Part shown: positions 1 through 64,000 of the stretch, piece after piece
Numbering within the stretch: position 1 is the first letter of the stretch
Layout of the letters: every line of letters begins with the position of its first letter
Assembly: GCA_019801415.1 (NCBI GenBank)
Contig: JAHVJD010000001.1
Span: 434,001-498,000, forward strand
Length of the DNA stretch: 64,000 nucleotides
DNA from: Nocardioides marinus
GTDB taxonomy: Bacteria; Pseudomonadota; Alphaproteobacteria; Rhodobacterales; Rhodobacteraceae
Reading direction: 5' to 3'
Program-made: the position numbers and the translations under genes
The notes under the pieces: model-generated
What the model saw: only the letters and a program-made list of their open reading frames with translations
The model's database searches: none
Told to the model about the DNA's origin: nothing

Positions 1-1056
1 CTGTGAGCCGTACCGCACGGCATTGGAGATCAGGTTTTCCACCGCCCGACGCATCGGCTGACGCCGGAGCGTGACTTCCCCACCGCCGGACACCTGCGCC
101 AGCACCACCGGTTTCTCCTGCCGTTGCCAGCCAGCCACGATCTCGGCCACGAAGGCTTCGGGATCCAGCTTCTCCGGCTCGCTGACAGCCGCGCCCCGGG
201 TGAAGTCCAGAAACGCATCCAGCAGCGCCTGCATTTCCTCGACGTCGCGCAGCATCGGTGCGGCGTCTTCCGGGTCCAGCAACGCCAATTCCAGCTTCAT
301 CCGCGTCAGCGGCGTTCGCAGATCGTGGCTGACCCCAGACAGCATCAGCGTACGCTGTTCGATCTGGCGTTCGATGCGTGCCCGCATATCCAGGAACGCG
401 CTGCCCGCCGCGCGGACTTCCAGTGCTCCGGCCGGTGAATACGGGACGACGCGCCCGCGGCCAAAAGCCTCTGCCGCGTTGGCCAGGCGTTTGATCGGGC
501 GTAATTGATTCCGCATGTAAAGGAATGAAATCAACATCATGACCAGGCCGAACAGCAACATGGTGACAATCAGCTGATGCGGTGCTGCGGCTGTCAGGCG
601 ACGCCGGTCAAGCACCAGCTCAGCCGGACCATGAACGGTGTCGAAATAGACCCGCACGCGGTGTTCGGGGAGGAACTGTATCGCCAGAAAGGCGGGGAAC
701 GCCTTGCTCATTTCCTCTCGTACCACCCGGCCGGAAAACTCCGTCAGTCCGAAAACGTCCTCGGGCGGCGCCGCGCCGGGGGACAGAAACTGCAGCTGCA
801 TGTTCAGGGGATGCAGAATGCCCGAGGCCTGCGCCAAAGCAGCCGGGCGATCCGGCGCGGTGTTGAGAACCTGCTGAACCAGCCGCATTTCGCGCAGGAT
901 CGTGGCGGTCATCTGCACCGTGACATCTTCGAGATCGCGCTTGATGAACACGACCGATACCACGATTTGCAACGCGACCACCGGCACCACCAGAATCAGC
1001 GCGGCACGCGCATAGAGGCTGCGGGGCACGTATCGTTTGAGCCATTGGAAAATCAT
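1..1056 (-). CDS. Sensor histidine kinase, EnvZ-like (3' end cut by window edge)
   Basis: Membrane sensor kinase of the EnvZ/ChvG type, which would phosphorylate a response regulator not present here. Reading leftward from ATG 1056, the protein shows a first membrane helix at about residues 18-38, a periplasmic loop of about 120 residues, a second helix at 161-180, a HAMP-like linker, the H-box SGVSHDLRTPLTRMK with the phospho-accepting His244, and the N-box ENLISNAVRYG at the very edge. The ATP-binding G boxes lie outside the window, so 352 codons are visible and the gene is not broken, only truncated by the window. No response regulator gene lies on its upstream side, where a divergent hydrolase gene starts. 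The signal sensed cannot be told. Confidence 0.9.
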   Translation of the reverse strand, partial: MIFQWLKRYVPRSLYARAALILVVPVVALQIVVSVVFIKRDLEDVTVQMTATILREMRLVQQVLNTAPDRPAALAQASGILHPLNMQLQFLSPGAAPPEDVFGLTEFSGRVVREEMSKAFPAFLAIQFLPEHRVRVYFDTVHGPAELVLDRRRLTAAAPHQLIVTMLLFGLVMMLISFLYMRNQLRPIKRLANAAEAFGRGRVVPYSPAGALEVRAAGSAFLDMRARIERQIEQRTLMLSGVSHDLRTPLTRMKLELALLDPEDAAPMLRDVEEMQALLDAFLDFTRGAAVSEPEKLDPEAFVAEIVAGWQRQEKPVVLAQVSGGGEVTLRRQPMRRAVENLISNAVRYGSQ

Positions 1057-1096
1057 GGGCAGACCCTATAGGCTGGCAGGAAAATAGAAAAGACGA

Positions 1097-1117
1097 ACCG
1101 GAGGAACGCCCTCCGGT
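1097..1117 (-). promoter_or_regulatory. Hairpin with U-rich tail in the sensor-kinase leader
   Basis: An 8-bp GC-rich stem (1097-1104 with 1110-1117) is followed, reading on the minus strand, by a T-rich stretch ending about 15 bases before the sensor-kinase start at 1056. In form it is an intrinsic-terminator or attenuator-like element inside the kinase 5' leader, or it marks the end of antisense transcripts from the right. Function is inferred from shape only. Confidence 0.3.
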
Positions 1118-1140
1118 ATGCCAACAGCAGGATCAGGCCG

Positions 1141-2058
1141 ATGCAGGCAGACGACGAATTCAACCCAACCGTGGGCACCGCAGAGGTTCTGGAACCCGGC
1201 CTGCGCCGCATTCTGGCGCCAAATCCATCCCCGATGACGTACCGCGGGACCAACACCTATCTGCTCGGACACACTGATCTGGCGGTTATCGACCCGGGGC
1301 CGCTTTCGGAGAGCCACCTGCAGGCGATTCTCGAAGCGGTGCGACCGGAGCAGAGGATCAGCCATATCATCGTCACCCACAGCCATCTGGATCACTCCCC
1401 CCTCGCCGCGCCGCTGTCACGGGCATGCGGCGCGCCGGTGCTGGCCTTTGGCGGCCCGCTGGCCGGGCGCAGCGCCGCGATGACGCGCCTGGCCGAAAAT
1501 GGCCTGATGGGCGGCGGCGAGGGCATCGACGCCGACTTCTGCCCCGACATCACACTCAGGGATGGCGAGGTCATAAAAGGCTCCGATTGGGAGCTGGAAG
1601 TGATCCACACCCCCGGCCACCTCGGCAACCACATCGCCCTCGCATGGGGGGAAGCCTGCTTTACCGCTGACCATGTAATGGGCTGGGCAAGCTCTCTGGT
1701 GTCTCCGCCGGATGGCGATCTGACCGACTTCATGGCCTCTTGCCGCCGCCTGCGCGCCCGGGAGTGGCGTGTCTTCCACCCAGGCCATGGCCGACCGGTC
1801 CAAGACCCAGCCGCCCGACTTGACTGGTTGATCCAGCACCGCTTGAACCGCGAGGCCGCAATTCTCGGCGCGTTGAAACAGGGGCCAGCAACCGCCTCGG
1901 ATCTGGCGCGAATGGTCTATACGGACACCCCCGCCGCGCTCCTGAAAGCCGCTGAACGCAATGTTCTTGCCCATCTTGTCGACCTCACAGGACGCGCTCT
2001 GGCACGCCCCAAAGGCGCCCTGACAGCCGATGCTGTTTTCGAGTGCGCCCATCTCTGA
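1141..2058 (+). CDS. MBL-fold metallo-hydrolase (LACTB2-like)
   Basis: A 305-residue metallo-beta-lactamase-fold hydrolase. The zinc-binding signature THSHLDH gives His80, His82, Asp84 and His85; further ligands are in the TPGHLGNH segment, the Asp of FTADHVMG and the His of FHPGHG. The C-terminal 60 residues look like the winged-helix tail of LACTB2-like enzymes (RNase or thioester hydrolase relatives). An AGGATCAGG ribosome-binding stretch precedes ATG 1141. It is divergent from the sensor kinase, and tRNA-Asn follows. The substrate is not known; the fold is secure, the exact activity is not. Confidence 0.85.
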   Translation: MQADDEFNPTVGTAEVLEPGLRRILAPNPSPMTYRGTNTYLLGHTDLAVIDPGPLSESHLQAILEAVRPEQRISHIIVTHSHLDHSPLAAPLSRACGAPVLAFGGPLAGRSAAMTRLAENGLMGGGEGIDADFCPDITLRDGEVIKGSDWELEVIHTPGHLGNHIALAWGEACFTADHVMGWASSLVSPPDGDLTDFMASCRRLRAREWRVFHPGHGRPVQDPAARLDWLIQHRLNREAAILGALKQGPATASDLARMVYTDTPAALLKAAERNVLAHLVDLTGRALARPKGALTADAVFECAHL

Positions 2059-2087
2059 TTTTTTTTGAAAAAACTTGCTCCTCCCCT

Positions 2088-2117
2088 CTGGACGACCCAG
2101 CGAGAGGCCGCTATACG
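2088..2117 (+). promoter_or_regulatory. Promoter of tRNA-Asn copy 1
   Basis: CTGGAC (2088-2093) and TATACG (2112-2117) are 18 bases apart, with 11 bases between the -10 box and the mature tRNA 5' end. The same arrangement, with the same -35 box, spacing and distance, occurs before the second tRNA-Asn copy, which supports both. Confidence 0.6.
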
Positions 2118-2128
2118 GCACGCACCGT

Positions 2129-2203
2129 TCCGGCGTAGCTCAGCGGTAGAGCAGTTGACTGTTAATCAATTGGTCGTAGGTTCGATCCCTACCGCCGGAG
2201 CCA
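2129..2203 (+). tRNA. tRNA-Asn (GTT), copy 1
   Basis: Full cloverleaf: acceptor arm 2129-2135 pairs with 2193-2199; D arm GCTC/GAGC; anticodon stem GTTGA/TCAAT around loop 2159-2165 with anticodon GTT at 2161-2163; T arm GTAGG/CCTAC with the TTCGATC loop; CCA is encoded at 2201-2203. It is identical to the second copy 340 bp downstream. Confidence 0.97.
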
Positions 2204-2211
2204 AAAGTTTC

Positions 2212-2250
2212 AAGGGCTTAGCGAAGCATCGCTAGGCCCTTTTCCTTTTC
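2212..2250 (+). terminator. Intrinsic terminator after tRNA-Asn copy 1
   Basis: A 13-base stem (2212-2224 with 2229-2241, one G-T wobble, AGCA loop) begins 9 bases after the tRNA CCA end and runs into a T-rich tail at 2240-2249. Confidence 0.8.
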
Positions 2251-2427
2251 GGATGCCTGAGCTGTTTCTACCGTCCGATTTCAAGCGCTGCTCCGAAATC
2301 CCGCCAACGCGCGATCGCTTTTTCCACAAAATAGCCGTTCGAGAGGTCGCCCCTCATAATGCTTATGACCCGGAGCCCAGCAGTCTCTGGGCTTGGCAAA
2401 AAATCTCGCGAAACCCGCAATTTTCCT

Positions 2428-2457
2428 CTGGACGCCAAAGAACGATAACTCTATATC
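2428..2457 (+). promoter_or_regulatory. Promoter of tRNA-Asn copy 2
   Basis: CTGGAC (2428-2433), 18-base spacer, TATATC (2452-2457), then 11 bases to the tRNA. It has the same geometry and -35 box as copy 1, although the rest of the upstream sequence has diverged, so these bases are the conserved signal. Confidence 0.6.
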
Positions 2458-2468
2458 ACGCCTCACAT

Positions 2469-2543
2469 TCCGGCGTAGCTCAGCGGTAGAGCAGTTGACT
2501 GTTAATCAATTGGTCGTAGGTTCGATCCCTACCGCCGGAGCCA
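2469..2543 (+). tRNA. tRNA-Asn (GTT), copy 2
   Basis: Identical in sequence to copy 1, with a full cloverleaf, anticodon GTT at 2501-2503 and encoded CCA at 2541-2543. The bases after it can form a CCAACCC/GGGTTGG hairpin that uses the CCA, without a clear T tract. The 240 bases from here to tctA hold no gene that I can support. Confidence 0.97.
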
Positions 2544-2750
2544 ACCCCTCTTCATTCGGGTTGGAAGAAATCAAAAAGCATCGCATCGGAAGACAGATTT
2601 GGATTGCTTGCCTAAGGCAACGCGCCGCTGCGTTCGCGGTATCGCTCCTGACTTGATCTCGTTGAACACCTCTCCCGTTACCATGCCTTCGTTGGCGGAC
2701 CGCTAAAGGCAGGCAACGCAGTAAAATCCGATACGCCCCCGCCAGAAAGA

Positions 2751-2778
2751 AAAATGGAAGGCCTTCGCCTTCCATTTT
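2751..2778 (-). terminator. Terminator of the tct operon
   Basis: A perfect 12-bp stem (2751-2762 with 2767-2778, 4-base loop) lies just past the tctA stop; on the minus strand it is followed by a T-rich stretch. Being symmetrical, it may also stop transcription arriving from the tRNA-Asn side. Confidence 0.85.
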
Positions 2779-2783
2779 CTGTT

Positions 2784-4301
2784 TCAGTCTGCGTCTGCGA
2801 CACCCTTGGCGCGCAGCCGTGCCCGTCTGGCACGGTAGCTGGGCAGCACCACCAGGATCACTGCCAGCCCCAGCAGGCCAACCGTCATCGGCCGCTCGAG
2901 GATGAAGCCGAGCCCATCGTAGAGCTGCATCGAGCGGGCGAAGTTGTTCTCCAGCATCGACCCCAGGATGAATCCGATCAGCAGCGGCGCCAGCGGATAG
3001 TCGGCAAAGCGCAGCACGGTGGCGCAGATCCCCAGTCCCACCAGGATCAACAGCTCCGTGGCGTTGTTCTGGCCGATGTAGGCCCCCATCAGGGTGAAGA
3101 ACAGGATGAAGGGAATCAGGTAGTTGCGCGGCACCGCCAGAACCTTGGCGATATAGGGGATCAACGGCAGGTTCAGGATCAGAAGGATCAGGTTGCCGAG
3201 ATACATCGAGATGATCACCGCCCAGAAAATCTGCGGCTCATCCACCATCAGCCGCGGCCCCGGCGAGACATTCAGCGCGATCAGCGCACCCAGCAGGATC
3301 GCCGTGGTGCCAGAGCCGGGGATACCCAGCGTCAGGAGCGGCACGAAAGACCCGGTGCAGGCGGCATTGTTGGCGCTTTCCGGCGCCGCCAGCCCCTTGA
3401 CCGAGCCCTTGCCGAACTGCTCCTGCTCTTCCTTGGAGGCGATGTTGCGTTCCACCGCATAGCCCAAGAAGGAGGCGATGGTGGCCCCTGCCCCCGGCAG
3501 CACGCCGATCAGGAAGCCCTGGATCGACTGACGGCCGATTACCGGGGTGATCGCCCTGGCTTCCTCGCGGGTGATGCGCAGGTCCTTGATCTCGTTGCTG
3601 CCGCCTTCGGTGTTGGAGCGCGAGGGATCGAGCACCAGGTACATCGCCTCGGGCAGGGCGAACATCGCCATCGCCAGGGTGATGAAGCCAAAGCCGGACT
3701 GCAGGTCCATGACGCCCATGGTGAAACGCGGCATGTTGAACAGCGCGCCCTCGCCCACCGTGGCCATGATCAGCCCCAGAAGCGTCATCAACAGCGCCTT
3801 GCCCACCTGACCGGAGCCGGCGAAGGCGGCAATTGCCGACAGGCCCACCACCATCAACGCGAAATACTCGGCCGAATGGAACAGCAGCGCCACGCTGGCC
3901 AGTGCGGGGGCAAAGATCATCAGCAGGATCGCCCCGATTGTGCCGCCGGAGAAAGAGGCGATGGCGGCAACGGTCAGCGCCTTGCCCGCCTTGCCCTGAC
4001 GCGCCAGTGGGTAGCCGTCGAAGCTGGTCGCCACGGTTGAGGCAACGCCGGGCGCGTTGATCAGGATTGACGATGTCGAACCGCCGAAGATCGCGCCATA
4101 GTAGACACCCGCCAGCAGGATCAGCGCGGCAGAGGGATCACCGATGGAGATCGCAACCGGGATCATGATGGCGATGATCGACATCGGCCCGAGGCCGGGT
4201 AGCATGCCGATGAAGGTGCCGATCAGGCAGCCGCCGATCACCATCAACAGGTTTGTAAGAGAAAAGGCCGTTCCCAGGCCAATCATGATACCTTCGAGCA
4301 T
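2784..4301 (-). CDS. tctA: Tripartite tricarboxylate transporter, large permease TctA
   Basis: Large inner-membrane permease (505 residues, about 12 hydrophobic segments) of a TctCBA-type secondary transporter for citrate or other di/tricarboxylates. The family signature appears twice, once per half: GMLPGLGPM near residue 33 and LGIPGSGTTA in the second half, consistent with the two-fold inverted design of TctA proteins. Its length is normal for the family. It follows tctB by one base and ends at a strong terminator. TctC delivers substrate and TctB is the small partner. The exact substrate cannot be read from sequence. Confidence 0.93.
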   Translation of the reverse strand: MLEGIMIGLGTAFSLTNLLMVIGGCLIGTFIGMLPGLGPMSIIAIMIPVAISIGDPSAALILLAGVYYGAIFGGSTSSILINAPGVASTVATSFDGYPLARQGKAGKALTVAAIASFSGGTIGAILLMIFAPALASVALLFHSAEYFALMVVGLSAIAAFAGSGQVGKALLMTLLGLIMATVGEGALFNMPRFTMGVMDLQSGFGFITLAMAMFALPEAMYLVLDPSRSNTEGGSNEIKDLRITREEARAITPVIGRQSIQGFLIGVLPGAGATIASFLGYAVERNIASKEEQEQFGKGSVKGLAAPESANNAACTGSFVPLLTLGIPGSGTTAILLGALIALNVSPGPRLMVDEPQIFWAVIISMYLGNLILLILNLPLIPYIAKVLAVPRNYLIPFILFFTLMGAYIGQNNATELLILVGLGICATVLRFADYPLAPLLIGFILGSMLENNFARSMQLYDGLGFILERPMTVGLLGLAVILVVLPSYRARRARLRAKGVADAD

Positions 4302-4302
4302 G

Positions 4303-4797
4303 TCAGCCTCCGTTCATGAAAAATGCGGGCCAGGGGCTCAGGAAAATGCCCAGGACCTCCTGCACCAAATACCAGACCAGACCGGCCGCAGCGGCGGCAA
4401 CGGGCAGCAGGATGTGCAGCTTGCGTTCGCCCAGCGCCACGGCGCCCAGCACCAAAAAGCCCACGGTCGAGGGCAGGAAGCCCGCCGGACGCAGCAGCAG
4501 CGCATAGGCCACCATCAGTCCCAGCAGCATCAGCGCCTGGCCCAGGTTGTAATCCGTCAGGCGGCGGTAGTTGATGTCCATCGGCTTGGGCTCATCGGCG
4601 CCCTTCTCGAACCCCAGCAGGATGAACAGTGCGGCCAGAATGGCCATCACCGACAGGACCTTGGGGAAGGTGCTGGGCCAGATCGGGTTGTGTTTCATGA
4701 ACGGCGGCAGCCCCGCGTCCATGGTAAAGAAGGCTGCATAGCCATAGGCCAGGCAGATCATCAGGATGACGAGGGCAATCCAGCGGTCGAGTGCCAT
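4303..4797 (-). CDS. tctB: Tripartite tricarboxylate transporter, small subunit TctB
   Basis: A 164-residue integral membrane protein with four hydrophobic segments (about 8-26, 45-63, 87-104 and 112-148), the size and layout of TctB. It partners TctA, with which it is translationally coupled (one base between stop and start). A 284-bp gap with a stable stem-loop separates it from tctC upstream, so tctBA may be expressed at a different level from the binding protein. TctB sequences vary widely, so the call rests on topology plus position. Confidence 0.88.
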   Translation of the reverse strand: MALDRWIALVILMICLAYGYAAFFTMDAGLPPFMKHNPIWPSTFPKVLSVMAILAALFILLGFEKGADEPKPMDINYRRLTDYNLGQALMLLGLMVAYALLLRPAGFLPSTVGFLVLGAVALGERKLHILLPVAAAAAGLVWYLVQEVLGIFLSPWPAFFMNGG

Positions 4798-4984
4798 TTG
4801 CGGCTCCTGTGGTGGATGTTTCGATCAGGCGGGGAGCGTCGTCCCCGCCGCGCGGAGCACGCGGCCCCGGGAGTTTTTTTCGGCAATAGGAAAGGGTCTG
4901 TGAACCATGGCCTGCGGGACGTGCCCCGCGGCGAAGGCTGATGAGCCAAGGGCCGTACACGGGGAAGGCAGTGCCGTTATCCTC

Positions 4985-5011
4985 GGAAGGGAGGCCCAGG
5001 CCTCGCCTTCC
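4985..5011. promoter_or_regulatory. Intercistronic stem-loop between tctC and tctB
   Basis: GGAAGG+GAGGCC (4985-4996) pairs with GGCCTC+CCTTCC (4999-5011, one bulged G). It is the only notable structure in the 284-bp gap 4798-5081. On the minus strand there is no T tract after it, so it looks more like an mRNA 3'-end stabiliser for tctC or a partial terminator than a full stop. On the plus strand TTTTGCTTTC follows it. Confidence 0.45.
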
Positions 5012-5081
5012 TTTTGCTTTCAATACCCCGGGAGCGCGAGGGCAATGCCCCCGCATGCCGCGGCAGCGTCGGGGTGGGCGC

Positions 5082-6065
5082 TCAGAGGAAGCCGAGCTGC
5101 TTCATCAGATCGCCAATGACCTTTTCCTGCTCCTCGAGGAAGCTGCGGAAATCATCGCCCGAGTTGTGGATGTTGACCCAGCCGTTGCGCGCCCGGACCT
5201 CTTCCCATTCGGGGGTGTCATACATCTTGGCCAGCGCCTCCTGATAGGCGGCGAGCTTGTCCTCGGGCAAACCCGGTGCCGCGAAGAAGCCGCGCCAGTT
5301 CACGAAGGACGTGTCCAGCCCCTGCTCTTTCATCGTCGGTGCGTCCGGATAGCTGTCGACACGCTCATCCGCGGTAACGCCGATGATCTTCACCTCGCCC
5401 GCGTTGGCCAGGTCGATTGCCTCGGAGAAACCAGTCGACAGGGCTGCGATCTCGCCCGACAGCAGCGCTGCCATCGCCTTGCCGCCCGCGTCGTAGGGGA
5501 TGTATTTCACCGCCGTCGGATCCTCGCCCGCGGCCTGCATCACCATCGCTGCAACCAGGTGGTCCATGCCGCCCGGAACCGAGCCGCCACCCACGGCCGT
5601 GCCGCGCGGGTCTGCCCGATAGGCTTCCAGCAGATCTTCCATCGAATTGATCGGGCTATCCTTGCCCACCACGATCGCTGCGTAGTCACCGATGGTGCCC
5701 GCCACCAGTGTCAGGTCACGGAAGTTCTGCGGGAACACGCCGGTGAGCGAGCGGATCACGATCGGGGTGGAGTTCACCATCAAGGTGCCGTGGTTGCTGT
5801 CGGCGTTTTCGATCAGGTAGCCGATCGCCTTGCCACCGCCGCCGCCGGACATGTTTTCATAGGATGCCTTGCCCACCAGTCCGGATTTGGTCAGCGCCTC
5901 ACCGGTGCCGCGCGCGGTTCCATCCCAGCCGCCGCCAGCGCCGCCGGGGATCAGGAAGTGGATGCTGTCAACCACCTGCTCTGCCGCCTTCAGCGGGCTG
6001 CCGAATGCCAGTGCCGCCGCCGCGGCGGCCATCGCCACCCGGCGTGTAAGGGTAAATTTCGTCAT
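5082..6065 (-). CDS. tctC: Tripartite tricarboxylate transporter substrate-binding protein TctC
   Basis: A 327-residue periplasmic binding protein of the TctC/Bug family. It has a Sec-type signal peptide (cleavage near residue 28, after PLKA) and the family motif IPGGAGGGWDGTAR, which forms part of the carboxylate pocket. The start at 6065 is chosen over the longer open frame because a GGGAGGA ribosome-binding site sits just upstream and the signal peptide then begins at residue 1. It is divergent from the TctD-like regulator across a 106-bp shared promoter region, which suggests direct control by that regulator. Confidence 0.92.
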   Translation of the reverse strand: MTKFTLTRRVAMAAAAAALAFGSPLKAAEQVVDSIHFLIPGGAGGGWDGTARGTGEALTKSGLVGKASYENMSGGGGGKAIGYLIENADSNHGTLMVNSTPIVIRSLTGVFPQNFRDLTLVAGTIGDYAAIVVGKDSPINSMEDLLEAYRADPRGTAVGGGSVPGGMDHLVAAMVMQAAGEDPTAVKYIPYDAGGKAMAALLSGEIAALSTGFSEAIDLANAGEVKIIGVTADERVDSYPDAPTMKEQGLDTSFVNWRGFFAAPGLPEDKLAAYQEALAKMYDTPEWEEVRARNGWVNIHNSGDDFRSFLEEQEKVIGDLMKQLGFL

Positions 6066-6128
6066 TATGTCCTCCCATTTGACAAAGCGCGGTTTTGCCG
6101 CCCATGACTGAAAGGGAACACAGCAAGC

Positions 6129-6144
6129 TGACACAAACCTGTCA
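6129..6144. promoter_or_regulatory. Candidate regulator site between tctC and the tctD-like gene
   Basis: The inverted repeat TGACA-6-TGTCA lies in the 106-bp divergent promoter region. A second imperfect repeat (GCGG-TTTTG-CCGC, about 6089-6101) lies nearer tctC. OmpR-type regulators in such loci usually bind the shared region; assignment to this regulator is inference. Confidence 0.35.
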
Positions 6145-6171
6145 CGGCGCGTAAGGAAAGGATCACCCGGC

Positions 6172-6837
6172 ATGCGGTTTCTTCTGGTCGAGGATAACGA
6201 GAGCCTGGCCAGCGCCCTGCTGGACCGGCTGCGCCTGGACGGCCATGTGGTGGACCACGCCGCCGATGTTTCCACCGCGACAGCCTTTGTCGGCACCACG
6301 GATTACGATCTGATTTTACTGGATATTATGCTGCCGGATGGCGACGGCCGCAGCTTTCTGAAAGATCACCGCGACCGCCGCAAGGAAACCCCGGTGATCG
6401 TGCTGACCGCCCGTTCCGAGATTTCGGACCGGGTCGGCATGCTGGATCTGGGCGCCGATGACTACATCACCAAACCATTCGATTTTGCCGAGCTGGAGGC
6501 GCGCTGTCGGGCGGTGCTGCGGCGCCGCGGCGGGGTCAGCTCCAACATCCGGCGATTCGGAAATCTGGAATTCGACCCGATGGCCGGCACGCTGACCGTG
6601 GCCGGAAAATCCGCCACCCTGCGCAACCGGGAGCTGCGGTTGCTGGAGGTCTTCCTGAACGCTCCAGACCAGATCTTCTCCAAGGCCAAGCTGGTTGACC
6701 GGCTGTTTTCCTATGACGAGGACGTCTCGGAGAATGCGATCGAGGTCTATGTGGCGAGGCTGCGCAAGCATCTGGCGGGGTCCTCCGCGCAAATCACCAC
6801 CGTGCGCGGCCTCGGCTATCGGCTGTCGCTGGAATGA
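6172..6837 (+). CDS. Response regulator, OmpR family (TctD-like)
   Basis: A 221-residue response regulator. The receiver domain (about 1-115) has the acidic pocket VED, the phospho-acceptor Asp51 in LLDIMLPDGDG, Thr near TARSE and Lys in TKPFDF; a winged-helix OmpR/PhoB DNA-binding domain follows (about 125-220, ending VRGLGYRLSLE). It overlaps the kinase gene by 4 bases (ATGA). Divergent from tctC, it most likely activates tctCBA when the cognate kinase senses tricarboxylate, as TctD does in enterobacteria; that role is inferred from context. Confidence 0.92.
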   Translation: MRFLLVEDNESLASALLDRLRLDGHVVDHAADVSTATAFVGTTDYDLILLDIMLPDGDGRSFLKDHRDRRKETPVIVLTARSEISDRVGMLDLGADDYITKPFDFAELEARCRAVLRRRGGVSSNIRRFGNLEFDPMAGTLTVAGKSATLRNRELRLLEVFLNAPDQIFSKAKLVDRLFSYDEDVSENAIEVYVARLRKHLAGSSAQITTVRGLGYRLSLE

Positions 6838-8219
6838 GCGGCACCGTCAATGTCAGCGGCTCGATCCGCCGCCGCCTGCTGCTGCAGCTGGTGGGCAGCG
6901 CGGCGCTTCTGGCCGCGCTGTTGTTCTTTGCGGTGCTGGGGTTCGTGCGCAACGTGGCAGAAGAAAGCCACGACCGCATCCTGCTGGCCTCGGCCAGTTC
7001 CATCCTCGATTCGGTGTCCGTACAATCCGGCGAAATCACCGCCGACATCCCCTACGCGGCGCTGTCTATGTTGGGGAATGTCAGCGACGACAGGGTCTTC
7101 TACCGGATTACCACTGCCGGGCGACTGCTGACGGGCTATGCCGATCTGCCGGTCGGCCGTTCCACCGGCCAGGTTGCCCAGCCGCTGTTCCAGACCGCCG
7201 AATACAAAGAGGAGAGCATCCGTGTGGTCACTCTGTCGCGTCGACTGGCCGTCAGCGGTGCACCGGTGTTGGTGCAGGTCTCGGTGGCTCAAACCCGCAC
7301 CGGGCAGGACGTGCAGCTCAGTCAGCTGTTCCGCTCGGCGCTTTACCTGGGTGTGGCCTTCTTCCTGCTCGCCTCGGCGCTGGCCTATTGGTCCGCGCAG
7401 TCCAGCATCACGCCGCTGCGCGCGCTGACTGCGGCGATTTCGCGGCGCGGCCCCAAGGACCTGCGCCCGGTGACGCGTCCGGTGCCTTCGGAAATGGCCC
7501 CGCTGGTGGCCTCGCTGAACACCTTCATCAGCCGCCTGCAGACGTCGCTCAGCCGGTCCGAGGATTTCATCGCCGAGGCCGCCCACCGCGTCCGCACGCC
7601 GCTGGCCACCGTACGGACCCAGGCCGAGGTCATGCTGATGCGGGTCGACAAGGAGGCCAACCGGGTGGGTCTGCGCGAGATGATCCGCGCCATCGACGAA
7701 AGCTCGCGCGCCGCCGGGCAGCTTCTGGACCACGCCATGGTCTCCTTTCGCACCGACAGCCTGGAGCAGGATGACATCAACCTGACGGCCTTGGCCCGCG
7801 AGCTGGCCGACAGGCTGCAACCGGTTGCAGAAATGAAGGAAATCACGCTGCACTTCGCCGCAGAAACCGATGTCCGCGCCTGCGGCGACGGCATTCTGAT
7901 CCAGAACGCGGTGCGCAATATCCTCGACAACGCCATCAAGTATTCGCCGCAAGACAGCCAGGTGTGGATCCGGGTGGAAACCCGTGATGGCCTCGCGCGG
8001 ATCACGGTCGAAGACCAGGCTGGCGGCTTTGGCAAGGAGGACACCGAAGCGCTGACCCAACGCTTTGTGCGGGGCGCCAATGCCCGCGACACCATTGGCT
8101 CCGGCCTGGGGCTGACCATCGCCCGCGAGGTTGCAGAGGCACACGCGGGCCAACTCCTCATCAAGAATAGCGAAACAGGAGCAGGCGCATGCGTTACCCT
8201 GTGTTTTCCAGCCCCATGA
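6834..8219 (+). CDS. Sensor histidine kinase (TctE-like)
   Basis: A 461-residue inner-membrane kinase: helix 1 at about 12-36, a periplasmic region of about 120 residues, helix 2 at about 165-185, HAMP, then the H-box AEAAHRVRTPLATV with His251, N-box RNILDNAIKYS, and G boxes DQAGGFG and GSGLGLTIAREV. The AAHxxRTPL form of the H-box is typical of TctE/QseC-like kinases. It is coupled by ATGA to its response regulator and overlaps the following binding-protein gene, so the three form one operon. The likely partner is the regulator at 6172. Confidence 0.92.
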   Translation: MSGTVNVSGSIRRRLLLQLVGSAALLAALLFFAVLGFVRNVAEESHDRILLASASSILDSVSVQSGEITADIPYAALSMLGNVSDDRVFYRITTAGRLLTGYADLPVGRSTGQVAQPLFQTAEYKEESIRVVTLSRRLAVSGAPVLVQVSVAQTRTGQDVQLSQLFRSALYLGVAFFLLASALAYWSAQSSITPLRALTAAISRRGPKDLRPVTRPVPSEMAPLVASLNTFISRLQTSLSRSEDFIAEAAHRVRTPLATVRTQAEVMLMRVDKEANRVGLREMIRAIDESSRAAGQLLDHAMVSFRTDSLEQDDINLTALARELADRLQPVAEMKEITLHFAAETDVRACGDGILIQNAVRNILDNAIKYSPQDSQVWIRVETRDGLARITVEDQAGGFGKEDTEALTQRFVRGANARDTIGSGLGLTIAREVAEAHAGQLLIKNSETGAGACVTLCFPAP

Positions 8220-9283
8220 AGCACCTGCAGAAGTTGATCCCCGCGGCACCCCAGTTGCTGCTGGCGCTGTTTCTGTTCGTCCAAGCCCAGCCCGCTCGCT
8301 GCTTTGAAATCGAAGAACACCGATGGATCGGCCCGGCGGACGGCGTTCCGCTGCGGGTCATCTCAACCACCGACACGCATATTCTTGCGCCGCTGATCGA
8401 CAGCTTTCTGCGCCGCAACCCGGGGACCGCGGTGGACTATACCGTGGCCAACAGCAGTCAGGTCATGAAAGCGATCCTGGAGGGCGAGCATCAGTTTGAC
8501 GTCGCCCTTTCCTCCGCGATGGATCTGCAGACCAAGCTTGCCAATGACGGTTACACTAGACCCTACCAGTCAGACGCGACCGCACGTATCCCCCCCTGGG
8601 GCGAGTGGCGCAGCCATGTCTTTGCGTTTTCGATGGAACCGGCCTCGATCGTCTTTTCCACCAAAGGGTTCGAAGAGCAGGAGGTTCCCCGCACCCGGCA
8701 GGATCTGGTCACCCTGCTGCGCGCCAAACCTGAGCGGTTTCGCGGCAAGGTGGGCACCTATGACGTGTCCCTCAGTGGCTTGGGCTACCTGTTTGCCACC
8801 CAGGACGCGCGCACGTCGGAAACCTACTGGCGGCTGATGGAGGTGATCGGCAGCTTGCGCCCGCAGCTGTTCTGCTGTTCCGCCGCCATGATCGAAAGCG
8901 TTGCCGCCGGTGACATTCTGGTCGCCTACAACGTCCTGGGCAGCTATGCCCGGGCGCGCAAGGATCTGGCCGACAAGATCATCGTCGTGGATCCGGTCGA
9001 CTATACCCATCTGATGATGCGCTCGGCGGTACTGTTGCGCGGCGGCGCTCAGCCAAAACGCGCAGAGGCCTTCGTTGATCACTTGGTGACCGCCGGCTGG
9101 TCCCGCCCGCTTGCCGAGGATTTTCCCTTCAGCCCGCCGCCGGAATCCCTGACCGACACCACCAGCGGACATCGCCCCATTCACCTCGGCCCCGGGCTGC
9201 TGGTCTATCTCGATGCGCAGAAACGGCGCCGTTTCATGGCGGAGTGGTTCAGCGCCGTGCGCAAGGAGGGAACGCCGCGCTGA
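8189..9283 (+). CDS. Periplasmic ABC-type substrate-binding protein linked to the two-component system
   Basis: A 364-residue extracellular solute-binding protein of the iron/thiamine (AfuA-like) fold. A hydrophobic signal segment (about 22-38) precedes mature sequence starting near FEIEEHRW. Start 8189 has an AGGAG site 7 bases upstream; an alternative ATG at 8216 makes an ATGA overlap with the kinase stop but lacks a clear ribosome-binding site. No permease or ATPase gene is nearby, so it is more likely to act as a periplasmic sensor partner of the TctE-like kinase than as part of an importer. The ligand is unknown. Confidence 0.82.
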   Translation: MRYPVFSSPMKHLQKLIPAAPQLLLALFLFVQAQPARCFEIEEHRWIGPADGVPLRVISTTDTHILAPLIDSFLRRNPGTAVDYTVANSSQVMKAILEGEHQFDVALSSAMDLQTKLANDGYTRPYQSDATARIPPWGEWRSHVFAFSMEPASIVFSTKGFEEQEVPRTRQDLVTLLRAKPERFRGKVGTYDVSLSGLGYLFATQDARTSETYWRLMEVIGSLRPQLFCCSAAMIESVAAGDILVAYNVLGSYARARKDLADKIIVVDPVDYTHLMMRSAVLLRGGAQPKRAEAFVDHLVTAGWSRPLAEDFPFSPPPESLTDTTSGHRPIHLGPGLLVYLDAQKRRRFMAEWFSAVRKEGTPR

Positions 9284-9365
9284 GGTGGCAGATAGCGAGA
9301 CCGGAGTCGGCCACATGCAGACATCTTGGGGTGACAAACCTTGCGCGACGCGATAGAAACAAACC

Positions 9366-9713
9366 ATGAACACTCCGATCTCCAGCATTCGCAACCTTGG
9401 TCCGGCATATGAAGAGGCCTGCCGCGCCGCGGGTATCCACTCGGCCGAGGAACTGCGCGAAATCGGTGCCGATGCCGCCTACGCGCGCCTGCTCCGCAGT
9501 GGCACCCGGCCGCATTTCATCGGTTACTACGCGCTGGTCATGGCCCTGCAGGGACGCCCGTGGAATGACTGCAAGGGCAGAGAAAAAGAAGAGCTGCGCA
9601 AACGCTTTGACGCGATCAAGGCCGACGCCCGCCCGCAGCACGACAGCAAATTCCTGGAAGAACTCGACGCCATTGGCGTGCGGGCCAGCGCCGCCGATCT
9701 GAAGGCGCTCTGA
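9366..9713 (+). CDS. TfoX/Sxy C-terminal domain protein
   Basis: A 115-residue protein made almost wholly of the TfoX/Sxy C-terminal helix-hairpin-helix domain (SIRNLGPAYEEACRAAGIHS near the N-terminus, a typical opening of that domain). It lacks the TfoX N-terminal domain. In gammaproteobacteria the full protein regulates competence; solo C-terminal versions in alphaproteobacteria have no proven role. It stands alone between the regulatory operon and a small membrane gene pair. The start is preceded by a poor ribosome-binding site. Confidence 0.8.
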   Translation: MNTPISSIRNLGPAYEEACRAAGIHSAEELREIGADAAYARLLRSGTRPHFIGYYALVMALQGRPWNDCKGREKEELRKRFDAIKADARPQHDSKFLEELDAIGVRASAADLKAL

Positions 9714-9864
9714 GCGGCAGGTGACCGCCCGCGCCGCGGCCTGTCGCCCTTCCCTCAGCGCCTCTCTCCAGCCAGCCCCACGGGCCGCCTCTGCCCGGAA
9801 TGCAACCTTTTGCCGGTTTCAATCGTTGTCCTGACGAGTGCAACGCGAAGCAAGGAGACCCGGC

Positions 9865-10035
9865 ATGGACCTGATCCGTATCATATTCGCCATCATTCTG
9901 CCGCCACTTGGCGTGTTCCTCCAAGTGGGTCTGGGCAAACATTTCTGGCTGAACATTCTGCTGACTCTGCTGGGTTACATCCCCGGTATCGTCCATGCGG
10001 TCTGGATCATCGCGAGGAGACCTGAACATGTCTGA
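9865..10035 (+). CDS. Pmp3/YqaE-family small membrane protein
   Basis: A 56-residue protein with two membrane helices (about 3-22 and 29-49) and the family signature IILPPLGVFLQVG...LLGYIPGIVHAVW, characteristic of Pmp3/YqaE stress-linked membrane peptides. The start at 9865 is chosen for the AAGGAG site 8 bases upstream; an in-frame upstream start would add nine uncharacteristic residues. It overlaps the next gene by 8 bases, so the two are co-translated. Proteins of this family affect membrane potential or salt tolerance in other organisms; the role here is inferred. Confidence 0.88.
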   Translation: MDLIRIIFAIILPPLGVFLQVGLGKHFWLNILLTLLGYIPGIVHAVWIIARRPEHV

Positions 10036-10546
10036 CCTTAGCCCCCTTCAGGAGCGCAAGCTCGAAACCTTGGATCGTCTTGCCCAGCGTATGGATCGCG
10101 CCTTCCGTATCCCCGTCCTCGGAGTACGGATTGGCTGGGACAGCATTGCCGGGCTTGTGCCCGGCGTCGGCGACGCTGTCGCCCTGATCCCGGCCGGATA
10201 CATCCTCTACTCCGGCTACCGCATGGGTGCTTCCGCCCCGATACTGGCGCGGATGGCTGCCAATATCGGTGTCGATGCCCTCATCGGGTCGGTGCCGCTG
10301 GTCGGTGACCTGTTCGACGTGGCGTGGAAGGCAAATACTCGTAACACGGCCCTCCTGCGCCGCCACCTCGAGGAAACGCCGCCAAAGGAGCCGCTTCCTA
10401 AACGCTTGGGTCGGAAACCCTTTTCCAGCCTCACGCCGCCACGCGAGCTGAAAATGGCCCCATCGTATGTCGGCATGCACCACCGTGGGAAGCCGCGCAA
10501 TCGTCCGGCTTGGCAGCACCCGCTAAGCCGCACATTGGATCGATGA
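10028..10546 (+). CDS. DUF4112 domain-containing membrane protein
   Basis: A 172-residue protein with the DUF4112 core: RFRIPVLG-like opening, two hydrophobic segments around GLVPGVGDAVALIPAGYIL and IGSVPLVGDLFDVAWKANTRN. The C-terminal 50 residues are basic and probably disordered. The start at 10028 has a GAGGAG site and lies within the end of the Pmp3 gene, so the two small membrane proteins may act together. Function unknown. Confidence 0.85.
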   Translation: MSDLSPLQERKLETLDRLAQRMDRAFRIPVLGVRIGWDSIAGLVPGVGDAVALIPAGYILYSGYRMGASAPILARMAANIGVDALIGSVPLVGDLFDVAWKANTRNTALLRRHLEETPPKEPLPKRLGRKPFSSLTPPRELKMAPSYVGMHHRGKPRNRPAWQHPLSRTLDR

Positions 10547-10581
10547 AAAAAGGGGGCTGACAGCCAAAGCTGCAGCCCCCT
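10545..10581 (-). terminator. Terminator of ndk
   Basis: A 9-bp stem AGGGGGCTG/CAGCCCCCT (10551-10559 with 10573-10581). Read on the minus strand it is followed by six T residues (10551-10546), making a strong terminator for ndk that also sits at the end of the convergent DUF4112 gene. Confidence 0.85.
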
Positions 10582-10613
10582 CAAACCAGCTGAAATCAGC
10601 CAGTGTCTATGGC

Positions 10614-11036
10614 TTAGCCAACCAGCTCGATGCCGGAGAAGAAGTATGCGATTTCCGCAGCAGCGGTTTCCGGAGCGTCGGAGCCGTGCACGGAGTTCTC
10701 GCCAACGGACTCGGCGAACTCGGCGCGGATGGTGCCCGGTGCGGCGTCTGCCGGGTTGGTCGCACCCATGACTTCGCGGTTCTTCGCGATAGCGTTTTCA
10801 CCTTCCAGAACCTGCACGACAACCGGCGCGGAGGACATGAATTCGCACAGTTCGTCGTAGAACGGGCGCTCAGCGTGCACTTCGTAGAACTTGCCAGCCT
10901 GTTCCTTGGTCATGTGGATGCGCTTCTGCGCCACGATGCGCAGGCCGGCTTCCTCAAACTTGGCGTTGATCTTGCCGGTCAGGTTGCGGCGGGTTGCATC
11001 GGGCTTGATGATCGAGAAAGTGCGTTCCAGAGCCAT
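10614..11036 (-). CDS. ndk: Nucleoside diphosphate kinase
   Basis: A 140-residue cytosolic enzyme that transfers the terminal phosphate of ATP to nucleoside diphosphates. All family marks are present: [13 protein letters not shown] near the N-terminus and the active-site NSVHGSD with catalytic His117. The length is the family norm. It ends at a strong terminator and is divergent from the ABC-F gene. No anomaly is seen. Confidence 0.98.
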
Positions 11037-11236
11037 TTGGCATTCTCCTGATTGATGGGCCTCGGGGGATGTCCCTGGGCCGGAAACTCCGCGCGCCGCC
11101 TAACATGGCTTGGCGCGCTTGGGAAGATGTTTTCAGAGCGCGTACACGCACGCGCGTATCGAGGAGCAAGAATTTCGAGCCGCCCAAGGCGGCAGGCCGA
11201 TTGACAGCCCCCGACGGCTGCGCCACACCGCTGCTC

Positions 11237-13099
11237 ATGTTACGCATTCAGGACATCACATATTCGGTCGAAGGCCGCCCGCTCATCGAGGGCGCCAGCG
11301 CCAATATTCCCACCGGGCACAAGGTCGGTCTGGTCGGGCGCAATGGCACCGGTAAAACCACGCTGTTCCGCATCATCCGGGGCGAGCTGGCGTTGGAATC
11401 CGGCAGCATCACCCTGCCCTCCCGCGCCCGCATCGGCGGTGTCGCACAGGAGGTGCCTTCGTCGGATGTGTCGCTGCTGAATACGGTGCTGGCCGCCGAC
11501 ACCGAACGCGCCGCACTGCTGGCCGAAGCGGACACCGCCACGGACGCCGGTCGTATTGCAGAGATCCAGACCCGGCTGGCCGATATCGACGCCTGGTCAG
11601 CGGAAGCGCGCGCCGCCTCGATCCTGAAGGGGCTGGGATTTGACGATGCCGACCAGCAGCGCCCGTGTTCGGACTTTTCCGGTGGCTGGCGGATGCGGGT
11701 GGCCCTCGCAGCGGTGCTGTTTTCCCAACCGGACCTGTTGCTGCTCGACGAGCCCACCAACTACCTGGATCTCGAGGGCGCGCTCTGGCTCGAGAGCTAC
11801 CTGGCCAAATACCCCCATACGGTGCTGATCGTCAGCCACGACCGGGGCCTCCTGAACCGGGCTGTGGGCGCGATCCTGCATCTGGAAGACAAGAAGCTCA
11901 CGCTCTATCAGGGCAACTACGATACGTTTGCCGAAACCCGCGCCGCGAGGCTGGCGGTGGCGGAAGCCGAGGCCAAGAAGCAGGAGGCGCGGCGCGCGCA
12001 CCTGCAAAGTTTTGTCGACCGCTTCCGCTACAAGGCGTCCAAGGCGGTGCAGGCGCAATCGCGGCTCAAGATGATCGCCAAGATGAAGCCGATCACCACC
12101 CCGCAGGAAGCCGCCCTGCGCGCCTTCACCTTTCCCGAGCCGGAGGAGATGCCGCCCCCGATCATCCAGATCGAAGGGGGCGTCACCGGGTATGGTGACA
12201 CCGAAATCCTGAAACGGTTGAACCTGCGCATAGACCAGGACGACCGGATCGCCCTGCTGGGCAAGAACGGTCAGGGCAAATCGACCCTCTCTAAACTTCT
12301 CGCGGACCGTCTGCCGCTGATGGCGGGCTCGATGACGCGGTCCTCCAAACTGCGTATCGGCTATTTCGCGCAGCACCAGGTTGATGAGCTGTATGTGGAT
12401 GAAACCCCGTTGGACCACCTGCGCCGCCTGCGCCCGGAGGAAGCACCGGCCCGGTGGCGCTCTCGGTTGGCGGGTTTCGGCCTTGGGGCTGCCCAGGCAG
12501 AGACCGAGGTGCGACGGTTGTCTGGCGGCCAGAAGGCCCGGCTCAGCCTGCTGCTCGCGACGATCGACGCTCCGCATATGCTGATATTGGATGAACCGAC
12601 CAACCACCTGGACATCGAAAGCCGCGAGGCGCTGGTCGAGGCGCTGACAGCCTACTCTGGCGCCGTCATCCTGGTGAGCCACGACATGCATCTGCTGAGC
12701 CTGGTGGCGGATCGGCTGTGGCTGGTCTCCGACGGCACGGTCAAACCCTATGACGGCGACCTGGAAAGCTACCGCGCGCTGCTGTTGGCGCGGGACAAAC
12801 CTGCTCCCAAGGCCGACGCCGAGGCGATCAAGACCGCCAAACCGAAACGGGCTTCCCGCGATCAGCTTCTGGCGCTGCGCGCAGAGGTGCGCAAATCCGA
12901 AGCGCGCGTGGAAAAGCTGACCGACATGCGTGAAAAGCTTGACGAAAAGCTGGCCGACCCTAGCCTGTACGAGCCGGGCAAAGCAGCCGACATCGAGACC
13001 TGGCAGAAGAAACATGCCGAATGTATCGAGGCGCTGGCCCGGGCGGAGACCCTGTGGATGGACGCCCTTGAAAAGCTGGAGCAGGCCGAGGCGCAATGA
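11237..13099 (+). CDS. ABC-F family ATPase (YheS/Uup-type)
   Basis: A soluble ABC-F protein of 620 residues with two nucleotide-binding domains and no membrane segment. First domain: Walker A GRNGTGKT (34-41), signature FSGGWRMRV, Walker B LLLDEPTNYLDL; second: GKNGQGKST, LSGGQKARLS, LILDEPTNHLDI. A charged linker and a coiled C-terminal extension follow. ABC-F proteins act on ribosomes as translation factors. The start at 11237 is chosen because homologues begin MLRIQDI; the frame stays open 56 codons further upstream. It is coupled by ATGA to marC. Confidence 0.9.
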   Translation: MLRIQDITYSVEGRPLIEGASANIPTGHKVGLVGRNGTGKTTLFRIIRGELALESGSITLPSRARIGGVAQEVPSSDVSLLNTVLAADTERAALLAEADTATDAGRIAEIQTRLADIDAWSAEARAASILKGLGFDDADQQRPCSDFSGGWRMRVALAAVLFSQPDLLLLDEPTNYLDLEGALWLESYLAKYPHTVLIVSHDRGLLNRAVGAILHLEDKKLTLYQGNYDTFAETRAARLAVAEAEAKKQEARRAHLQSFVDRFRYKASKAVQAQSRLKMIAKMKPITTPQEAALRAFTFPEPEEMPPPIIQIEGGVTGYGDTEILKRLNLRIDQDDRIALLGKNGQGKSTLSKLLADRLPLMAGSMTRSSKLRIGYFAQHQVDELYVDETPLDHLRRLRPEEAPARWRSRLAGFGLGAAQAETEVRRLSGGQKARLSLLLATIDAPHMLILDEPTNHLDIESREALVEALTAYSGAVILVSHDMHLLSLVADRLWLVSDGTVKPYDGDLESYRALLLARDKPAPKADAEAIKTAKPKRASRDQLLALRAEVRKSEARVEKLTDMREKLDEKLADPSLYEPGKAADIETWQKKHAECIEALARAETLWMDALEKLEQAEAQ

Positions 13100-13716
13100 T
13101 CGACACCGCATTCCTGATCACCTCTTTCGTGACCCTGTTCGTCATTGTCGACCCGATCGGGCTGACACCGATCTTCCTGGCGCTGACCCAAGGCATGACC
13201 CCGCGCCAACGCCGTAGCATCGCGATCCGCGCCACCGTCATCGCCGCGGTTCTGCTGGCCTTGTTTGCAGCTCTTGGCGAGGCGGTTCTGGGCTTCGTCG
13301 GCATCTCCATGCCCGCCTTTCGCATCGCCGGTGGCGTACTGCTGTTCCTGACGGCGCTGGATATGCTGTTTGAACGCCGCAACAAGCGACGCGAAGATCG
13401 CAGTGAAGAAGATGACATTGACGACCCTTCGGTCTTTCCCCTCGCGATCCCGCTGATCGCCGGACCTGGCTCGATTGCGACGGTGATCCTGCTGACCGGC
13501 CAGCAACCGGGGTTCGCCGGTTTCGCAATGGTCATGGGCGTTGTTGTCTGCGTGCTGGCGATCCTGCTGGTGATGTGCCTGTTTTCCGGCCTGTTCGAAC
13601 GCCTGCTGGGCAAGACCGGCATCACCGTGGTCACCCGGCTTCTGGGCATGCTGCTGGCCGCCCTGTCGGTGCAATTCGTCCTCGACGGACTGCGCGCTTA
13701 TGGATTTGCAGCCTAG
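13096..13716 (+). CDS. MarC family integral membrane protein
   Basis: A 206-residue protein with six hydrophobic segments and the MarC/NAAT signature FVIVDPIGLTPIFLALT near the N-terminus and PLAIPLIAGPGSIATVI mid-protein. A charged loop (about 95-110) separates the two halves. It overlaps the ABC-F stop by 4 bases (ATGA). MarC proteins were once linked to multiple antibiotic resistance, but that role was not upheld; function remains uncertain. Confidence 0.9.
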   Translation: MIDTAFLITSFVTLFVIVDPIGLTPIFLALTQGMTPRQRRSIAIRATVIAAVLLALFAALGEAVLGFVGISMPAFRIAGGVLLFLTALDMLFERRNKRREDRSEEDDIDDPSVFPLAIPLIAGPGSIATVILLTGQQPGFAGFAMVMGVVVCVLAILLVMCLFSGLFERLLGKTGITVVTRLLGMLLAALSVQFVLDGLRAYGFAA

Positions 13717-13760
13717 CACCACCGCCCTGCGCACCTACATAACAAGGGGGAGGTGCCGCG

Positions 13761-14342
13761 ATGGGCGACTATGAAATCGGACGAGTTATCTATCTGGTGA
13801 TCCTGCTCGTTGCGGTCGGGTCCTGGGTCTTTGTCCAGAACCGCAACTCCCTTGGGAAGGCCGCGCAAATGTTCGCGGTCTGGATCTTCATTTTTCTCGG
13901 CGTCATTGCCTCCTATGGGCTGTGGGACGACATCCGCCAGACCGTGCGCCCGCAGCAAAGCGTCGCGCAAGAGACTGGCCGTGTCGAAGTGCCACGCTCG
14001 CGCGATGGGCACTACTATCTCACCCTTGAGGTCAACGGAACGCCGGTCGAGTTCCTGGTCGACACCGGTGCCAGCCAGGTTGTGCTCAATGAGCGCGATG
14101 CAGAGCGCGCGGGCATCGATACCAAGGCCCTCGCCTATCTGGGACGCGCGCGGACCGCCAACGGCGAGGTGCGCACCGCCTCGGTCTGGATTGACGAGAT
14201 TTCACTGGGCGGCATCACCGATCGCAACCTGCGCGTCTGGGTGAACGAGGGCGAGCTGGAGCAATCCCTACTTGGCATGGGCTATCTGCAACGCTGGTCC
14301 AGTATCGAGATCCGCAATGGCGCTCTGGTGCTGACCCGCTGA
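13761..14342 (+). CDS. Membrane-anchored clan AA aspartic protease (TIGR02281 type)
   Basis: A 193-residue protein with two N-terminal membrane helices (about 8-26 and 37-55) and a retropepsin-like domain (about 75-193) exposed to the periplasm. The catalytic motif is FLVDTGASQVVL with Asp101; the later LGMGYLQRW matches the family's second conserved turn. One such domain means it should work as a dimer. It follows marC by 44 bases in the same direction. The substrate is unknown. Confidence 0.87.
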   Translation: MGDYEIGRVIYLVILLVAVGSWVFVQNRNSLGKAAQMFAVWIFIFLGVIASYGLWDDIRQTVRPQQSVAQETGRVEVPRSRDGHYYLTLEVNGTPVEFLVDTGASQVVLNERDAERAGIDTKALAYLGRARTANGEVRTASVWIDEISLGGITDRNLRVWVNEGELEQSLLGMGYLQRWSSIEIRNGALVLTR

Positions 14343-14461
14343 CCGCCGCCAGTCAGCCACAACTCTAGCACCCGGGCGCGCGTGACAAGCAGACACCTTT
14401 GCCTGACGTAGCTGGAGACAACTGTTGCCACCACCCCGCGGCCATGTAGCGCCGGGTCGGT

Positions 14462-15013
14462 TCAGCCCTTGCTGGCCGGCGGCAGGATAAAGCCGGTCAC
14501 CGGATAGACCCGGCCGAGTGCGCCGGGGTTGCTTTCCAGACGCACGGCGGACCAGTCGTTGTTCTTCGACACATCCACCACTGCCATGTCCAGAGACACC
14601 CGGTTCCGGCGCCAATTGGCGTGGTTCACCCGAATCCGACGCGGCCCTTCGACCTCGGAGACGACAGCCACGTGCCCCAGCGGATTGGACCTTGTGGCGG
14701 TGAAGGCCATAACCGCACCGGTATGCGGCGTCTTCTGGCGCTGGTACTGGCCTTTGGCCTGGTTCCACCAGGTTTTTGCATTGCCGTAGATCTCGATCCC
14801 GCTGGCGTTACGGGCGAACGGTACACACCAGACCCTCTGGCCCTTGGACCGCATCGTCTGCGCCACGTCGACGGCAAAGGTCAGCCGTTCCATGTCCACT
14901 TCGGCGCGACTGACCGAGCCGCTCTCCATGTCCGCGCAATTCGCAAGTGTCAGCAACATTGCGCCAGCCACAAATGTCAGGCGCGCTCGCCCAAGAACAC
15001 CTCGTACCTTCAT
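14462..15013 (-). CDS. CHAP-domain lipoprotein, putative peptidoglycan amidase
   Basis: A 183-residue protein. The lipoprotein signal ends in LLTLANC with Cys26 as lipid anchor; a CHAP domain follows with probable catalytic Cys63 in RVWCVPFAR and a His in NPLGHVAVVSEV, the Cys-His pair of CHAP amidases and endopeptidases. The start at 15013 has a GAGGGA site and places the signal peptide at residue 1; an upstream in-frame start adds a non-signal-like stretch. It lies downstream of holC on the same strand, separated by 141 bp. A role in cell-wall cleavage is inferred from the domain. Confidence 0.85.
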   Translation of the reverse strand: MKVRGVLGRARLTFVAGAMLLTLANCADMESGSVSRAEVDMERLTFAVDVAQTMRSKGQRVWCVPFARNASGIEIYGNAKTWWNQAKGQYQRQKTPHTGAVMAFTATRSNPLGHVAVVSEVEGPRRIRVNHANWRRNRVSLDMAVVDVSKNNDWSAVRLESNPGALGRVYPVTGFILPPASKG

Positions 15014-15154
15014 CCGTCCCTCGTGATCGACTTGTCCCAGCCTTACTGGCAGCAGGCATACTGTGGGTTGCACGCTCACGCGAGCAATTCCTGCACAATT
15101 GAAACAATCCCGTGAGGAACCGGCGAAAACTCGCCGACTGAACGGGCGGAGGCG

Positions 15155-15613
15155 CTATTTTTCCGCCTTTTTCTCCCACCTCCCGCTTTCTTCGGACCAG
15201 TATTGGGCAGAACAGCCCGCGTCGGTGAGGGACTTCCACTGGACACGCGCGTGCTGGACGGCGTCCGGATCGGTCCCATCGAAAAGGATGCACACCCGCT
15301 GCAGGCTCTGCACCTCTTCCGGGCTGACGGCGGCACCGTCCACCGCCATCACGCAGTCAGGCGCATTTGCCGCCTCGGCGGCCGTGGTCAGCAAAATCGG
15401 CTGCAACGCGTCATGGGGGCCACCCGCCAGGCCGTGGGGCAGAAAGCTGTCAGCAGGCCCCTGCCACAGGCAATCGTCCAACCAGGCCAGTCGCTCCGGA
15501 TCGCGCCCGCGCACCGCGATCCGCCATCCGGCGCCGCGGGCCTTGCCCAGCAGCACCGGCAGCGTCTCCTCCAGCGGCGCGCGCGTCAGGTGATAGAAAT
15601 AGGCGGCCCCCAT
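15155..15613 (-). CDS. holC: DNA polymerase III subunit chi
   Basis: A 152-residue HolC homologue (opening GAAYFYHLTRAPLEETLPVLL, with DCLWQGPADSFLPHG and RVCILFDGTDPDAV). Chi links the clamp-loader to single-strand binding protein during replication. It follows pepA by 6 bases, a gene order common in alphaproteobacteria. The length is normal. No anomaly is seen. Confidence 0.95.
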   Translation of the reverse strand: MGAAYFYHLTRAPLEETLPVLLGKARGAGWRIAVRGRDPERLAWLDDCLWQGPADSFLPHGLAGGPHDALQPILLTTAAEAANAPDCVMAVDGAAVSPEEVQSLQRVCILFDGTDPDAVQHARVQWKSLTDAGCSAQYWSEESGRWEKKAEK

Positions 15614-15619
15614 ACGTGA

Positions 15620-17095
15620 TTATTCCGCCTCGAACTTGTCCGAGACCAGACGGTTCAGCGCCATCACACCCCAGCCGGTTGCGCCCTTGGGCGCAAAATC
15701 GGTGTCCGATTTGACAGAGGCCACACCGGCAATATCCAAGTGAATCCACGGCACACCGTCCTGGATGAAGCGCTGCAGGAACTGCGCCGCGGTAATCGAG
15801 CCGGCGGGGCGGCCACCGACATTCTTCATATCGGCGATACGCGATTTCAACTGATCGTCGTAGGCCTTGCCCAGGGGCATCCGCCAGGCGCCTTCGCCCT
15901 CCGCATTTGCGGCCTTGAGGAAAGCGTTGCACAGGGCATCATCGTTGGAAAACACACCTGCATTTTCGTGCCCGAGACCGATGATGATGGCACCGGTCAG
16001 GGTCGCCAGGTCAATCACGGCCGCAGGCTTGAAACGTTCCTGCGCATACCACAGCACATCACACAGCACCAAGCGCCCCTCGGCGTCGGTGTTGATGATC
16101 TCGACCGTGTCGCCCTTCATTGATTTCACCACGTCGCCGGGACGGATGGCATTGCCCGATGGCATGTTTTCGACCAGTCCGACCAGGCCCACCACATTGG
16201 CCTTGGCCTTGCGCAGCGCCAGCGCCTTCATGGTGCCGGCAACAACGCCGGCGCCCCCCATGTCCATGGTCATGTCTTCCATGCCACCCGCCGGCTTCAG
16301 CGAGATGCCGCCCGTGTCAAACACCACGCCCTTGCCGACCAGCGCCAGTGGCGCCGCATCCTTGGCACCGCCGTTCCACTGCATCACCGCAACCTTGGAG
16401 GGGCTGTCGGACCCCTGCCCGACGCTGAGCAATGTGCGCATGCCCAGCTTTTCCAGGTCCGCCTCTTCAAGGATCTCGACCTCCAGGCCGATGGCCTTCA
16501 TCTCGTCGATCCGACGGGCGAATTCGGTGGTGGTCAGCACATTGGCCGGTTCGTTGACCAGATCGCGTGTCATATGCACGCCCTCGGCCACGGCCAGCAA
16601 CGGCGCGCAGGTCGCCTCCAAATCGGACGGCACCTTGCTGGCAATCGTCACTTCGGCCCGGGTCGCCTCGTCGGTGGCCGTCTTGTGGCTTTCGAATTCG
16701 TAGCCACGCAGGGCGATCCCCAGGGTCAAATCCGCCGCCTTGTTCATGTTTCCGACCATCACCGTCAGAGGCTTGCCCGCTGCCACCGAGGCCAGCTTGG
16801 CCCCGGCCTTGCGCGCCTCCACCGGGGTCAGCTTGCGCGACAACACCAGCACATCCAAGGCTTCAGCCTGCATCCCGGCGGGCCAGGTAATGGAGACAAC
16901 CTGCCCGGATTTCACCTTCTTGAAACCGTCCGATTCGATCAGGCGAGCAATGGCGCCCTTGCTCAACCGGTTGGCGGTCCGCGCCGCCTGATCCATGCTG
17001 CCCTCGGGCGTGACCAGCACCGCAACACGGCCGGTCATGCCGGACAGGGCCTTGGGGTCATAGTCTGCAAAACGGATCGGGGTGAGGCTGCTCAT
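15620..17095 (-). CDS. pepA: Leucyl aminopeptidase (M17)
   Basis: A 491-residue cytosolic di-metal aminopeptidase. The C-terminal catalytic domain carries the Lys/Asp metal-site motif VGKGVVFDTGGISLKP and the hallmark NTDAEGRLVL; the N-terminal macro-like domain covers about residues 1-170. The length is typical. It is transcribed with holC (6-base gap) and divergent from lptF across a 187-bp shared promoter region. In some bacteria PepA also binds DNA; nothing here shows that. Confidence 0.97.
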   Translation of the reverse strand: MSSLTPIRFADYDPKALSGMTGRVAVLVTPEGSMDQAARTANRLSKGAIARLIESDGFKKVKSGQVVSITWPAGMQAEALDVLVLSRKLTPVEARKAGAKLASVAAGKPLTVMVGNMNKAADLTLGIALRGYEFESHKTATDEATRAEVTIASKVPSDLEATCAPLLAVAEGVHMTRDLVNEPANVLTTTEFARRIDEMKAIGLEVEILEEADLEKLGMRTLLSVGQGSDSPSKVAVMQWNGGAKDAAPLALVGKGVVFDTGGISLKPAGGMEDMTMDMGGAGVVAGTMKALALRKAKANVVGLVGLVENMPSGNAIRPGDVVKSMKGDTVEIINTDAEGRLVLCDVLWYAQERFKPAAVIDLATLTGAIIIGLGHENAGVFSNDDALCNAFLKAANAEGEGAWRMPLGKAYDDQLKSRIADMKNVGGRPAGSITAAQFLQRFIQDGVPWIHLDIAGVASVKSDTDFAPKGATGWGVMALNRLVSDKFEAE

Positions 17096-17282
17096 GCCAC
17101 GTTCTCCTGCTGGGTCGGTTGCTTGTTGAGCAAACAGCTATCGCGCGCGGTCGCGCTTGACCAGACCTCGCTTCGGCCAGAGCCTGCGCGGATCTCGCAT
17201 CAACGCCAGAATGCAGTTTTCCCCGCGCAGCAAATCCACTAAGGTCCGGCAAAACAACAATGGCAGGATCTGGGGGGATCGG

Positions 17283-18410
17283 GTGTCAAGATATGACAGA
17301 TATGTACTGTCTCAGTACCTGCTGTTCTTCGGCTTCTTCGCGCTGATTCTGGTTGCGGTGTTCTGGGTCAATCGTGCGGTTGTGCTGTTTGACCGGCTCA
17401 TCGGGAATGGCCAGTCGGCGCTGGTGTTTCTTGAATTCACCGCATTGACCCTCCCCAACCTGATCCGAATGGTGCTGCCGATCGCCGCCTTTGGCGCCTC
17501 GGTCTGGGTCACCAACCGCTTGAACAGCGAGAGCGAGCTGACCGTTCTGCGGGCGACGGGCACCAGCCCCTGGCAGATGGCGCGACCGGCTCTGGTCTTT
17601 GGCATCATCACGGCGCTCATGATGTCGGCGCTGACCCACTACCTGTTGCCGACCTCGATCAATCAGCTCGAGCGGCGCGAAAGCGAAGTCTCCCGCAATA
17701 TCACCGCAAAGCTGCTGAGCGAAGGGGATTTCCTGCACCCGGCCAACGGGGTGACCTTCTATATCCGCCAGATCGATCCTGACGGCACCTTGAATGACGT
17801 GTTCCTGTCGGACCGGCGTGACCCCGAGGTCACCGTCACCTACACCGGCACGCGTGCCTTCCTCGTCCGGGACGAGGACAGTGCCCACCTCATCATGGTC
17901 GAAGGCATGGCGCAGCGTCTGACGCACCGCAACCAGCAGCTGTCGACCACGTTCTTTTCTGATTTTTCATACGATATCAGTGTCTTGGCAAACAAAGCTG
18001 AGAGTTCCGCACGCAATATCCGCGCCATCCCCAGCCTGGAACTGCTGCGCAACCGCGCGGAGGTACAGAAAAAGGACGGCCACAGCCCCGGCGCCCAGGC
18101 CGAGGAACTGCACCTGCGGTTCGCCCGCGCGTTGGTCTGTATCGCGGTTACCCTGATTGGTTTCGCCACGCTGATGCTCGGCACGTTCTCGCGGTTTGGC
18201 GTCTGGCGTCAGGCGATGCTGGCGTTTGTCATCCTGATCTTCATCGAGGGGCTGCGCGGCGTGGTGTCGGAACCGGTTGTGAAGAACCCCGACCTGTGGC
18301 CGCTGATCTATGCGCCGACCGCGTTGGGTCTGGCCCTCGCGCTGGTGTTCCTGATCCTCGCGGGTCGGCCCAAAAGGATCCTCGCCGCGACGCCGGAGGC
18401 CGCCGCATGA
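17283..18410 (+). CDS. lptF: LPS export permease LptF
   Basis: A 375-residue inner-membrane subunit of the LptB2FG lipopolysaccharide extractor. Three N-terminal helices (about 12-115), a periplasmic beta-jellyroll (about 130-265) and three C-terminal helices. I choose GTG 17283 (protein opening SRYDRYVLSQYLLFF) because a GGGGGGA site lies just upstream and LptF proteins begin close to the first helix; an in-frame ATG at 17157 would add 42 polar residues. It overlaps lptG by 4 bases (ATGA). First gene of the envelope operon. Confidence 0.95.
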   Translation: MSRYDRYVLSQYLLFFGFFALILVAVFWVNRAVVLFDRLIGNGQSALVFLEFTALTLPNLIRMVLPIAAFGASVWVTNRLNSESELTVLRATGTSPWQMARPALVFGIITALMMSALTHYLLPTSINQLERRESEVSRNITAKLLSEGDFLHPANGVTFYIRQIDPDGTLNDVFLSDRRDPEVTVTYTGTRAFLVRDEDSAHLIMVEGMAQRLTHRNQQLSTTFFSDFSYDISVLANKAESSARNIRAIPSLELLRNRAEVQKKDGHSPGAQAEELHLRFARALVCIAVTLIGFATLMLGTFSRFGVWRQAMLAFVILIFIEGLRGVVSEPVVKNPDLWPLIYAPTALGLALALVFLILAGRPKRILAATPEAAA

Positions 18411-19510
18411 CGCTCGATTTCTACTATGCGCGGCGCTTTGTTCAGTGGTTCATGGTGATTGTCGCCGTGCTGATGACGCTGGTGCTGCTGATCGATCTCA
18501 ACGAGCAGATCCGACGTTTCGATTCGGCCGATCTGAGCATGGCGCAGCTGATCGGCCTTACCCTGTTGAACCTGCCTGCGGCACTCAGTGAGTTTTTGCC
18601 GCTGATCATGATCCTCAGCACCATCGTGCTGTTTGTCGGCCTTGCCCGCAGCAGCGAACTGGTGGTGACCCGGGCAATCGGCCGCTCCGGCATCCGGGCC
18701 TTGGCGGCGCCGGTTCTCGTGGCTGCGGTGATTGGCGGGCTGGCGGTCAGCACGTTGAACCCGATCGTGGCGGCCACCACCAATCGCTACCAGGACCTGG
18801 CGGAGACCTACCGCAATGGCGGCCCCTCGGCGCTGTCGCTCAGCGGCGAGGGACTGTGGCTGCGTCAGGGCGGCAGCCAGGGCCAGTCGGTGATCCACGC
18901 CAAGGGCTACAGCGGCGACGCTGCCGAGATCACTTTGCACGATGTGTCGATCCACAGTTACGCACAGGACAGCGGACCAGTCCGCCGGATCACCGCGGAT
19001 TCGGCACGGCTGGAAGATGGTGTCTGGATCTTGAAGGACGTTAAATCCTGGCCGCTGGTGGCTGGTCTGAACCCGGAAGGTGGCGCCGTACGGCACGCCG
19101 AACTGCGCCTGCCGACGACGCTGACGACCGATCGCATCCGCGACACGCTGGGCACCTCCAGTGGCATCTCAATCTATGATCTGCCCGCCACCATCCGCGA
19201 ACTCTCGCAGGCTGGCTTCAGCACCAAACGATATGAGGTGCTCTACCAGGCCCAGCTCGCCCGACCACTGTTCCTGATCGCGATGGTGCTGGTCGGTGCT
19301 GCCTTTACCATGCGCCATGCCCGCTTCGGCGGAACCGGACTTGCCGTGTTGATGGCCGTCCTGCTGGGATTCGGGCTTTATTTCATCCGCAATTTCGCGC
19401 AAATCCTTGGCGAGAACGGGCAGATCCCGGTGGCCCTTGCGGCCTGGGCGCCCCCCGTTGCCGCGATACTTTTGACTTTGGGACTGCTCCTTCATGCCGA
19501 AGACGGGTAA
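18407..19510 (+). CDS. lptG: LPS export permease LptG
   Basis: A 367-residue partner of LptF with the same layout: three helices, periplasmic domain, three helices. The opening MTLDFYYARRFVQWF is typical. It is ATGA-coupled to lptF and overlaps lptD by 17 bases, so inner- and outer-membrane parts of the LPS bridge are made together. Confidence 0.95.
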   Translation: MTLDFYYARRFVQWFMVIVAVLMTLVLLIDLNEQIRRFDSADLSMAQLIGLTLLNLPAALSEFLPLIMILSTIVLFVGLARSSELVVTRAIGRSGIRALAAPVLVAAVIGGLAVSTLNPIVAATTNRYQDLAETYRNGGPSALSLSGEGLWLRQGGSQGQSVIHAKGYSGDAAEITLHDVSIHSYAQDSGPVRRITADSARLEDGVWILKDVKSWPLVAGLNPEGGAVRHAELRLPTTLTTDRIRDTLGTSSGISIYDLPATIRELSQAGFSTKRYEVLYQAQLARPLFLIAMVLVGAAFTMRHARFGGTGLAVLMAVLLGFGLYFIRNFAQILGENGQIPVALAAWAPPVAAILLTLGLLLHAEDG

Positions 19511-21674
19511 TTTGCACCGCAGGCTGCTGCTTTCCGCCGTGTTGCCCTGGCTGGCGCTCGCTGACGCGCCTGTACAGGCGCAGGCAGTGTCACAGCAGGA
19601 GCAGACCGCGCCTGCGATGCTGGTTGCCGACCAGTTGTTCATCACGCCGGACCGCACCCTGGTCGCCGAAGGCAACGTCGAAGCCTTCCAGGGCGACACC
19701 CGGCTCCGCGCCGCGAAGATCACCTTCGACCAAACCACCGGCACCCTCGACATCGAGGGGCCGATCCGCATCGACCAGGGCGATACGATCACCATTCTGG
19801 CCAGCGCCGCGGAACTGGACCGCGATCTGCGCAACGGTTTGTTGACCGGCGCGCGCATGGTGTTTCAGCAACAGCTTCAACTGGCTTCGCTGCAAATGTC
19901 GCGTGTCGGCGGGCGCTATACGCAACTGTACAAGACCGCCGCGACCTCCTGTGATGTCTGCGATGACGGGCGCCCTCCGTTGTGGCAGATCCGCGCCGAA
20001 CGTGTCACCCACGACCAACTCGAACGACAACTGTATTTCGAAAGCGCCCAGTTCCGCATCCTCGATGTGCCGGTTTTCTACTTCCCGGCCCTGCGCCTGC
20101 CGGACCCGTCACTGGATCGGGCCACCGGTTTCCTGATCCCGTCGCTGCGCTCAACCTCCAACCTCGGAACCGGCATCAAGCTGCCGTATTTCTTCACGCT
20201 CGGCCCGCACCGTGACCTGACGTTGGCGCCCTACATTTCCTCCAGCACCCGCACGCTGGACCTGCGCTACCGCCAGGCCTTCCGCACCGGGCGGATCGAG
20301 TTCAACGGTGCCTATACCCGCGACGATCTCTACCGTGGCGAAGGCCGTGGATATGCCTTCCTCGAGGGGCGCTTTCAGCTGCCGCGCGACTATCAGCTCA
20401 GCTTCGACTTCAAGACCGTTTCCGACGATGCCTATCTTGCTGACTACGGCCTCCCCGATCTCGACCGCTTGCGGTCTGACATCGTTCTGGAGCGCGCCCG
20501 CCGCGATCGCCTCCTGCGCGCATCGCTGACGCACTACAAGACGTTGCGGGAGAGCGAAACTCAAAGCGAAATTCCCTCCGGCATCGCCGAGGTCTTTTAT
20601 CAGACCCGCCACCACCCGGCCCTGACAGGCGGCGAGCTGCGGCTCACGTTGCAAGGGCACGGCCACCACCGTAGCTCCAGCCAGGAAGGAACGAAGGAAT
20701 TCAGCTATGGCCGCGACCTCACCCGGCTGACCGCCGACATCGAGTGGCGCCGCAGCTGGCGCCTTGGCTACGGCATCCTGGCCGAGTGGGAAATCGGCGG
20801 GGCCGCCGACGCCTTCCGCTCATTTGACGACAGCTTTTATACCGAAAGGCTGACCCGGTTCACGCCGCGCAGCGCGGTGACATTCCGCCTGCCGATGACC
20901 CGCCAGGAGGCCTCTGGCGCCACCCAGTATCTGGAGCCCATCCTGCAGATTGGCTGGCGCAATGAAGGCAGCGGTGACGTCGCCAGTGAAGAGAGCCGTT
21001 TCGTCGAATTCGATCAAGGCAACCTGCTGTCTCTGTCCCGCTTTGCGGAGGCGGATGCGCGCGAAGACGGGCTGACGCTGGTGTACGGGGCCAATTGGGC
21101 GCGCTACGCTCCGAGCGGCTGGCAGGCCTATGCCACCGCCGGTCATGTTCTGCGCAGCGAAGCTGACCCGCGCTTTACCAAAAGCTCGGGTCTTGGGGGC
21201 ACGTCCTCGGACCTGCTGCTGGCCGGGCAGATCAAGTTCGGCAAAGGCCTGGCGCTGTCGACACGCGGGCTGTTGAACGGGTCGTTCAACTTCTCCAAGG
21301 CTGAGCTGCGCGGCGACTGGACCACCCATCGCTCCAGCCTGTCGGGCACCTATCTCTGGCTGGGCACCGACCCGGAAGAAGAACGCGACGAAGAGACCTC
21401 GGAACTCTGGCTCGATGGTCGCTATGACCTCAACCCCAACTGGTCGGCCAGCGCCCGCTTGCGATATGATGTGTCCGATGCCCGCGCCACCCGCGCAGGG
21501 CTTGGAGTGGCCTACAGCAACGAATGCGTGATGGTCGACGTTTCGGTCAACCGCCGCTATACCTCGATATCAAGTGTTGAGCCGACGACGGATTTCGGCT
21601 TTACCATCTCGCTGAACGGTTTTTCCGTAAACAGCGGCAGCAAACAGTACAGGCGGTCATGCAGCAAGACGTGA
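19494..21674 (+). CDS. lptD: LPS-assembly outer-membrane protein LptD
   Basis: A 726-residue outer-membrane protein: signal peptide (cleavage after PVQAQA, about residue 31), N-terminal LptA-like OstA domain (about 40-160), then a beta-barrel. Cysteines at CDVC (N-terminal part), NECVM and RRSC near the end could form the disulfides that mature LptD requires. It inserts LPS in the outer leaflet. The start overlaps lptG. Length is at the short end of the family, as usual in alphaproteobacteria. Confidence 0.95.
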   Translation: MPKTGNLHRRLLLSAVLPWLALADAPVQAQAVSQQEQTAPAMLVADQLFITPDRTLVAEGNVEAFQGDTRLRAAKITFDQTTGTLDIEGPIRIDQGDTITILASAAELDRDLRNGLLTGARMVFQQQLQLASLQMSRVGGRYTQLYKTAATSCDVCDDGRPPLWQIRAERVTHDQLERQLYFESAQFRILDVPVFYFPALRLPDPSLDRATGFLIPSLRSTSNLGTGIKLPYFFTLGPHRDLTLAPYISSSTRTLDLRYRQAFRTGRIEFNGAYTRDDLYRGEGRGYAFLEGRFQLPRDYQLSFDFKTVSDDAYLADYGLPDLDRLRSDIVLERARRDRLLRASLTHYKTLRESETQSEIPSGIAEVFYQTRHHPALTGGELRLTLQGHGHHRSSSQEGTKEFSYGRDLTRLTADIEWRRSWRLGYGILAEWEIGGAADAFRSFDDSFYTERLTRFTPRSAVTFRLPMTRQEASGATQYLEPILQIGWRNEGSGDVASEESRFVEFDQGNLLSLSRFAEADAREDGLTLVYGANWARYAPSGWQAYATAGHVLRSEADPRFTKSSGLGGTSSDLLLAGQIKFGKGLALSTRGLLNGSFNFSKAELRGDWTTHRSSLSGTYLWLGTDPEEERDEETSELWLDGRYDLNPNWSASARLRYDVSDARATRAGLGVAYSNECVMVDVSVNRRYTSISSVEPTTDFGFTISLNGFSVNSGSKQYRRSCSKT

Positions 21675-22918
21675 AATCCCGGTTCCCGGCATCCATCCTT
21701 TCCCGCGCTTTCAACACCGCAGCCGCGCTGACGCTGGCTGCCGGGCTGGCCTGGTCCGGCCTGCCCGCCGCCGCGCAGAACCTCTTTGCCCCGGCGATCA
21801 CGGTCAACGATGCGGTCATCACCCGCTACGAACTGGAACAGCGCGCCCGCTTCCAGGCCGCCTTGCGGGTTCCCGGCGATCCGGTGGAGACCGCCCGCAA
21901 GGAGCTGATCAACGACCGGCTGAAACTCGAAGTCCTGAAGCAGGCCGGGATCCTGCCCAACGAGGAAGAAATCACCAAGGGCATGGAAGAACTGGCGGGG
22001 CGCGCCAACCTGTCTCTGAACGATTTTCTGACAGTGCTGCGCCAGAACGGTGTCGACCCGCAGACGCTGCGCGATTTCACCACGGTGGGCCTTGGCTGGC
22101 GCGAATACACCCGAGCCCGCTTCCTGTCCCGCGCCCGCCCCACAGCCGCAGAGATTGACCGCGCCATGGGGCAGGCCGGCAGCGGCACCGTGCAGGTGCT
22201 GTTGTCGGAATTCATCGTGCCGCTGACGGAACAAAACGCCGCCCAGGTCGAAGAACTGGTGGAGCACGTCTCCCGCCTCAAGGGGTATGACGCCTTCTCG
22301 GCCGCTGCCGCTCAGTATTCTGCCGCCGCCAGCCGCGACGAGGGCGGCCGGTTGCCATGGGTCACGCTGACCAAACTGCCGCCGCAACTGCAGGAAGTGG
22401 TGCTGGCCCTGAAACCGGGTGAAATCTCCGAACCGATGCCGCTGCAAGGCGCGATCGCGTTGTTCCAGATGCGCGGTGTGCGCGAAGTCGAAGGGGCGGC
22501 CCCCCGCTACACAGCCATCGAATACGCAACCTACTACCTGCCCGGCCCGCGCACGCCCGAAAACCTGGCCAAGGCGCGCAAAGTCGCCCAAAGCGTTGAC
22601 ACCTGCGACGATTTCTACGGGCTCGCCAAGGACCAGGATCCCTCCGTGCTGGAAATCCACAGCCTGCCGCCCGCCGAGATCCCAAGTGACATCGCTTTGG
22701 AGCTGGCCAAGCTCGACAATGGTGAAACCTCGACCGCGCTGAGCCGCAACAACGGCGAAACCCTGATGGTGCTGATGCTCTGCGGCCGCACTGCGGATCT
22801 GGGCGAAGGCGCCACCCGTGAGGCGGTGGCGAATGCGCTGACAGTGCAGCGGATGACCTCGCTGTCCGACAGCTACCTGCAACAGCTGCGTGCGAACGCG
22901 CGCATCGAGATCAAATGA
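21659..22918 (+). CDS. surA: Peptidyl-prolyl isomerase/chaperone SurA
   Basis: A 419-residue periplasmic chaperone. A signal peptide (cleavage after LPAAAQ, near residue 40), a SurA N-terminal chaperone domain (about 45-170), one parvulin-type PPIase domain (about 180-280) and a C-terminal region. It carries a single PPIase domain where E. coli SurA has two. It overlaps lptD by 16 bases and pdxA by 4. It folds outer-membrane proteins, probably including LptD encoded just upstream. Confidence 0.9.
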   Translation: MQQDVKSRFPASILSRAFNTAAALTLAAGLAWSGLPAAAQNLFAPAITVNDAVITRYELEQRARFQAALRVPGDPVETARKELINDRLKLEVLKQAGILPNEEEITKGMEELAGRANLSLNDFLTVLRQNGVDPQTLRDFTTVGLGWREYTRARFLSRARPTAAEIDRAMGQAGSGTVQVLLSEFIVPLTEQNAAQVEELVEHVSRLKGYDAFSAAAAQYSAAASRDEGGRLPWVTLTKLPPQLQEVVLALKPGEISEPMPLQGAIALFQMRGVREVEGAAPRYTAIEYATYYLPGPRTPENLAKARKVAQSVDTCDDFYGLAKDQDPSVLEIHSLPPAEIPSDIALELAKLDNGETSTALSRNNGETLMVLMLCGRTADLGEGATREAVANALTVQRMTSLSDSYLQQLRANARIEIK

Positions 22919-23886
22919 CCCGCACCGGGCCGATTGCACTCAGCTGCGGCGAACCCGCAGGGATCGGCCCGGAAATCGCCGCCAAGGCGTGGGCGACCTT
23001 GCGCGACAGCTGCCCGTTCTTCTGGATCGGCGATCCCCGTCACCTGCCTCCGGGCACCCCCATTCGAGAGATCACCGCGCCTCTGGAGGCCCTGTCCGCC
23101 TGCACGGATGCGATGCCGGTGCTGCGGCTGCCCTTTCAGGGCAGCGCGGACAAAGGTCAGGCCGACCCCGCAAACGCGGCAGGTGTGATCCGCGCGATCG
23201 AGACCGGGGTCCAGCTGGTGCAGGCAGGCGAGGCCGCGGCCCTGTGCACGGCCCCCATCCACAAGAAAGCGTTGATCGACGGCGCCGGATTTGCCTATCC
23301 CGGTCACACGGAGTTTCTGGCAGCACTGGCGGGATGCGAGCGCGTGGTGATGATGCTGGCCAGCGCGCAGCTGCGCGTGGTGCCTGCCACCATCCACATT
23401 GCGCTCTCCGATGTGCCATCCGTTCTGTCCCCTGCCCTCCTGCGCGAAACCATCGAGATCACGGCGCTCGGCCTGCAACGGCAATTCGGCATCGCAGCCC
23501 CACGGATCGCGGTGGCCGGCCTGAACCCCCACGCGGGCGAAGGCGGGGCCATGGGCCATGAAGAACTGGACTGGATCAACGACCTGGTCCGACAGATGCA
23601 GTCCGAAGGGCTGGCCGTTACCGGCCCGCATCCCGCCGATACGCTGTTTCACGCCGCCGCCCGCACGCGTTATGACGCGGCAGTCTGCATGTACCATGAC
23701 CAGGCGCTGATCCCGATCAAGACGCTGGATTTCGATCGCGGCGTCAACGTCACGCTGGGGCTGCCCTTCATCCGGACCTCGCCCGACCACGGCACCGCGT
23801 TTGACATTGCGGGCAGCGGCAAGGCCAACCCGACCAGCCTGATCGAAGCATTGAAGCTGGCGCAGGCCATGGCTGCCAGCTCTTGA
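22915..23886 (+). CDS. pdxA: 4-hydroxythreonine-4-phosphate dehydrogenase
   Basis: A 323-residue NAD-dependent enzyme of vitamin B6 synthesis, converting 4-phosphohydroxy-threonine to the precursor joined by PdxJ. Motifs: opening [12 protein letters not shown], metal-binding His in YPGHTEFLA and [13 protein letters not shown], and [19 protein letters not shown] near the end. ATGA overlap with surA; rsmA follows by 83 bp. The surA-pdxA-rsmA order is widely kept in proteobacteria. Confidence 0.97.
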
Positions 23887-23969
23887 TTCTTTGCCTGCCG
23901 GGACATATCCCCAGCCGCAACATCCCCTTCCCGCGCGCCCTGCGCCCTGCCCCAAGGTACCTCAGCCAC

Positions 23970-24821
23970 ATGAGCGCAATCGACTCCCTGCCCCCCCTGC
24001 GCGAAGTGATCGCAAAGCATCAGCTGTCGGCACGCAAGTCGCTGGGCCAGAATTTCCTCCTTGACCTCAACCTCACCGCCAAGATCGCCCGGCAGGCGGG
24101 GGATCTGTCGGGGTGCGACGTACTGGAGATCGGCCCCGGGCCGGGGGGCCTCACCCGTGGGCTGCTGGCCGAAGGCGCCCGGCGGGTGCTCGCAGTAGAA
24201 AAGGACGCCCGCTGCCTGCCCGCGCTGCAGGAAATTGCCGACGCCTATCCGGGCCGGTTTGGCGTCATCAATGGTGACGCACTGGAGATCGACCCGCTGG
24301 CGCATCTGACGCCGCCGATCCGCATCGCCGCCAACCTGCCCTACAATGTCGGCACCGAACTGCTGGTGCGCTGGCTGACGCCAAAGGACTGGCCCCCTTT
24401 CTGGCAAAGCCTGACATTGATGTTCCAGCGCGAAGTGGCCGAGCGCATCGTCGCCCAGCCCGGCTCGAAGGCGTATGGCCGCCTCGCAATCCTGTCGCAA
24501 TGGCGTGCCGATGCGCGGATCGTGTTGTCGCTGCCTCCCGGTGCCTTCACCCCGCCACCCAAGGTCTCCAGCGCCGTGGTCCATCTGGATGCCCTGCCCG
24601 CGCCCCGCTTCGAAGCCGATGCGGCGGTGCTGAACCGCGTTGTCGCTGCCGCCTTCAACCAGCGTCGCAAGATGCTGCGCGCCTCGCTCAAGGGCATTTC
24701 TCCCGAGATCGAAGACCTGCTGCATGCGGCGGGCATCCCCCAGACCGAACGGGCAGAGCAAGTCAGCCTCGAAGCCTTCTGCGCGCTGGCACGCCACGTG
24801 GCAGCCGCAGCACAACGCTGA
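23970..24821 (+). CDS. rsmA: 16S rRNA dimethyladenosine transferase RsmA/KsgA
   Basis: A 283-residue enzyme that dimethylates two adenosines in the 3' helix of 16S rRNA during ribosome assembly. SAM motif I is [13 protein letters not shown]; the [10 protein letters not shown] opening and NLPYNVGT catalytic motif IV are intact. The start at 23970 matches the usual family N-terminus; the frame is open 29 codons further upstream. Last gene of the lpt-surA-pdxA operon. Confidence 0.97.
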
Positions 24822-24827
24822 TCCCGG

Positions 24828-25391
24828 ATGGCAGGCATGCAGCTCTCCGCCCCAGCCTCTCTGGAGACAAAGCCGATCTCCCAGCTGTTCCAAACGGCCT
24901 TTACCGACGCTGCCACTGCAGAGGAAGGCACTCTGGTGGCAGGTTTGGTGACTGCTTTGCTGGCCGCGCCTGCAGAGGCCCATGTACAGGTCTTCACAGC
25001 CCAGCAGGACCAGACTCTGACGGGCTGTATTATGTTCTCTCCGCTGCAGTACGCGCAGGACAAACGCCGCGTGGCCCTGCTGTCTCCGGTTGCCGTGCAT
25101 CCAGACTGGCAAGGCAAGGGTGTTGGCTCGGCCCTGATCCGGTTTGGTCTGGAACAGTTGCGGCTGGGCGGTACAGAAATTGCGGTCACCTACGGCGATC
25201 CCGCATACTACGGCCGGTTCGGCTTTCGTCAGGTGACGGCACAAGAGCTGCCGCCGCCGCACCCGCTCAGCCAGCCCGTCGGTTGGCAGGCGATGACAAC
25301 GGCCGACACCTCAACAGATGCCGCCTCCTTTGCGCCGCTGCAGGGCCCCTGCACATGCCTCCAGCCGTTCGACGACCCCGCCCTGTGGTAA
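24828..25391 (+). CDS. GNAT family N-acetyltransferase
   Basis: A 187-residue acetyltransferase of the YhbS-like group. The acetyl-CoA-binding segment is SPVAVHPDWQGKGVGSALIRFGL (about 88-110), followed by GDPAYYGRFGFR, the beta-bulge typical of this group. It begins 6 bases after rsmA and may use M1 or M4. It ends before a strong bidirectional terminator. The acceptor substrate is unknown. Confidence 0.88.
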   Translation: MAGMQLSAPASLETKPISQLFQTAFTDAATAEEGTLVAGLVTALLAAPAEAHVQVFTAQQDQTLTGCIMFSPLQYAQDKRRVALLSPVAVHPDWQGKGVGSALIRFGLEQLRLGGTEIAVTYGDPAYYGRFGFRQVTAQELPPPHPLSQPVGWQAMTTADTSTDAASFAPLQGPCTCLQPFDDPALW

Positions 25392-25504
25392 GCGGAGTTC
25401 AGGCCAGACGACCCACTGAAGGCTCACCACCGGTCAAGCGTTGCCTTCACGGTCAAGACCTGCGCCTTTTGCGCGCCATCACGCTGCCCGGGCGGAGCCA
25501 GATA

Positions 25505-25544
25505 AAAAAGACCCCCGCAAGCCTTGGGCTGCGGGGGTCTTTTT
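25505..25544. terminator. Bidirectional terminator after the lpt-rsmA-GNAT run
   Basis: An 11-bp perfect stem (25509-25519 with 25530-25540) is flanked by A tract on the left and T tract on the right, so it can end transcription from both sides: the GNAT gene on the plus strand and the DUF4167 gene on the minus strand. Confidence 0.9.
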
Positions 25545-25596
25545 ATCGAGCGTACAAGCCTGACGTCATGGAACGCCCAGGATCGTGGCAAAGGGT

Positions 25597-26331
25597 TTAC
25601 TCTGCCGCTTCTGCCGGACCGTCCTCGGGCTTGGGCTTGGGTTTCGCCCGGGTGCGCGGCTTCTTGGCCGGCTTGGCCTCTGCGCTGCTGTCGGCAGCGG
25701 CCGCGCCGCCCTCGTCGGAGCCCGCCTGCGGCTGCGCGTCGGGCTGCGCTTCGCCCTTGGCGTCGGATTTCGCATCGGCCTTGGCGGCCGGTTTGCGGGT
25801 GCGCGGCTTGCGCTGCGCTGGCTTCTTGGGCTGCGCCTCGGCCGCGGCATCCTCCTGGCCGTGGTTTTCCGGCGTTTCCACCAGACCGCTGCCTTCGCCA
25901 TTGCCGTTGTCACCGCGCGGGTCGATCACCTCGGGCTGGGGTGCGGATGCCGGATCCGCCGGGGCTGCAGCTGCTGCCGCGGCCTCGCGCTCCTGACGCT
26001 CCAGCCGTTCGGCACGCTCGCGGTCCCGCTCAGCCTGGCGTTCGCGGTTCTGACGTTCCTGCTCCTCGCGGCGCGCCTCGATCTCACGCTGCGCCTCGTT
26101 GAGCATGCGCAGGTAATGTTCGGCGTGCTGCTGGAAATTCTCGGTCGCAACACGGTCATTGCTCAGCTGGGCGTCACGGGCCAACTGGTTGTATTTATCG
26201 ATGATCTGCTGCGGGGTTCCGCGCACCTTACCCTCGGGGCCGGAGCTGTCGAACACGCGGTTCACGACATTGGCGCCGTTCGGGCGGTTACGGTTCGACT
26301 TGGAACGTGAACGTGATTTGGAAGATCTCAT
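25597..26331 (-). CDS. DUF4167 domain-containing protein
   Basis: A 244-residue protein with the DUF4167 domain near the N-terminus (NVVNRVFDSSGPEGKVRGT to about residue 85), preceded by an Arg/Ser/Lys-rich head. The rest is a charged coiled-coil-like stretch (about 90-125, repeated Glu/Arg) and an Ala/Pro/Lys-rich disordered tail. Basic ends suggest nucleic-acid binding, but no function is proven for the family. Start 26331 is chosen over an upstream in-frame start because it gives the usual basic opening MRSSKSRSRSK. It lies downstream of prfA-prmC, a conserved alphaproteobacterial order. Confidence 0.88.
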   Translation of the reverse strand: MRSSKSRSRSKSNRNRPNGANVVNRVFDSSGPEGKVRGTPQQIIDKYNQLARDAQLSNDRVATENFQQHAEHYLRMLNEAQREIEARREEQERQNRERQAERDRERAERLERQEREAAAAAAAPADPASAPQPEVIDPRGDNGNGEGSGLVETPENHGQEDAAAEAQPKKPAQRKPRTRKPAAKADAKSDAKGEAQPDAQPQAGSDEGGAAAADSSAEAKPAKKPRTRAKPKPKPEDGPAEAAE

Positions 26332-26502
26332 CTGCCTAACGTCAGCCTTGAATTGATGCGCCGCAGACCCAAACATGCGCGCCTCAGCGCCGGATCATCA
26401 GCTATTTTGGGCTTGTAGCCGCGGGAACGCCTATAAGGCATTCTCCTCGAGCGGCTTTCTTTGAGTAACCCGTTTTTGGAGCCTCAGACAAGGGGCACAA
26501 TG

Positions 26503-26533
26503 GGGTTTTCGGCGTTTTTTCTGACGAAAACCC
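26503..26533. terminator. Hairpin after prmC
   Basis: GGGTTTTCG (26503-26511) pairs perfectly with CGAAAACCC (26525-26533), 12 bases past the prmC stop. No T tract follows on the minus strand, so it may be a weak terminator or an mRNA 3'-end structure. The remaining bases to 26331 show nothing else. Confidence 0.45.
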
Positions 26534-26544
26534 TATTTATCGCG

Positions 26545-27396
26545 CTATTTTTCGCTGAAAGGCGGCAAATGCGCGCAGACAACCCGGTCCCGGCCATCAA
26601 GGTCCGGCAGAACGGTGATATCGCTCATCCCCGCCTCTTCGAGCAAAGCGCTGACGGCAGCGCCCTGTGTCGGGCCAATTTCCAGCAGGAGCCGCCCACC
26701 GGGCTCCAGGTGCGCCGCGATACCCGCCGCAATCATCCGATATGCACCCAACCCGTCGCCACCATCGGTCAGCGCGATGTCTGGCTCATGCTCCCGCACC
26801 TCCCGCGACAGGCCCTCCATTTCTTCCAGCGCGATATAAGGCGGGTTGGACACGACCAGGTCAAAGCGCCCCTCAACGTCGGAAAACCAATCCGATTGGC
26901 GAATGTCCACACGCGCCTCCACCCGGTGCAGGATAGCGTTGGCGCTGGCCTGCAAACAGGCGGCCTCACTGATGTCGACCCCCAGCCCCGTTGCCTCCGG
27001 CCGTTCAGCCAGCAGAGTTACAAGGATGCACCCCGACCCCAATCCAAGGTCCAGAACCCGTGTAAAGGGCTGCGCCAGGGCGGCCTCGATCAGGATCTCG
27101 GTTTCCGGGCGCGGGTCGAGAACGTCCCGCGACACCTTGAAGCGACGCCCGTAGAACTCCCGTTCCCCCAAGAGGTGCGACACCGGCACGCGGATCGCCC
27201 GCAACGAAATCAGCTGTTCATAGCGTTCTGCAACTTCGCTCTCCAGCTCTTCCGGCGCGATCAGCGTGACCCGGCTGGCCTCGATCCGCGCCGCATGCGC
27301 AAGCAACAGCCGCGCGTCCCGCGCCGGGTCGGGTACCCCCGCCCCTCGCAACCGTGCCGTTGCCGCCGCCATCGCCTGTGCTGCGGTTTCCGCCAT
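26545..27396 (-). CDS. prmC: Release factor glutamine methyltransferase PrmC
   Basis: A 283-residue SAM-dependent enzyme that methylates the glutamine of the GGQ motif in release factors. SAM motif LDLGLGSGCILVTLL and the catalytic NPPYI motif (binding the glutamine amide) are intact. I start at ATG 27396, with a GGGG stretch 8 bases upstream; a GTG at 27402 overlapping the prfA stop is the alternative. It lies directly after its substrate gene prfA. Confidence 0.95.
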   Translation of the reverse strand: MAETAAQAMAAATARLRGAGVPDPARDARLLLAHAARIEASRVTLIAPEELESEVAERYEQLISLRAIRVPVSHLLGEREFYGRRFKVSRDVLDPRPETEILIEAALAQPFTRVLDLGLGSGCILVTLLAERPEATGLGVDISEAACLQASANAILHRVEARVDIRQSDWFSDVEGRFDLVVSNPPYIALEEMEGLSREVREHEPDIALTDGGDGLGAYRMIAAGIAAHLEPGGRLLLEIGPTQGAAVSALLEEAGMSDITVLPDLDGRDRVVCAHLPPFSEK

Positions 27397-27398
27397 GG

Positions 27399-28454
27399 TC
27401 ACTGCCCCATCTCGGCCAGAAGCCGCGCCTGGTTGTCCGCGGTCAGCGCGTCGATCACTTCGTCCAGATCACCGCCCATCACCTGCTCCAGCTTGTAAAG
27501 CGTCAGGTTGATGCGGTGATCGGTCATGCGGCCCTGCGGAAAATTGTAGGTGCGGATACGCTCCGAACGGTCGCCGGAGCCGACCTGGCTGGCGCGGTCC
27601 GCCGAGCGCTCGCTGTCGATCCGCTGCCGCTCGGCATCATAAAGCCGCGCCTTCAGCACCTGCATCGCGATCTCGCGGTTGCGGTGCTGCGATTTTTCCG
27701 AGCTCGTCACCACGATGCCGGTAGGAAGATGGGTAATCCGCACGGCGGAGTCGGTGGTGTTCACATGCTGCCCGCCCGCACCGGACGACCGCATGGTGTC
27801 GATCCGCAGATCATTCGGATCGATTTGGATGTCCACGTCCTCGGCTTCCGGCAGAACCGCCACGGTGGCGGCCGAAGTGTGGATGCGCCCACCGCTTTCG
27901 GTCGCGGGCACCCGCTGCACCCGATGGACGCCGGATTCATACTTCAGCCGGGCAAAGACATTCTCGCCCTTGATATGCGCCACGACTTCCTTGATGCCGC
28001 CCAGTTCGGTCGCCTGCTCTTCGATGACGTCAAACTTCCAGCCGCGCGCCTCGGCGTAGCGCTGGTACATGCGCAGAAGGTCTCCGGCAAACAGCGCCGC
28101 CTCGTCGCCGCCGGTGCCGGGGCGGATCTCCAGCATGGCCGGGCGCGCATCGGCCGCATCCTTGGGCAGCAGCGCCAGCTGCAACGCGCGCTCGGCCTCT
28201 GGGATCGCGGCCTTCAGCGCCGGGATCTCTTCCTCGGCCAGATCCTTCATGTCCGGATCCCCCAGCATCGCTTCGGCCTCCGCCAGATCGCTCAGCAGCT
28301 TGCGGTAGGCGCTCACCTGCTCGGCCACCAGGCGCAGGTCAGAATACTCCTTGGCGAGGGCCGCAATGTCGCCGCCCCCGGCGCCATCCGCCATGGCAGC
28401 TTCAAGATACTGAAACCGTTGCAGGATTTGTTCCAGCCGTTCCTCGGGGATCAT
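27399..28454 (-). CDS. prfA: Peptide chain release factor 1
   Basis: A 351-residue translation terminator for UAA and UAG codons. The peptidyl-hydrolysis motif GAGGQHVN is intact, and the anticodon-like loop carries P(A)T-type residues ([13 protein letters not shown]). The length is slightly shorter than in E. coli but normal for alphaproteobacteria. Operon with prmC. It is divergent from a small secreted-protein gene over 59 bp. Confidence 0.97.
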
Positions 28455-28513
28455 GGACGCGCCTATTCTTGTTCATGTTTTGGCAGTTGACCCCCATGTG
28501 ATATGCTAGAGCC

Positions 28514-28849
28514 ATGCGACATGCCAGAGTCCTTATTAGCACAATCTTCATGGGCCTGCCTTCCACAGCCGCGCTGGCGGATGTGACCGGACCGGGTGAC
28601 AAAACCATCGACTGCTACTGCACCGATAAATCCGGTGCCCGCGTCGAACTGGGCGAGATGCGCTGCCTGCAGGTGGACGGGCGCATGTTCATGGCGCAGT
28701 GCCAGATGTCGCTGAACGTGCCGATGTGGCGCGAGGTGCAAAGCAGCTGCTTGTCGGCCTCGCTGCCCACAGCCCCCTCGGCATCGTCCTCGCCGCCGGA
28801 GCTGCCGCAGCTCTCGCCCCCTTCGCAGCCAGACCCGCGCCGCCTGTGA
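28514..28849 (+). CDS. Small secreted cysteine-containing hypothetical protein
   Basis: A 111-residue protein with a signal peptide (cleavage near residue 22, after STAALA) and a mature part with five cysteines (CYC, MRC, QC, SC), suggesting disulfides in the periplasm. The C-terminal 30 residues are Pro/Ser-rich. Plus-strand codon use and an ATG just past the prfA divergent region support it over the overlapping minus-strand frame. I do not recognise the family. Confidence 0.7.
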   Translation: MRHARVLISTIFMGLPSTAALADVTGPGDKTIDCYCTDKSGARVELGEMRCLQVDGRMFMAQCQMSLNVPMWREVQSSCLSASLPTAPSASSSPPELPQLSPPSQPDPRRL

Positions 28850-28850
28850 T

Positions 28851-28903
28851 GGGCGGGCAGAAGCTCAGCGGGAATGCCCTGGCTGCTCCCGGCATCCCCG
28901 CCC
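28851..28903. terminator. GC-rich convergent hairpin
   Basis: GGGCGGG (28851-28857) pairs with CCCGCCC (28897-28903), and inside it GGGAATGCC pairs with GGCATCCC. It lies between the ends of two convergent small genes. There is no T tract, so termination would be weak or factor-assisted. Confidence 0.35.
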
Positions 28904-28910
28904 AGTCACT

Positions 28911-29315
28911 TTAGTCCACGAATGGGGTGGAGCCGTCCCAGACGCCGCTGCTTGCCGTCGGAACCGTTGTCGGCGCTGATGTAGTCGGCGGCTTGGCAGC
29001 GATGTGGTCCTGGCCTGTGCCCGCGATGGCCGCGGCAGGTCCCCCAGCGGCACATCTGCCCGAAAATATCTTGTAATCCGGTGCGGTTGGCAGGACGGAG
29101 ACTTGGAACTCCGCAACCGGACGATTGCCGCACAAGGTGTTCGCGGCGTGGGAGCGGATTTCCTGCTCGGTCCAGCCAGCACCGGCACCACCGCTGAACC
29201 GGCCATTCCCGTCATAGTTGAATCGCAGCTCATTGCTCGCGGGGGCACCACCGCAGGCCGCCAACAGCGCGCAACAGGCCAGCGTCAACCCCGGCCCGGT
29301 AAACTTCTTGCTCAT
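28911..29315 (-). CDS. Hypothetical lipoprotein
   Basis: A 134-residue protein with a lipobox LLAAC at residues 17-21, so a lipid-anchored periplasmic or outer-membrane protein. The mature part has NELRFNYDGNGRFSGGAGAGW, two cysteines (TLCG, GRC) and a Thr/Pro/Ala-rich tail. I do not recognise a domain; similar small lipoproteins occur in roseobacters. The ribosome-binding site (AAAGAGGA) is good. Confidence 0.72.
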   Translation of the reverse strand: MSKKFTGPGLTLACCALLAACGGAPASNELRFNYDGNGRFSGGAGAGWTEQEIRSHAANTLCGNRPVAEFQVSVLPTAPDYKIFSGRCAAGGPAAAIAGTGQDHIAAKPPTTSAPTTVPTASSGVWDGSTPFVD

Positions 29316-29414
29316 GGGAAATCCTCTTTATCCAATTAAAACAATGCTCTTTCCCCTAGCCTACAGTCACCTCCCAGCGATGGAAAGCCCCACCATTTTG
29401 CTTCGCGCAGCATC

Positions 29415-29467
29415 GGGTCAAGGGGGGTGCCGAGACCGCAGGCCAGCGCGGCTCGCCCTTGACGCGG
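29415..29467. repeat. Partial copy (A) of the structured intergenic repeat
   Basis: It carries the boundary motif of module 1, GGGTCAAGGG (29415-29424) and CCCTTGACGCGG (29456-29467), seen in the three long copies at 41.3, 47.8 and 50.1 kb. The inner hairpins do not keep the GCA triloops, and modules 2 and 3 are not recognisable, so this looks like a decayed or minimal copy. The rest of the 335-bp gene-free stretch 29316-29650 holds only the terminator at 29604-29634. Confidence 0.65.
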
Positions 29468-29603
29468 AATGACGATCTCACGCGGGCACACACCTTAAGG
29501 GGAGCCCGGTTCCTAACCGCTGCTCTCGGCTCCGAAACAGCCTCTTTCGTCGGGGGGAAGCGCCCGCACCGCGCCCTTGCGCGGTGCCACGCCCAACGGT
29601 GAA

Positions 29604-29634
29604 GGGTTTTGCAAGAAACCCGCGAACCGGCGGG
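29604..29634 (-). terminator. Terminator candidate after the DUF1499 gene
   Basis: Two mutually overlapping hairpins: CCCGC/GCGGG (29619-29623 with 29630-29634), followed on the minus strand by TTTCTT, and GGGTTT/AAACCC (29604-29609 with 29616-29621). They begin 16 bases beyond the DUF1499 stop codon. Confidence 0.5.
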
Positions 29635-29650
29635 AGAACCACCGAGCAGA

Positions 29651-30073
29651 TCAGGGCGCGTCCCACTCCATCTCGGCCAGCCATCGGTTGATGCGCTCGC
29701 GGTTGGCCCCCAGGTCCGAGCGGCCAAAGCGCAGGCGCGCGTAAACCTTCAGCAAATCGCCATCCTGCGCAGCCGTGGTGTAATCGGGGAAGCCCAGCAC
29801 CTGGGTGCGGGTGATATAGGTCACCATGCCGTCCTGCGGCCCGCCCGCCAGAACACTGGTGCGCGGCGCCGAGCTGGCGATCTGGTGGAAACGCTCCAGC
29901 CCGCCGGGGCCGGTGCGCACCACCCGGAAGACGCCACCCTGAAACTCCTTGTCCTCGGACAGTTCCGGCTGGGTGTTCCAGTCCAGGGGATCGCTCGGCG
30001 CCAAGCGGATAAAGCCCAGCACAGCGACAACTGCAGCCAGGGCCAGCCAGACCAGCAGCATCAGTCGCTTCAT
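29651..30073 (-). CDS. DUF1499 family membrane-anchored protein
   Basis: A 140-residue protein with one N-terminal membrane helix or uncleaved signal (about 5-23) and a DUF1499 domain (about 40-138; TYITRTQVLGFPDYTT and YARLRFGRSDLGANRERI are typical). It lies downstream of the agmatinase genes by 73 bp on the same strand. Function unknown. Confidence 0.85.
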   Translation of the reverse strand: MKRLMLLVWLALAAVVAVLGFIRLAPSDPLDWNTQPELSEDKEFQGGVFRVVRTGPGGLERFHQIASSAPRTSVLAGGPQDGMVTYITRTQVLGFPDYTTAAQDGDLLKVYARLRFGRSDLGANRERINRWLAEMEWDAP

Positions 30074-30146
30074 TGCGCAATCAAGGTCAAGCCCTGCCTC
30101 CTCCTCGCGCCCGCCGCGGCGGCAGGTTCTGCCCAGCGCCGGTCGC

Positions 30147-31094
30147 TTACCTCGTCTTCACTCCCGGCAGCACGCACAACAGCTCATACAGCAGGTTGGC
30201 GCCAACCAGTGCCGTATTGCCCGAGGGATCATAGGGCGGCGAGACCTCGACCAGGTCACAGCCGACGATATTGATCCCGCGCAGCGCACGGATCAGCTCC
30301 AGCGCCTGCGGCGTGGTCAGCCCGCCGATTTCTGGCGTGCCGGTGCCCGGCGCATAGGCCGGATCAAGGCTATCGATATCATAAGAGACATAGACCGGCC
30401 TATTGCCGATATCGCGACGAATTTCCGCACCCATCTGGTGCAGCGAGCGCCCCCACAGCTCCTGCGCCGGGAAGTGCTGGAAGCCCCAGCCCTGCGCCTC
30501 GGAGAAATCGGTGGCCGCGTAGCCGGTGCCACGGATGCCGATCTGATAGGTCTTGTCGGGAACGATCAGCCCTTCCTCGTAGGCGCGGCGGAACACGGTA
30601 CCGTGGGTTTCGCGCTCGCCGAACATCTCGTCGTTCACATCCGCATGGGCATCGACATGCACCAGCGCCACCGGGCCGTATTTGTCGGCAATGGCGCGCA
30701 GGATCGGCAGGGTGATCGAATGATCGCCGCCCATCGCCATCGGGATCACCCCCCCCGAGAGAATGGCCTCATAGCTTTCCTGGATGATGCGCAGCGAATC
30801 CGGCAGCGAGAAGGTGTTGATCGCCAGATCGCCGATATCGGCCACGTTCAGGCTGTCAAAGGGCGCCGCACCGGTCGCCATGTTGTAGGGGCGCAGCATC
30901 GCGCTTTCGGCGCGGATCTGCTTGGGGCCAAAGCGTGTCCCCGACCGCCAGGAGGTGCCGATATCCATCGGCACCCCAAGAACCGCCACGTCCAGACCTT
31001 CCAGCGAGGTTGCCTGCGGCAGCCGCATGAAGGTGTTCGGGCCCGAAAACCGCGCCAGGTCATTTCCGCTGATCGGTTGATTGAACTCAGTCAT
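30147..31094 (-). CDS. speB: Agmatinase/ureohydrolase family protein (first copy)
   Basis: A 315-residue manganese ureohydrolase. Metal ligands are in GGDHSITLP, VDAHADVND and SYDIDSLDPAYAPGTGTP. Members split agmatine to putrescine and urea; close relatives act on guanidinobutyrate, guanidinopropionate or proclavaminate, and the exact substrate cannot be read here. It overlaps the second ureohydrolase gene by 8 bases, so the two are co-translated. The gene symbol is by family and may not hold if the substrate differs. Confidence 0.85.
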   Translation of the reverse strand: MTEFNQPISGNDLARFSGPNTFMRLPQATSLEGLDVAVLGVPMDIGTSWRSGTRFGPKQIRAESAMLRPYNMATGAAPFDSLNVADIGDLAINTFSLPDSLRIIQESYEAILSGGVIPMAMGGDHSITLPILRAIADKYGPVALVHVDAHADVNDEMFGERETHGTVFRRAYEEGLIVPDKTYQIGIRGTGYAATDFSEAQGWGFQHFPAQELWGRSLHQMGAEIRRDIGNRPVYVSYDIDSLDPAYAPGTGTPEIGGLTTPQALELIRALRGINIVGCDLVEVSPPYDPSGNTALVGANLLYELLCVLPGVKTR

Positions 31095-32055
31095 TGTCCC
31101 TCATGTTCCAGCCCAGAAGGCAGATGATCTCCATCGCCACATGTGCCCCGGCAATAGCAGTTGCACCCGTGGTGTCAAAGGGGGGAGAGACCTCGACCAC
31201 GTCGCCACCCTTGAGATTGATGCCCGCAATGCCACGCAGGATGCGCGCCGCCTGGGCCGAGGTCAGCCCGCCCCAGACCGGCGTGCCGGTGCCGGGCGCA
31301 TAGGCCGGGTCCAGCCCGTCGATGTCAAAGCTCAGGTAAGCGGGGCGCTCACCGACGATCTCCCTGATCCGCCGCGCGGTCTCATCCGGGCCGATCTCAT
31401 GCACGGTGGGGGCGTCGATGATGTTCACGCCCAGCGTGTCCTCGTTGGTGGTACGGATGCCCACCTGCACCGAGGTCGCGGGATCCACGATCCCCGATTT
31501 CACCGCCTTGTAGAACATGGTGCCGTGATCCACGCGGGAGAAATCATCATCCGGCCAGGTGTCTGTATGGGCGTCGAACTGCACCAGCGAGATCGGGCCG
31601 TATTTCTCGGCATAGGCCTTCAGGATCGGAAAGCTGATGTAGTGGTCGCCACCCAGCGTGACGGATGCGGTATCGGTCTCCAGGATGCCGCGGATGTGCT
31701 GGGTCAGCGTCTCCGGCAGGGCTGGCACATTGGCATAGTCGAACGCCAGGTCGCCATAGTCGACGATTGCCAGCTCGCTCAGCGGATCATAACCCCAGCC
31801 ATAGGGCGCATCCGGGCTTTGCAAGGCGCTGGCCTCGCGGATCGCCCGCGGTCCCAGCCGGGTGCCGGGGCGGTTGGTGACGGCTTGATCAAATGGCACA
31901 CCCGTCACCGCGATATCGGCATGGGTCAGGTCCTTGGTATACCGGCGACGCAGGAAGGACAGCGCCCCGCCAAAGGTATTCTCGAACGTCAGCCCCTTCA
32001 GGTCATCCCGCGTAAAAGCCTGGTCAACCTGCGTTTTGGCATCTTCCAGCGCCAT
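31087..32055 (-). CDS. Agmatinase/ureohydrolase family protein (second copy)
   Basis: A 322-residue member of the same ureohydrolase family with all metal motifs (GGDHYISFP, FDAHTDTWPD, SFDIDGLDPAYAPGTGTP). It is clearly diverged from the downstream copy (for example TDTW where that has ADVN), so it may act on another guanidino compound, or the two may form a mixed complex. I start at 32055 with an AGAGGTG site upstream; the frame is open 18 codons further. Confidence 0.85.
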   Translation of the reverse strand: MALEDAKTQVDQAFTRDDLKGLTFENTFGGALSFLRRRYTKDLTHADIAVTGVPFDQAVTNRPGTRLGPRAIREASALQSPDAPYGWGYDPLSELAIVDYGDLAFDYANVPALPETLTQHIRGILETDTASVTLGGDHYISFPILKAYAEKYGPISLVQFDAHTDTWPDDDFSRVDHGTMFYKAVKSGIVDPATSVQVGIRTTNEDTLGVNIIDAPTVHEIGPDETARRIREIVGERPAYLSFDIDGLDPAYAPGTGTPVWGGLTSAQAARILRGIAGINLKGGDVVEVSPPFDTTGATAIAGAHVAMEIICLLGWNMRDND

Positions 32056-32155
32056 GTCGTCACCTCTCTGCTGTGAACGCGGCCGGATGGCCGCCAGTAA
32101 TTTGATCAAATACCGACTTCCGGCGCGCTTGTCACCTCTCCGCGGCGGCGGCTGT

Positions 32156-33319
32156 TCAGCTCAGGGGCTGCGCGCGCTCCACCAGCCGGGCAAAGAAGGA
32201 GGCACCGATCGGCGCGATCTCGTCGTTGAAGTCATATTTGGGGTGATGCAGCCCGGCGCTCTCGCCCTGGCCCAGGAACAGATAGGCACCAGGGCGGGCC
32301 TGCAGCATATAAGAGAAATCCTCTGCCCCCATCTCGCGGCCGCCGTCAGGTTCGACATTGTCGGTGCCCGAAATTTCACGCGCGACCTCCACGGCGAACC
32401 CGGCCTTTTCCGCATCGTTGACGGTCGCCGGGTAGCCGACCTCATACTCCAGCTCCGCCTCGACGCCATAGCTGGCGGCCTGCCCCGCTACGATTTCCTG
32501 CATCCGCTGCATCACCATCTTCTGCACCTGCGGATTGAAGGTGCGCACGGTGCCGTTGATGTAGGCGGTGTCGGGGATCACGTTGTCGACAGTGCCGGTG
32601 TGGATCTGGGTGACCGAGACCACCAGGTCCTCCAGCGTGTGGTGGTTGCGGCTGACGATGGTCTGGATCGCCTGGGCGATGCCGCAGGCGGCCATCACCG
32701 GGTCGCGGGTCTCATGCGGCATGGCGCCGTGACCGCCCTTGCCCTGGATATGGATGTGAAAGGTGTCCACCGCCGCCATCAGCGCGCCCGGCGTGGTCAG
32801 GAACTGCCCGACCGGCAGACCCGGCGCATTGTGCAGCGCGTAGACCTCGCCGATGTCAAAGCGCTCCATGATGCCTTCCTCGACCATGATGCGGGCCCCG
32901 CCAATCGCTTCCTCGGCAGGCTGGAAGATCAGCGCCACGCGGCCGCGGAAGTTGCGCGTCTCCGCAAGGTATTTCGCCGCCCCCAACAGCATGGTGGTAT
33001 GGCCGTCATGGCCGCAGGCGTGCATGTTGCCCGCATGGGCAGAGGCATATTCGGCACCGGTTTCTTCCGGGATCGGCAGCGCATCCATATCCGCGCGCAA
33101 GCCAATGGTCGGCCCCTCACCCTCCCCGTTTATGATCGCCACCATGCCGCTGGTGGCAATGCCCTCGTGCAGCTCGTCCACGCCGATCTCGCGCAGCCGC
33201 TCGGCCACAAAGGCCGCGGTCTTGGGCAGGTCCAGCGCCAGTTCCGGGATCTGGTGCAGATGCCGCCGCCAGGTCTTCATTTCATCGGCATAATCGGCAA
33301 TTCGGTTGACGACCGGCAT
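32156..33319 (-). CDS. M20 family amidohydrolase (hippurate hydrolase-like)
   Basis: A 387-residue metallopeptidase of the M20/aminoacylase group. Metal and catalytic motifs: GLRADMDALP, MHACGHDGHTTMLLG, FQPAEEAIGGA and the late His in GLHHPKYDFND; a lid or dimerisation domain lies at about 185-300. It removes acyl groups from N-acyl amino acids or related amides. It is in the same direction as the two agmatinase genes (100-bp gap) and may serve the same nitrogen-salvage route. The open frame runs far upstream antisense to mazG, but homologues start here (MPVVNRIADYADEMK). Confidence 0.9.
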   Translation of the reverse strand: MPVVNRIADYADEMKTWRRHLHQIPELALDLPKTAAFVAERLREIGVDELHEGIATSGMVAIINGEGEGPTIGLRADMDALPIPEETGAEYASAHAGNMHACGHDGHTTMLLGAAKYLAETRNFRGRVALIFQPAEEAIGGARIMVEEGIMERFDIGEVYALHNAPGLPVGQFLTTPGALMAAVDTFHIHIQGKGGHGAMPHETRDPVMAACGIAQAIQTIVSRNHHTLEDLVVSVTQIHTGTVDNVIPDTAYINGTVRTFNPQVQKMVMQRMQEIVAGQAASYGVEAELEYEVGYPATVNDAEKAGFAVEVAREISGTDNVEPDGGREMGAEDFSYMLQARPGAYLFLGQGESAGLHHPKYDFNDEIAPIGASFFARLVERAQPLS

Positions 33320-33382
33320 GGGGGTGGACTCCTGTTCCAGACTCGGGATGATGCATCTGACACTGAACCAAGCTGAGCCGCA

Positions 33383-34204
33383 ATGCCCGAAACTGACCTG
33401 ATCCACGACGAAACCGCCGGCATCGAACGCCTGCTGGAAATCATGGCGCGCCTGCGCGACCCCAAGACCGGCTGCCCCTGGGATATCGAGCAGGACTTCG
33501 CCTCCATCGCCCCCTACACCATTGAAGAGGCTTACGAAGTTGCCGACGCCATCGAACGCGAATCCTGGGATGAGCTGAAAGGCGAGCTGGGCGACCTTCT
33601 GTTCCAGTCGGTCTTTCACGCCCAGATGGCCGCCGAGGCGGGGCATTTCACCTTTCAGGACGTGGTCACCACCATGGCCAACAAGATGGTCAGCCGTCAC
33701 CCGCATGTCTTCGGCGACGAGAGCCGTGAGAAAACCGCCGAACAGCAGACCCGGGACTGGGAGGCAATCAAGGCGGCCGAGCGCGCCGACAAATCCGAGA
33801 CCGGCACGCTGGACGGGGTTGCCGTCGGCCTGCCCGCCCTCTTGCGCGCCTACAAGCTGCAGAAACGCGCCGCGCGGGTCGGCTTTGACTGGCCTTCGGC
33901 CGACAACGTCATCGCCAAGATCCACGAGGAATGCGCCGAGCTGGTCGAGGCCCGCGACAGCCTCACCCAGGCCGAGGTGGAGGAAGAGTTCGGCGACCTT
34001 CTCTTCGTGATGGCCAACTTGGGCCGCCATCTGGGGGTTGAGCCCGAAGCCGCTCTGCGCGCCGCCAACGCCAAATTCACCCGCCGCTTCGAGGGCGTCG
34101 AGGCCCGGCTCGCCGCCCGCGGCAAACGCCCCGAGGACAGCGACCTTGCCGAAATGGACGCGCTGTGGGAGGCGGTCAAGGCGGACGAGCGCGGCGAAGC
34201 CTGA
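33383..34204 (+). CDS. mazG: Nucleoside triphosphate pyrophosphohydrolase MazG
   Basis: A 273-residue enzyme with two MazG domains, each with the EExxE...ExxD metal motif: EEAYEVADAIE/ELGDLLFQ (about 48-75) and EECAELVEARD/EEFGDLLFV (about 183-212). It hydrolyses NTPs and dNTPs to monophosphates, a housecleaning or stringent-response role. Divergent from the M20 gene over 63 bp. The length is normal. Confidence 0.95.
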   Translation: MPETDLIHDETAGIERLLEIMARLRDPKTGCPWDIEQDFASIAPYTIEEAYEVADAIERESWDELKGELGDLLFQSVFHAQMAAEAGHFTFQDVVTTMANKMVSRHPHVFGDESREKTAEQQTRDWEAIKAAERADKSETGTLDGVAVGLPALLRAYKLQKRAARVGFDWPSADNVIAKIHEECAELVEARDSLTQAEVEEEFGDLLFVMANLGRHLGVEPEAALRAANAKFTRRFEGVEARLAARGKRPEDSDLAEMDALWEAVKADERGEA

Positions 34205-34210
34205 CCCGGC

Positions 34211-34232
34211 TTTCATCTTTCTTCAAATACTC
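34211..34232. repeat. Short motif TTTCATCTTTC-3-AAATACTC, copy 1
   Basis: A 22-base motif 7 bases after the mazG stop. The only other copy I found in the window is at 52406-52427, overlapping the olsB stop. The two copies differ only in the three central bases. Purpose unknown. Confidence 0.5.
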
Positions 34233-34360
34233 AAAATCCGGCATCGCAACCCCGCACCGCCGCTGGCAGGAACACCAAGCCCCCGCCCCAGCCAGACAAG
34301 GTGGATCAATCCGCCACCGCGACCGCACCGATGGATGCCCAATCAACAGCGGAGAGGACC

Positions 34361-35302
34361 ATGAGCCGCAGAAAGATCATCATCGATACCGACCCGGGAC
34401 AGGACGATGCCGTCGCCATCCTGTTGGCGCTGGCCAGCCCCGAGGAGCTGGACCTGCTGGCCATCACCTGCGTGGCCGGAAACGTCCCGCTGCACCGCAC
34501 CCAGACCAATGCCCGCATCGTGCTAGAGGCGGCCGGACGCACCGATGTGCCCGTCTACGCCGGCTGCCCTGCGCCGCTGCACCGTCCGCTGGTAACGGCA
34601 GAGCACGTGCATGGGAAAACAGGCCTCGACGGCCCGGAACTGTGGGAGCCGCAAATGCCACTGGCGGAAGGCTCAGCGGTCGACGCCATCATCGATGCGC
34701 TGCGCAGCCACGATCCCGGCACCGTGACGCTTTGCACCCTGGGGCCGCTGACCAATATCGCCGCCGCCTTCAACACCGCGCCCGATATCATCAGCCGCGT
34801 GCAGGAAGTGGTGATGATGGGCGGTGCCTATTTCGAGGTCGGCAACATCACTCCCGCGGCCGAATTCAACATCTACGTCGACCCGGAAGCGGCTGAAATC
34901 GTGTTCAAATCCGGCGCGCCCATCACCGTGATGCCACTGGACGTGACACATAAGGTGCTGGCCACCCGCCCGCGCATCGAGGCGATCCGCGCACTGGACA
35001 GCCGGGTTGGTCACTTCACGGCCGAGATGCTGGACTTTTTCGAACGTTTCGACGTGGAAAAATACGGCTCCGAAGGCGGGCCGCTGCATGACCCCTGCGT
35101 CATCGCCTGGCTGCTGCGGCCCGAGCTGTTTTCCGGCCGCCACGTCAATGTCGAGGTCGAGACCCACTCGGATCTCACTCTGGGCATGACCGTCGCCGAT
35201 TGGTGGCGGGTGACGGACCGGACGCCCAACGCGCTGTTCATCGGCGACGCCGACGCGGACGGCTTCTTCGAACTGCTGACACAACGGCTGGCGCGGCTAT
35301 GA
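34361..35302 (+). CDS. Inosine-uridine preferring nucleoside hydrolase family protein
   Basis: A 313-residue calcium-dependent nucleoside hydrolase that cleaves the N-glycosidic bond of ribonucleosides. The calcium site is DTDPGQDDA at the N-terminus; TLGPLTNIA and MMGGAYFEVGNITPAAEFNIYVDPEAA match the family's ligand and substrate regions, and a late His lies in GPLHDPCV. I start at 34361, after a GGAGAGG site. It is coupled to a GNAT gene by ATGA. Base specificity is unknown. Confidence 0.92.
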   Translation: MSRRKIIIDTDPGQDDAVAILLALASPEELDLLAITCVAGNVPLHRTQTNARIVLEAAGRTDVPVYAGCPAPLHRPLVTAEHVHGKTGLDGPELWEPQMPLAEGSAVDAIIDALRSHDPGTVTLCTLGPLTNIAAAFNTAPDIISRVQEVVMMGGAYFEVGNITPAAEFNIYVDPEAAEIVFKSGAPITVMPLDVTHKVLATRPRIEAIRALDSRVGHFTAEMLDFFERFDVEKYGSEGGPLHDPCVIAWLLRPELFSGRHVNVEVETHSDLTLGMTVADWWRVTDRTPNALFIGDADADGFFELLTQRLARL

Positions 35303-35748
35303 GCGCCGCCCTGCATCTCGCCAAGCCCGAGCACCTTGAACAGGTGTTGTCTCTGGTCGCCGCCTTTCACGCCGAAACCGGCCTGGACAGCAGCGATGAG
35401 CATCGCCGCGCCGGAATCGCGCCGCTGCTGGAGGGGCACCCCTACGGTGCCGTCTATCTGATCGGCCCCACCCGGGCACCGATCGGCTACATCATCATTA
35501 CCTTTGGCTGGTCGGTCGAATTCGGCGGCATGGACGGGTTCGTCGACGAGCTTTACATCCGCCCCGCCGTACGCGGACGCGGCATCGCAACCGAGGTGCT
35601 GACCGAACTGCCGAAATCACTGGCATCTGCCGGTCTGCGGGCCCTGCATCTCGAAGTGGACCGCACCAATGAAACCGCCCAGCGGCTCTACCTGCGCACC
35701 CGGTTCCAGCCGCGCGCCAACTACATCCTGATGACCAAGGACCTCTGA
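35299..35748 (+). CDS. GNAT family N-acetyltransferase
   Basis: A 149-residue acetyltransferase. The acetyl-CoA motif is ELYIRPAVRGRGIATEVLTEL (about 83-103), followed by ALHLEVDRTNETAQRLYLRTRF, a typical GNAT ending. ATGA overlap with the nucleoside hydrolase suggests joint expression, though a shared pathway is not evident. Acceptor unknown. Confidence 0.88.
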   Translation: MSAALHLAKPEHLEQVLSLVAAFHAETGLDSSDEHRRAGIAPLLEGHPYGAVYLIGPTRAPIGYIIITFGWSVEFGGMDGFVDELYIRPAVRGRGIATEVLTELPKSLASAGLRALHLEVDRTNETAQRLYLRTRFQPRANYILMTKDL

Positions 35749-35766
35749 GGACGCGCCCCTGGCCAC

Positions 35767-35807
35767 GGCGGAACAGGGGGCACAGCGGTTTTCCGCCTGT
35801 TCCCGCC
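35767..35807 (+). terminator. Terminator candidate after the GNAT gene
   Basis: GGCGGAACAGG (35767-35777) pairs with CCTGTTCCCGCC (35796-35807, one bulge), 18 bases past the stop, with a short T run (35818-35822) further on. A moderate terminator. Confidence 0.45.
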
Positions 35808-35909
35808 AGCCGTTCACTTTTTGCGGAACAATTCTCTCACAGCAAGAGTTCTACTGTCATCTGCGGCCCGACAGCGGGCTGCATGAACCTATGCAAATGG
35901 AGACTTTAC

Positions 35910-36185
35910 ATGACCTTCCGCTGGATCGCCGTTCTTGCAAGCACTGCTACCCTGGGCCTGGGCGCCTGCACCAACATGACGCCGGAACAGCGCACCGTGG
36001 CCGGTGTCGCCGGTGGTGCCGCCGCTGGCCTGATTGCCGCCGACGCGCTGAAGGCTGACGACGACTGGAAGCTGATCGCAGCACTTGGTGGCGCCGCGGC
36101 CGGCACCATGGTTGCGCAGAACAACCAGACCAAGCAGTGCGCCTATTCCCGCGGTGACGGCACCTACTACACCGCACCGTGCTGA
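35910..36185 (+). CDS. Glycine-zipper small lipoprotein
   Basis: A 91-residue protein with a lipobox LGLGAC (Cys20), two glycine-rich hydrophobic stretches (VAGVAGGAAAGLIAAD and LIAALGGAAAGTMVAQN) of the glycine-zipper type, and two later cysteines (QCAYS, APC). Such proteins are outer-membrane lipoproteins resembling SlyB/OsmB fragments. The start at 35910 has a GGAGAC site; an upstream in-frame ATG at 35883 would put nine residues before the signal peptide. Convergent with the small lipoprotein at 36262. Confidence 0.82.
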   Translation: MTFRWIAVLASTATLGLGACTNMTPEQRTVAGVAGGAAAGLIAADALKADDDWKLIAALGGAAAGTMVAQNNQTKQCAYSRGDGTYYTAPC

Positions 36186-36198
36186 TCTGATCGCCTTC

Positions 36199-36234
36199 GC
36201 TGACGCCCTACCCCGGCCCGTTCAGGGCGTCAGC
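36199..36234. terminator. Convergent hairpin between two small lipoprotein genes
   Basis: A perfect 11-bp stem GCTGACGCCCT/AGGGCGTCAGC (36199-36209 with 36224-36234) lies between two convergent stops (36185 and 36262). No T tract. It probably ends both transcripts. Confidence 0.55.
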
Positions 36235-36261
36235 GCCACCGCGTCTTCGGCCTCGCGGTAC

Positions 36262-36429
36262 TTACAGCCCCTGTGGCAAGGCCGTTACCGAAACGATATT
36301 CATCCGGTGTACCGGATCAGCATCCGAAACCGGAGCGCCGCTGAACGGATAACTCCCGGTGTAACTGCATCCCAAAAGTGCTGAAAGACATGCACAGATT
36401 GCGACTGTGCGAAGCGTTCGCATGGTCAT
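36262..36429 (-). CDS. Small lipoprotein (55 aa), probably unannotated
   Basis: A 55-residue minus-strand ORF with a textbook lipoprotein signal: basic start MTMRTLRT, hydrophobic core, lipobox SALLGC with Cys21, then a short polar mature part starting SYTGSYPFSG. A GGGGA ribosome-binding stretch lies 7 bases before ATG 36429. It is too short for common ORF cut-offs. A larger overlapping frame on the same strand (36317-36589) lacks any such features. I do not recognise the family; it resembles in size entericidin-like or other tiny envelope lipoproteins. Confidence 0.68.
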   Translation of the reverse strand: MTMRTLRTVAICACLSALLGCSYTGSYPFSGAPVSDADPVHRMNIVSVTALPQGL

Positions 36430-36558
36430 GGCCTGTTCCCCTTTCCGGCAACGTCAAAAGCGCTGCACACCGAAAATTTACCATAAAACCACCGCACCCT
36501 TCTGTGACCACGGCCACAGAAGGACAGGTTTTTTTGGTCCAACAGCCGCGCGCTCGCG

Positions 36559-36585
36559 AAAAACCCCGCCAGTTTCCTGGCGGGG
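36559..36585 (-). terminator. Terminator of eno
   Basis: CCCCGCCAG (36564-36572) and CTGGCGGGG (36577-36585) form a 9-bp stem with a 4-base loop, followed on the minus strand by five T residues, 42 bases after the eno stop. Confidence 0.88.
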
Positions 36586-36627
36586 CCACGGCGGGAGCGA
36601 GCCCGCCGACGTCCTTGGGTCCTGCGC

Positions 36628-38028
<1,401 letters not shown>

Positions 38029-38072
38029 TCACTGTTTGCGCCAACGGCCAGCGCAGGATGGGGATGCGTGCG

Positions 38073-38984
38073 TCAGGCCGTGGCGCGACCGGCCTGCAGC
38101 CGCGCCGCCCGCCGCCGGGCCTGGCGCGCCAGCCGCTGTTCGCGCACGAAGGTGTAAAGCCCGGAACCAATGATCAGCGCCGCCCCCGCCAGGGTCAGCG
38201 CGTCGGGCCGCTCGCCAAAGACCACCACGCCCACGAGGATCGAAAACAGCAACCGCGTGTAGCGAAACGGTGTCACCGCCGCCGCATCCCCAACCCGCAT
38301 TGCCACCACGATCCCGTAGTACCCCAGGACGCCGAACAGGCTGCCCCCCAGCAACATGCCCCATTCCACGCCCTCCAGCATCTGGGCATCGCCCGGCGTG
38401 AAGGTGAGCAACAAGGCGCCCGCCGGGATCAGCGTGATATAGGCCTGAAAGCTCACGACGGACGACGGAACCGCGCTGTTCATCGTGCGCGTCAACAAGT
38501 CCCGGGCCGCCACGCCCAACACCGCAATCACCACCAGCAGGGCCGCGGGCTCAAAGCCGTCCAGCCCAGGACGGATGATCAACAGCACCCCGGCGAAACC
38601 GGTGCAGATCGCCAACCAGCGCCGCCAGCCCACGTCCTCGCCCAGAAACAGCGCCGCCCCCATCGTGATGACCAGCGGCGTCGCCTGGAACACGGCCGCA
38701 ACCGTGGAGATCTCGACCCGCGCCAGCGCCGTTGCAAAGGCCATGGCCGAAACCATCTCGGTTGCGGCGCGCATCACCGGCTTCACCTGCCAGGCAGCCG
38801 GCGCAAACAGCGCCGCCCGCTGGGACTTGGCCAACAGTGCGAAGACCAGCGCGCAGATCATGCCCAGCAGCATCAGGATCTGGCCCACCGGCAGCGAGCC
38901 CGACAGGCGCTTGATGAACATGTCCTCAAGCGTGAAGAAGGCCATCGACGCGATGACCAGCAGAATGCCATGCAGATTGTTCAT
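38073..38984 (-). CDS. DMT superfamily (EamA) transporter
   Basis: A 303-residue inner-membrane protein with ten hydrophobic segments in two EamA repeats (about 5-135 and 145-285), each the usual five helices. Such carriers export metabolites or amino acids; the substrate is unknown. Start 38984 (MNNLHGILLVIAS) has a GGAG site; the open frame extends 49 non-hydrophobic codons further. It is upstream of eno on the same strand, with a 170-bp gap holding the eno promoter, so it is probably a separate unit. Confidence 0.9.
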   Translation of the reverse strand: MNNLHGILLVIASMAFFTLEDMFIKRLSGSLPVGQILMLLGMICALVFALLAKSQRAALFAPAAWQVKPVMRAATEMVSAMAFATALARVEISTVAAVFQATPLVITMGAALFLGEDVGWRRWLAICTGFAGVLLIIRPGLDGFEPAALLVVIAVLGVAARDLLTRTMNSAVPSSVVSFQAYITLIPAGALLLTFTPGDAQMLEGVEWGMLLGGSLFGVLGYYGIVVAMRVGDAAAVTPFRYTRLLFSILVGVVVFGERPDALTLAGAALIIGSGLYTFVREQRLARQARRRAARLQAGRATA

Positions 38985-39189
38985 TGAAGCGCGCTCCTGT
39001 TGCTTACCGGCGGGCGTGCCGGACGTCCGGGGACAAAAGCGACAATTCTGCGGTGCCACAACTCTGATTGCGACAGGCGCCCATGACTTGCTGTGAGGCG
39101 TTGCATCACCATTCGTGATGCAACGGCGCATTGTTCATGACCGCAAGCCCCCGGCCCGCGGCATCGCCCGGCGGGCAGTGCCGCTGACC

Positions 39190-39603
39190 TCAGTCCGCCT
39201 TGCGCGGCACCCCGTAAAGTTCCAGCTTGTGGCCGCGAAGCTCGTACCCCAACTTGCGGGCGATCCTCTCCTGCAGCTCCTCGATCTCGGGGTCGCAGAA
39301 CTCGATCACCTCGCCGGTGTTCATGTCGATCAGGTGGTCATGATGCTCGCGATCGGCGTCTTCGTAGCGCGCGCGGCCGTCGCCGAACTCCAGCCGCTCC
39401 AGGATGCCGGCTTCCTCGAACAGCTTGACGGTCCGGTACACCGTGGCGATCGAGATCGCCGCATCCCGTGCGCTGGCGCGCGCGTAAAGTTCCTCGACAT
39501 CCGGGTGGTCGTCGCTGTCCTGCAGCACCCGTGCAATCACCCGGCGCTGGCCGGTCATCCGCAGCCCCTTGGCCTCGCATCGGGCGATTATCGTCTCTCG
39601 CAT
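39190..39603 (-). CDS. fur: Fur-family metalloregulator (alphaproteobacterial Fur/Mur type)
   Basis: A 137-residue repressor: winged-helix DNA-binding domain (about 1-80; LRMTGQRRVIARVLQ, ATVYRTVKLFEEAGIL) and metal/dimer domain with REHHDHLIDMNTGEVIEFCDPEIEELQ. The HHDHLI motif and ELYGVPRK ending match the alphaproteobacterial branch often called Mur, which responds to manganese; the CxxC pair of classical Fur is absent (Met-Asn-Thr-Gly in place of the first). So the symbol fur is by family only. Start 39603 is chosen over a frame open 26 codons upstream. Confidence 0.87.
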   Translation of the reverse strand: MRETIIARCEAKGLRMTGQRRVIARVLQDSDDHPDVEELYARASARDAAISIATVYRTVKLFEEAGILERLEFGDGRARYEDADREHHDHLIDMNTGEVIEFCDPEIEELQERIARKLGYELRGHKLELYGVPRKAD

Positions 39604-39954
39604 CGGTGTCCTCGCGGTCTTCTGGCCTTTCTCTTTAGCGGATGCGCCCAGCGCCGAAAACAGGCTTTTCGCCCTCATCAACAGTTGACATTCGCCTTAT
39701 CCACAGCCATCTAGCGCAAAGGCATCCCTCCCTGCCGCGTGAGCAGAGACCAAAACCGGCCGCGCCTATCAGCGCTCAACCAATCGTCCGGGGTCTAGTG
39801 ATATGCCGCCATTCCCAAAATCACGCGTGGGGATTTCAGAGGCCAGCAGCCTGGCATCCGGCCAGTGCACGCCCGAGGTCCCTGACCCGCAAGATACCAC
39901 CGCGTTGCGGTGGATCCGGCCCGTGCAATTCGCAGGGCCGTGAAAGGACAATAC
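39604..39954. other. Gene-free stretch between fur/mur and the DEAD-box helicase gene
   Basis: A 351-bp divergent intergenic region. It contains one perfect DnaA box TTATCCACA (39697-39705) and, overlapping it, a TTGACA hexamer (39685-39690) without a convincing -10 box at the right distance. No tRNA or plausible small gene was found. It should hold promoters for both flanking genes and perhaps the long 5' leader usual for cold-responsive helicase mRNAs. Confidence 0.5.
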
Positions 39955-41274
39955 GTGACTGAATTTTCGACCATGGGGCTGCCCGAGCAGCTCCTCGCCC
40001 GGCTCAAGGACATGGGCCTCAACGATCCCACCCCGATCCAGGCCCGCGCCATCCCCCATGCGCTGAACGGCAAGGACGTGCTGGGCCTGGCCCAGACCGG
40101 TACCGGCAAAACCGCCGCCTTCGGCGTGCCGCTGGTGGCACGGATGCTGGAATACGGCCGCAAGCCCGCCGCTCATACCGTGCGCGGCCTGGTGCTGGCC
40201 CCCACCCGCGAGCTGGCCAACCAGATCGCCGACACCCTGAAGGGGCTGACTGAAGGCACCCCGATGAAGGTCGGCCTGGTGGTCGGCGGCGTTTCCATCA
40301 ACCCGCAGATCTCCCGCATCGCCAAGGGCACCGACATCCTGGTCGCCACCCCCGGCCGCCTGATCGACATCCTCGACCGCGGCGCGCTGGACCTCGGCTC
40401 CTGCGACTTCCTGGTGCTCGACGAGGCCGACCAGATGCTGGACCTCGGCTTCATCCACACCCTGCGCAAGATCGCGGCTCTGATCCCGTCCGAACGCCAG
40501 ACCATGCTGTTCTCGGCCACCATGCCCAAGCAGATGAACGAGATCGCCAATTCCTACCTGCAAAGCCCGGTCCGCATCGAGGTCTCGCCCCCGGGCAAGG
40601 CCGCGGACAAGATCACCCAGTCGGTTCACTTCATCGCCAAGGCGGAAAAGCTGAACCTCTTGAAGGAGCTTTTGGACACCCACAAGGACGAGCGCACGCT
40701 GGTCTTCGGGCGCACCAAATGGGGCATGGAAAAGCTGATGAAGACCCTGGACAAGGCAGGCTTTGCAGCTGCCGCGATCCACGGCAACAAATCCCAGGGC
40801 CAGCGCGAGCGCGCCCTTGCCGCCTTCAAATCCGGCGACATCAAGGTGCTGGTCGCCACCGATGTGGCCGCCCGCGGTCTTGACATCCCGGACGTGAAAT
40901 ACGTCTACAACTACGAGCTGCCGAACGTGCCGGATGCCTATGTCCACCGCATTGGCCGCACCGCCCGTGCGGGCAAGGACGGCGCCGCCGTGGCGTTCTG
41001 CGCCCCGGATGAGATGGATGAGCTGAAGGCGATCCAGAAGGTGATGAAGCTGACCATCCCCGTGGCCTCCGGCCGCGCCTGGGAGGCAATGCCCGATCCC
41101 GCGGCCCCTGCGGGCAAACCGGGCGGCAAGCCCGGCGGACGTCGCGGCGGTCCGCGTCGCCGGGGCGGTGGCGGCCAGGGAGGCCACGGTGCCCAGGGCG
41201 GCCAGAACGCCAGACCGCAGGGCGCCAAGCCCGGCGGCCAGCGCCGCCGCAGCCAGAAGCAGCGCGCCCGCTGA
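39955..41274 (+). CDS. DEAD-box RNA helicase (RhlE-like)
   Basis: A 439-residue RNA helicase. Core motifs: Q motif (NDPTPIQARAIP), Walker A AQTGTGKTAA, PTRELANQ, TPGRLID, DEAD, SATMP, VFGRTKWG, HRIGRTARAG. A Gly/Arg/Pro-rich tail (about 385-439) binds RNA in relatives. I choose GTG 39955, preceded by AAAGGA; an ATG at 39973 is possible. It acts in ribosome assembly or RNA decay, often at low temperature. Its stop is followed within 12 bases by structured repeat copy B. Confidence 0.92.
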   Translation: MTEFSTMGLPEQLLARLKDMGLNDPTPIQARAIPHALNGKDVLGLAQTGTGKTAAFGVPLVARMLEYGRKPAAHTVRGLVLAPTRELANQIADTLKGLTEGTPMKVGLVVGGVSINPQISRIAKGTDILVATPGRLIDILDRGALDLGSCDFLVLDEADQMLDLGFIHTLRKIAALIPSERQTMLFSATMPKQMNEIANSYLQSPVRIEVSPPGKAADKITQSVHFIAKAEKLNLLKELLDTHKDERTLVFGRTKWGMEKLMKTLDKAGFAAAAIHGNKSQGQRERALAAFKSGDIKVLVATDVAARGLDIPDVKYVYNYELPNVPDAYVHRIGRTARAGKDGAAVAFCAPDEMDELKAIQKVMKLTIPVASGRAWEAMPDPAAPAGKPGGKPGGRRGGPRRRGGGGQGGHGAQGGQNARPQGAKPGGQRRRSQKQRAR

Positions 41275-41285
41275 TCGCGCCCCAT

Positions 41286-41564
41286 CCGCCAGCGCCGGGT
41301 CAAGGGTCCCGCAGGGACCGCGCGGCACGCGCGGCCTGCCCTTGACGCGGTTCTGGCGGATCACACACTTGCAATGGCGCTGACGGGCAGACCTGCCCGT
41401 CAGCGCCTCTCAGCAAAAAATCCATGGCCAGATGAGCGGCGCGGAGCGGCGGCAATTGTTCCGCAACCAGCCTCCTGTGCCCCCCTTGCGCTGCGCAGCA
41501 GCGCCGGGCCCAAGCCTGTCAGGGTGGTTCAGGCGCCGCCTGAAACACCCGCGGGCGCGGGAGC
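41286..41564. repeat. Structured intergenic repeat, long copy B
   Basis: Fills the 323-bp gene-free stretch 41275-41597. Module 1 (41286-41359): outer stem CCGCCAG/CTGGCGG plus GTCAAGGG/CCCTTGAC closes two hairpins with GCA triloops (41305-41319 and 41318-41334). Module 2 (41376-41407): perfect 14-bp stem, GACC loop, followed by TCTCAGCA. Module 3: hairpin with GCA loop (41488-41504), then a CGGGCCCAAG stretch, a bulged hairpin (41522-41550) and GCGGGCGCGGGAG. Copies C and D have the same order with different but complementary stem sequences. Confidence 0.8.
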
Positions 41565-41597
41565 CCCTCTCCCCCGCCCCACACCGCCTTGAACGTT

Positions 41598-42302
41598 TCA
41601 CACCGCCTGGAAATCCGCCCAGACCGGCAGATGGTCCGAGGCCACATGCGCAGGCCGTGCGCCATGCACCCCATGCGCCACCGCCTTCAGCCGGTGGCAA
41701 TGGGCGATGCGGTCCAGCGCGCCCAGCGGCCGCAACGCCGGAAAGCTGGCCTTGCGCGGCAGGAAGGTCAGGGAAGGCGCGATATGCTCCAGCACCGGCG
41801 CGCGGGACCATTCGTTGAAATCCCCCGCCAGCACCACCGCCGCATCATCGGCCTTGGCGGCGCGGGCCAGCGCGCGCATCTGCTCGCGCCGGGCGCGCCC
41901 TGTCAGCCCCAGATGCGCACCGATCACCCGCAGCGGTCCCAGCGGCGTATCCAGCCGCACCCAGACCGCGCCGCGCGGCTCCAGCCCCGGCAGCGTGATG
42001 TGGCCCTTGTCCGTCAGCTCGACCGCGCCGCGGTAGAGGACCGCATTGCCATGCCAGCCCAAAGAGCCCGCACCGCCCAGGTCCGCGGCTTGCCAGCCGG
42101 TTTCCTCGACCAGGAACGGCGGCAGCGCCGCAGGCCGCGGCGGCAGCCGCTTGTCGGCCTCCTGCAGGACCGCGACCTGCGCGCCCAGCCGCTCCAGCAC
42201 CTGCAGGATACGCTCGGGCCGCCGTCGCATGTCCATGCCGACGCATTTCTGAATGTTATAGGTCGCGATCCGCAACCCGTTCCGGGGTGGATGATCCGGC
42301 AT
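41598..42302 (-). CDS. Endonuclease/exonuclease/phosphatase family protein
   Basis: A 234-residue member of the EEP fold. Catalytic motifs: ATYNIQKCVG near the N-terminus, LQEADKR (metal Glu), GAHLGL, LAGDFNEW and the late SDHLPVW. It has no signal peptide or membrane helix. Family members are metal-dependent nucleases or phosphodiesterases for lipids or nucleotides; the substrate is unknown. The 283-bp gap to the next gene holds divergent promoters but no feature I can name with confidence. Confidence 0.85.
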   Translation of the reverse strand: MPDHPPRNGLRIATYNIQKCVGMDMRRRPERILQVLERLGAQVAVLQEADKRLPPRPAALPPFLVEETGWQAADLGGAGSLGWHGNAVLYRGAVELTDKGHITLPGLEPRGAVWVRLDTPLGPLRVIGAHLGLTGRARREQMRALARAAKADDAAVVLAGDFNEWSRAPVLEHIAPSLTFLPRKASFPALRPLGALDRIAHCHRLKAVAHGVHGARPAHVASDHLPVWADFQAV

Positions 42303-42585
42303 CTGCGCCCTCCGCTGTCCTGCCGCCAGATTGACCCGTCCAGCGCCGCCTTACAAGCAGATCGGGCCGCCTTGGCTGGCCCAGTTCCTGCCGCACCGCT
42401 GGACACGAACGGCGTTCCGGTGCAAGTCTGGCGCATGGATCCCACCGCTCAGACAACCGGCCCGCAGGCCAGCATCCGAATTACCATCCCGGCCTGAACC
42501 GCCGGGCCGGGTCACCCTGTCTGAACACTTTCTATCCCACCTCCTATGCAAAGTCGGCGCACCGTGCCGCACGCGGGGTCCTTCC

Positions 42586-43095
42586 ATGACTTCTTTCCAC
42601 CCGACTTCCCACCCGACGCTCCACATGTTCTGCGGCAAGATCGCCGCGGGCAAATCCACTCTGGCGGCTCAGCTTGCCCGCCAGCCCGGCACGCTCCTGA
42701 TCGCCGAGGACCGCTGGCTCGCGGCGCTGTTTGCCGATCAGCTCCGCACCGGCGCCGACTATCTGCGCTGCAGCGGTCGGCTGCAATCCATCATGGCCCC
42801 GCATGTCGCGGCGCTGCTGGACAGCGGCCTGTCGGTGGTGCTGGATTTTGCCGCCAACACGCGCCAGCAGCGGCACTGGCTGCGCGGCCTCGCCAGCCGC
42901 AGCGGCCTGCGCCACCAGATGCACGTGCTGCTGCCGCCGGATGCGGTCTGCCTCGAACGGCTGCGCAGCCGCAACGCAAGCGGGGATCACCCCTTTGCCG
43001 CAACCGAGGCGCAGTTCCACCAGTTTGCCACGCACTTCCAGCCGCCCGCTGCGGATGAAGGCTTTGACCTTGTCTACCACGATCAGCCGGGCTGA
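42586..43095 (+). CDS. P-loop ATPase/kinase-like protein
   Basis: A 169-residue protein with a Walker A motif CGKIAAGKSTLA near residue 16, a possible Walker B at SVVLDFAANT, and an LID-like Arg-rich segment LRSRNASGD. It belongs to the AAA_33/zeta-toxin-like kinase group, often annotated AAA family ATPase. It may phosphorylate a small molecule. Start 42586 is chosen because homologues begin just before the P-loop; the open frame runs 85 codons upstream. Convergent with selO. Confidence 0.8.
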   Translation: MTSFHPTSHPTLHMFCGKIAAGKSTLAAQLARQPGTLLIAEDRWLAALFADQLRTGADYLRCSGRLQSIMAPHVAALLDSGLSVVLDFAANTRQQRHWLRGLASRSGLRHQMHVLLPPDAVCLERLRSRNASGDHPFAATEAQFHQFATHFQPPAADEGFDLVYHDQPG

Positions 43096-43109
43096 GGCGG
43101 ACCGGCGGC

Positions 43110-44528
43110 TCAGGTGCCGCAGAAGGTCGCCTGCACCACTTCCTCCGGCGCGGGCGGGCGCTGCAGGTCTGCGTGCTCCGGCTGGTCCTCATAGGGGCGC
43201 GCCAGCACCGTATTCAGCCGGTGGAAGGGCGCGAAATCCCCGGCCACCGCGCTGGCAATCATCTCCTCGATGCGGTGGTTGCGCGGGATGAAGGCCGGGT
43301 TGGTGCGGCGCATCAGCGCCTGCGGGTCCGGCTCGCCCTCCAGCCGCGCCTGCCAGCCTTCGGCCCAGCTGTCGAAGGCCGCCGGATCGGTGAACTGGTC
43401 TCGCGCATCGCCCGTGCCCAGCGCCCGGAACGTGTTGGTGAAATCGCTCTGGTTCTGCGCCATCCGCTCCAGCAGGCCGGTGACCAGCTCCAGGTCGCCC
43501 GCGCGCGCCGAGGTGATCCCCAGCTTGGCCCGGAACCGCGCCAGCCAGGCCTCCTCCAGGAGCTTCGGCATCGCGTGAACGATCTCGGTGGCTTCCTCGA
43601 CACCGGCCTGCGGATCTTCCAACTGCTGGATCAGCGCGGTGGCCAGTTGGGCGAGGTTCCACACCGCGATATTGGGCTGGCTGGCGTAGGCATAGCGCCC
43701 GCCCCGGTCGATCGAGGAAAACACCGTATTCGGATGATACACATCCATGAAGGCGCAAGGCCCGTAGTCGATCGTCTCGCCCGAGATGGAGGAATTGTCC
43801 GTATTCATCACCCCGTGGATGAACCCCACCGACATCCAGGCCGAGATCAGCGCCACCTGGGCGTCGCGCACCGCCCGCAGCAGCCCCATCGGCCCCTCGG
43901 CCTGCGGATAATGGCGGGCAATCGCATACTCCGTCAGCTGCCGCAGGCTGTCGGTGTCGCCGCGCGCGGCAAAGACCTGGAACGTGCCCACCCGCAGATG
44001 GCTGGCCGCCACCCGCGTCAGCACCGCACCGGGCAGGCCGCCCTCGCGCCACACGGTCTCGCCCGTGGCCACCGCCGCCAGCGCGCGGGTGGTGGGGATG
44101 CGCAAGCTGTGCATCGCCTCGCTTACCACGTATTCACGCAGCACCGGTCCCAGCCAGGCACGCCCGTCGCCGCCCCGCGAATAGGGCGTGCGCCCCGAAC
44201 CTTTCAGCTGGATGTCGCGGCGGATGCCGTCGCTCCCCACCACCTCGCCCAGCAGGATCGCGCGCCCGTCGCCCAGCTGCGGATTGTAGGTGCCAAACTG
44301 GTGCCCGGCATAGAGCTGCGCCAGGGGCTCGCCCCCCTCGGGCACAATGTTGCCGCCAAAGACCTGCGCCATCTCGGCCGCGTCCCCGGTGCTGATGCCC
44401 AGCACCGCGGCCAGGTCTTCGTTAAAGGCCAGCAGGTCCGGCGCCTTCACCGGCACCGGCGGCAGTTTGCTGTGGAAGGCCCCAGGCAGGGCGGCGTATG
44501 TATTGTCGAACGGGATCATCAGTGTCAT
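43110..44528 (-). CDS. selO: Protein adenylyltransferase SelO (YdiU/UPF0061)
   Basis: A 472-residue pseudokinase-fold enzyme that AMPylates proteins and takes part in redox homeostasis in other bacteria. Marks: [57 protein letters not shown] (active-site Asn/Asp), and the C-terminal [14 protein letters not shown] region ending in a cysteine near the C-terminus (FCGT), as is common in SelO. Start 44528 ([12 protein letters not shown]) fits homologues. Divergent from a cupin gene over 57 bp. Confidence 0.93.
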
Positions 44529-44585
44529 GGCCCAAACATATGCCCGGAACCGGGATTTACCAGCACCAAACGGGAGATACCCCAG

Positions 44586-45002
44586 ATGACCGCGGACCAG
44601 ATCATTGAGTACCTCGGCCTGCAGCAGCACCCCGAGGGCGGCTGGTACAAGGAAACCTGGCGCGCCGAAAATGACGGCCGCCCCACCGGCACCTGCATCT
44701 ATTTCCTGCTGAAGGGCGATGAGCGCAGCCACTGGCACCGCGTCGATGCGGCGGAAATCTGGCTCTACCACGCCGGAGCACCGCTGGTGCTGTCGATGGC
44801 GGCAAGCGATGCAGGCCCGGCACTGGACCATCTGCTAACGCCCGATCTGACCAAGGGCGCACCGCAGCTGGTGGTGCCCGAGGGCCACTGGCAGGCAGCC
44901 CGCAGCACCGGCGACTACACGCTGGTCAGCTGCACGGTTTCACCCGGCTTCCAGTTCGAGGGCTTTGAGCTGGCAGCGCCCGGTTTCGACATCCCGCGCT
45001 GA
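44586..45002 (+). CDS. Cupin domain-containing protein (DUF985)
   Basis: A 138-residue single-domain cupin of the DUF985 type: [45 protein letters not shown] (metal-binding His pair) and [21 protein letters not shown] are diagnostic. Start 44586 follows a GGGAG stretch. Such proteins are usually sugar-epimerase-like folds without known reaction. The same frame is open far upstream antisense to selO, which I regard as chance. Confidence 0.88.
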
Positions 45003-45077
45003 CCTGTCGGCTGGCGCGGCCCCGTCACGCGGACCATGGCGAACTTTTCAAGAAGCTCTCGCCCCAGCTGCCGCCTG

Positions 45078-46238
45078 TCACGCCTCGCCGGGCACGCTGA
45101 CCACGCCGCCGCCGACACAGGCGCTGACGCCCGTGGTGCCCGGGGCCGAGGTCGGCAGCCCCCGCGCCACCCGCACCGCCAGATGGGCAAAGGCCTGCGC
45201 CTCCAGCATGTCACCGTCCAGCCCCACATCCTCAACCGGCTTCACCGGGCAGTCCAGCGACACCCGCAGCATCTCCATAAGCACCGGGTTATGCCGCCCG
45301 CCGCCAGTGGCCAGCACCATTTCGGGCGGCTCCGGGCAATGCTCCATCCCCTGCGCCACCCCGGCGGCGCACATCGCCGTCAGCGTGGCCGCGGCATCGG
45401 CATCAGACAGTTCCTTGACCAAGGAGACCATCTCGGCAAAATCGTTCCGGTCCAGTGACTTGGGCGGCATTCGCGCGAAGTAGGGCTCGGCCAGGAACAA
45501 CTCCAGCGCGCCGGTCTCCACGGTGCCGGACCGCGCCACCTTGCCGTCCACGTCCCACGGAATGCCCAGCCGCTCCTGCACCAGATCATTGACCGGCGCA
45601 TTGGCCGGGCCGGTGTCAAAGGCAATCAGCGCGCCCGCGTCCTCGGGACGTTCAAACCGCGGATCGACATAGGTGAGGTTGCCCACCCCGCCGAGGTTCA
45701 GAAAGCACAAAGGCCGGGTCGCACCGATGTATTTCGCGCAGGCGAAATGAAAGAACGGCGCCAGCGGCGCGCCCTCACCGCCCATCGCCACGTCATCGCT
45801 GCGGAAATCCCAGACCACGGGCTTGCCTAGGCATTCTGCCAGCGCCGCGCCGTCGCCCACCTGCAGCGTGCCCTGGCGGCGCGGCGCATGGGCCAGGGTC
45901 TGACCGTGAAAGCCAATGATCTCGGCCTCGCTGAACCCCGCCAGCACCTCCGCATGGACGCGGTCGCAGACCTCCGCCGCAGCCTCGACCTCCGGCCCGG
46001 TCCATTTGCCGAGCCCCGCACGCAGCACCTCGCGCTCTGCCGCGGTGTATTCGCGGTAGCGGCTCTTGCCAAAACTCTGGATGCGCTCGCCGTCGGTCAC
46101 CACCTCCGCCGCATCCACCCCGTCCAGCGAGGTGCCGCTCATCGCGCCCAAGGCCCGCACCATCCCAGTCTTTGGGCCAGCCTTCGGGCCCGTCTTTGCG
46201 CCTGTCCTTGCGCCCGTCCTTGCGATGGCTCTGCCCAT
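45078..46238 (-). CDS. anmK: Anhydro-N-acetylmuramic acid kinase, with repeat-bearing N-terminus
   Basis: A 386-residue murein-recycling kinase that opens and phosphorylates anhydro-MurNAc. Core motifs: [13 protein letters not shown] (phosphate loop), [30 protein letters not shown] and LATGGGRHN. The usual family start would be at M26 (46163). The start at 46238, with an AAGGGG site 8 bases upstream, adds 25 residues made of a four-residue repeat ([20 protein letters not shown]) from a 12-bp tandem repeat. Which start is used is open. NagZ, acting earlier in the same pathway, is encoded at 61848. Confidence 0.92.
46163..46228 (-). repeat. 12-bp tandem repeat at the anmK 5' end
   Basis: About five degenerate 12-bp units in frame, encoding a (A/P)(R/K)(T/A)G period just ahead of the conserved AnmK domain. 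Such repeats can change number by slippage, which here would alter only the extension, because the unit is a multiple of three. Confidence 0.65.
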
Positions 46239-46381
46239 CCGCCTGCCCCTTCACAGCCTCCGGGCCTGTCCTGCCCGTTCGCGCGGATATTACCGCGCAT
46301 AAATTGCCGGGAAAACAGGTTCCAACCCGCGCGGATGCGATTTATAGGGGCTAGGTGCAAACCAAGAGACCGAGGCATGTC

Positions 46382-47635
46382 ATGACCTACACTCCCAAAT
46401 CGGATTTCATCGCTGTAATGATGGAACGCGGCTATCTGGCCGACTGCACCGATTATCAGGGCCTGGACGAGGCACTGCTGAAGGGGGTTCAGCCTGCCTA
46501 TATCGGTTATGACGCCACCGCGCAGTCGCTGCACGTGGGGCACCTTCTGAACATCATGATGCTGCGCTGGCTGCAAAAGACCGGCCACAAGCCGATCACC
46601 CTGATGGGCGGCGGCACCACCAAGGTGGGCGACCCCTCGTTCCGCTCGGACGAGCGCCCGCTGCTGGGCCCCGAACAGATCGACGCCAATATCGCCGGCA
46701 TGAAAAAGGTCTTCGCGAACTACCTGACCTACGGCGACGGCGAAAACGACGCCATCATGCTCAACAACGCCGAGTGGCTCGACAATCTGAACTACCTCGA
46801 GTTCCTGCGCGACATCGGCCGCCATTTCTCGGTGAACCGGATGCTGTCGTTCGAGTCGGTGAAATCGCGCCTCGACCGCGAGCAGTCGCTGTCGTTCCTG
46901 GAATTCAACTACATGATCCTGCAGGCCTATGACTTCATGGAGCTGAACCGCCGCTACGGCTGCATCCTGCAGATGGGCGGCTCGGACCAGTGGGGCAACA
47001 TCGTCAACGGCATCGACCTCACCCGCCGGGTGATCGACCACGAGGTCTACGGCCTCACCTCGCCGCTTCTGACCACCTCGGACGGCCGCAAGATGGGCAA
47101 GTCCCAGGGCGGCGCGATCTGGCTCAACGGCGAGATGCTCTCGCCGTATGAGTTCTGGCAGTTCTGGCGCAACACCACCGACGCCGACGTCGGCCGCTTT
47201 CTCAAGCTCTACACCGAGCTGCCGGTCGAGGAATGCGAGCGCCTCGGCGCGCTGCAAGGCTCCGAGATCAACGAGGGCAAGGTGATCCTCGCCAATGAGG
47301 TGACCAAGCTCTTGCACGGCGCCGAGGCCGCGGCGGCAGCCGAAGCCACCGCCCGCGAAGTATTTGAAAAGGGCGGCATCGGTGACGACCTGCCCACGCT
47401 GACCCTGTCGCCTGCGGATCTGGGCGACGGCATCTCGATCGTGCAGCTGATCGTGAAGTCGGGGCTGGCGAAATCCGGCAAGGACGCCAAGCGCCTGATC
47501 GCCGAGAACGGCGCCAAGCTGGATGACCAGCCGCTGACCGACGCAGGCCTGATGATCGACGCAGGCGCGCTCACCTCGCCGATCAAGCTCAGCGCAGGCA
47601 AGAAGCGCCACGCGCTGGTGCAGCTGGCCGACTGA
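46382..47635 (+). CDS. tyrS: Tyrosyl-tRNA synthetase
   Basis: A 417-residue class I aminoacyl-tRNA synthetase. The HIGH motif is HVGH in [11 protein letters not shown], the KMSKS motif is KMGKS in [18 protein letters not shown] lines the tyrosine pocket and an S4 RNA-binding domain ends the protein (about 345-415). The start at 46382 matches homologues (MTYTPKSDF). A strong terminator follows. Confidence 0.97.
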
Positions 47636-47660
47636 GCCACCGCCCTCACCACCCGTCAAA

Positions 47661-47684
47661 GGGAGCCTTCGGGCTCCCTTTTTT
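47661..47684 (+). terminator. Terminator of tyrS
   Basis: GGGAGCC/GGCTCCC (47661-47667 with 47672-47678) around a TTCG loop, then six T residues. A classic intrinsic terminator 25 bases after the stop. Confidence 0.92.
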
Positions 47685-47835
47685 CATGCTGTTCCAGCCC
47701 CTCCCGCCCATTCCAGTGCCATCCAGATGGAACGTCATGGTTGGGCCGGGCAGCACGCTCCCGCGTGCTGCGGCAGCTCTGCCCAATCAATGTCTCCGCC
47801 CACGGCAGCGGGCACAGCGCCCACTCCTCCCCGCG

Positions 47836-48057
47836 CTGGCCGGGTCAAGGGCGGCAAAGCCGCCGTGCGCAGCACGGTCCACCCTTGACGCGGCCAGGGC
47901 GACCATAAACTGGTGCTGGCGCTGAAGGGCAGAGCTGCCCTTCAGCGCCTCTCAGCAGATCTTCCCGCTGCGCCAGCAGCCCGCCGCGCAGCGGCGCCCG
48001 GCCCAAGGCCGCAAAAGATGCTCTGGCGCAGCCAGAACATCTGCGGGCGCGGGAGCC
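47836..48057. repeat. Structured intergenic repeat, long copy C
   Basis: Lies in the 454-bp stretch 47636-48089, after the tyrS terminator. Module 1 (47836-47897): outer stem CTGGCCG/CGGCCAG plus GTCAAGGG/CCCTTGAC encloses hairpins GGCGGC-AAA-GCCGCC (47850-47864) and CCGTGC-GCA-GCACGG (47863-47877). Module 2 (47918-47949): 14-bp perfect stem with GAGC loop, then TCTCAGCA. Module 3: CGCCGC-GCA-GCGGCG (47982-47996), a CCCGGCCCAAGG stretch, and CCGCA/TGCGG closing a hairpin with GCA loop (48009-48046), then GCGCGGGAG. The 47685-47835 part shows nothing further that I can name. Confidence 0.8.
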
Positions 48058-48089
48058 TCTCCCCGCGCAAAGCAGCCACGCAACGCCAC

Positions 48090-48245
48090 CTAAAACAGCA
48101 GCCAATCCGCCAGCGTCAACAGCAGGAAAACTGGCACCGACAATGCCGCCGCCAGCAGCACCGCTGCCGCCTTGGTCACCCGCGGCGCCGACGCTGACTG
48201 GCCCAGAACTTCACTTCGCTTTTTCATCGCTTTATTAACCATCAT
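48090..48245 (-). CDS. Small single-helix membrane protein (about 51 aa), tentative
   Basis: A short minus-strand ORF with three in-frame ATGs at its head (48245, 48242, 48227). It has a basic N-terminus (KAMKKRSEVL), a polar stretch and one clear C-terminal membrane helix (AAAVLLAAALSVPVFLLLTL) ending DWLLF. Codon third positions are GC-rich as in real genes nearby. A GGA stretch lies about 10 bases before 48245. It begins right beside repeat copy C. The family is unknown; it could also be chance. Confidence 0.45.
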   Translation of the reverse strand: MMVNKAMKKRSEVLGQSASAPRVTKAAAVLLAAALSVPVFLLLTLADWLLF

Positions 48246-48273
48246 TTAGGTTTCCAGCGCGTTAATATGGAGC

Positions 48274-49209
48274 ATGTTCGACCAACCGCCGGAACCCGCC
48301 GCAACCATCACCGCACGCCCAGCCGCGCTGCAGCAATCCTCGGAGTTTGCCTGCGCCCTCGGCGCCTGCAGCCAAACCCCGATTTGGCTGGTCGGCAGCC
48401 TCCAATCCCCCGACGTGTTGGTGCTGCGCCGCCGCTTTGCGGGCGGGCTGCACTCCGCCATGATCAACCGTGCACCAGTTGACGATCTTCCGGGACTTAT
48501 CGCCCGGTTGCGCGCAACGGGCCTTGGCCGCACGCCAATGATCCTGACCCCCGAAACCGCCACTGCGGACCTGGCCCGTCACGGCGCTGTGCCGCTGATG
48601 AGCCCCGCCCATGTTGCCCTGCTGGACCTCACCCCGGATCCGCAGCAGCGCCGCGCCGCGCTGCATCAGAAATGGCGCAACCGGCTGAACCACGCCGCCG
48701 CCCAAGGCCTGCGCCTGACCCGCCAGAACATGCCGGACGCCCCCAACCACTGGCTGCTCGCCGCCGACAGCGCCCAGCAGGCGGCGCGCGGCTACCGCAG
48801 CTGGCCGGTGCCGCTGACGCTGGCCTATGCGCGGCAGAACAAGGGCCGCGCCAAGCTGTTCCAGGCCTTCGAGGGCCGCGAGCCCGTCGCCGCCATGCTG
48901 ATCCTGACCCACGGCAGCGGCGCAAACAGGGCCGCCACCTATCACATCGCCCATTCCACCGCCCGCGGCCGCCATCTCAGCGCCCATAACCTCCTGATGT
49001 GGGAGGCAATGTCCTGGCTCGCCGCCAAGGGCGTCCGGCAGCTCGACCTCGGGCTGATCAACACAGAGGACGCCGCAGGCCTTGCCCGGTTCAAGCTCGG
49101 CACCGGCGCGCGCCTGCACCGCCTGGGCGGCACCTGGGCGCTCTGGCCGCGGCTGGGCCGCCTGCTGCGCCCGCTCGCCGCGCTGGACCGCCGACTGATG
49201 CAGGCCTAG
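48274..49209 (+). CDS. FemAB/GNAT-like acyltransferase domain protein
   Basis: A 311-residue cytosolic protein. The C-terminal half (about 120-290) fits the GNAT/FemAB-like (BioF2-type) fold, with KWRNRLNHAAAQGL, FEGREPVAAMLILTHG, YHIAHSTARGRHLSAHNLLMWEAMSWLAAKGVRQLDLGLIN and FKLGTGARLHRLGGTW. The N-terminal part is less conserved. The reaction is not known; relatives transfer amino acids or acyl groups to cell-wall or other acceptors. Divergent from the tentative small membrane ORF. Confidence 0.75.
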   Translation: MFDQPPEPAATITARPAALQQSSEFACALGACSQTPIWLVGSLQSPDVLVLRRRFAGGLHSAMINRAPVDDLPGLIARLRATGLGRTPMILTPETATADLARHGAVPLMSPAHVALLDLTPDPQQRRAALHQKWRNRLNHAAAQGLRLTRQNMPDAPNHWLLAADSAQQAARGYRSWPVPLTLAYARQNKGRAKLFQAFEGREPVAAMLILTHGSGANRAATYHIAHSTARGRHLSAHNLLMWEAMSWLAAKGVRQLDLGLINTEDAAGLARFKLGTGARLHRLGGTWALWPRLGRLLRPLAALDRRLMQA

Positions 49210-49228
49210 CGGCAAACCGCCGCGACGC

Positions 49229-49258
49229 TGGACAGGGAAGCTCCTCCCGGATTATATG
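49229..49258 (+). promoter_or_regulatory. Promoter of the SDR gene
   Basis: TGGACA (49229-49234), 18-base spacer, TATATG (49253-49258), giving a start near 49265. The -10 box overlaps the palindrome TGAACACATGTTCA, so a bound repressor would block it. Confidence 0.55.
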
Positions 49259-49285
49259 AACACATGTTCAGATAATCGGGAGGAG
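49241..49285. promoter_or_regulatory. 45-bp inverted repeat spanning operator and ribosome-binding site
   Basis: CTCCTCCCG (49241-49249) pairs with CGGGAGGAG (49277-49285), enclosing nearly complementary arms and the exact palindrome TGAACA-CA-TGTTCA (49257-49270). The right arm is the ribosome-binding site of the SDR gene (ATG 49294). The inner palindrome looks like a TetR-family operator. In RNA the whole would hide the ribosome-binding site if the transcript starts upstream of it. Confidence 0.6.
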
Positions 49286-49293
49286 ACCCGCCC

Positions 49294-50049
49294 ATGAAAC
49301 TCGCAGACACCGCCGCCGTCATCACCGGCGCCGCCTCCGGCCTCGGCGAGGCCACCGCCCGCCATTTCGCCGAACAAGGCGCGCAGGTCACCATTCTGGA
49401 CCGCGACGCGGAGCGCGGTCCGCAGGTGGCCAAAGAAATCGGCGGCCACTTCGCCGAAACCGATGTCACGGACGAAGCCTCGGTGCAGGCCGCCATCGCC
49501 CATGCCGCCGACAAGATGGGCAAGATCACCGCCTGCGTGAACTGCGCCGGCATCGCCATCGGCGCCAAGACTGTGGGCAAGGACGGCCCGCATCCGCTGG
49601 ACGCCTACAAGCGCACCATCGACATCAACCTCGTCGGCACTTTCAACGTCGCCCGCCTCGCCGCCGCCGAAATCGCCAAGAACGCTCCCGACGCGGACGG
49701 CGCCCGCGGCGTCATCATCAACACCGCCTCCATCGCCGCCTTCGACGGCCAAAAGGGCCAGGCCGCCTATGCCGCCTCCAAGGGCGGGGTTGCGGGGATG
49801 TGCCTGCCGATGGCGCGCGATCTGGCCTCGCTCGGCATCCGGGTGATGACCATCGCGCCGGGCATCTTCATGACCCCGATGCTGGCCGGGCTGCCCGAAG
49901 AGGTGCAGCAGCAGCTCGCCGCCGACGTGCCCAACCCGGCCCGCTTGGGCGATCCGCGCGAATTTGGCCGCCTCGCCGCATTCATCGTCGAAATGGGCTA
50001 TCTGAACGGCGAGGTCATCCGCATCGACGGCGCTCTGCGCATGCGCTGA
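49294..50049 (+). CDS. SDR family 3-hydroxyacyl-CoA dehydrogenase-like oxidoreductase
   Basis: A 251-residue short-chain dehydrogenase. NAD-binding TGAASGLGEA (11-20), NAG motif NCAGIAIGAK, catalytic Ser in NTASIAAFDGQKG and YAASK. The sequence is close to the type-2 3-hydroxyacyl-CoA dehydrogenase (HSD17B10) group, which acts in beta-oxidation of fatty or branched-chain acyl-CoA. A strong GGGAGGAG site lies 8 bases before the start, inside a large palindrome. Its stop is followed after 8 bases by structured repeat copy D. Confidence 0.92.
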   Translation: MKLADTAAVITGAASGLGEATARHFAEQGAQVTILDRDAERGPQVAKEIGGHFAETDVTDEASVQAAIAHAADKMGKITACVNCAGIAIGAKTVGKDGPHPLDAYKRTIDINLVGTFNVARLAAAEIAKNAPDADGARGVIINTASIAAFDGQKGQAAYAASKGGVAGMCLPMARDLASLGIRVMTIAPGIFMTPMLAGLPEEVQQQLAADVPNPARLGDPREFGRLAAFIVEMGYLNGEVIRIDGALRMR

Positions 50050-50057
50050 CTCGCCCG

Positions 50058-50275
50058 CCGCGGATTGCGGGTCAAGGGCGGCAAAGCCGCCGTGCGCAGC
50101 ACGGGTTCACCCTTGACGCGCAATCCGCGGCAGACACACTCGATATGGCGCCTTGCGGGGCACATTTGCCCCGCAAGCGCTTCTCAGCAGCTATCTTCAG
50201 CGTTGCGCAGCAACGCCCGGCCCAAGGCCGCACAAAGGTTTTCCGGCGCAGCCGGAACACCTGCGGGCGCGGGAG
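50058..50275. repeat. Structured intergenic repeat, long copy D
   Basis: In the 504-bp gene-free stretch 50050-50553. Module 1 (50058-50130): outer stem of 12 bp (CCGCGGATTGCG with 50119-50130) plus GTCAAGGG/CCCTTGAC, enclosing the same two hairpins as copy C. Module 2 (50147-50180): TTGCGGGGCA/TGCCCCGCAA with CATT loop, then TTCTCAGCA. Module 3: GCGTTGC-GCA-GCAACGC (50200-50216), CCGGCCCAAGG, and CCGCA/TGCGG closing TTCCGGC-GCA-GCCGGAA (50228-50266), then GCGCGGGAG. The rest, 50276-50490, is featureless apart from an AT-rich patch at 50445-50490. Confidence 0.8.
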
Positions 50276-50490
50276 TGCTATGCCTGCGCCGCCCCCCCCG
50301 CTCACCCTAGAAAGCCAAACTGTTGCAGCAAGAGCGCCCGCCGGTGTTGCACGCGCCTGCGCGCCGCCGTCCGCGGATCCGTGCCAATGGTCCGCCAAAG
50401 ACAAGAAGACAAACGTAAACCCCGGCGCCCGCGACGTTTACCCAGCAGATATGTTTATTGATAAATCACAAAGCCTTACGACAGTGTCTT

Positions 50491-50524
50491 TGACCCATTG
50501 TTTCGCGCGCGAAACAATGGGTCA
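50491..50524. promoter_or_regulatory. Perfect 34-bp palindrome downstream of uup
   Basis: The 17-base half TGACCCATTGTTTCGCG (50491-50507) is followed at once by its exact reverse complement (50508-50524). It lies 29 bases past the uup stop. No T tract follows on either strand, so it is not a typical intrinsic terminator, though a 15-bp hairpin in RNA would still be strong. See findings for alternatives. Confidence 0.6.
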
Positions 50525-50553
50525 GCCTTGCTGCCTTACCCGGCCGAGCGACA

Positions 50554-52362
50554 TCAGCCCCCGGCCTTCTCCTCCAAGAGCAGCCATTCTTCCTCGGCCG
50601 CGGCCAGCTTTTCCTGCCGTTCGACCAAGGCCTCGGTGGCCTTCTTGAACTTGACCGGCTCGCGGGTGAACAGCTCCGGGTCCGCCATCAGCTCCTGCAG
50701 CTTGCCGATCTCCGCCTCCAGCCGCTCGATCTCGCCGGGCAGCGCGTCCAGCCGGTGTTTTTCCTTGAAGCTCAGGCCGTCCTTGGGCTGGCTCTCCTGC
50801 TTGGGCTTGGGCTTGGCGGGTTTTGCCTTCTCGGGCTTTGCCTCGCCCTCCAGCGGGCCGCGCTGCGCCAGGTAGTCGCTCCAGCCGCCCGCATAGGCGG
50901 TGACCCGGCCATTGCCCTCCATCGCGATGGTGGTAGTGGCCACCCTGTCCAGGAAATCGCGGTCGTGGCTGACCAGCAGCACGGTGCCGTCGTAGCCGTC
51001 CAGCAGTTCCTGCAACAGGTCCAGCGTCTCCACGTCCAGATCGTTGGTAGGTTCGTCCAGGACAAGCAGGTTCGACGACCGCGCCATCAGCCGCGCCAGC
51101 AGCAGCCGCGCCTTCTCGCCGCCCGACAAGGACCGCACCGGCGCCCGCGCCTGCCGTTCATCGAACAGGAATTCCTTCAGATAGCCGACCACATGCTTGG
51201 GCTGGCCGCGCACCATCACCTGGTCGGCCTTGCCGGAAATCCCCAGCAGCGGGTCCGAGGTCAGGTTCTCCCACAGGCTCGCATCACCATCCAGCTGGTC
51301 ACGGGTCTGGTCAAACAGCGCAATCTCCAGGTTGGTGCCCAGCTGCACCGCGCCCGCATCCGGCTCTTCCATGCCCAGCAGCATCTTCAGAAGCGTCGTC
51401 TTACCCGCCCCGTTGGGGCCGACAAAGGCCACCCGGTCGCCGCGCTGCACCTTCAGCGAGAAATCCCTGACGATCGCCTTGTCACCGAAAGCCTTGCTCA
51501 GCCCCTCGACTTCGATCACCTTGCGGCCCGACTTCGGCCCCGCTTCCAGCGCCATCTCGGCGGTGCCCTGCCGCTTGATCTGGCTGGCGCGCTCCGCCTT
51601 CAGATCCTGCAAGGCCCGCACCCGGCCCATGTTGCGCTTGCGCCGGGCCGAGATGCCCTCCACCGCCCAGCGGCTTTCCGATTTGATCAGCCGGTTCAAC
51701 TTGTGGCGCTGCTGGTCTTCCTCTTCCCAGATCTTGTCGCGCCAGGCCTCGAAATGCTCGAACCCCTTTTCCTGGCGGCGCACCTGGCCGCGGTCCACCC
51801 ACAGGGTGGCGCGGGTCAAGGCGCGCAGAAACGCCCGGTCGTGCGAGATCAGCACAAAGGCGGCGCGGGTGGATTTCAGCTCCTCCTCCAGCCAGGTGAT
51901 CGCCTCGATGTCCAGGTGGTTGGTCGGCTCGTCCAGCAGCATCAGGTCCGGCGCCTCGGCCATCAGCTTGGCCAGCGCGGCACGCCGCCGCTCGCCGCCC
52001 GAGGCGGTTTCCACCGGCCGCGCCGGATCGAACTTCAGCCCCTCGCCCGCACGCTCCACCTTGTAAAGCTCGCCCGGTTCCAGCCCGCTGGCGGCGAAAT
52101 CACCCAAGGTAGCAAACCCCTCCATCTTGGGGTCCTGCTCCATGTAGCCGACGGAGCGGCCGGGCGGCACCACGATCGAGCCACTGTCAGCTTCGACAAT
52201 GCCCGCCATCACCTTCATCAAGGTGGATTTACCCGACCCGTTGCGGCCCACCAGCGCCACCCGGTCGCCCGGCTGCACCACCAGATCAAGATCGGCGAAA
52301 ACCGGATCGCCCCCGAAGGTGAGGGAAATGCCGGACATCTGCAAAAGAGGAATACGTGCCAT
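50554..52362 (-). CDS. uup: ABC-F family ATPase Uup
   Basis: A 602-residue soluble ABC-F protein: first domain GRNGSGKST (about 38-46), signature TASGGERRRAAL, Walker B LMLLDEPTNHLDI; second GPNGAGKTT, SLSGGEKARLLLA, LLVLDEPTNDLD; then a Lys/Pro-rich hinge (about 510-530) and a C-terminal coiled coil (about 535-600) that in Uup binds DNA. It is the second ABC-F in the window, distinct from the one at 11237. It follows olsB by 63 bp. Confidence 0.92.
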   Translation of the reverse strand: MARIPLLQMSGISLTFGGDPVFADLDLVVQPGDRVALVGRNGSGKSTLMKVMAGIVEADSGSIVVPPGRSVGYMEQDPKMEGFATLGDFAASGLEPGELYKVERAGEGLKFDPARPVETASGGERRRAALAKLMAEAPDLMLLDEPTNHLDIEAITWLEEELKSTRAAFVLISHDRAFLRALTRATLWVDRGQVRRQEKGFEHFEAWRDKIWEEEDQQRHKLNRLIKSESRWAVEGISARRKRNMGRVRALQDLKAERASQIKRQGTAEMALEAGPKSGRKVIEVEGLSKAFGDKAIVRDFSLKVQRGDRVAFVGPNGAGKTTLLKMLLGMEEPDAGAVQLGTNLEIALFDQTRDQLDGDASLWENLTSDPLLGISGKADQVMVRGQPKHVVGYLKEFLFDERQARAPVRSLSGGEKARLLLARLMARSSNLLVLDEPTNDLDVETLDLLQELLDGYDGTVLLVSHDRDFLDRVATTTIAMEGNGRVTAYAGGWSDYLAQRGPLEGEAKPEKAKPAKPKPKQESQPKDGLSFKEKHRLDALPGEIERLEAEIGKLQELMADPELFTREPVKFKKATEALVERQEKLAAAEEEWLLLEEKAGG

Positions 52363-52405
52363 GACAGGCTGCTACCCCGGCGGCAGAAACGCGTCAACGC
52401 CCGCC

Positions 52406-52427
52406 TTTCATCTTTCCAGAAATACTC
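52406..52427. repeat. Short motif TTTCATCTTTC-3-AAATACTC, copy 2
   Basis: Same 22-base motif as at 34211-34232, differing only in the central three bases. Here it overlaps the TGA stop of olsB (read on the minus strand, TGAGTATTT). Confidence 0.5.
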
Positions 52428-53172
52428 AGCCCTGGCCGGCAACGGCCCGCAGCAGCCGCTTGCGCGCGGCGGGAATCGCGTTGATTTCCAGCCCGGTGAA
52501 CACATGCAGCGTGTTGAGGTCCCGATCCACCACCGCGTGGTCGCTGACCCAGCCCCCCATCAACAGATAGGTCCGCAGCAATGGAGGCATCTGCAGCATC
52601 GCCCGCTTCACGTCGGGCCGTCGCTGCGGCCCCGTGGCAAAGCGAAAGACGTCGGGCGCCTTGCAGCCGGCCTGCCAGCGCCCCGGCGCCAGGTGGCGCT
52701 GCCGCAACAGCGCAAAGGCATCCAGATAGGGCAGCGGCGTCGTGCCCGCAAAGGACGAGCAGCCGAACAGCAGGCGCACCGCCATGCGGTCCACAAAGGC
52801 GGTCATGGCCCCCCAGGCAACCCGCAGAATATCAGGGTCGGACGATTCGGGATGGATGCAGAACCGCCCCATCTCGACCATGCGTCCGGCAAAGCCCTGC
52901 AGCGCCGCGAGATCATAGAACTGCGCCGAATAACTCCGTGCGAGGTCGCTGCCATCTTCCAGCACCAACAATCGAAAGCAGCAGACCAGCGCGCCGGTGT
53001 CGGTGTCTTCGACCAGAACATGGGTGCAGAGCGCATCATGCGCGTCGCGATCCGGCTGAGCCGTTTGAAAACACAGGCTGCGCAGGGCCTGCGCCGCGGC
53101 GACATCCGCCGCCCCCGCCGCCTGCCGCGCCCGGTAACGCCCCTTGCTCAACGCGATCTGTGGTTCTGCCAT
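52426..53172 (-). CDS. olsB: Ornithine-acyl-ACP N-acyltransferase (OlsB-like)
   Basis: A 248-residue GNAT-fold enzyme of the OlsB/hemolysin-like group that makes lyso-ornithine lipid by N-acylating ornithine with 3-hydroxyacyl-ACP. Typical stretches are KGRYRARQA near the start, ALRSLCFQ, HVLVEDTDTGALVCCFRLL, MVEMGRFCIHPE and the late LLRTYLLMGGWVSDHAVVD. Start 53172 has a GGGGAGG site; the frame is open 12 codons further. The partner olsA is not in the window, so the specific substrate is inferred from family. Confidence 0.85.
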   Translation of the reverse strand: MAEPQIALSKGRYRARQAAGAADVAAAQALRSLCFQTAQPDRDAHDALCTHVLVEDTDTGALVCCFRLLVLEDGSDLARSYSAQFYDLAALQGFAGRMVEMGRFCIHPESSDPDILRVAWGAMTAFVDRMAVRLLFGCSSFAGTTPLPYLDAFALLRQRHLAPGRWQAGCKAPDVFRFATGPQRRPDVKRAMLQMPPLLRTYLLMGGWVSDHAVVDRDLNTLHVFTGLEINAIPAARKRLLRAVAGQG

Positions 53173-53278
53173 GGCGGCCTCCCCGTGCTCCGGCTCAGCC
53201 CTTAGCATAGGCGCTGTGACAGCGCGGTGAAGACCTGCGCGCGGGGGCGGCGCAGGCGCGCACCCTGTTTCAGCCGTG

Positions 53279-53755
53279 TCAGTTGTCGCCGATAAACTGG
53301 TCGGGGCTGAAGTTGCCCAGATTGCCCAGCAACTGCCGCAGGAAGGTGGAATCCTGCACGCTCGAGCTGGTCACGCGGCGCTCCAGAGGCACCACCTTGC
53401 CGTCTTCGAGGTTGTACCGCTGAATTCCCTGCACCACGCCGGCGCTGTCAAAGCTGATCGCCACCAGATCGCGGGACACCGGCTTGGGCGCGGCGGCGCC
53501 ATAATGGCGGAACCGGGTCGCGACATAGTAATAGCCGCTGTCATTCAGTACGCCGGTCGAGGACGGCACGCCAATGGTTTCGGCCACGGAATCCCGCGTG
53601 TCGATCCCCGGCACCACCTCGGCCAGCTGATCCGGAGACGGCACGTAGCCATGCTTGCGGTAGGTCGCCGCGCAGGCGCTCAGCGCCACCCCCACGGCCA
53701 CAAAAACCGCCGTGCGCAGAACAGGTTTAAGATCAAATCCCTTGGCAAACATCAT
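53279..53755 (-). CDS. bamE: Outer-membrane assembly factor BamE
   Basis: A 158-residue lipoprotein of the SmpA/OmlA family, part of the BAM complex inserting beta-barrels. A signal with lipobox ALSAC (Cys at about 29), then YRKHGYVPSPDQLAEVVPGIDTRDSVAETIGVPSSTG, the conserved BamE opening. Start is one of two adjacent ATGs (53755/53752). Divergent from the DUF177 gene, the usual alphaproteobacterial arrangement. Confidence 0.92.
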   Translation of the reverse strand: MMFAKGFDLKPVLRTAVFVAVGVALSACAATYRKHGYVPSPDQLAEVVPGIDTRDSVAETIGVPSSTGVLNDSGYYYVATRFRHYGAAAPKPVSRDLVAISFDSAGVVQGIQRYNLEDGKVVPLERRVTSSSVQDSTFLRQLLGNLGNFSPDQFIGDN

Positions 53756-53853
53756 GGCCCCCCGAGCCGCCGCCGCAACCGGCGGCTTGAATACATCTGG
53801 CAACCCGATTACCTAATGACCGCTTCCGGTTCAAGAAACGAAAGTTCCCGACC

Positions 53854-54405
53854 ATGACTGACAGCACCGCCCTGCGGGTGGCCGATCTGCCACAGAACGC
53901 CCCCACCCCATTCGAGATCACACCGGACAAACCGGCGCTGGATGCCCTGGCGACGGAACTGGGCGTGACCGGACTGCGCAAGCTGCGCTTCACCGGCCAG
54001 ATCCGCGCCATCGGCAAGGCTGACTGGCAGCTGACCGGCACCCTGGGGGCCACCGTGGTGCAGGACTGCGTCGTGACGCTGGAACCGGTCACCACCCGGA
54101 TCGACGAGCCGGTGCAGATCACCTACCTTGCGCATTTCGAGACTCCCGACGAGGAAGAAGTCGAGATGCCGGAGGATGACACCACCGAGCCGCTCGGCAG
54201 CCACATCGACCCCGCCGCGGTGATGACCGAGGCGCTGGCGCTGCATATCCCTGCCTATCCGCGCAAGGAAGGCGCCAGCCTGGGCGAAGCGGTCTATGCC
54301 GAAAAAGGCGTCACGCCGATGCGTGACGAGGACACCCGCCCCTTTGCCGGGCTGGCCGCCTTGCGCGGGCAGCTGGAGCAAAAGGACGACACGCCGGAAG
54401 ATTGA
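53854..54405 (+). CDS. YceD/DUF177 family protein
   Basis: A 183-residue protein of the YceD (DUF177) family. The core LRKLRFTGQIRAIGKADWQLTG...VQDCVVTLEPVTTRID is typical; an acidic stretch follows (DEEEVEMPEDD). In proteobacteria and plants it is encoded beside rpmF and affects 23S rRNA accumulation or large-subunit assembly. rpmF lies 224 bp downstream with its own promoter. Confidence 0.92.
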   Translation: MTDSTALRVADLPQNAPTPFEITPDKPALDALATELGVTGLRKLRFTGQIRAIGKADWQLTGTLGATVVQDCVVTLEPVTTRIDEPVQITYLAHFETPDEEEVEMPEDDTTEPLGSHIDPAAVMTEALALHIPAYPRKEGASLGEAVYAEKGVTPMRDEDTRPFAGLAALRGQLEQKDDTPED

Positions 54406-54472
54406 CGCGCATTTTTCGCCGGCAGCTGAATTTCCGGCTGGAACCCTTGCGGGCGCTGCCCTAAAAAACCCC

Positions 54473-54500
54473 TTGCGCCGACGGAGATTCGCAGTATTTT
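54473..54500 (+). promoter_or_regulatory. Promoter of rpmF
   Basis: TTGCGC (54473-54478), 16-base spacer, TATTTT (54495-54500) in the 224-bp gap before rpmF, leaving a leader of about 120 bases. Confidence 0.5.
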
Positions 54501-54629
54501 CGCGCGCTCATCGGAATTTTTGGTTGGACAATGCTAAGGCAGACGCCTAAACGCACGTCAGACTGATCGAACAGAACGCAATCGCGCCGCGGGGCTGCCC
54601 CCAAGGCCCAAACAGACAAAGGTTGAGAC

Positions 54630-54836
54630 ATGGCCGTCCAACAGAACAAAGTATCCAAATCGCGCCGCAACAACCGCCGCGCGCACGATGCCTTGGTTGC
54701 TGCAAACCCGAACGAATGCGGCAACTGCGGCGAGCTGAAACGCCCGCACCACGTGTGCCCCTCCTGCGGCCACTACGACAACAAAGAGATTGTCGCAGCA
54801 GCTGACGAGATCGAGATCGACGAGGACGCGGCGTAA
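54630..54836 (+). CDS. rpmF: 50S ribosomal protein L32
   Basis: A 68-residue ribosomal protein with the opening [20 protein letters not shown] and a zinc ribbon made by CGNC and CPSC. A GGTTGAG stretch precedes the start. It is the first gene of the rpmF-plsX-fabH-ihfA-merR group. The acidic tail (EIEIDEDAA) is common in alphaproteobacteria. Confidence 0.98.
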
Positions 54837-54872
54837 GCCACGGACAGGATTTGATGCCAGGCAGGCTTTCGC

Positions 54873-55985
54873 ATGACGGGTAAACCCGATCACATTCAGG
54901 CAAAAGTCGGCCGCATCACCATTTCTGTTGACGCCATGGGCGGAGACGCCGGCCCCGCGGTTGTGGTGGCCGGCATTGCCATGTCTGCCGAGAAGAACCC
55001 CGATATCGGGTTCATTCTTCACGGTCCCGCCGACCAGCTGAAACCGCTGGTCGACAAGCGGCGTGCCCTGGATGGCCGGGTCGAGATCCGCGACGTGCGC
55101 GATGTGGTCACCATGGAGGACAAGCCCTCCCAGGTGATGCGCAACGGCAAGGGCACCTCGATGTGGTCCGCGCTCGACGCGGTCAAGAATGGTGAAGCCG
55201 CCGGTGCCGTATCCTGTGGCAACACCGGCGCGTTGATGGCTCTGTCGATGCTGCGCCTGCGCAAACTGCCAGGCGTCAACCGCCCTGCCATTGCAATTCT
55301 CTGGCCGTCGCTGAACCCGCAAGGGTTCAACGTGATGCTGGACGTGGGCGCCGACGTGAAGGCGGATGCCGAGGATCTGCTGCAATACGCGCTGATGGGC
55401 ACCTCCTACGTGCGCAACTCGATGGACATCGCCTGCCCGCGTGTGGGCCTGCTGAATGTCGGCACCGAGGAGCACAAAGGCCGCGCCGAACTGAAGGAAG
55501 CCTACGGGCTGATCGCCGAGAACGCGGCGCGGTCGCAGTTCGAATTCGTGGGCTTTGTCGAAGGCAGCGACATTCCCGGCGACATCGCCGATGTGATCGT
55601 CACCGACGGGTTCACCGGCAATGTGGCGATCAAGACCGGCGAAGGCACCGCCACGCTGATGCGCACCGCCCTGCGCGAGGCGTTCCAGTATTCCTTCCTG
55701 TCCCGGATTGCCGCGCTGTTGGCGATGACCTCGCTGAAACGCCTGTCGAAACGGCTGGACCCGCGGCGCGTCAACGGCGGCGTGTTCCTGGGCCTGAACG
55801 GCACCGTGGTGAAATCCCACGGCGGCGCCGATGCCACCGGAGTTTCGGCTGCCGTGAAACTGGCTTTCCGGCTGGCGCAGCAGGGTTTTGCCGAAAAACT
55901 GGCGGCACGGGTTGCATCTGCCGGTGCGCCTCCCCAAGATGACCCGGCTGACCGCGCGCTGCGGGCAGCCACCGATCAAGACTAA
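54873..55985 (+). CDS. plsX: Phosphate acyltransferase PlsX
   Basis: A 370-residue peripheral membrane enzyme converting acyl-ACP to acyl-phosphate for phospholipid synthesis. Motifs: ISVDAMGGDAGP near residue 18, GAVSCGNTGALMALS, LDVGADVKADAEDLLQYA, NVGTEEHKG, and TDGFTGNVAIKTGEGTA. It sits 37 bp after rpmF and 18 bp before fabH, the classical order that ties ribosome and lipid synthesis. Confidence 0.97.
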   Translation: MTGKPDHIQAKVGRITISVDAMGGDAGPAVVVAGIAMSAEKNPDIGFILHGPADQLKPLVDKRRALDGRVEIRDVRDVVTMEDKPSQVMRNGKGTSMWSALDAVKNGEAAGAVSCGNTGALMALSMLRLRKLPGVNRPAIAILWPSLNPQGFNVMLDVGADVKADAEDLLQYALMGTSYVRNSMDIACPRVGLLNVGTEEHKGRAELKEAYGLIAENAARSQFEFVGFVEGSDIPGDIADVIVTDGFTGNVAIKTGEGTATLMRTALREAFQYSFLSRIAALLAMTSLKRLSKRLDPRRVNGGVFLGLNGTVVKSHGGADATGVSAAVKLAFRLAQQGFAEKLAARVASAGAPPQDDPADRALRAATDQD

Positions 55986-56003
55986 CAACAAGGCAGGCAC
56001 CGG

Positions 56004-56981
56004 ATGACGCGACGTGCGGTAGTTGTAGGCACTGGCCACTATCTCCCCGAACGGGTTGTTGAAAACGCGGAATTCGAAGCAATGCCGGAACTGGATACCA
56101 CGGACGAATGGATCCGTACCCGGTCCGGCATCGAACGCCGCCATTTCGCCGCCGAGGGTGAGACCACCTCCGACATGGCCGCCAGGGCCGCGGAGGCCGC
56201 GCTGGCGGACGCCGGCCTGACGGCCGACGACGTCGATGCCATCGTGGTCGCCACCTCCACCGCCGACCTCACCTTCCCCTCGGCCGCCACCATGGTGCAG
56301 GCCAAGCTGGGCATGACCCGCGGCTTTGCCTTTGACGTGCAGGCGGTCTGCGCGGGCTTTGTCTATGCGCTGTCCAACGCCAATGCGCTGCTGGCCTCGG
56401 GCCAGGCGGAGCGGGTGCTGGTGATCGGTGCCGAAACCTTCAGCCGCATCATGGACTGGAGCGACCGCTCGACCTGCGTGCTGTTCGGCGATGGCGCCGG
56501 GGCGCTGTTGCTGGAAGCCCAGGAGCAGAGCGGCACCAGCGACGACCGCGGCATCCTGTCGACCGACCTCAACTCTGACGGGCGCTACAAGGACCTGCTT
56601 TATGTGGATGGCGGCGTGTCGACGCAATCCACCGGCTATCTGCGGATGCAAGGCAACCAGGTGTTCCGCCACGCCGTCGAGAAGCTCGCCTCCACCGCCA
56701 CGACCGCGCTGGAGCGCGCGGGCCTGGCAGCCGAGGACGTGGACTGGATCGTGCCGCATCAGGCCAACATCCGCATCATCCAGGGCACGGCCAAGAAAAT
56801 GGGACTGAGCATGGACAACGTGGTGGTAACCGTGCAGGATCACGGCAACACCTCCGCCGCCTCGATCCCGCTGGCCCTCTCCGTCGGCAAGGCGCGCGGC
56901 CAGATCAAGCAGGGCGACCTGATCGTGACCGAGGCCATTGGCGGCGGGCTCGCCTGGGGAGCCGTTGTGCTGCGCTGGTAG
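56004..56981 (+). CDS. fabH: Beta-ketoacyl-ACP synthase III
   Basis: A 325-residue condensing enzyme that starts fatty-acid synthesis from acetyl-CoA and malonyl-ACP. The catalytic triad is intact: Cys116 in DVQAVCAGFVYAL, His in VPHQANIRI and Asn in DHGNTSAASIP. WIRTRSGIERRH is the usual substrate-tunnel segment. Start at 56004. Followed by ihfA with its own promoter. Confidence 0.97.
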   Translation: MTRRAVVVGTGHYLPERVVENAEFEAMPELDTTDEWIRTRSGIERRHFAAEGETTSDMAARAAEAALADAGLTADDVDAIVVATSTADLTFPSAATMVQAKLGMTRGFAFDVQAVCAGFVYALSNANALLASGQAERVLVIGAETFSRIMDWSDRSTCVLFGDGAGALLLEAQEQSGTSDDRGILSTDLNSDGRYKDLLYVDGGVSTQSTGYLRMQGNQVFRHAVEKLASTATTALERAGLAAEDVDWIVPHQANIRIIQGTAKKMGLSMDNVVVTVQDHGNTSAASIPLALSVGKARGQIKQGDLIVTEAIGGGLAWGAVVLRW

Positions 56982-57018
56982 CAGATCCGCCAGAAAGACC
57001 ACCCGCAATTCATTGATA

Positions 57019-57048
57019 TTGACAGGGAAATTCTCTGCGCCCTATGCT
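57019..57048 (+). promoter_or_regulatory. Promoter of ihfA
   Basis: TTGACA (57019-57024), 18-base spacer, TATGCT (57043-57048), 22 bases before the ihfA start. The best sigma-70-like match I saw in the window; it would allow ihfA-merR expression apart from fabH. Confidence 0.62.
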
Positions 57049-57070
57049 TTGGGAAACAACGGGGAATGGT

Positions 57071-57373
57071 ATGGGCGAAAAAACACTGACACGAATGGAT
57101 TTGAGCGAAGCGGTTTTCCGCGAAGTCGGCCTGTCGCGCAATGAAAGCGCGCAGCTGGTGGAAAGCATGCTGCAACATATGTCGGACGCCCTGGTGCGCG
57201 GCGAACAGGTGAAGATCTCCTCGTTCGGGACATTCAGCGTAAGGGACAAGTCGGCCCGCGTCGGGCGCAACCCGAAGACTGGCGAAGAGGTGCCGATCCA
57301 GCCGCGCCGCGTGCTGACCTTCCGGCCGTCCCACCTGATGAAAGACCGCGTGGCAGAGGGCAACCGTAAGTAA
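57071..57373 (+). CDS. ihfA: Integration host factor subunit alpha
   Basis: A 100-residue DNA-bending protein of the HU/IHF family; [14 protein letters not shown], the glycine-rich [11 protein letters not shown] and [23 protein letters not shown] with the intercalating Pro mark it as IHF alpha. Start 57071 gives the usual N-terminus ([11 protein letters not shown]), after a GGGGAATG stretch. A MerR gene follows 15 bp downstream, an arrangement conserved from proteobacteria. Confidence 0.96.
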
Positions 57374-57388
57374 CGGGACCAAACAGCC

Positions 57389-58696
57389 ATGTCGAAATCA
57401 CCGGATGCCTTCCGCACCATCAGCGAAGTTGCGGAATGGCTGGGCGTGCAGGCGCATGTACTGCGCTTCTGGGAGAGCAAGTTCACCCAGGTCAAACCTG
57501 TCAAGCGGGCCGGTGGGCGCCGCTACTACCGGCCTGCGGACATGCTGCTTCTCGGCGGCATCCGCAAGCTGCTGCATGATGTCGGGCTGAGCATCAAGGA
57601 CGTACAGACCTTGCTACGCGACCGCGGCGTGTCCCATGTTGCCGCCCTGTCGCAGCCGCTGGACGGCGAAGACAGCCCGCAGGACGACAGTCCGCGGACG
57701 CCCGCTGATCCGCAGCCTGCCGCCGATACACTGGGGAGCGACTGGCAGGAAAGCATGCAGCTGGCGCAGGAGGCGCAGCCCGCGCCCGCTGCCACCAGCG
57801 ACAATGTGCTCGGCTTCCCGGCCGCCGCAGCCAAGACCGCCCCGCTCCCGACCTCCGACCCCGCCACGCCCGCGCCCGAGGAGGCTGCGCCTGCGCCGCA
57901 GATGCAGATGGACTTCCCCGCCTCGACACAAGAGGCCCCTGCCCCCGAAGCGCCGCCGCATCACGCCGAATCCGAGACCGAGTTCGAGACCGAGGCGGAG
58001 CCGCAAGGAGAGACCGCCGCAGTGTCGGACAGCGAATCGCTGCAGCCTTTGGCTGAGGACTCCCGCCCCGCTTTCGAAGATCCCGCTTCGCCCACGGCAG
58101 ACCCGGCCCCCGAATCCGTTGGCCCGGACACACTGGTGCTGTCTGAACCGCCGCAAATCGAAACCGAGTTGGCCGACCCGCAACCGGAAGACGCCTTGCT
58201 GGCGGCGGCGGACCTTGTTCCCGACATGCCGCTGGACTTCGGCGACGAGGCGACAGCCCTGCCACCGGAGAGCACGGTTGCCGAGGCACAGCCCCAAACG
58301 CCTGCACAGGAGCCCGAGACGGAGGACACGGATTCGGCCCCCTTCCCGCCGCAGGATCTCGATGAGGCCAGCCGCCAGGTCCAGCCGCTGGACTTCGCCG
58401 CCGGCTTCGAGGTGGAGCCGGAACCCGCGGACTTGCCGACCGTCGCGCCCGCTGCCCCGGTGTCCGCCCCCACAGCTGGTGCCGCTGCCAGCGCAAGGCC
58501 AGTGGAGCTGCCGCAACTGGATGCTGAACAGCCTTCGACGGAGGACAGCCCGCAACCGGCACCCGCCGCCGCGCCGCAATCTGTGGTGCCCGGCGTGCTG
58601 ACGCATCTGGCGCAACTGGAACAGCTGCCGCCCCACCTCACCGCGGAGATCGCCGAGTGCGCCCAGGCGCTGCGGGCCTGGATCGACGGCCGCTAA
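57389..58696 (+). CDS. MerR family regulator with long acidic disordered tail
   Basis: A 435-residue protein. Residues about 8-80 form a MerR winged helix ([51 protein letters not shown]). Residues about 90-395 are Pro/Ala/Glu/Asp-rich low-complexity sequence with few hydrophobics. A short conserved end ([33 protein letters not shown]) may be a helical interaction piece. There is no metal-binding cysteine set, so the effector is unknown. It lies 15 bp after ihfA. Confidence 0.88.
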
Positions 58697-58789
58697 ATGC
58701 AGCCTCCGGCAAAGTTTTCCGCCTGTTTTGGAAAAAACTTCATCGCCCCCTCTTGCCCCTGCCGCGAAAAAGGTTAGAAGGCTCCTCAA

Positions 58790-58866
58790 CGGGCTATGGC
58801 GCAGCCTGGTAGCGCGTCCGTCTGGGGGACGGAAGGTCGCAGGTTCGAGTCCTGCTAGCCCGACCA
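58790..58866 (+). tRNA. tRNA-Pro (GGG)
   Basis: Cloverleaf: acceptor CGGGCTA/TAGCCCG (58790-58796 with 58856-58862), D arm GCGC/GCGC, anticodon stem TCCGT/ACGGA with loop CTGGGGG giving anticodon GGG, T arm GCAGG/CCTGC with TTCGAGT, discriminator A and encoded CCA to 58866. A possible -10 box TTAGAA (58774-58779) lies 10 bases upstream. Confidence 0.96.
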
Positions 58867-58870
58867 TTGA

Positions 58871-58905
58871 AAAACACCCGGTTGCTTCTGGCGACCGGGT
58901 GTTTT
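58871..58905 (+). terminator. Terminator of tRNA-Pro
   Basis: A 12-bp stem AAAACACCCGGT/ACCGGGTGTTTT (58871-58882 with 58894-58905) starts 4 bases after CCA; its own 3' arm ends in four T residues. Confidence 0.88.
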
Positions 58906-58989
58906 CATATCCCGCGGAGGTTTTGCCAATTGCGCGAAACCCTCCGATGGGACAGCATTACCGGAACACCGGTGCGGAGGGAGCAGAAG

Positions 58990-60069
58990 ATGACAGGCGT
59001 ATTGCCCGGCCAAACCATTGAAAAGATGCTGGAACGTGGTGAGATCATCCTTGATGCTCCCTGCGCGGAAGGCCAGGTCCAACCCGCCAGCCTGGATCTG
59101 CGGCTTGGCCGGGTCGCCTACCGCGTGCGCGCCTCTTTCCTCGCTGGACAGGGCAGCAGCGTCTCTGACCGGCTGAGCGAGTTTGAAATGCACCGCATTG
59201 ACCTCAGCGAGGGTGCGGTGCTGGAGAAGGGTTGCGTCTACGTGGTGCCGCTGATGGAGAGCCTGGCCCTGCCCGACACCGTCTCGGCGGTGGCCAACGC
59301 CAAAAGCTCGACCGGGCGCCTCGACCTTCTGACCCGCACCATCACCGACGGCGGCGAGGAATTCGACCGGATCAAGCCGGGTTACAGCGGCCCGCTCTAC
59401 GCCGAAATCTGCCCGCGGTCGTTCTCGGTGCTGGTGCGGCCGGGCATGCGGCTGAACCAGATCCGGTTCCGCACCGGACAGGCGGTGCTGTCGGACGCCG
59501 AGCTGAAGATGCTGCACGCCGGAACGCCACTGGTGGACGGCCCCGCGGTAATCGAGGACGGGCTTGGCTTTTCGGTCGATCTGAAGCTGCCCGGCACGGA
59601 TTTGGTCGGCTACCGCGCCAAGCCACATACCGGGGTCATCGATCTGGACCGGATCGGCGAATACGACCCGCAGGAGTACTGGGAAGAGGTGCGCACCAAG
59701 GATGGCCGCATCATCCTCGATCCCGGTGCCTTTTACATCCTGGTCAGCCGCGAGTCGGTGCATATCCCGCCCGCCTATGCCGCCGAGATGGCCCCCTACC
59801 TGGCGATGGTTGGCGAATTCCGGGTGCATTACGCGGGCTTCTTCGACCCTGGCTTCGGCCATGATGCCGCCGGTGGCACCGGATCGCGCGGCGTGCTGGA
59901 AGTGCGCTGCCACGAAGCGCCCTTTGTGCTTGAACACGGGCAGGTCGTTGGGCGGCTGGTCTACGAGAAGATGGCCGAGGTGCCGCAGCAGCTCTATGGC
60001 GCGGGCATTGCCTCCAACTACCAGGGCCAAGGGCTGAAGCTCTCCAAACACTTCAAATCGCCGGAGTAG
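58990..60069 (+). CDS. dcd: 2'-deoxycytidine 5'-triphosphate deaminase, long duplicated form
   Basis: A 359-residue dCTP deaminase, about twice the usual 190. The N-terminal half has the catalytic and nucleotide motifs: SLDLRLG, AKSSTGRLDL (SSxxR), and GYSGPLYAEICPRS with the catalytic-position Glu, then VRPGMRLNQIRF. The C-terminal half repeats the fold (FYILVSRESVHIPPAYAAEM, VHYAGFFDPGFG, FVLEHGQVVGRLVYEKM) but lacks SSxxR. So it is an internal tandem duplication with probably one active half. It makes dUTP for thymidylate synthesis. Start 58990; the frame is open 41 codons upstream through the tRNA terminator. Confidence 0.9.
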   Translation: MTGVLPGQTIEKMLERGEIILDAPCAEGQVQPASLDLRLGRVAYRVRASFLAGQGSSVSDRLSEFEMHRIDLSEGAVLEKGCVYVVPLMESLALPDTVSAVANAKSSTGRLDLLTRTITDGGEEFDRIKPGYSGPLYAEICPRSFSVLVRPGMRLNQIRFRTGQAVLSDAELKMLHAGTPLVDGPAVIEDGLGFSVDLKLPGTDLVGYRAKPHTGVIDLDRIGEYDPQEYWEEVRTKDGRIILDPGAFYILVSRESVHIPPAYAAEMAPYLAMVGEFRVHYAGFFDPGFGHDAAGGTGSRGVLEVRCHEAPFVLEHGQVVGRLVYEKMAEVPQQLYGAGIASNYQGQGLKLSKHFKSPE

Positions 60070-60078
60070 CCCCATCAC

Positions 60079-60094
60079 GGCGGCTGCGGCCGCC
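60079..60094. terminator. Hairpin between convergent dcd and a small gene
   Basis: GGCGGC-TGCG-GCCGCC (60079-60094), 10 bases after the dcd stop and 13 before the stop of the convergent small gene. No T tract; a weak candidate. Confidence 0.35.
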
Positions 60095-60106
60095 TGACCC
60101 GAAGAT

Positions 60107-60289
60107 CTATTTCGGTCTGCGGCGCTGTTTGACCCGTGGAATGCCCGAGGCCGTGTCCTCCCGCGCGATATCTCGGCGGGCGGCCTGCCCCCGGTTGGAG
60201 GCCGCCTTGATCGATGCATTGATGCCCATGTTGACCGCGCGGCGCAGCAGGCGCCGCAGCACCATGTTCACGATCGCATTCAGTGTCAT
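60107..60289 (-). CDS. Small basic hypothetical protein (60 aa)
   Basis: A 60-residue Arg/Lys-rich protein (NMVLRRLLRRAVNMGINASIK, ending VKQRRRPK) with a GGGGAGG site 8 bases before ATG 60289. The high charge and lack of a membrane helix or signal suggest a cytosolic nucleic-acid-contacting peptide, but I recognise no family. It lies 91 bp downstream of scpB on the same strand and may be the last gene of the nagZ-scpA-scpB operon. Confidence 0.68.
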   Translation of the reverse strand: MTLNAIVNMVLRRLLRRAVNMGINASIKAASNRGQAARRDIAREDTASGIPRVKQRRRPK

Positions 60290-60380
60290 GGCCGATGCCT
60301 CCCCTGACGTTCAGAGGCCAGCCTAGGCGCAAAGCTTGGCGATTTCGAGGCATGGCCCCGCCAAACCGGCGGAGGGCCGT

Positions 60381-61064
60381 CTATTCCTCGAAGAGTTCCG
60401 CCTGCTCGTCCGCAGGTTCGTCGTCGTCGGAATCGCCTTGCCCGAGCGGCAAGGAGCCCGGCGGCGGCCGGTTTTCCAGCAGGCCCGCGGCGCGCAGCTC
60501 TTTCAGGCCCGGCAGATCGCGCGCACTCTCGAGACCGAAATGATCGAGGAACTCCGGCGTCACCACGAAAGTCACCGGCCGTCCCGGCGTCATCCGACGG
60601 CGGCCGAGACGGATCCAGTTCATCTCGAGAAGCTGATCGATGGTGCCCCGCGAAACGGAGACACCGCGAATCTCTTCGATCTCCGCACGGGTGACCGGCT
60701 GGTGATAGGCAACGATCGCTAGCGTCTCGATCGCGGCACGGCTGAGCTTGCGCAGCTCGGTGGTTTCCTTCTGCATCAGGAAGCCGAGGTCCGGCGCGGT
60801 GCGGATCGCCCAGGCCTCGCCCAGGCGCACCACCCGCACGCCACGCCCCTCGTAGCGCTTGCGCAGATGCTCCAGCGCCTCGCGCGGGTTGCAGCCCGGC
60901 GGCATCCGCCCCTCAAGGTCGCGCAAGGTGACGGGCTCGGCACTGGCAAACAGCACCGCCTCTACCATCCGCTCCTGCTCGGCCATCGGCGGCGCATCGA
61001 ACAGCGTATCATTCTCGGTCCGCCCGGAAGTGGACGGCCCGTCCATCATCTGATCTTCCATCAT
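60381..61064 (-). CDS. scpB: Segregation and condensation protein B
   Basis: A 227-residue winged-helix protein that with ScpA and SMC forms condensin. Family marks: VEAVLFASAEPVTLRDL, LSRAAIETLAIVAYHQPVTRAEIEEIRGVS and LGRRRMTPGRPVTFVVTPEFLDHFGL. N-terminal acidic and C-terminal Asp/Glu-rich tails flank the core. ATGA overlap with scpA. Confidence 0.95.
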   Translation of the reverse strand: MMEDQMMDGPSTSGRTENDTLFDAPPMAEQERMVEAVLFASAEPVTLRDLEGRMPPGCNPREALEHLRKRYEGRGVRVVRLGEAWAIRTAPDLGFLMQKETTELRKLSRAAIETLAIVAYHQPVTRAEIEEIRGVSVSRGTIDQLLEMNWIRLGRRRMTPGRPVTFVVTPEFLDHFGLESARDLPGLKELRAAGLLENRPPPGSLPLGQGDSDDDEPADEQAELFEE

Positions 61065-61855
61065 TCGTCCTCGTCGAGGCTGCGCAGCTGGATCGGCGCA
61101 AATGTTTCGCTCTGGCGTAGCTCGGCCTTGCCTTCCTTGACCAGCTGCAGCGAGGCGGCAAAGGTCGCGGCGGTGGCCGAGCGGCGCTTGACCGGATCGC
61201 TGTGCCAGCCATCGGGCAGATAGCTGATCAGGTCGGTCCAGTCGCCGGTAAAGCCCAACAGGTGCCGCATCCGGTCCAGCGCCTCCTCCATGGTGAAGAC
61301 CGAGTCGCGGTCCATCACGAAGGGGCGGAAATCTTCCTTGGTGCGGATGCGGGCATAGGCCTGCATCAGATCCAACAGGTTGGCGGTATAGGTGACGGTC
61401 TTGATCCGCGCGACGTTTTCCTCCTCGCCGCGGGCAAAGAAGTCACGGCCCAGGCGGTCGCGCGCCATCAGTTTCGCGGCCGCATCCCGCATCGCCTGCA
61501 ATCGCTCCAGCTGGAACGCGAGGTGAGCGGCAAGCTCCTCGCCCGAGGGGCCTTCCTCTTCCGGGTCCGGCGGCAGCAGCAGGCGCGATTTCAGGAACGC
61601 CAGCCAGGCCGCCATCACCAGGTAGTCCGCCGCCAGCTCGATCCGCAGTTCCTTGGCGCGGTTGACGAAGGTCAGATACTGCTTGGCCAGCTCCAGCACG
61701 GAAATGCGGCGCAGGTCGACCTTCTGGGTGCGCGACAGCGTCAAAAGCAGGTCCAGCGGCCCTTCAAAGCCGTCCACGTCCACGATCAAGGCCTCGGCCG
61801 CCAGCCGTTCCTCTACACTTGGATCCTTCTCTGAAAAGAGTGTCTGCTCAGCCAT
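61061..61855 (-). CDS. scpA: Segregation and condensation protein A
   Basis: A 264-residue kleisin that bridges SMC heads. The core DGFEGPLDLLLTLSRTQKVDLRRISVLELAKQYL and ADYLVMAAWLAFLKSRLLLP is diagnostic. Start 61855 overlaps nagZ by 8 bases; an in-frame upstream start is less likely because homologues begin here (MAEQTLFSEKD). Translationally coupled to scpB. Confidence 0.95.
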   Translation of the reverse strand: MAEQTLFSEKDPSVEERLAAEALIVDVDGFEGPLDLLLTLSRTQKVDLRRISVLELAKQYLTFVNRAKELRIELAADYLVMAAWLAFLKSRLLLPPDPEEEGPSGEELAAHLAFQLERLQAMRDAAAKLMARDRLGRDFFARGEEENVARIKTVTYTANLLDLMQAYARIRTKEDFRPFVMDRDSVFTMEEALDRMRHLLGFTGDWTDLISYLPDGWHSDPVKRRSATAATFAASLQLVKEGKAELRQSETFAPIQLRSLDEDE

Positions 61856-62855
61856 ACACCTGCCCGCCCATGAGGGCGGCAAGTTCGTCTTCGGCGGCCT
61901 GAATGTCAAGCTCCGCAGGGGCTTTGCGGGCAGCCAGAGCGGCCACTGCGCGGGATTGCGCTGCCGCGGTCATCTGCCCGGCCGCCTCGGCCACGGCGCG
62001 GCGCTCGGCCAGGGGGGCATTGCAGAACAGAACCACGTCGCAGCCCGCCGCGATGGTGGCGCGGGCAATGTCCTGCGGCGCGCCGCGCAGTGCCTTCATC
62101 GAGATGTCGTCGCTCATCAGCAGGCCGCCAAAGCCGATTGTCTCGCGGATCAGCTGCGTCATCACCGGCGATATGGTGGCCGGGCGCTCGGCGTCATAGG
62201 CCTCGTAGACCAGATGCGCGGTCATCCCCATCGGCAGGTCGTTCAACGCCTGAAAGGCCGCGAAATCCGCCTGTTCCAACTCCGCCGCCGGGGCGCTCAC
62301 CCGCGGCAGGTCCTTGTGGCTGTCGGCAGTGGCGCGGCCATGGCCGGGCAGATGCTTCAGCACCGGCAACACGCCACCGTCGAGATGCGCCTCTGCCACC
62401 GCGCGGCCCAGTCGGGCCACCGCCGCCGCGTCGCTGCCATAGCAGCGGTTCTTCAGAAACGGATGCGTCACCGCGCAGGCGACATCGCCCACCGGCGCGC
62501 AGTTGCTGTCGATGCCAAGCGCGCGCAGCTCATGCGCGATCAGGCGGTAGCGCAGGTACATCGCCCGCTCTGCCCCCGCCCCGGCCCGCTGCACATGATC
62601 GAGCGGCGGCAGCCAGTCGCGCGCCAGCGGCGCCCGCAGCCGCTGCACCCGTCCGCCCTCCTGGTCGATGGTGATGAGGCAGTCGCGGCCCACCGCCTCG
62701 CGGAAGTCCTCGCACAGGGCGCGGGTCTGGTCGGCACTTTCGATGTTGCGGGCAAACAGGATGAACCCGAAAGGGGTCGCATCACGGAAAAACGCCTTCT
62801 CCTCCGCGCTGAGGCGAAGCCCTTCGGCGTCGAGGATGGTGGCTCCGTAGGTCAT
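61848..62855 (-). CDS. nagZ: Beta-N-acetylhexosaminidase NagZ
   Basis: A 335-residue GH3 enzyme removing GlcNAc from anhydro-muropeptides in murein recycling. The substrate and catalytic loop KHLPGHGRATADSHKDLPRV is intact (NagZ type, with the His/Asp dyad), as are TIDQEGGRVQRLRAPLARD and LLMSDDISMKALRG (nucleophile region). Eight-base overlap with scpA. With AnmK at 45-46 kb the cell can process anhydro-MurNAc. Confidence 0.95.
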   Translation of the reverse strand: MTYGATILDAEGLRLSAEEKAFFRDATPFGFILFARNIESADQTRALCEDFREAVGRDCLITIDQEGGRVQRLRAPLARDWLPPLDHVQRAGAGAERAMYLRYRLIAHELRALGIDSNCAPVGDVACAVTHPFLKNRCYGSDAAAVARLGRAVAEAHLDGGVLPVLKHLPGHGRATADSHKDLPRVSAPAAELEQADFAAFQALNDLPMGMTAHLVYEAYDAERPATISPVMTQLIRETIGFGGLLMSDDISMKALRGAPQDIARATIAAGCDVVLFCNAPLAERRAVAEAAGQMTAAAQSRAVAALAARKAPAELDIQAAEDELAALMGGQVYG

Positions 62856-62899
62856 GCTGCCTCCTGCTGTGCGGCCCGACCCCGCCGTGCGGGGCGTCG

Positions 62900-64000
62900 T
62901 CAGCGTGTGGTTACAGGAATGCAGTCCGCATCGCCAGCCACCAGCGCCGAGCAGAACCGGCGGGTGTCCGACAGCCCTTCGAACCCCATCGCCCGCAGCC
63001 GGTAGAAGGTGCGACCGCCGCTTTCGGCGCGCTGGATCACCCGCTGCTTGCCTGCCAGGAAATCAGAGAACCGCGCGTAGATCCGATCCCACTCGGCGCG
63101 GGCGATCTCGGCGCTTTCATAGGCCCCGAGTTGCGCGAGTCGTGTGCCCGGCGGCAGGGTGGCGGGGTCGACTTCCACCGTGGCGCGGCTGGCGGCAACC
63201 GCCGGAGCGGCGGCAGCGGTCCGGGTGATCCGCGCCGGACGGGCCGGCGGGCGCAGAGAGCGTTTCACGCCCGGTGCATTCAACAAGGCCGGAGAAATCT
63301 TGGCCGCTTCCGCCAGTGCCGGGCGCAGCGGTTCCGGCTGCACGATGGCGGGCGCCGAGACCGGGGTGGCCGCCGAGAGGCTTTCGGCTTCGGCCGCCAG
63401 TTCGGCCACCAGCGCATCGATATCGCCGTTCTGGAAAGAGGCAACCGCGGCCTCGCTGACGCCCGCATCCTCGGCGGGCTGGGCCGTGGCGGCTGCCTGT
63501 TGCGCAGAGACCTGCGCCGTCAGCAGTGCTTGCGGCTTGTCATCCTCGGTCAGTTCGATGGCGGCAGGTGCCAGCGTCAGCCGATCGGCTGGCGCGGCGG
63601 CGCTGCCCTGCGCAGCCACAGCATTCACCGCCAGCCCCTGATGGTCGGCCTGGATGCCGCCGGGGTTGGCCGGAGCCTCCCGCATCGGGCCTTCGGCTGC
63701 GCGCACAACCGGCACGCCGCTGACATCCCGCATCACCAGCTTGTAGCCCCAGACACCGACACCGGCGACGAGCGCCACCGATGCCGCGGCACCCAGCAGC
63801 CTGAGCGCCTGCGTCATGCCCGCGCGGGCCTGTCCCGGCGCAGGCGGCACATAGCCGAATTCATCCGGTTCGGCGTAGGTATACTGCGGTTCGGCCCCTG
63901 GGCCGGCATATGCCTGTTCGGCGGGATAGCCCTGCGGCGCGTAGCCTTGCGGTTGATATCCCTGCGCGTGATACCCCTGCGGCTGGTAGCCGGGGGCCGG
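62900..64000 (-). CDS. SPOR domain-containing protein (5' end cut by window edge)
   Basis: At least 366 residues. The C-terminal SPOR domain (about the last 80 residues; TRLAQLGAYESAEIARAEWDRI to FCSALVAGDADCIPVTTR) binds denuded peptidoglycan at the septum. Upstream is one membrane helix (LLGAAASVALVAGVGVWGYKLV) with a long Ala/Pro-rich periplasmic linker, and before the helix, at the window edge, a cytoplasmic Tyr/Pro/Gln/Gly repeat (YQPQG, YHAQG, YAPQG). The topology is that of FtsN/DamX-like division proteins. The frame is open to base 64000; a GTG at 63850 is not a start. It lies 44 bp before nagZ in the same direction. Confidence 0.87.
   Translation of the reverse strand, partial: PAPGYQPQGYHAQGYQPQGYAPQGYPAEQAYAGPGAEPQYTYAEPDEFGYVPPAPGQARAGMTQALRLLGAAASVALVAGVGVWGYKLVMRDVSGVPVVRAAEGPMREAPANPGGIQADHQGLAVNAVAAQGSAAAPADRLTLAPAAIELTEDDKPQALLTAQVSAQQAAATAQPAEDAGVSEAAVASFQNGDIDALVAELAAEAESLSAATPVSAPAIVQPEPLRPALAEAAKISPALLNAPGVKRSLRPPARPARITRTAAAAPAVAASRATVEVDPATLPPGTRLAQLGAYESAEIARAEWDRIYARFSDFLAGKQRVIQRAESGGRTFYRLRAMGFEGLSDTRRFCSALVAGDADCIPVTTR

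Follow-up and report, generated by a model that had tools for sequence, protein, structure and literature searches.

Intergenic mosaic elements of Rhizobium and Sinorhizobium combine separable modules. REP, BIME and REPIN sequences are extragenic, palindromic and dispersed repeats that are located 3′ of genes and form head-to-head dimers, according to PMC3733652. The same paper describes CGTC REPs, which are mostly alphaproteobacterial, lack a dedicated transposase, form head-to-head dimers and consist of a single stem of 8-9 bp, a loop of 4-5 nt, a CGTC tag and a CCA-like tail. It places them in every order of the Alphaproteobacteria; its main text makes no mention of Rhodobacter, Ruegeria, Roseobacter or Paracoccus. 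Passages of PMC12306157, PMC4809877, PMC5107571 and PMC12442346 name no repeat such as the one described here.

We analysed a 64,000-nucleotide stretch of DNA (the window) for which the first-pass annotation had reported a three-copy family of structured repeats (R1, R2 and R3) with three modules in fixed order. The shared architecture is present at these places (71% mean column identity in the alignment), and all described modules were found in the three stretches. In each, a boundary stem, GTCAAGGG/CCCTTGAC, encloses two hairpins; the outer stem extends ~10 bp past GTCAAGGG in a sequence that is copy-specific and still complementary. The second module is a 14-bp hairpin followed by TCTCAGCA, and the third consists of a GCA-loop hairpin, GGCCCAAG, a second hairpin with a GCA or GCC loop, and GCGGGCGCGGGAG. 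R1, R2 and R3 fold with z-scores of -7.5, -7.0 and -6.8, respectively, against dinucleotide shuffles, 0 of 200 shuffles being as good in each case. The three stretches are thus real and related, but the family is far larger than three and a fourth copy is present in the window itself. Likewise, the module order holds in R1-R3, but the set is not one unit: module 3 (C) was also found without modules 1 and 2, and the modules constitute two separable elements, AB and C. AB (134 nt, five helices) is built of a long stem that carries a conserved G.G mismatch and encloses two hairpins, followed by a second hairpin and by TCTCAGCA, which is conserved and unpaired. C (three helices) comprises a hairpin, GGCCCAA, a two-part stem and GCGGGAG. 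A composite of AB and C measures about 220 nt. The features in the window are as follows.

29404..29531, + strand: fourth composite, decayed AB (CM R1 28.1 bits, E 4.4e-4)
29566..29587, no strand assigned: fourth composite hp1, GCACCGCGC-CCTT-GCGCGGTGC (sequence)
29591..29636, + strand: fourth composite module C (pattern, gene distance; locus L083)
41282..41415, + strand: R1 module AB, with boundary stem, two hairpins, second hairpin and TCTCAGCA (CM R1 128.7 bits; fold)
41488..41504, no strand assigned: R1 hp1 (P1), GCGCTGC-GCA-GCAGCGC hairpin, palindromic on both strands (sequence, fold)
41507..41563, + strand: R1 module C, with GGCCCAA, P2b/P3 hairpin and GCGCGGGAG (pattern, gene distance)
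47701..47746, - strand: inverted solo copy of module C that faces R2, beyond the intrinsic terminator of tyrS (pattern)
47827..47957, + strand: R2 module AB (CM R1 131.7 bits)
47982..47996, no strand assigned: R2 hp1, CGCCGC-GCA-GCGGCG (sequence)
48001..48055, + strand: R2 module C (pattern)
50054..50189, + strand: R3 module AB (CM R1 124.7 bits)
50200..50216, no strand assigned: R3 hp1, GCGTTGC-GCA-GCAACGC (sequence)
50220..50275, + strand: R3 module C (pattern)

This genome has 12 strong AB copies, and 15 relatives within the genus have 10-22 apiece; across the order, 27 of 148 genomes contain AB. The C pattern gave 76 matches in this genome versus 9 for the reversed pattern. Copy number differs among genera, from background level up to 185 matches (genome G067), and subtypes are lineage-specific. 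Inverted C′-C pairs are present, some of them with a common hp1, making large palindromes. When the whole window was searched with 4227 Rfam families at gathering thresholds, only three tRNAs and Cis8_sRNA were returned, all elsewhere; R1 alone, searched with E up to 5, gave six matches, none near its own threshold. These Rfam results, and the literature searched, agree with the earlier statement that no named family fits. AB and C make up a large, apparently undescribed family of folded DNA/RNA elements in marine Rhodobacteraceae.

In AB, 93.7% of cells were paired versus 75.7 ± 0.6 when shuffled, and the covariation score was 0.439 versus 0.119 ± 0.008 shuffled and 0.04-0.08 with partners slid. 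For stem P2b of C, Watson-Crick pairs were present in 148, 142, 97 and 79 of 151, against permutation means of 95, 71, 41 and 36. Genome search and covariation check both upheld the family, with many copies beyond three and compensatory change that is strong in both AB and C.

Gene contexts were assigned with a simple codon-score caller trained on the window. AB copies were in convergent gaps in 54 of 92 cases and in divergent gaps in 2. The C context in this genome is based on 71 matches from loci, one of which (L121) yields two overlapping matches; 70 of the 71 lie outside called genes and one inside, and of these 70, 38 are in convergent gaps and 1 in a divergent gap. With the same simple caller, 4 of the 30 C copies from three further genera look divergent, which counts against a gene-end role. 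At R1, AB starts 8 nt past the stop of an RhlE-like helicase gene and C lies 34 nt before the stop of convergent gene 42302-41598; AB of R3 starts 5 nt past the SDR stop, and C of the fourth composite lies 14 nt before a convergent stop. In loci centred on elements, with the search limited to the first 130 or 170 nt, the distance from stop codon to CTCCCGC had a median of 28 nt over 49 gene ends (10-45 nt in 41 of the 49), and that to TCAAGG of AB was 21-26 nt (n=6). This position a short way downstream of stop codons, in most cases in convergent gaps, supports the suggestion of mRNA 3′ ends made in the first-pass annotation. A sense 3′-UTR orientation rule was considered and dropped: 56 of 70 C copies face a stop, but since 38 of these are convergent, hence uninformative, and the two orientations number 17 versus 13 in tandem gaps, no such rule is claimed.

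The tyrS gene has an ordinary terminator ahead of the elements, and hp1 and the other hairpins have no U-tract in their sequence; both count against a termination role at gene ends. A scan of 41250-50600 on both strands gave no terminator in R1-R3 attributable to the elements, the nearest (48112-48096) being outside R2. Intrinsic terminators accompanied 3 of 54 element-bearing ends versus 15 of 99 other ends, a weak trend only. The AB copy at betB-betA is reversed and lies within a co-directional gene pair, 12-18 nt ahead of the betA start, an odd spot for a terminator.

Orthologous R1 and R3 sites were sought via the flanking gene in 21 genomes of the genus, one of which (G127) has no endonuclease match. 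AB was recognisable, though sometimes damaged, in 19 of 19 relatives examined at the R1 site and in 20 of 20 at the R3 site. Among these 20, the boundary stem was missing in two, AB contained an insert in five and C was missing in two; at the tyrS site, in regions picked around AB matches, the copies of several relatives had decayed. Because copies decay at the R3 and tyrS sites, the elements are not essential. The first ortholog test used 15 regions picked around AB matches, and its counts (10/10, 8/8 and 7/7) are thus biased towards occupied sites; in five of these regions (L271, L275, L277, L278 and L279) all three sites were absent. AB also sits at betB-betA in other genera, and the R1 gene pair is kept without AB in two other genera. 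In a related genus (G039) the helicase/endonuclease slot has instead an intrinsic bidirectional terminator, as judged by eye, which favours a gene-end role; in G033 the convergent pair is kept with neither element nor T-run, which counts against it. The best reading is that AB/C elements are vertically kept. Selection has long preserved their paired stems and fixed boxes (G.G mismatch, TCTCAGCA, GGCCCAA and GCGGGAG) in unchanged positions.

The matching changes on the two sides of the stems point to a common function at gene ends. We tentatively favour, at a likelihood a little short of even, the view that in Rhodobacteraceae AB and C serve as REP/BIME-like mosaic elements marking gene 3′ ends and helping to set transcript ends. 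Once transcribed, AB/C would fold and fix the transcript end, either by aiding termination or through GC hairpins halting 3′ exonucleases, and converging transcripts would thereby be kept from running far into the neighbour gene. The central hairpin hp1 would be common to both directions, the outer modules serving one gene each. Since fixed boxes adjoin free stems, the arrangement suggests a trans-acting partner.

Possible, though on the unlikely side, is that AB/C are REP/BIME-like repeats at the DNA level, whose palindromes act as DNA (cruciform, or nucleoid-protein or gyrase site) in untranslated gaps, their gene-end placement being tolerated insertion. The two orientations in tandem gaps, the large palindromes built by inverted C′-C pairs, the lineage-specific copy numbers and subtypes, and hp1, in which G.T is not in excess over A.C (24 versus 33), all favour it. 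The conserved TCTCAGCA argues against it by being unpaired, as do P2b/P3 mismatches on one strand (190 purine-purine versus 35 pyrimidine-pyrimidine) and a surplus of G.T relative to A.C, both for solo C (71 versus 34) and for the outer stem of AB (69 versus 38), which indicate some single-strand asymmetry. Counting against a single strand are composite C (G.T 20 versus A.C 25) and hairpin 2 of AB (G.T 34 versus A.C 28; in 85 nonredundant copies, 9 purine-purine versus 43 pyrimidine-pyrimidine), and hp1 leans opposite to P2b/P3 (24 purine-purine versus 51 pyrimidine-pyrimidine). Alignment A5, itself fitted to the RNA model, totals G.T 79 versus A.C 43, and U-run terminators, a weak positive control for the strand test, gave 16 versus 12 (n=36). 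The purine excess could reflect sequence recognition instead of pairing, and, the element copies being related, p-values in this test are not probabilities. It is unlikely that AB/C are strand-specific RNA devices in which a putative protein binds fixed boxes and purine-rich internal mismatches and, with no U-tract involved, terminates transcription or sets the RNA 3′ end, thereby shielding convergent genes against antisense read-through.

It appears improbable that a family of small RNAs acting in trans is transcribed across AB, hp1 and C. In favour of this reading, TTGA is followed, mostly 12-16 nt on, by an ACACT-like box ~7 nt ahead of hairpin 2. The spacer is however too variable (10-20 nt), TTGAG occurs in 62 of 124 copies and the box is missing in 28 of 124, and a promoter inside AB was not accepted. 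Moreover, a promoter scan of 41250-50600 gave none in R1-R3, where a U-run terminator and an Rfam sRNA match are also absent. We consider it very improbable that AB/C are nonautonomous mobile elements (MITEs) spread by a transposase elsewhere. Copies are dispersed and multiple, and their number varies widely among genera, but positions are the same across a genus and, at betBA, across genera, and boxes are constant while stems vary among copies. The Y1 tyrosine transposase (PF01797) gave 0 matches in this genome (5 of 14 control genomes were positive), the AB pattern 0 in viral contigs and R2-like DNA 0 in phages. Five plasmid records contain part of AB (three; Phaeobacter, Leisingera) or part of C only (two; Tritonibacter). 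Recent mobility is disfavoured by the orthologous positions and the viral-contig and phage negatives.

With tens of copies per genome, strong compensatory change, conserved positions and no Rfam match, a structured element of this sort in a much-studied marine clade clearly merits RNA 3′-end mapping. It could reveal how GC-rich alphaproteobacteria, in gaps where two genes face each other and U-run terminators are scarce, bring transcripts to an end. Like intrinsic bidirectional terminators, AB/C occupy the slot between convergent genes, but they have no U-tract, are much longer and contain conserved boxes. They share with CGTC REPs an alphaproteobacterial host range, the lack of a dedicated transposase and head-to-head pairs, and with REPs in general the placement downstream of genes; unlike the single stem of CGTC REPs, C has three helices, and of the 77 C matches at own-genome loci 9 have CGTC next to CTCCCGCC, too few to assign C that tag. 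No RAYT-type transposase was found in this genome, unlike for RAYT-linked REPs. As in REP, BIME and REPIN sequences (GTAG-tagged, RAYT), AB/C are extragenic, palindromic, multi-copy and arranged as inverted dimers, but they differ in forming a ~220-nt composite with a five-helix AB and fixed internal boxes. In their modular layout AB/C are like the Rhizobium and Sinorhizobium mosaic elements.

The composite repeats located after the RhlE-like helicase (R1), tyrS (R2) and SDR (R3) genes share one common architecture, as revealed by an alignment of the three stretches, and each folded better than shuffled sequences, with z values of -7.5 to -6.8. On the plus strand AB is followed by a central hairpin, hp1 or P1, and then by C:

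AB boundary stem: up to ~20 bp, inner part GTCAAGGG/CCCTTGAC, with two hairpins inside
AB, 3' of the boundary stem: ACACT-like single-stranded box, then a second hairpin around GGGCA...TGCCC, then TCTCAGCA
hp1: GC hairpin of 6-10 bp between AB and C
C: GGCCCAA, stem P2b, hairpin P3 and GCGGGAG, in that order

Past GTCAAGGG, the sequence of the outer stem differs from copy to copy and its complementarity is kept. C is frequently present solo or as inverted pairs, some of which have one hp1 in common. Genomes G067 and G032 harbor genome-specific C subtypes in which the inner boxes (GGGAGGAG...GACGACGG) hardly change and the P3 stems vary freely; tandem G.A mismatches may be present.

In alignment A5, containing 51 AB sequences from 50 loci, 93.7% of the cells were paired (75.7 ± 0.6 when shuffled) and the covariation score was 0.439, versus 0.119 ± 0.008 in shuffles and 0.04-0.08 when partners were slid; these figures lean upward because the alignment was fitted to the AB model. 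The AB stem was also tested independently of the model, using 85 nonredundant copies out of 124 with the outer stem in fixed register. Outer-stem positions d3 to d7 formed Watson-Crick pairs in 84, 75, 51, 61 and 47 of these 85 copies (permutation means 61, 34, 23, 21 and 23), no covariation was observed at d0 (33 versus 33), and a G.G mismatch at d1 was kept in 82. For C, 151 nonredundant copies out of 218 were used; the counts for the five positions of P2b were 148, 55, 142, 97 and 79 (means 95, 32, 71, 41 and 36), the second position being G.G in 79 copies. Runs of pairs in P3 and P1 much exceeded shuffled lengths.

In the plus reading, P2b and P3 together contained 190 purine-purine versus 35 pyrimidine-pyrimidine mismatches, and G.T exceeded A.C in solo C copies (71 versus 34), with no excess in composite ones (20 versus 25). 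The opposite lean was observed for hp1 (24 purine-purine versus 51 pyrimidine-pyrimidine; G.T 24 versus A.C 33). Hairpin 2 of AB had 9 purine-purine versus 43 pyrimidine-pyrimidine mismatches, and G.T versus A.C counts were 34 versus 28 in this hairpin and 69 versus 38 in the outer stem. These sequence counts hint that part of the structure may fold in the plus reading; no strand is assigned because the control was weak and the orientation to genes was mixed.

Beyond the three copies of the first-pass annotation, BLAST detected many further sites in the source genome. A covariance model of AB trained on 10 copies identified 12 strong copies there, the training copies among them, and a weak 13th (29404-29531 in the window) that is followed by an hp1 and a C. 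In the same genus, 15 genomes contained 10-22 AB copies each, and no copy was detected in 10 genomes belonging to other families of the same class. Across the order, 148 genomes were searched with stricter filters; 27 of them (source genome counted), from 17 of 72 genera, had AB. The AB hairpin pattern occurred at 80 or more loci and, although it left out the boundary stem, the AB model matched 78 of the 80 listed (E 4.2e-8 or better). The other two are in MAGs titled Acidiferrobacteraceae and Ruminococcus; by title, the listed loci are otherwise mostly from Leisingera, Phaeobacter, Pseudophaeobacter, Tritonibacter, Shimia, Roseivivax and other Rhodobacteraceae. The C pattern matched in 84 of 120 family genomes, most at background level, and exceeded background (9 or more matches, and no fewer than two for each match of the reversed-pattern control) in 14, the source genome counted. 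Matches versus control were, for example, 76 versus 9 in the source genome, 185 versus 10 in G067, 58 versus 8 in G007, 52 versus 8 in G032, 48 versus 11 in G005, 28 versus 6 in G082 and 26 versus 1 in G058. The AB pattern had no matches in viral contigs and R2 had none in phages; R2 was partially matched in five plasmid records, all from roseobacters.

Gene contexts were obtained with a codon-score caller, which recovered the genes around R1-R3. Outside genes, the 70 C copies of the source genome were convergently flanked in 38 cases, in tandem in 17 and 13 (the two orientations) and divergently in one; one flank of the remaining copy is unknown. Of 30 C copies from three other genera, 20 were faced by the gene to their right, 14 with the stop within 30 nt, and four appeared divergent by this caller. 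Among 92 AB copies, 54 had convergent flanking genes, 16 and 10 lay in tandem gaps, 2 had divergent neighbours and 10 had a missing flank; for 48, C was matched strictly no more than 350 nt away. Within search ranges of 130 and 170 nt, stop codons were close to the elements: the median distance to CTCCCGC was 28 nt (49 gene ends), and distances to TCAAGG ranged from 21 to 26 nt (n=6).

When regions were picked around AB hits, AB or a remnant was present at 10/10 helicase-endonuclease (R1), 8/8 tyrS and 7/7 SDR orthologous sites. By eye, many stem pairs were altered on both sides between orthologs. At the tyrS site, AB is clearly decayed at loci L273 and L270, L272 has a diverged C, and in L276, L268, L266 and L269 C is missing or cut short. 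Because these regions had been chosen, the R1 and R3 sites were retested from the flanking gene in 21 genus genomes. AB was present at R1 in all 19 relatives having the endonuclease (E 9e-7 or better), with strict C in 17 and variant C in L342 and L359. At R3 it was present in 20/20 relatives (E 1.7e-4 or better, L379 being the weakest), and L371 and L372 retain little of the boundary stem; C was strict in 17, diverged in L370 and not seen in L366 or L380. A palindromic insert of ~60 nt (like GGAAACGCTCCGGGGGAGCGTTTCGCTTGCGAACGGGCGGAGC), which may be a small mobile repeat in its own right, lies inside the R3-site AB of L366, L369, L374, L377 and L380, and a similar stretch is found at the helicase site in L268 and L276.

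The widest positional conservation found for AB is in the betB-betA gap. The source genome has a copy there (L080, 1501-1635), betB and betA being NCBIfam equivalogs above cut-off, and so do L127, L145, L154, L171 and L181 outside the genus, where flanking proteins are 66-79% identical to its own (one over 46 residues only). This AB is in reverse orientation, 12-18 nt upstream of the betA start. No AB or C was detected in the first 330 nt of the helicase-endonuclease slot at 29 endonuclease loci of other genera, three of which include the helicase. In G039 (L312) the slot holds a bidirectional intrinsic terminator, in G033 (L316) it is short and contains a GC hairpin, and in G027 (L313) it is a longer gap.

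Other features in the window are:

3133-3260, plus strand: Rfam RF02646 Cis8_sRNA, 115 bits, described from Ruegeria (Rfam)
~47658-47684, plus strand: tyrS intrinsic terminator AAAGGGAGCC-TTCG-GGCTCCCTTTTTT, with an inverted solo C immediately after
~48090-48230, minus strand: small ORF of ~45 codons, ending just past R2

By eye, the small ORF is conserved in relatives and membrane-like. In L267, L269, L270, L272, L273 and L276 a plus-strand gene (start like MSKTERQKMQAGEWY), which we take to be acetyltransferase-like, directly follows the C of the R3 orthologue, accompanied by a TTGACA-like box; in the source genome the 280 nt preceding the ABC-F stop show no such gene.

These data are more readily accounted for by a vertically kept 3'-end element than by a recently mobile one or by a small RNA of the classical type. 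Position and structure suggest that the elements may form transcript ends, and intrinsic terminators show a weak trend, being present at 3 of 54 element-bearing gene ends versus 15 of 99 others. Counting against this role are the lack of a U-tract, the reverse orientation of the betBA copy, the terminator that tyrS already has, and the copies that have decayed after tyrS and the SDR gene. In Rfam no family reached its threshold for these repeats, also when R1 alone was searched at a lax threshold, and searches of open-licence papers brought up no account of a repeat of this kind from Rhodobacteraceae. AB and C differ from RAYT REPs and from CGTC REPs in the defining features tested for each. 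REP/BIME elements are the closest in working: AB and C likewise lie 3' of genes, are palindromic and occur as inverted pairs.
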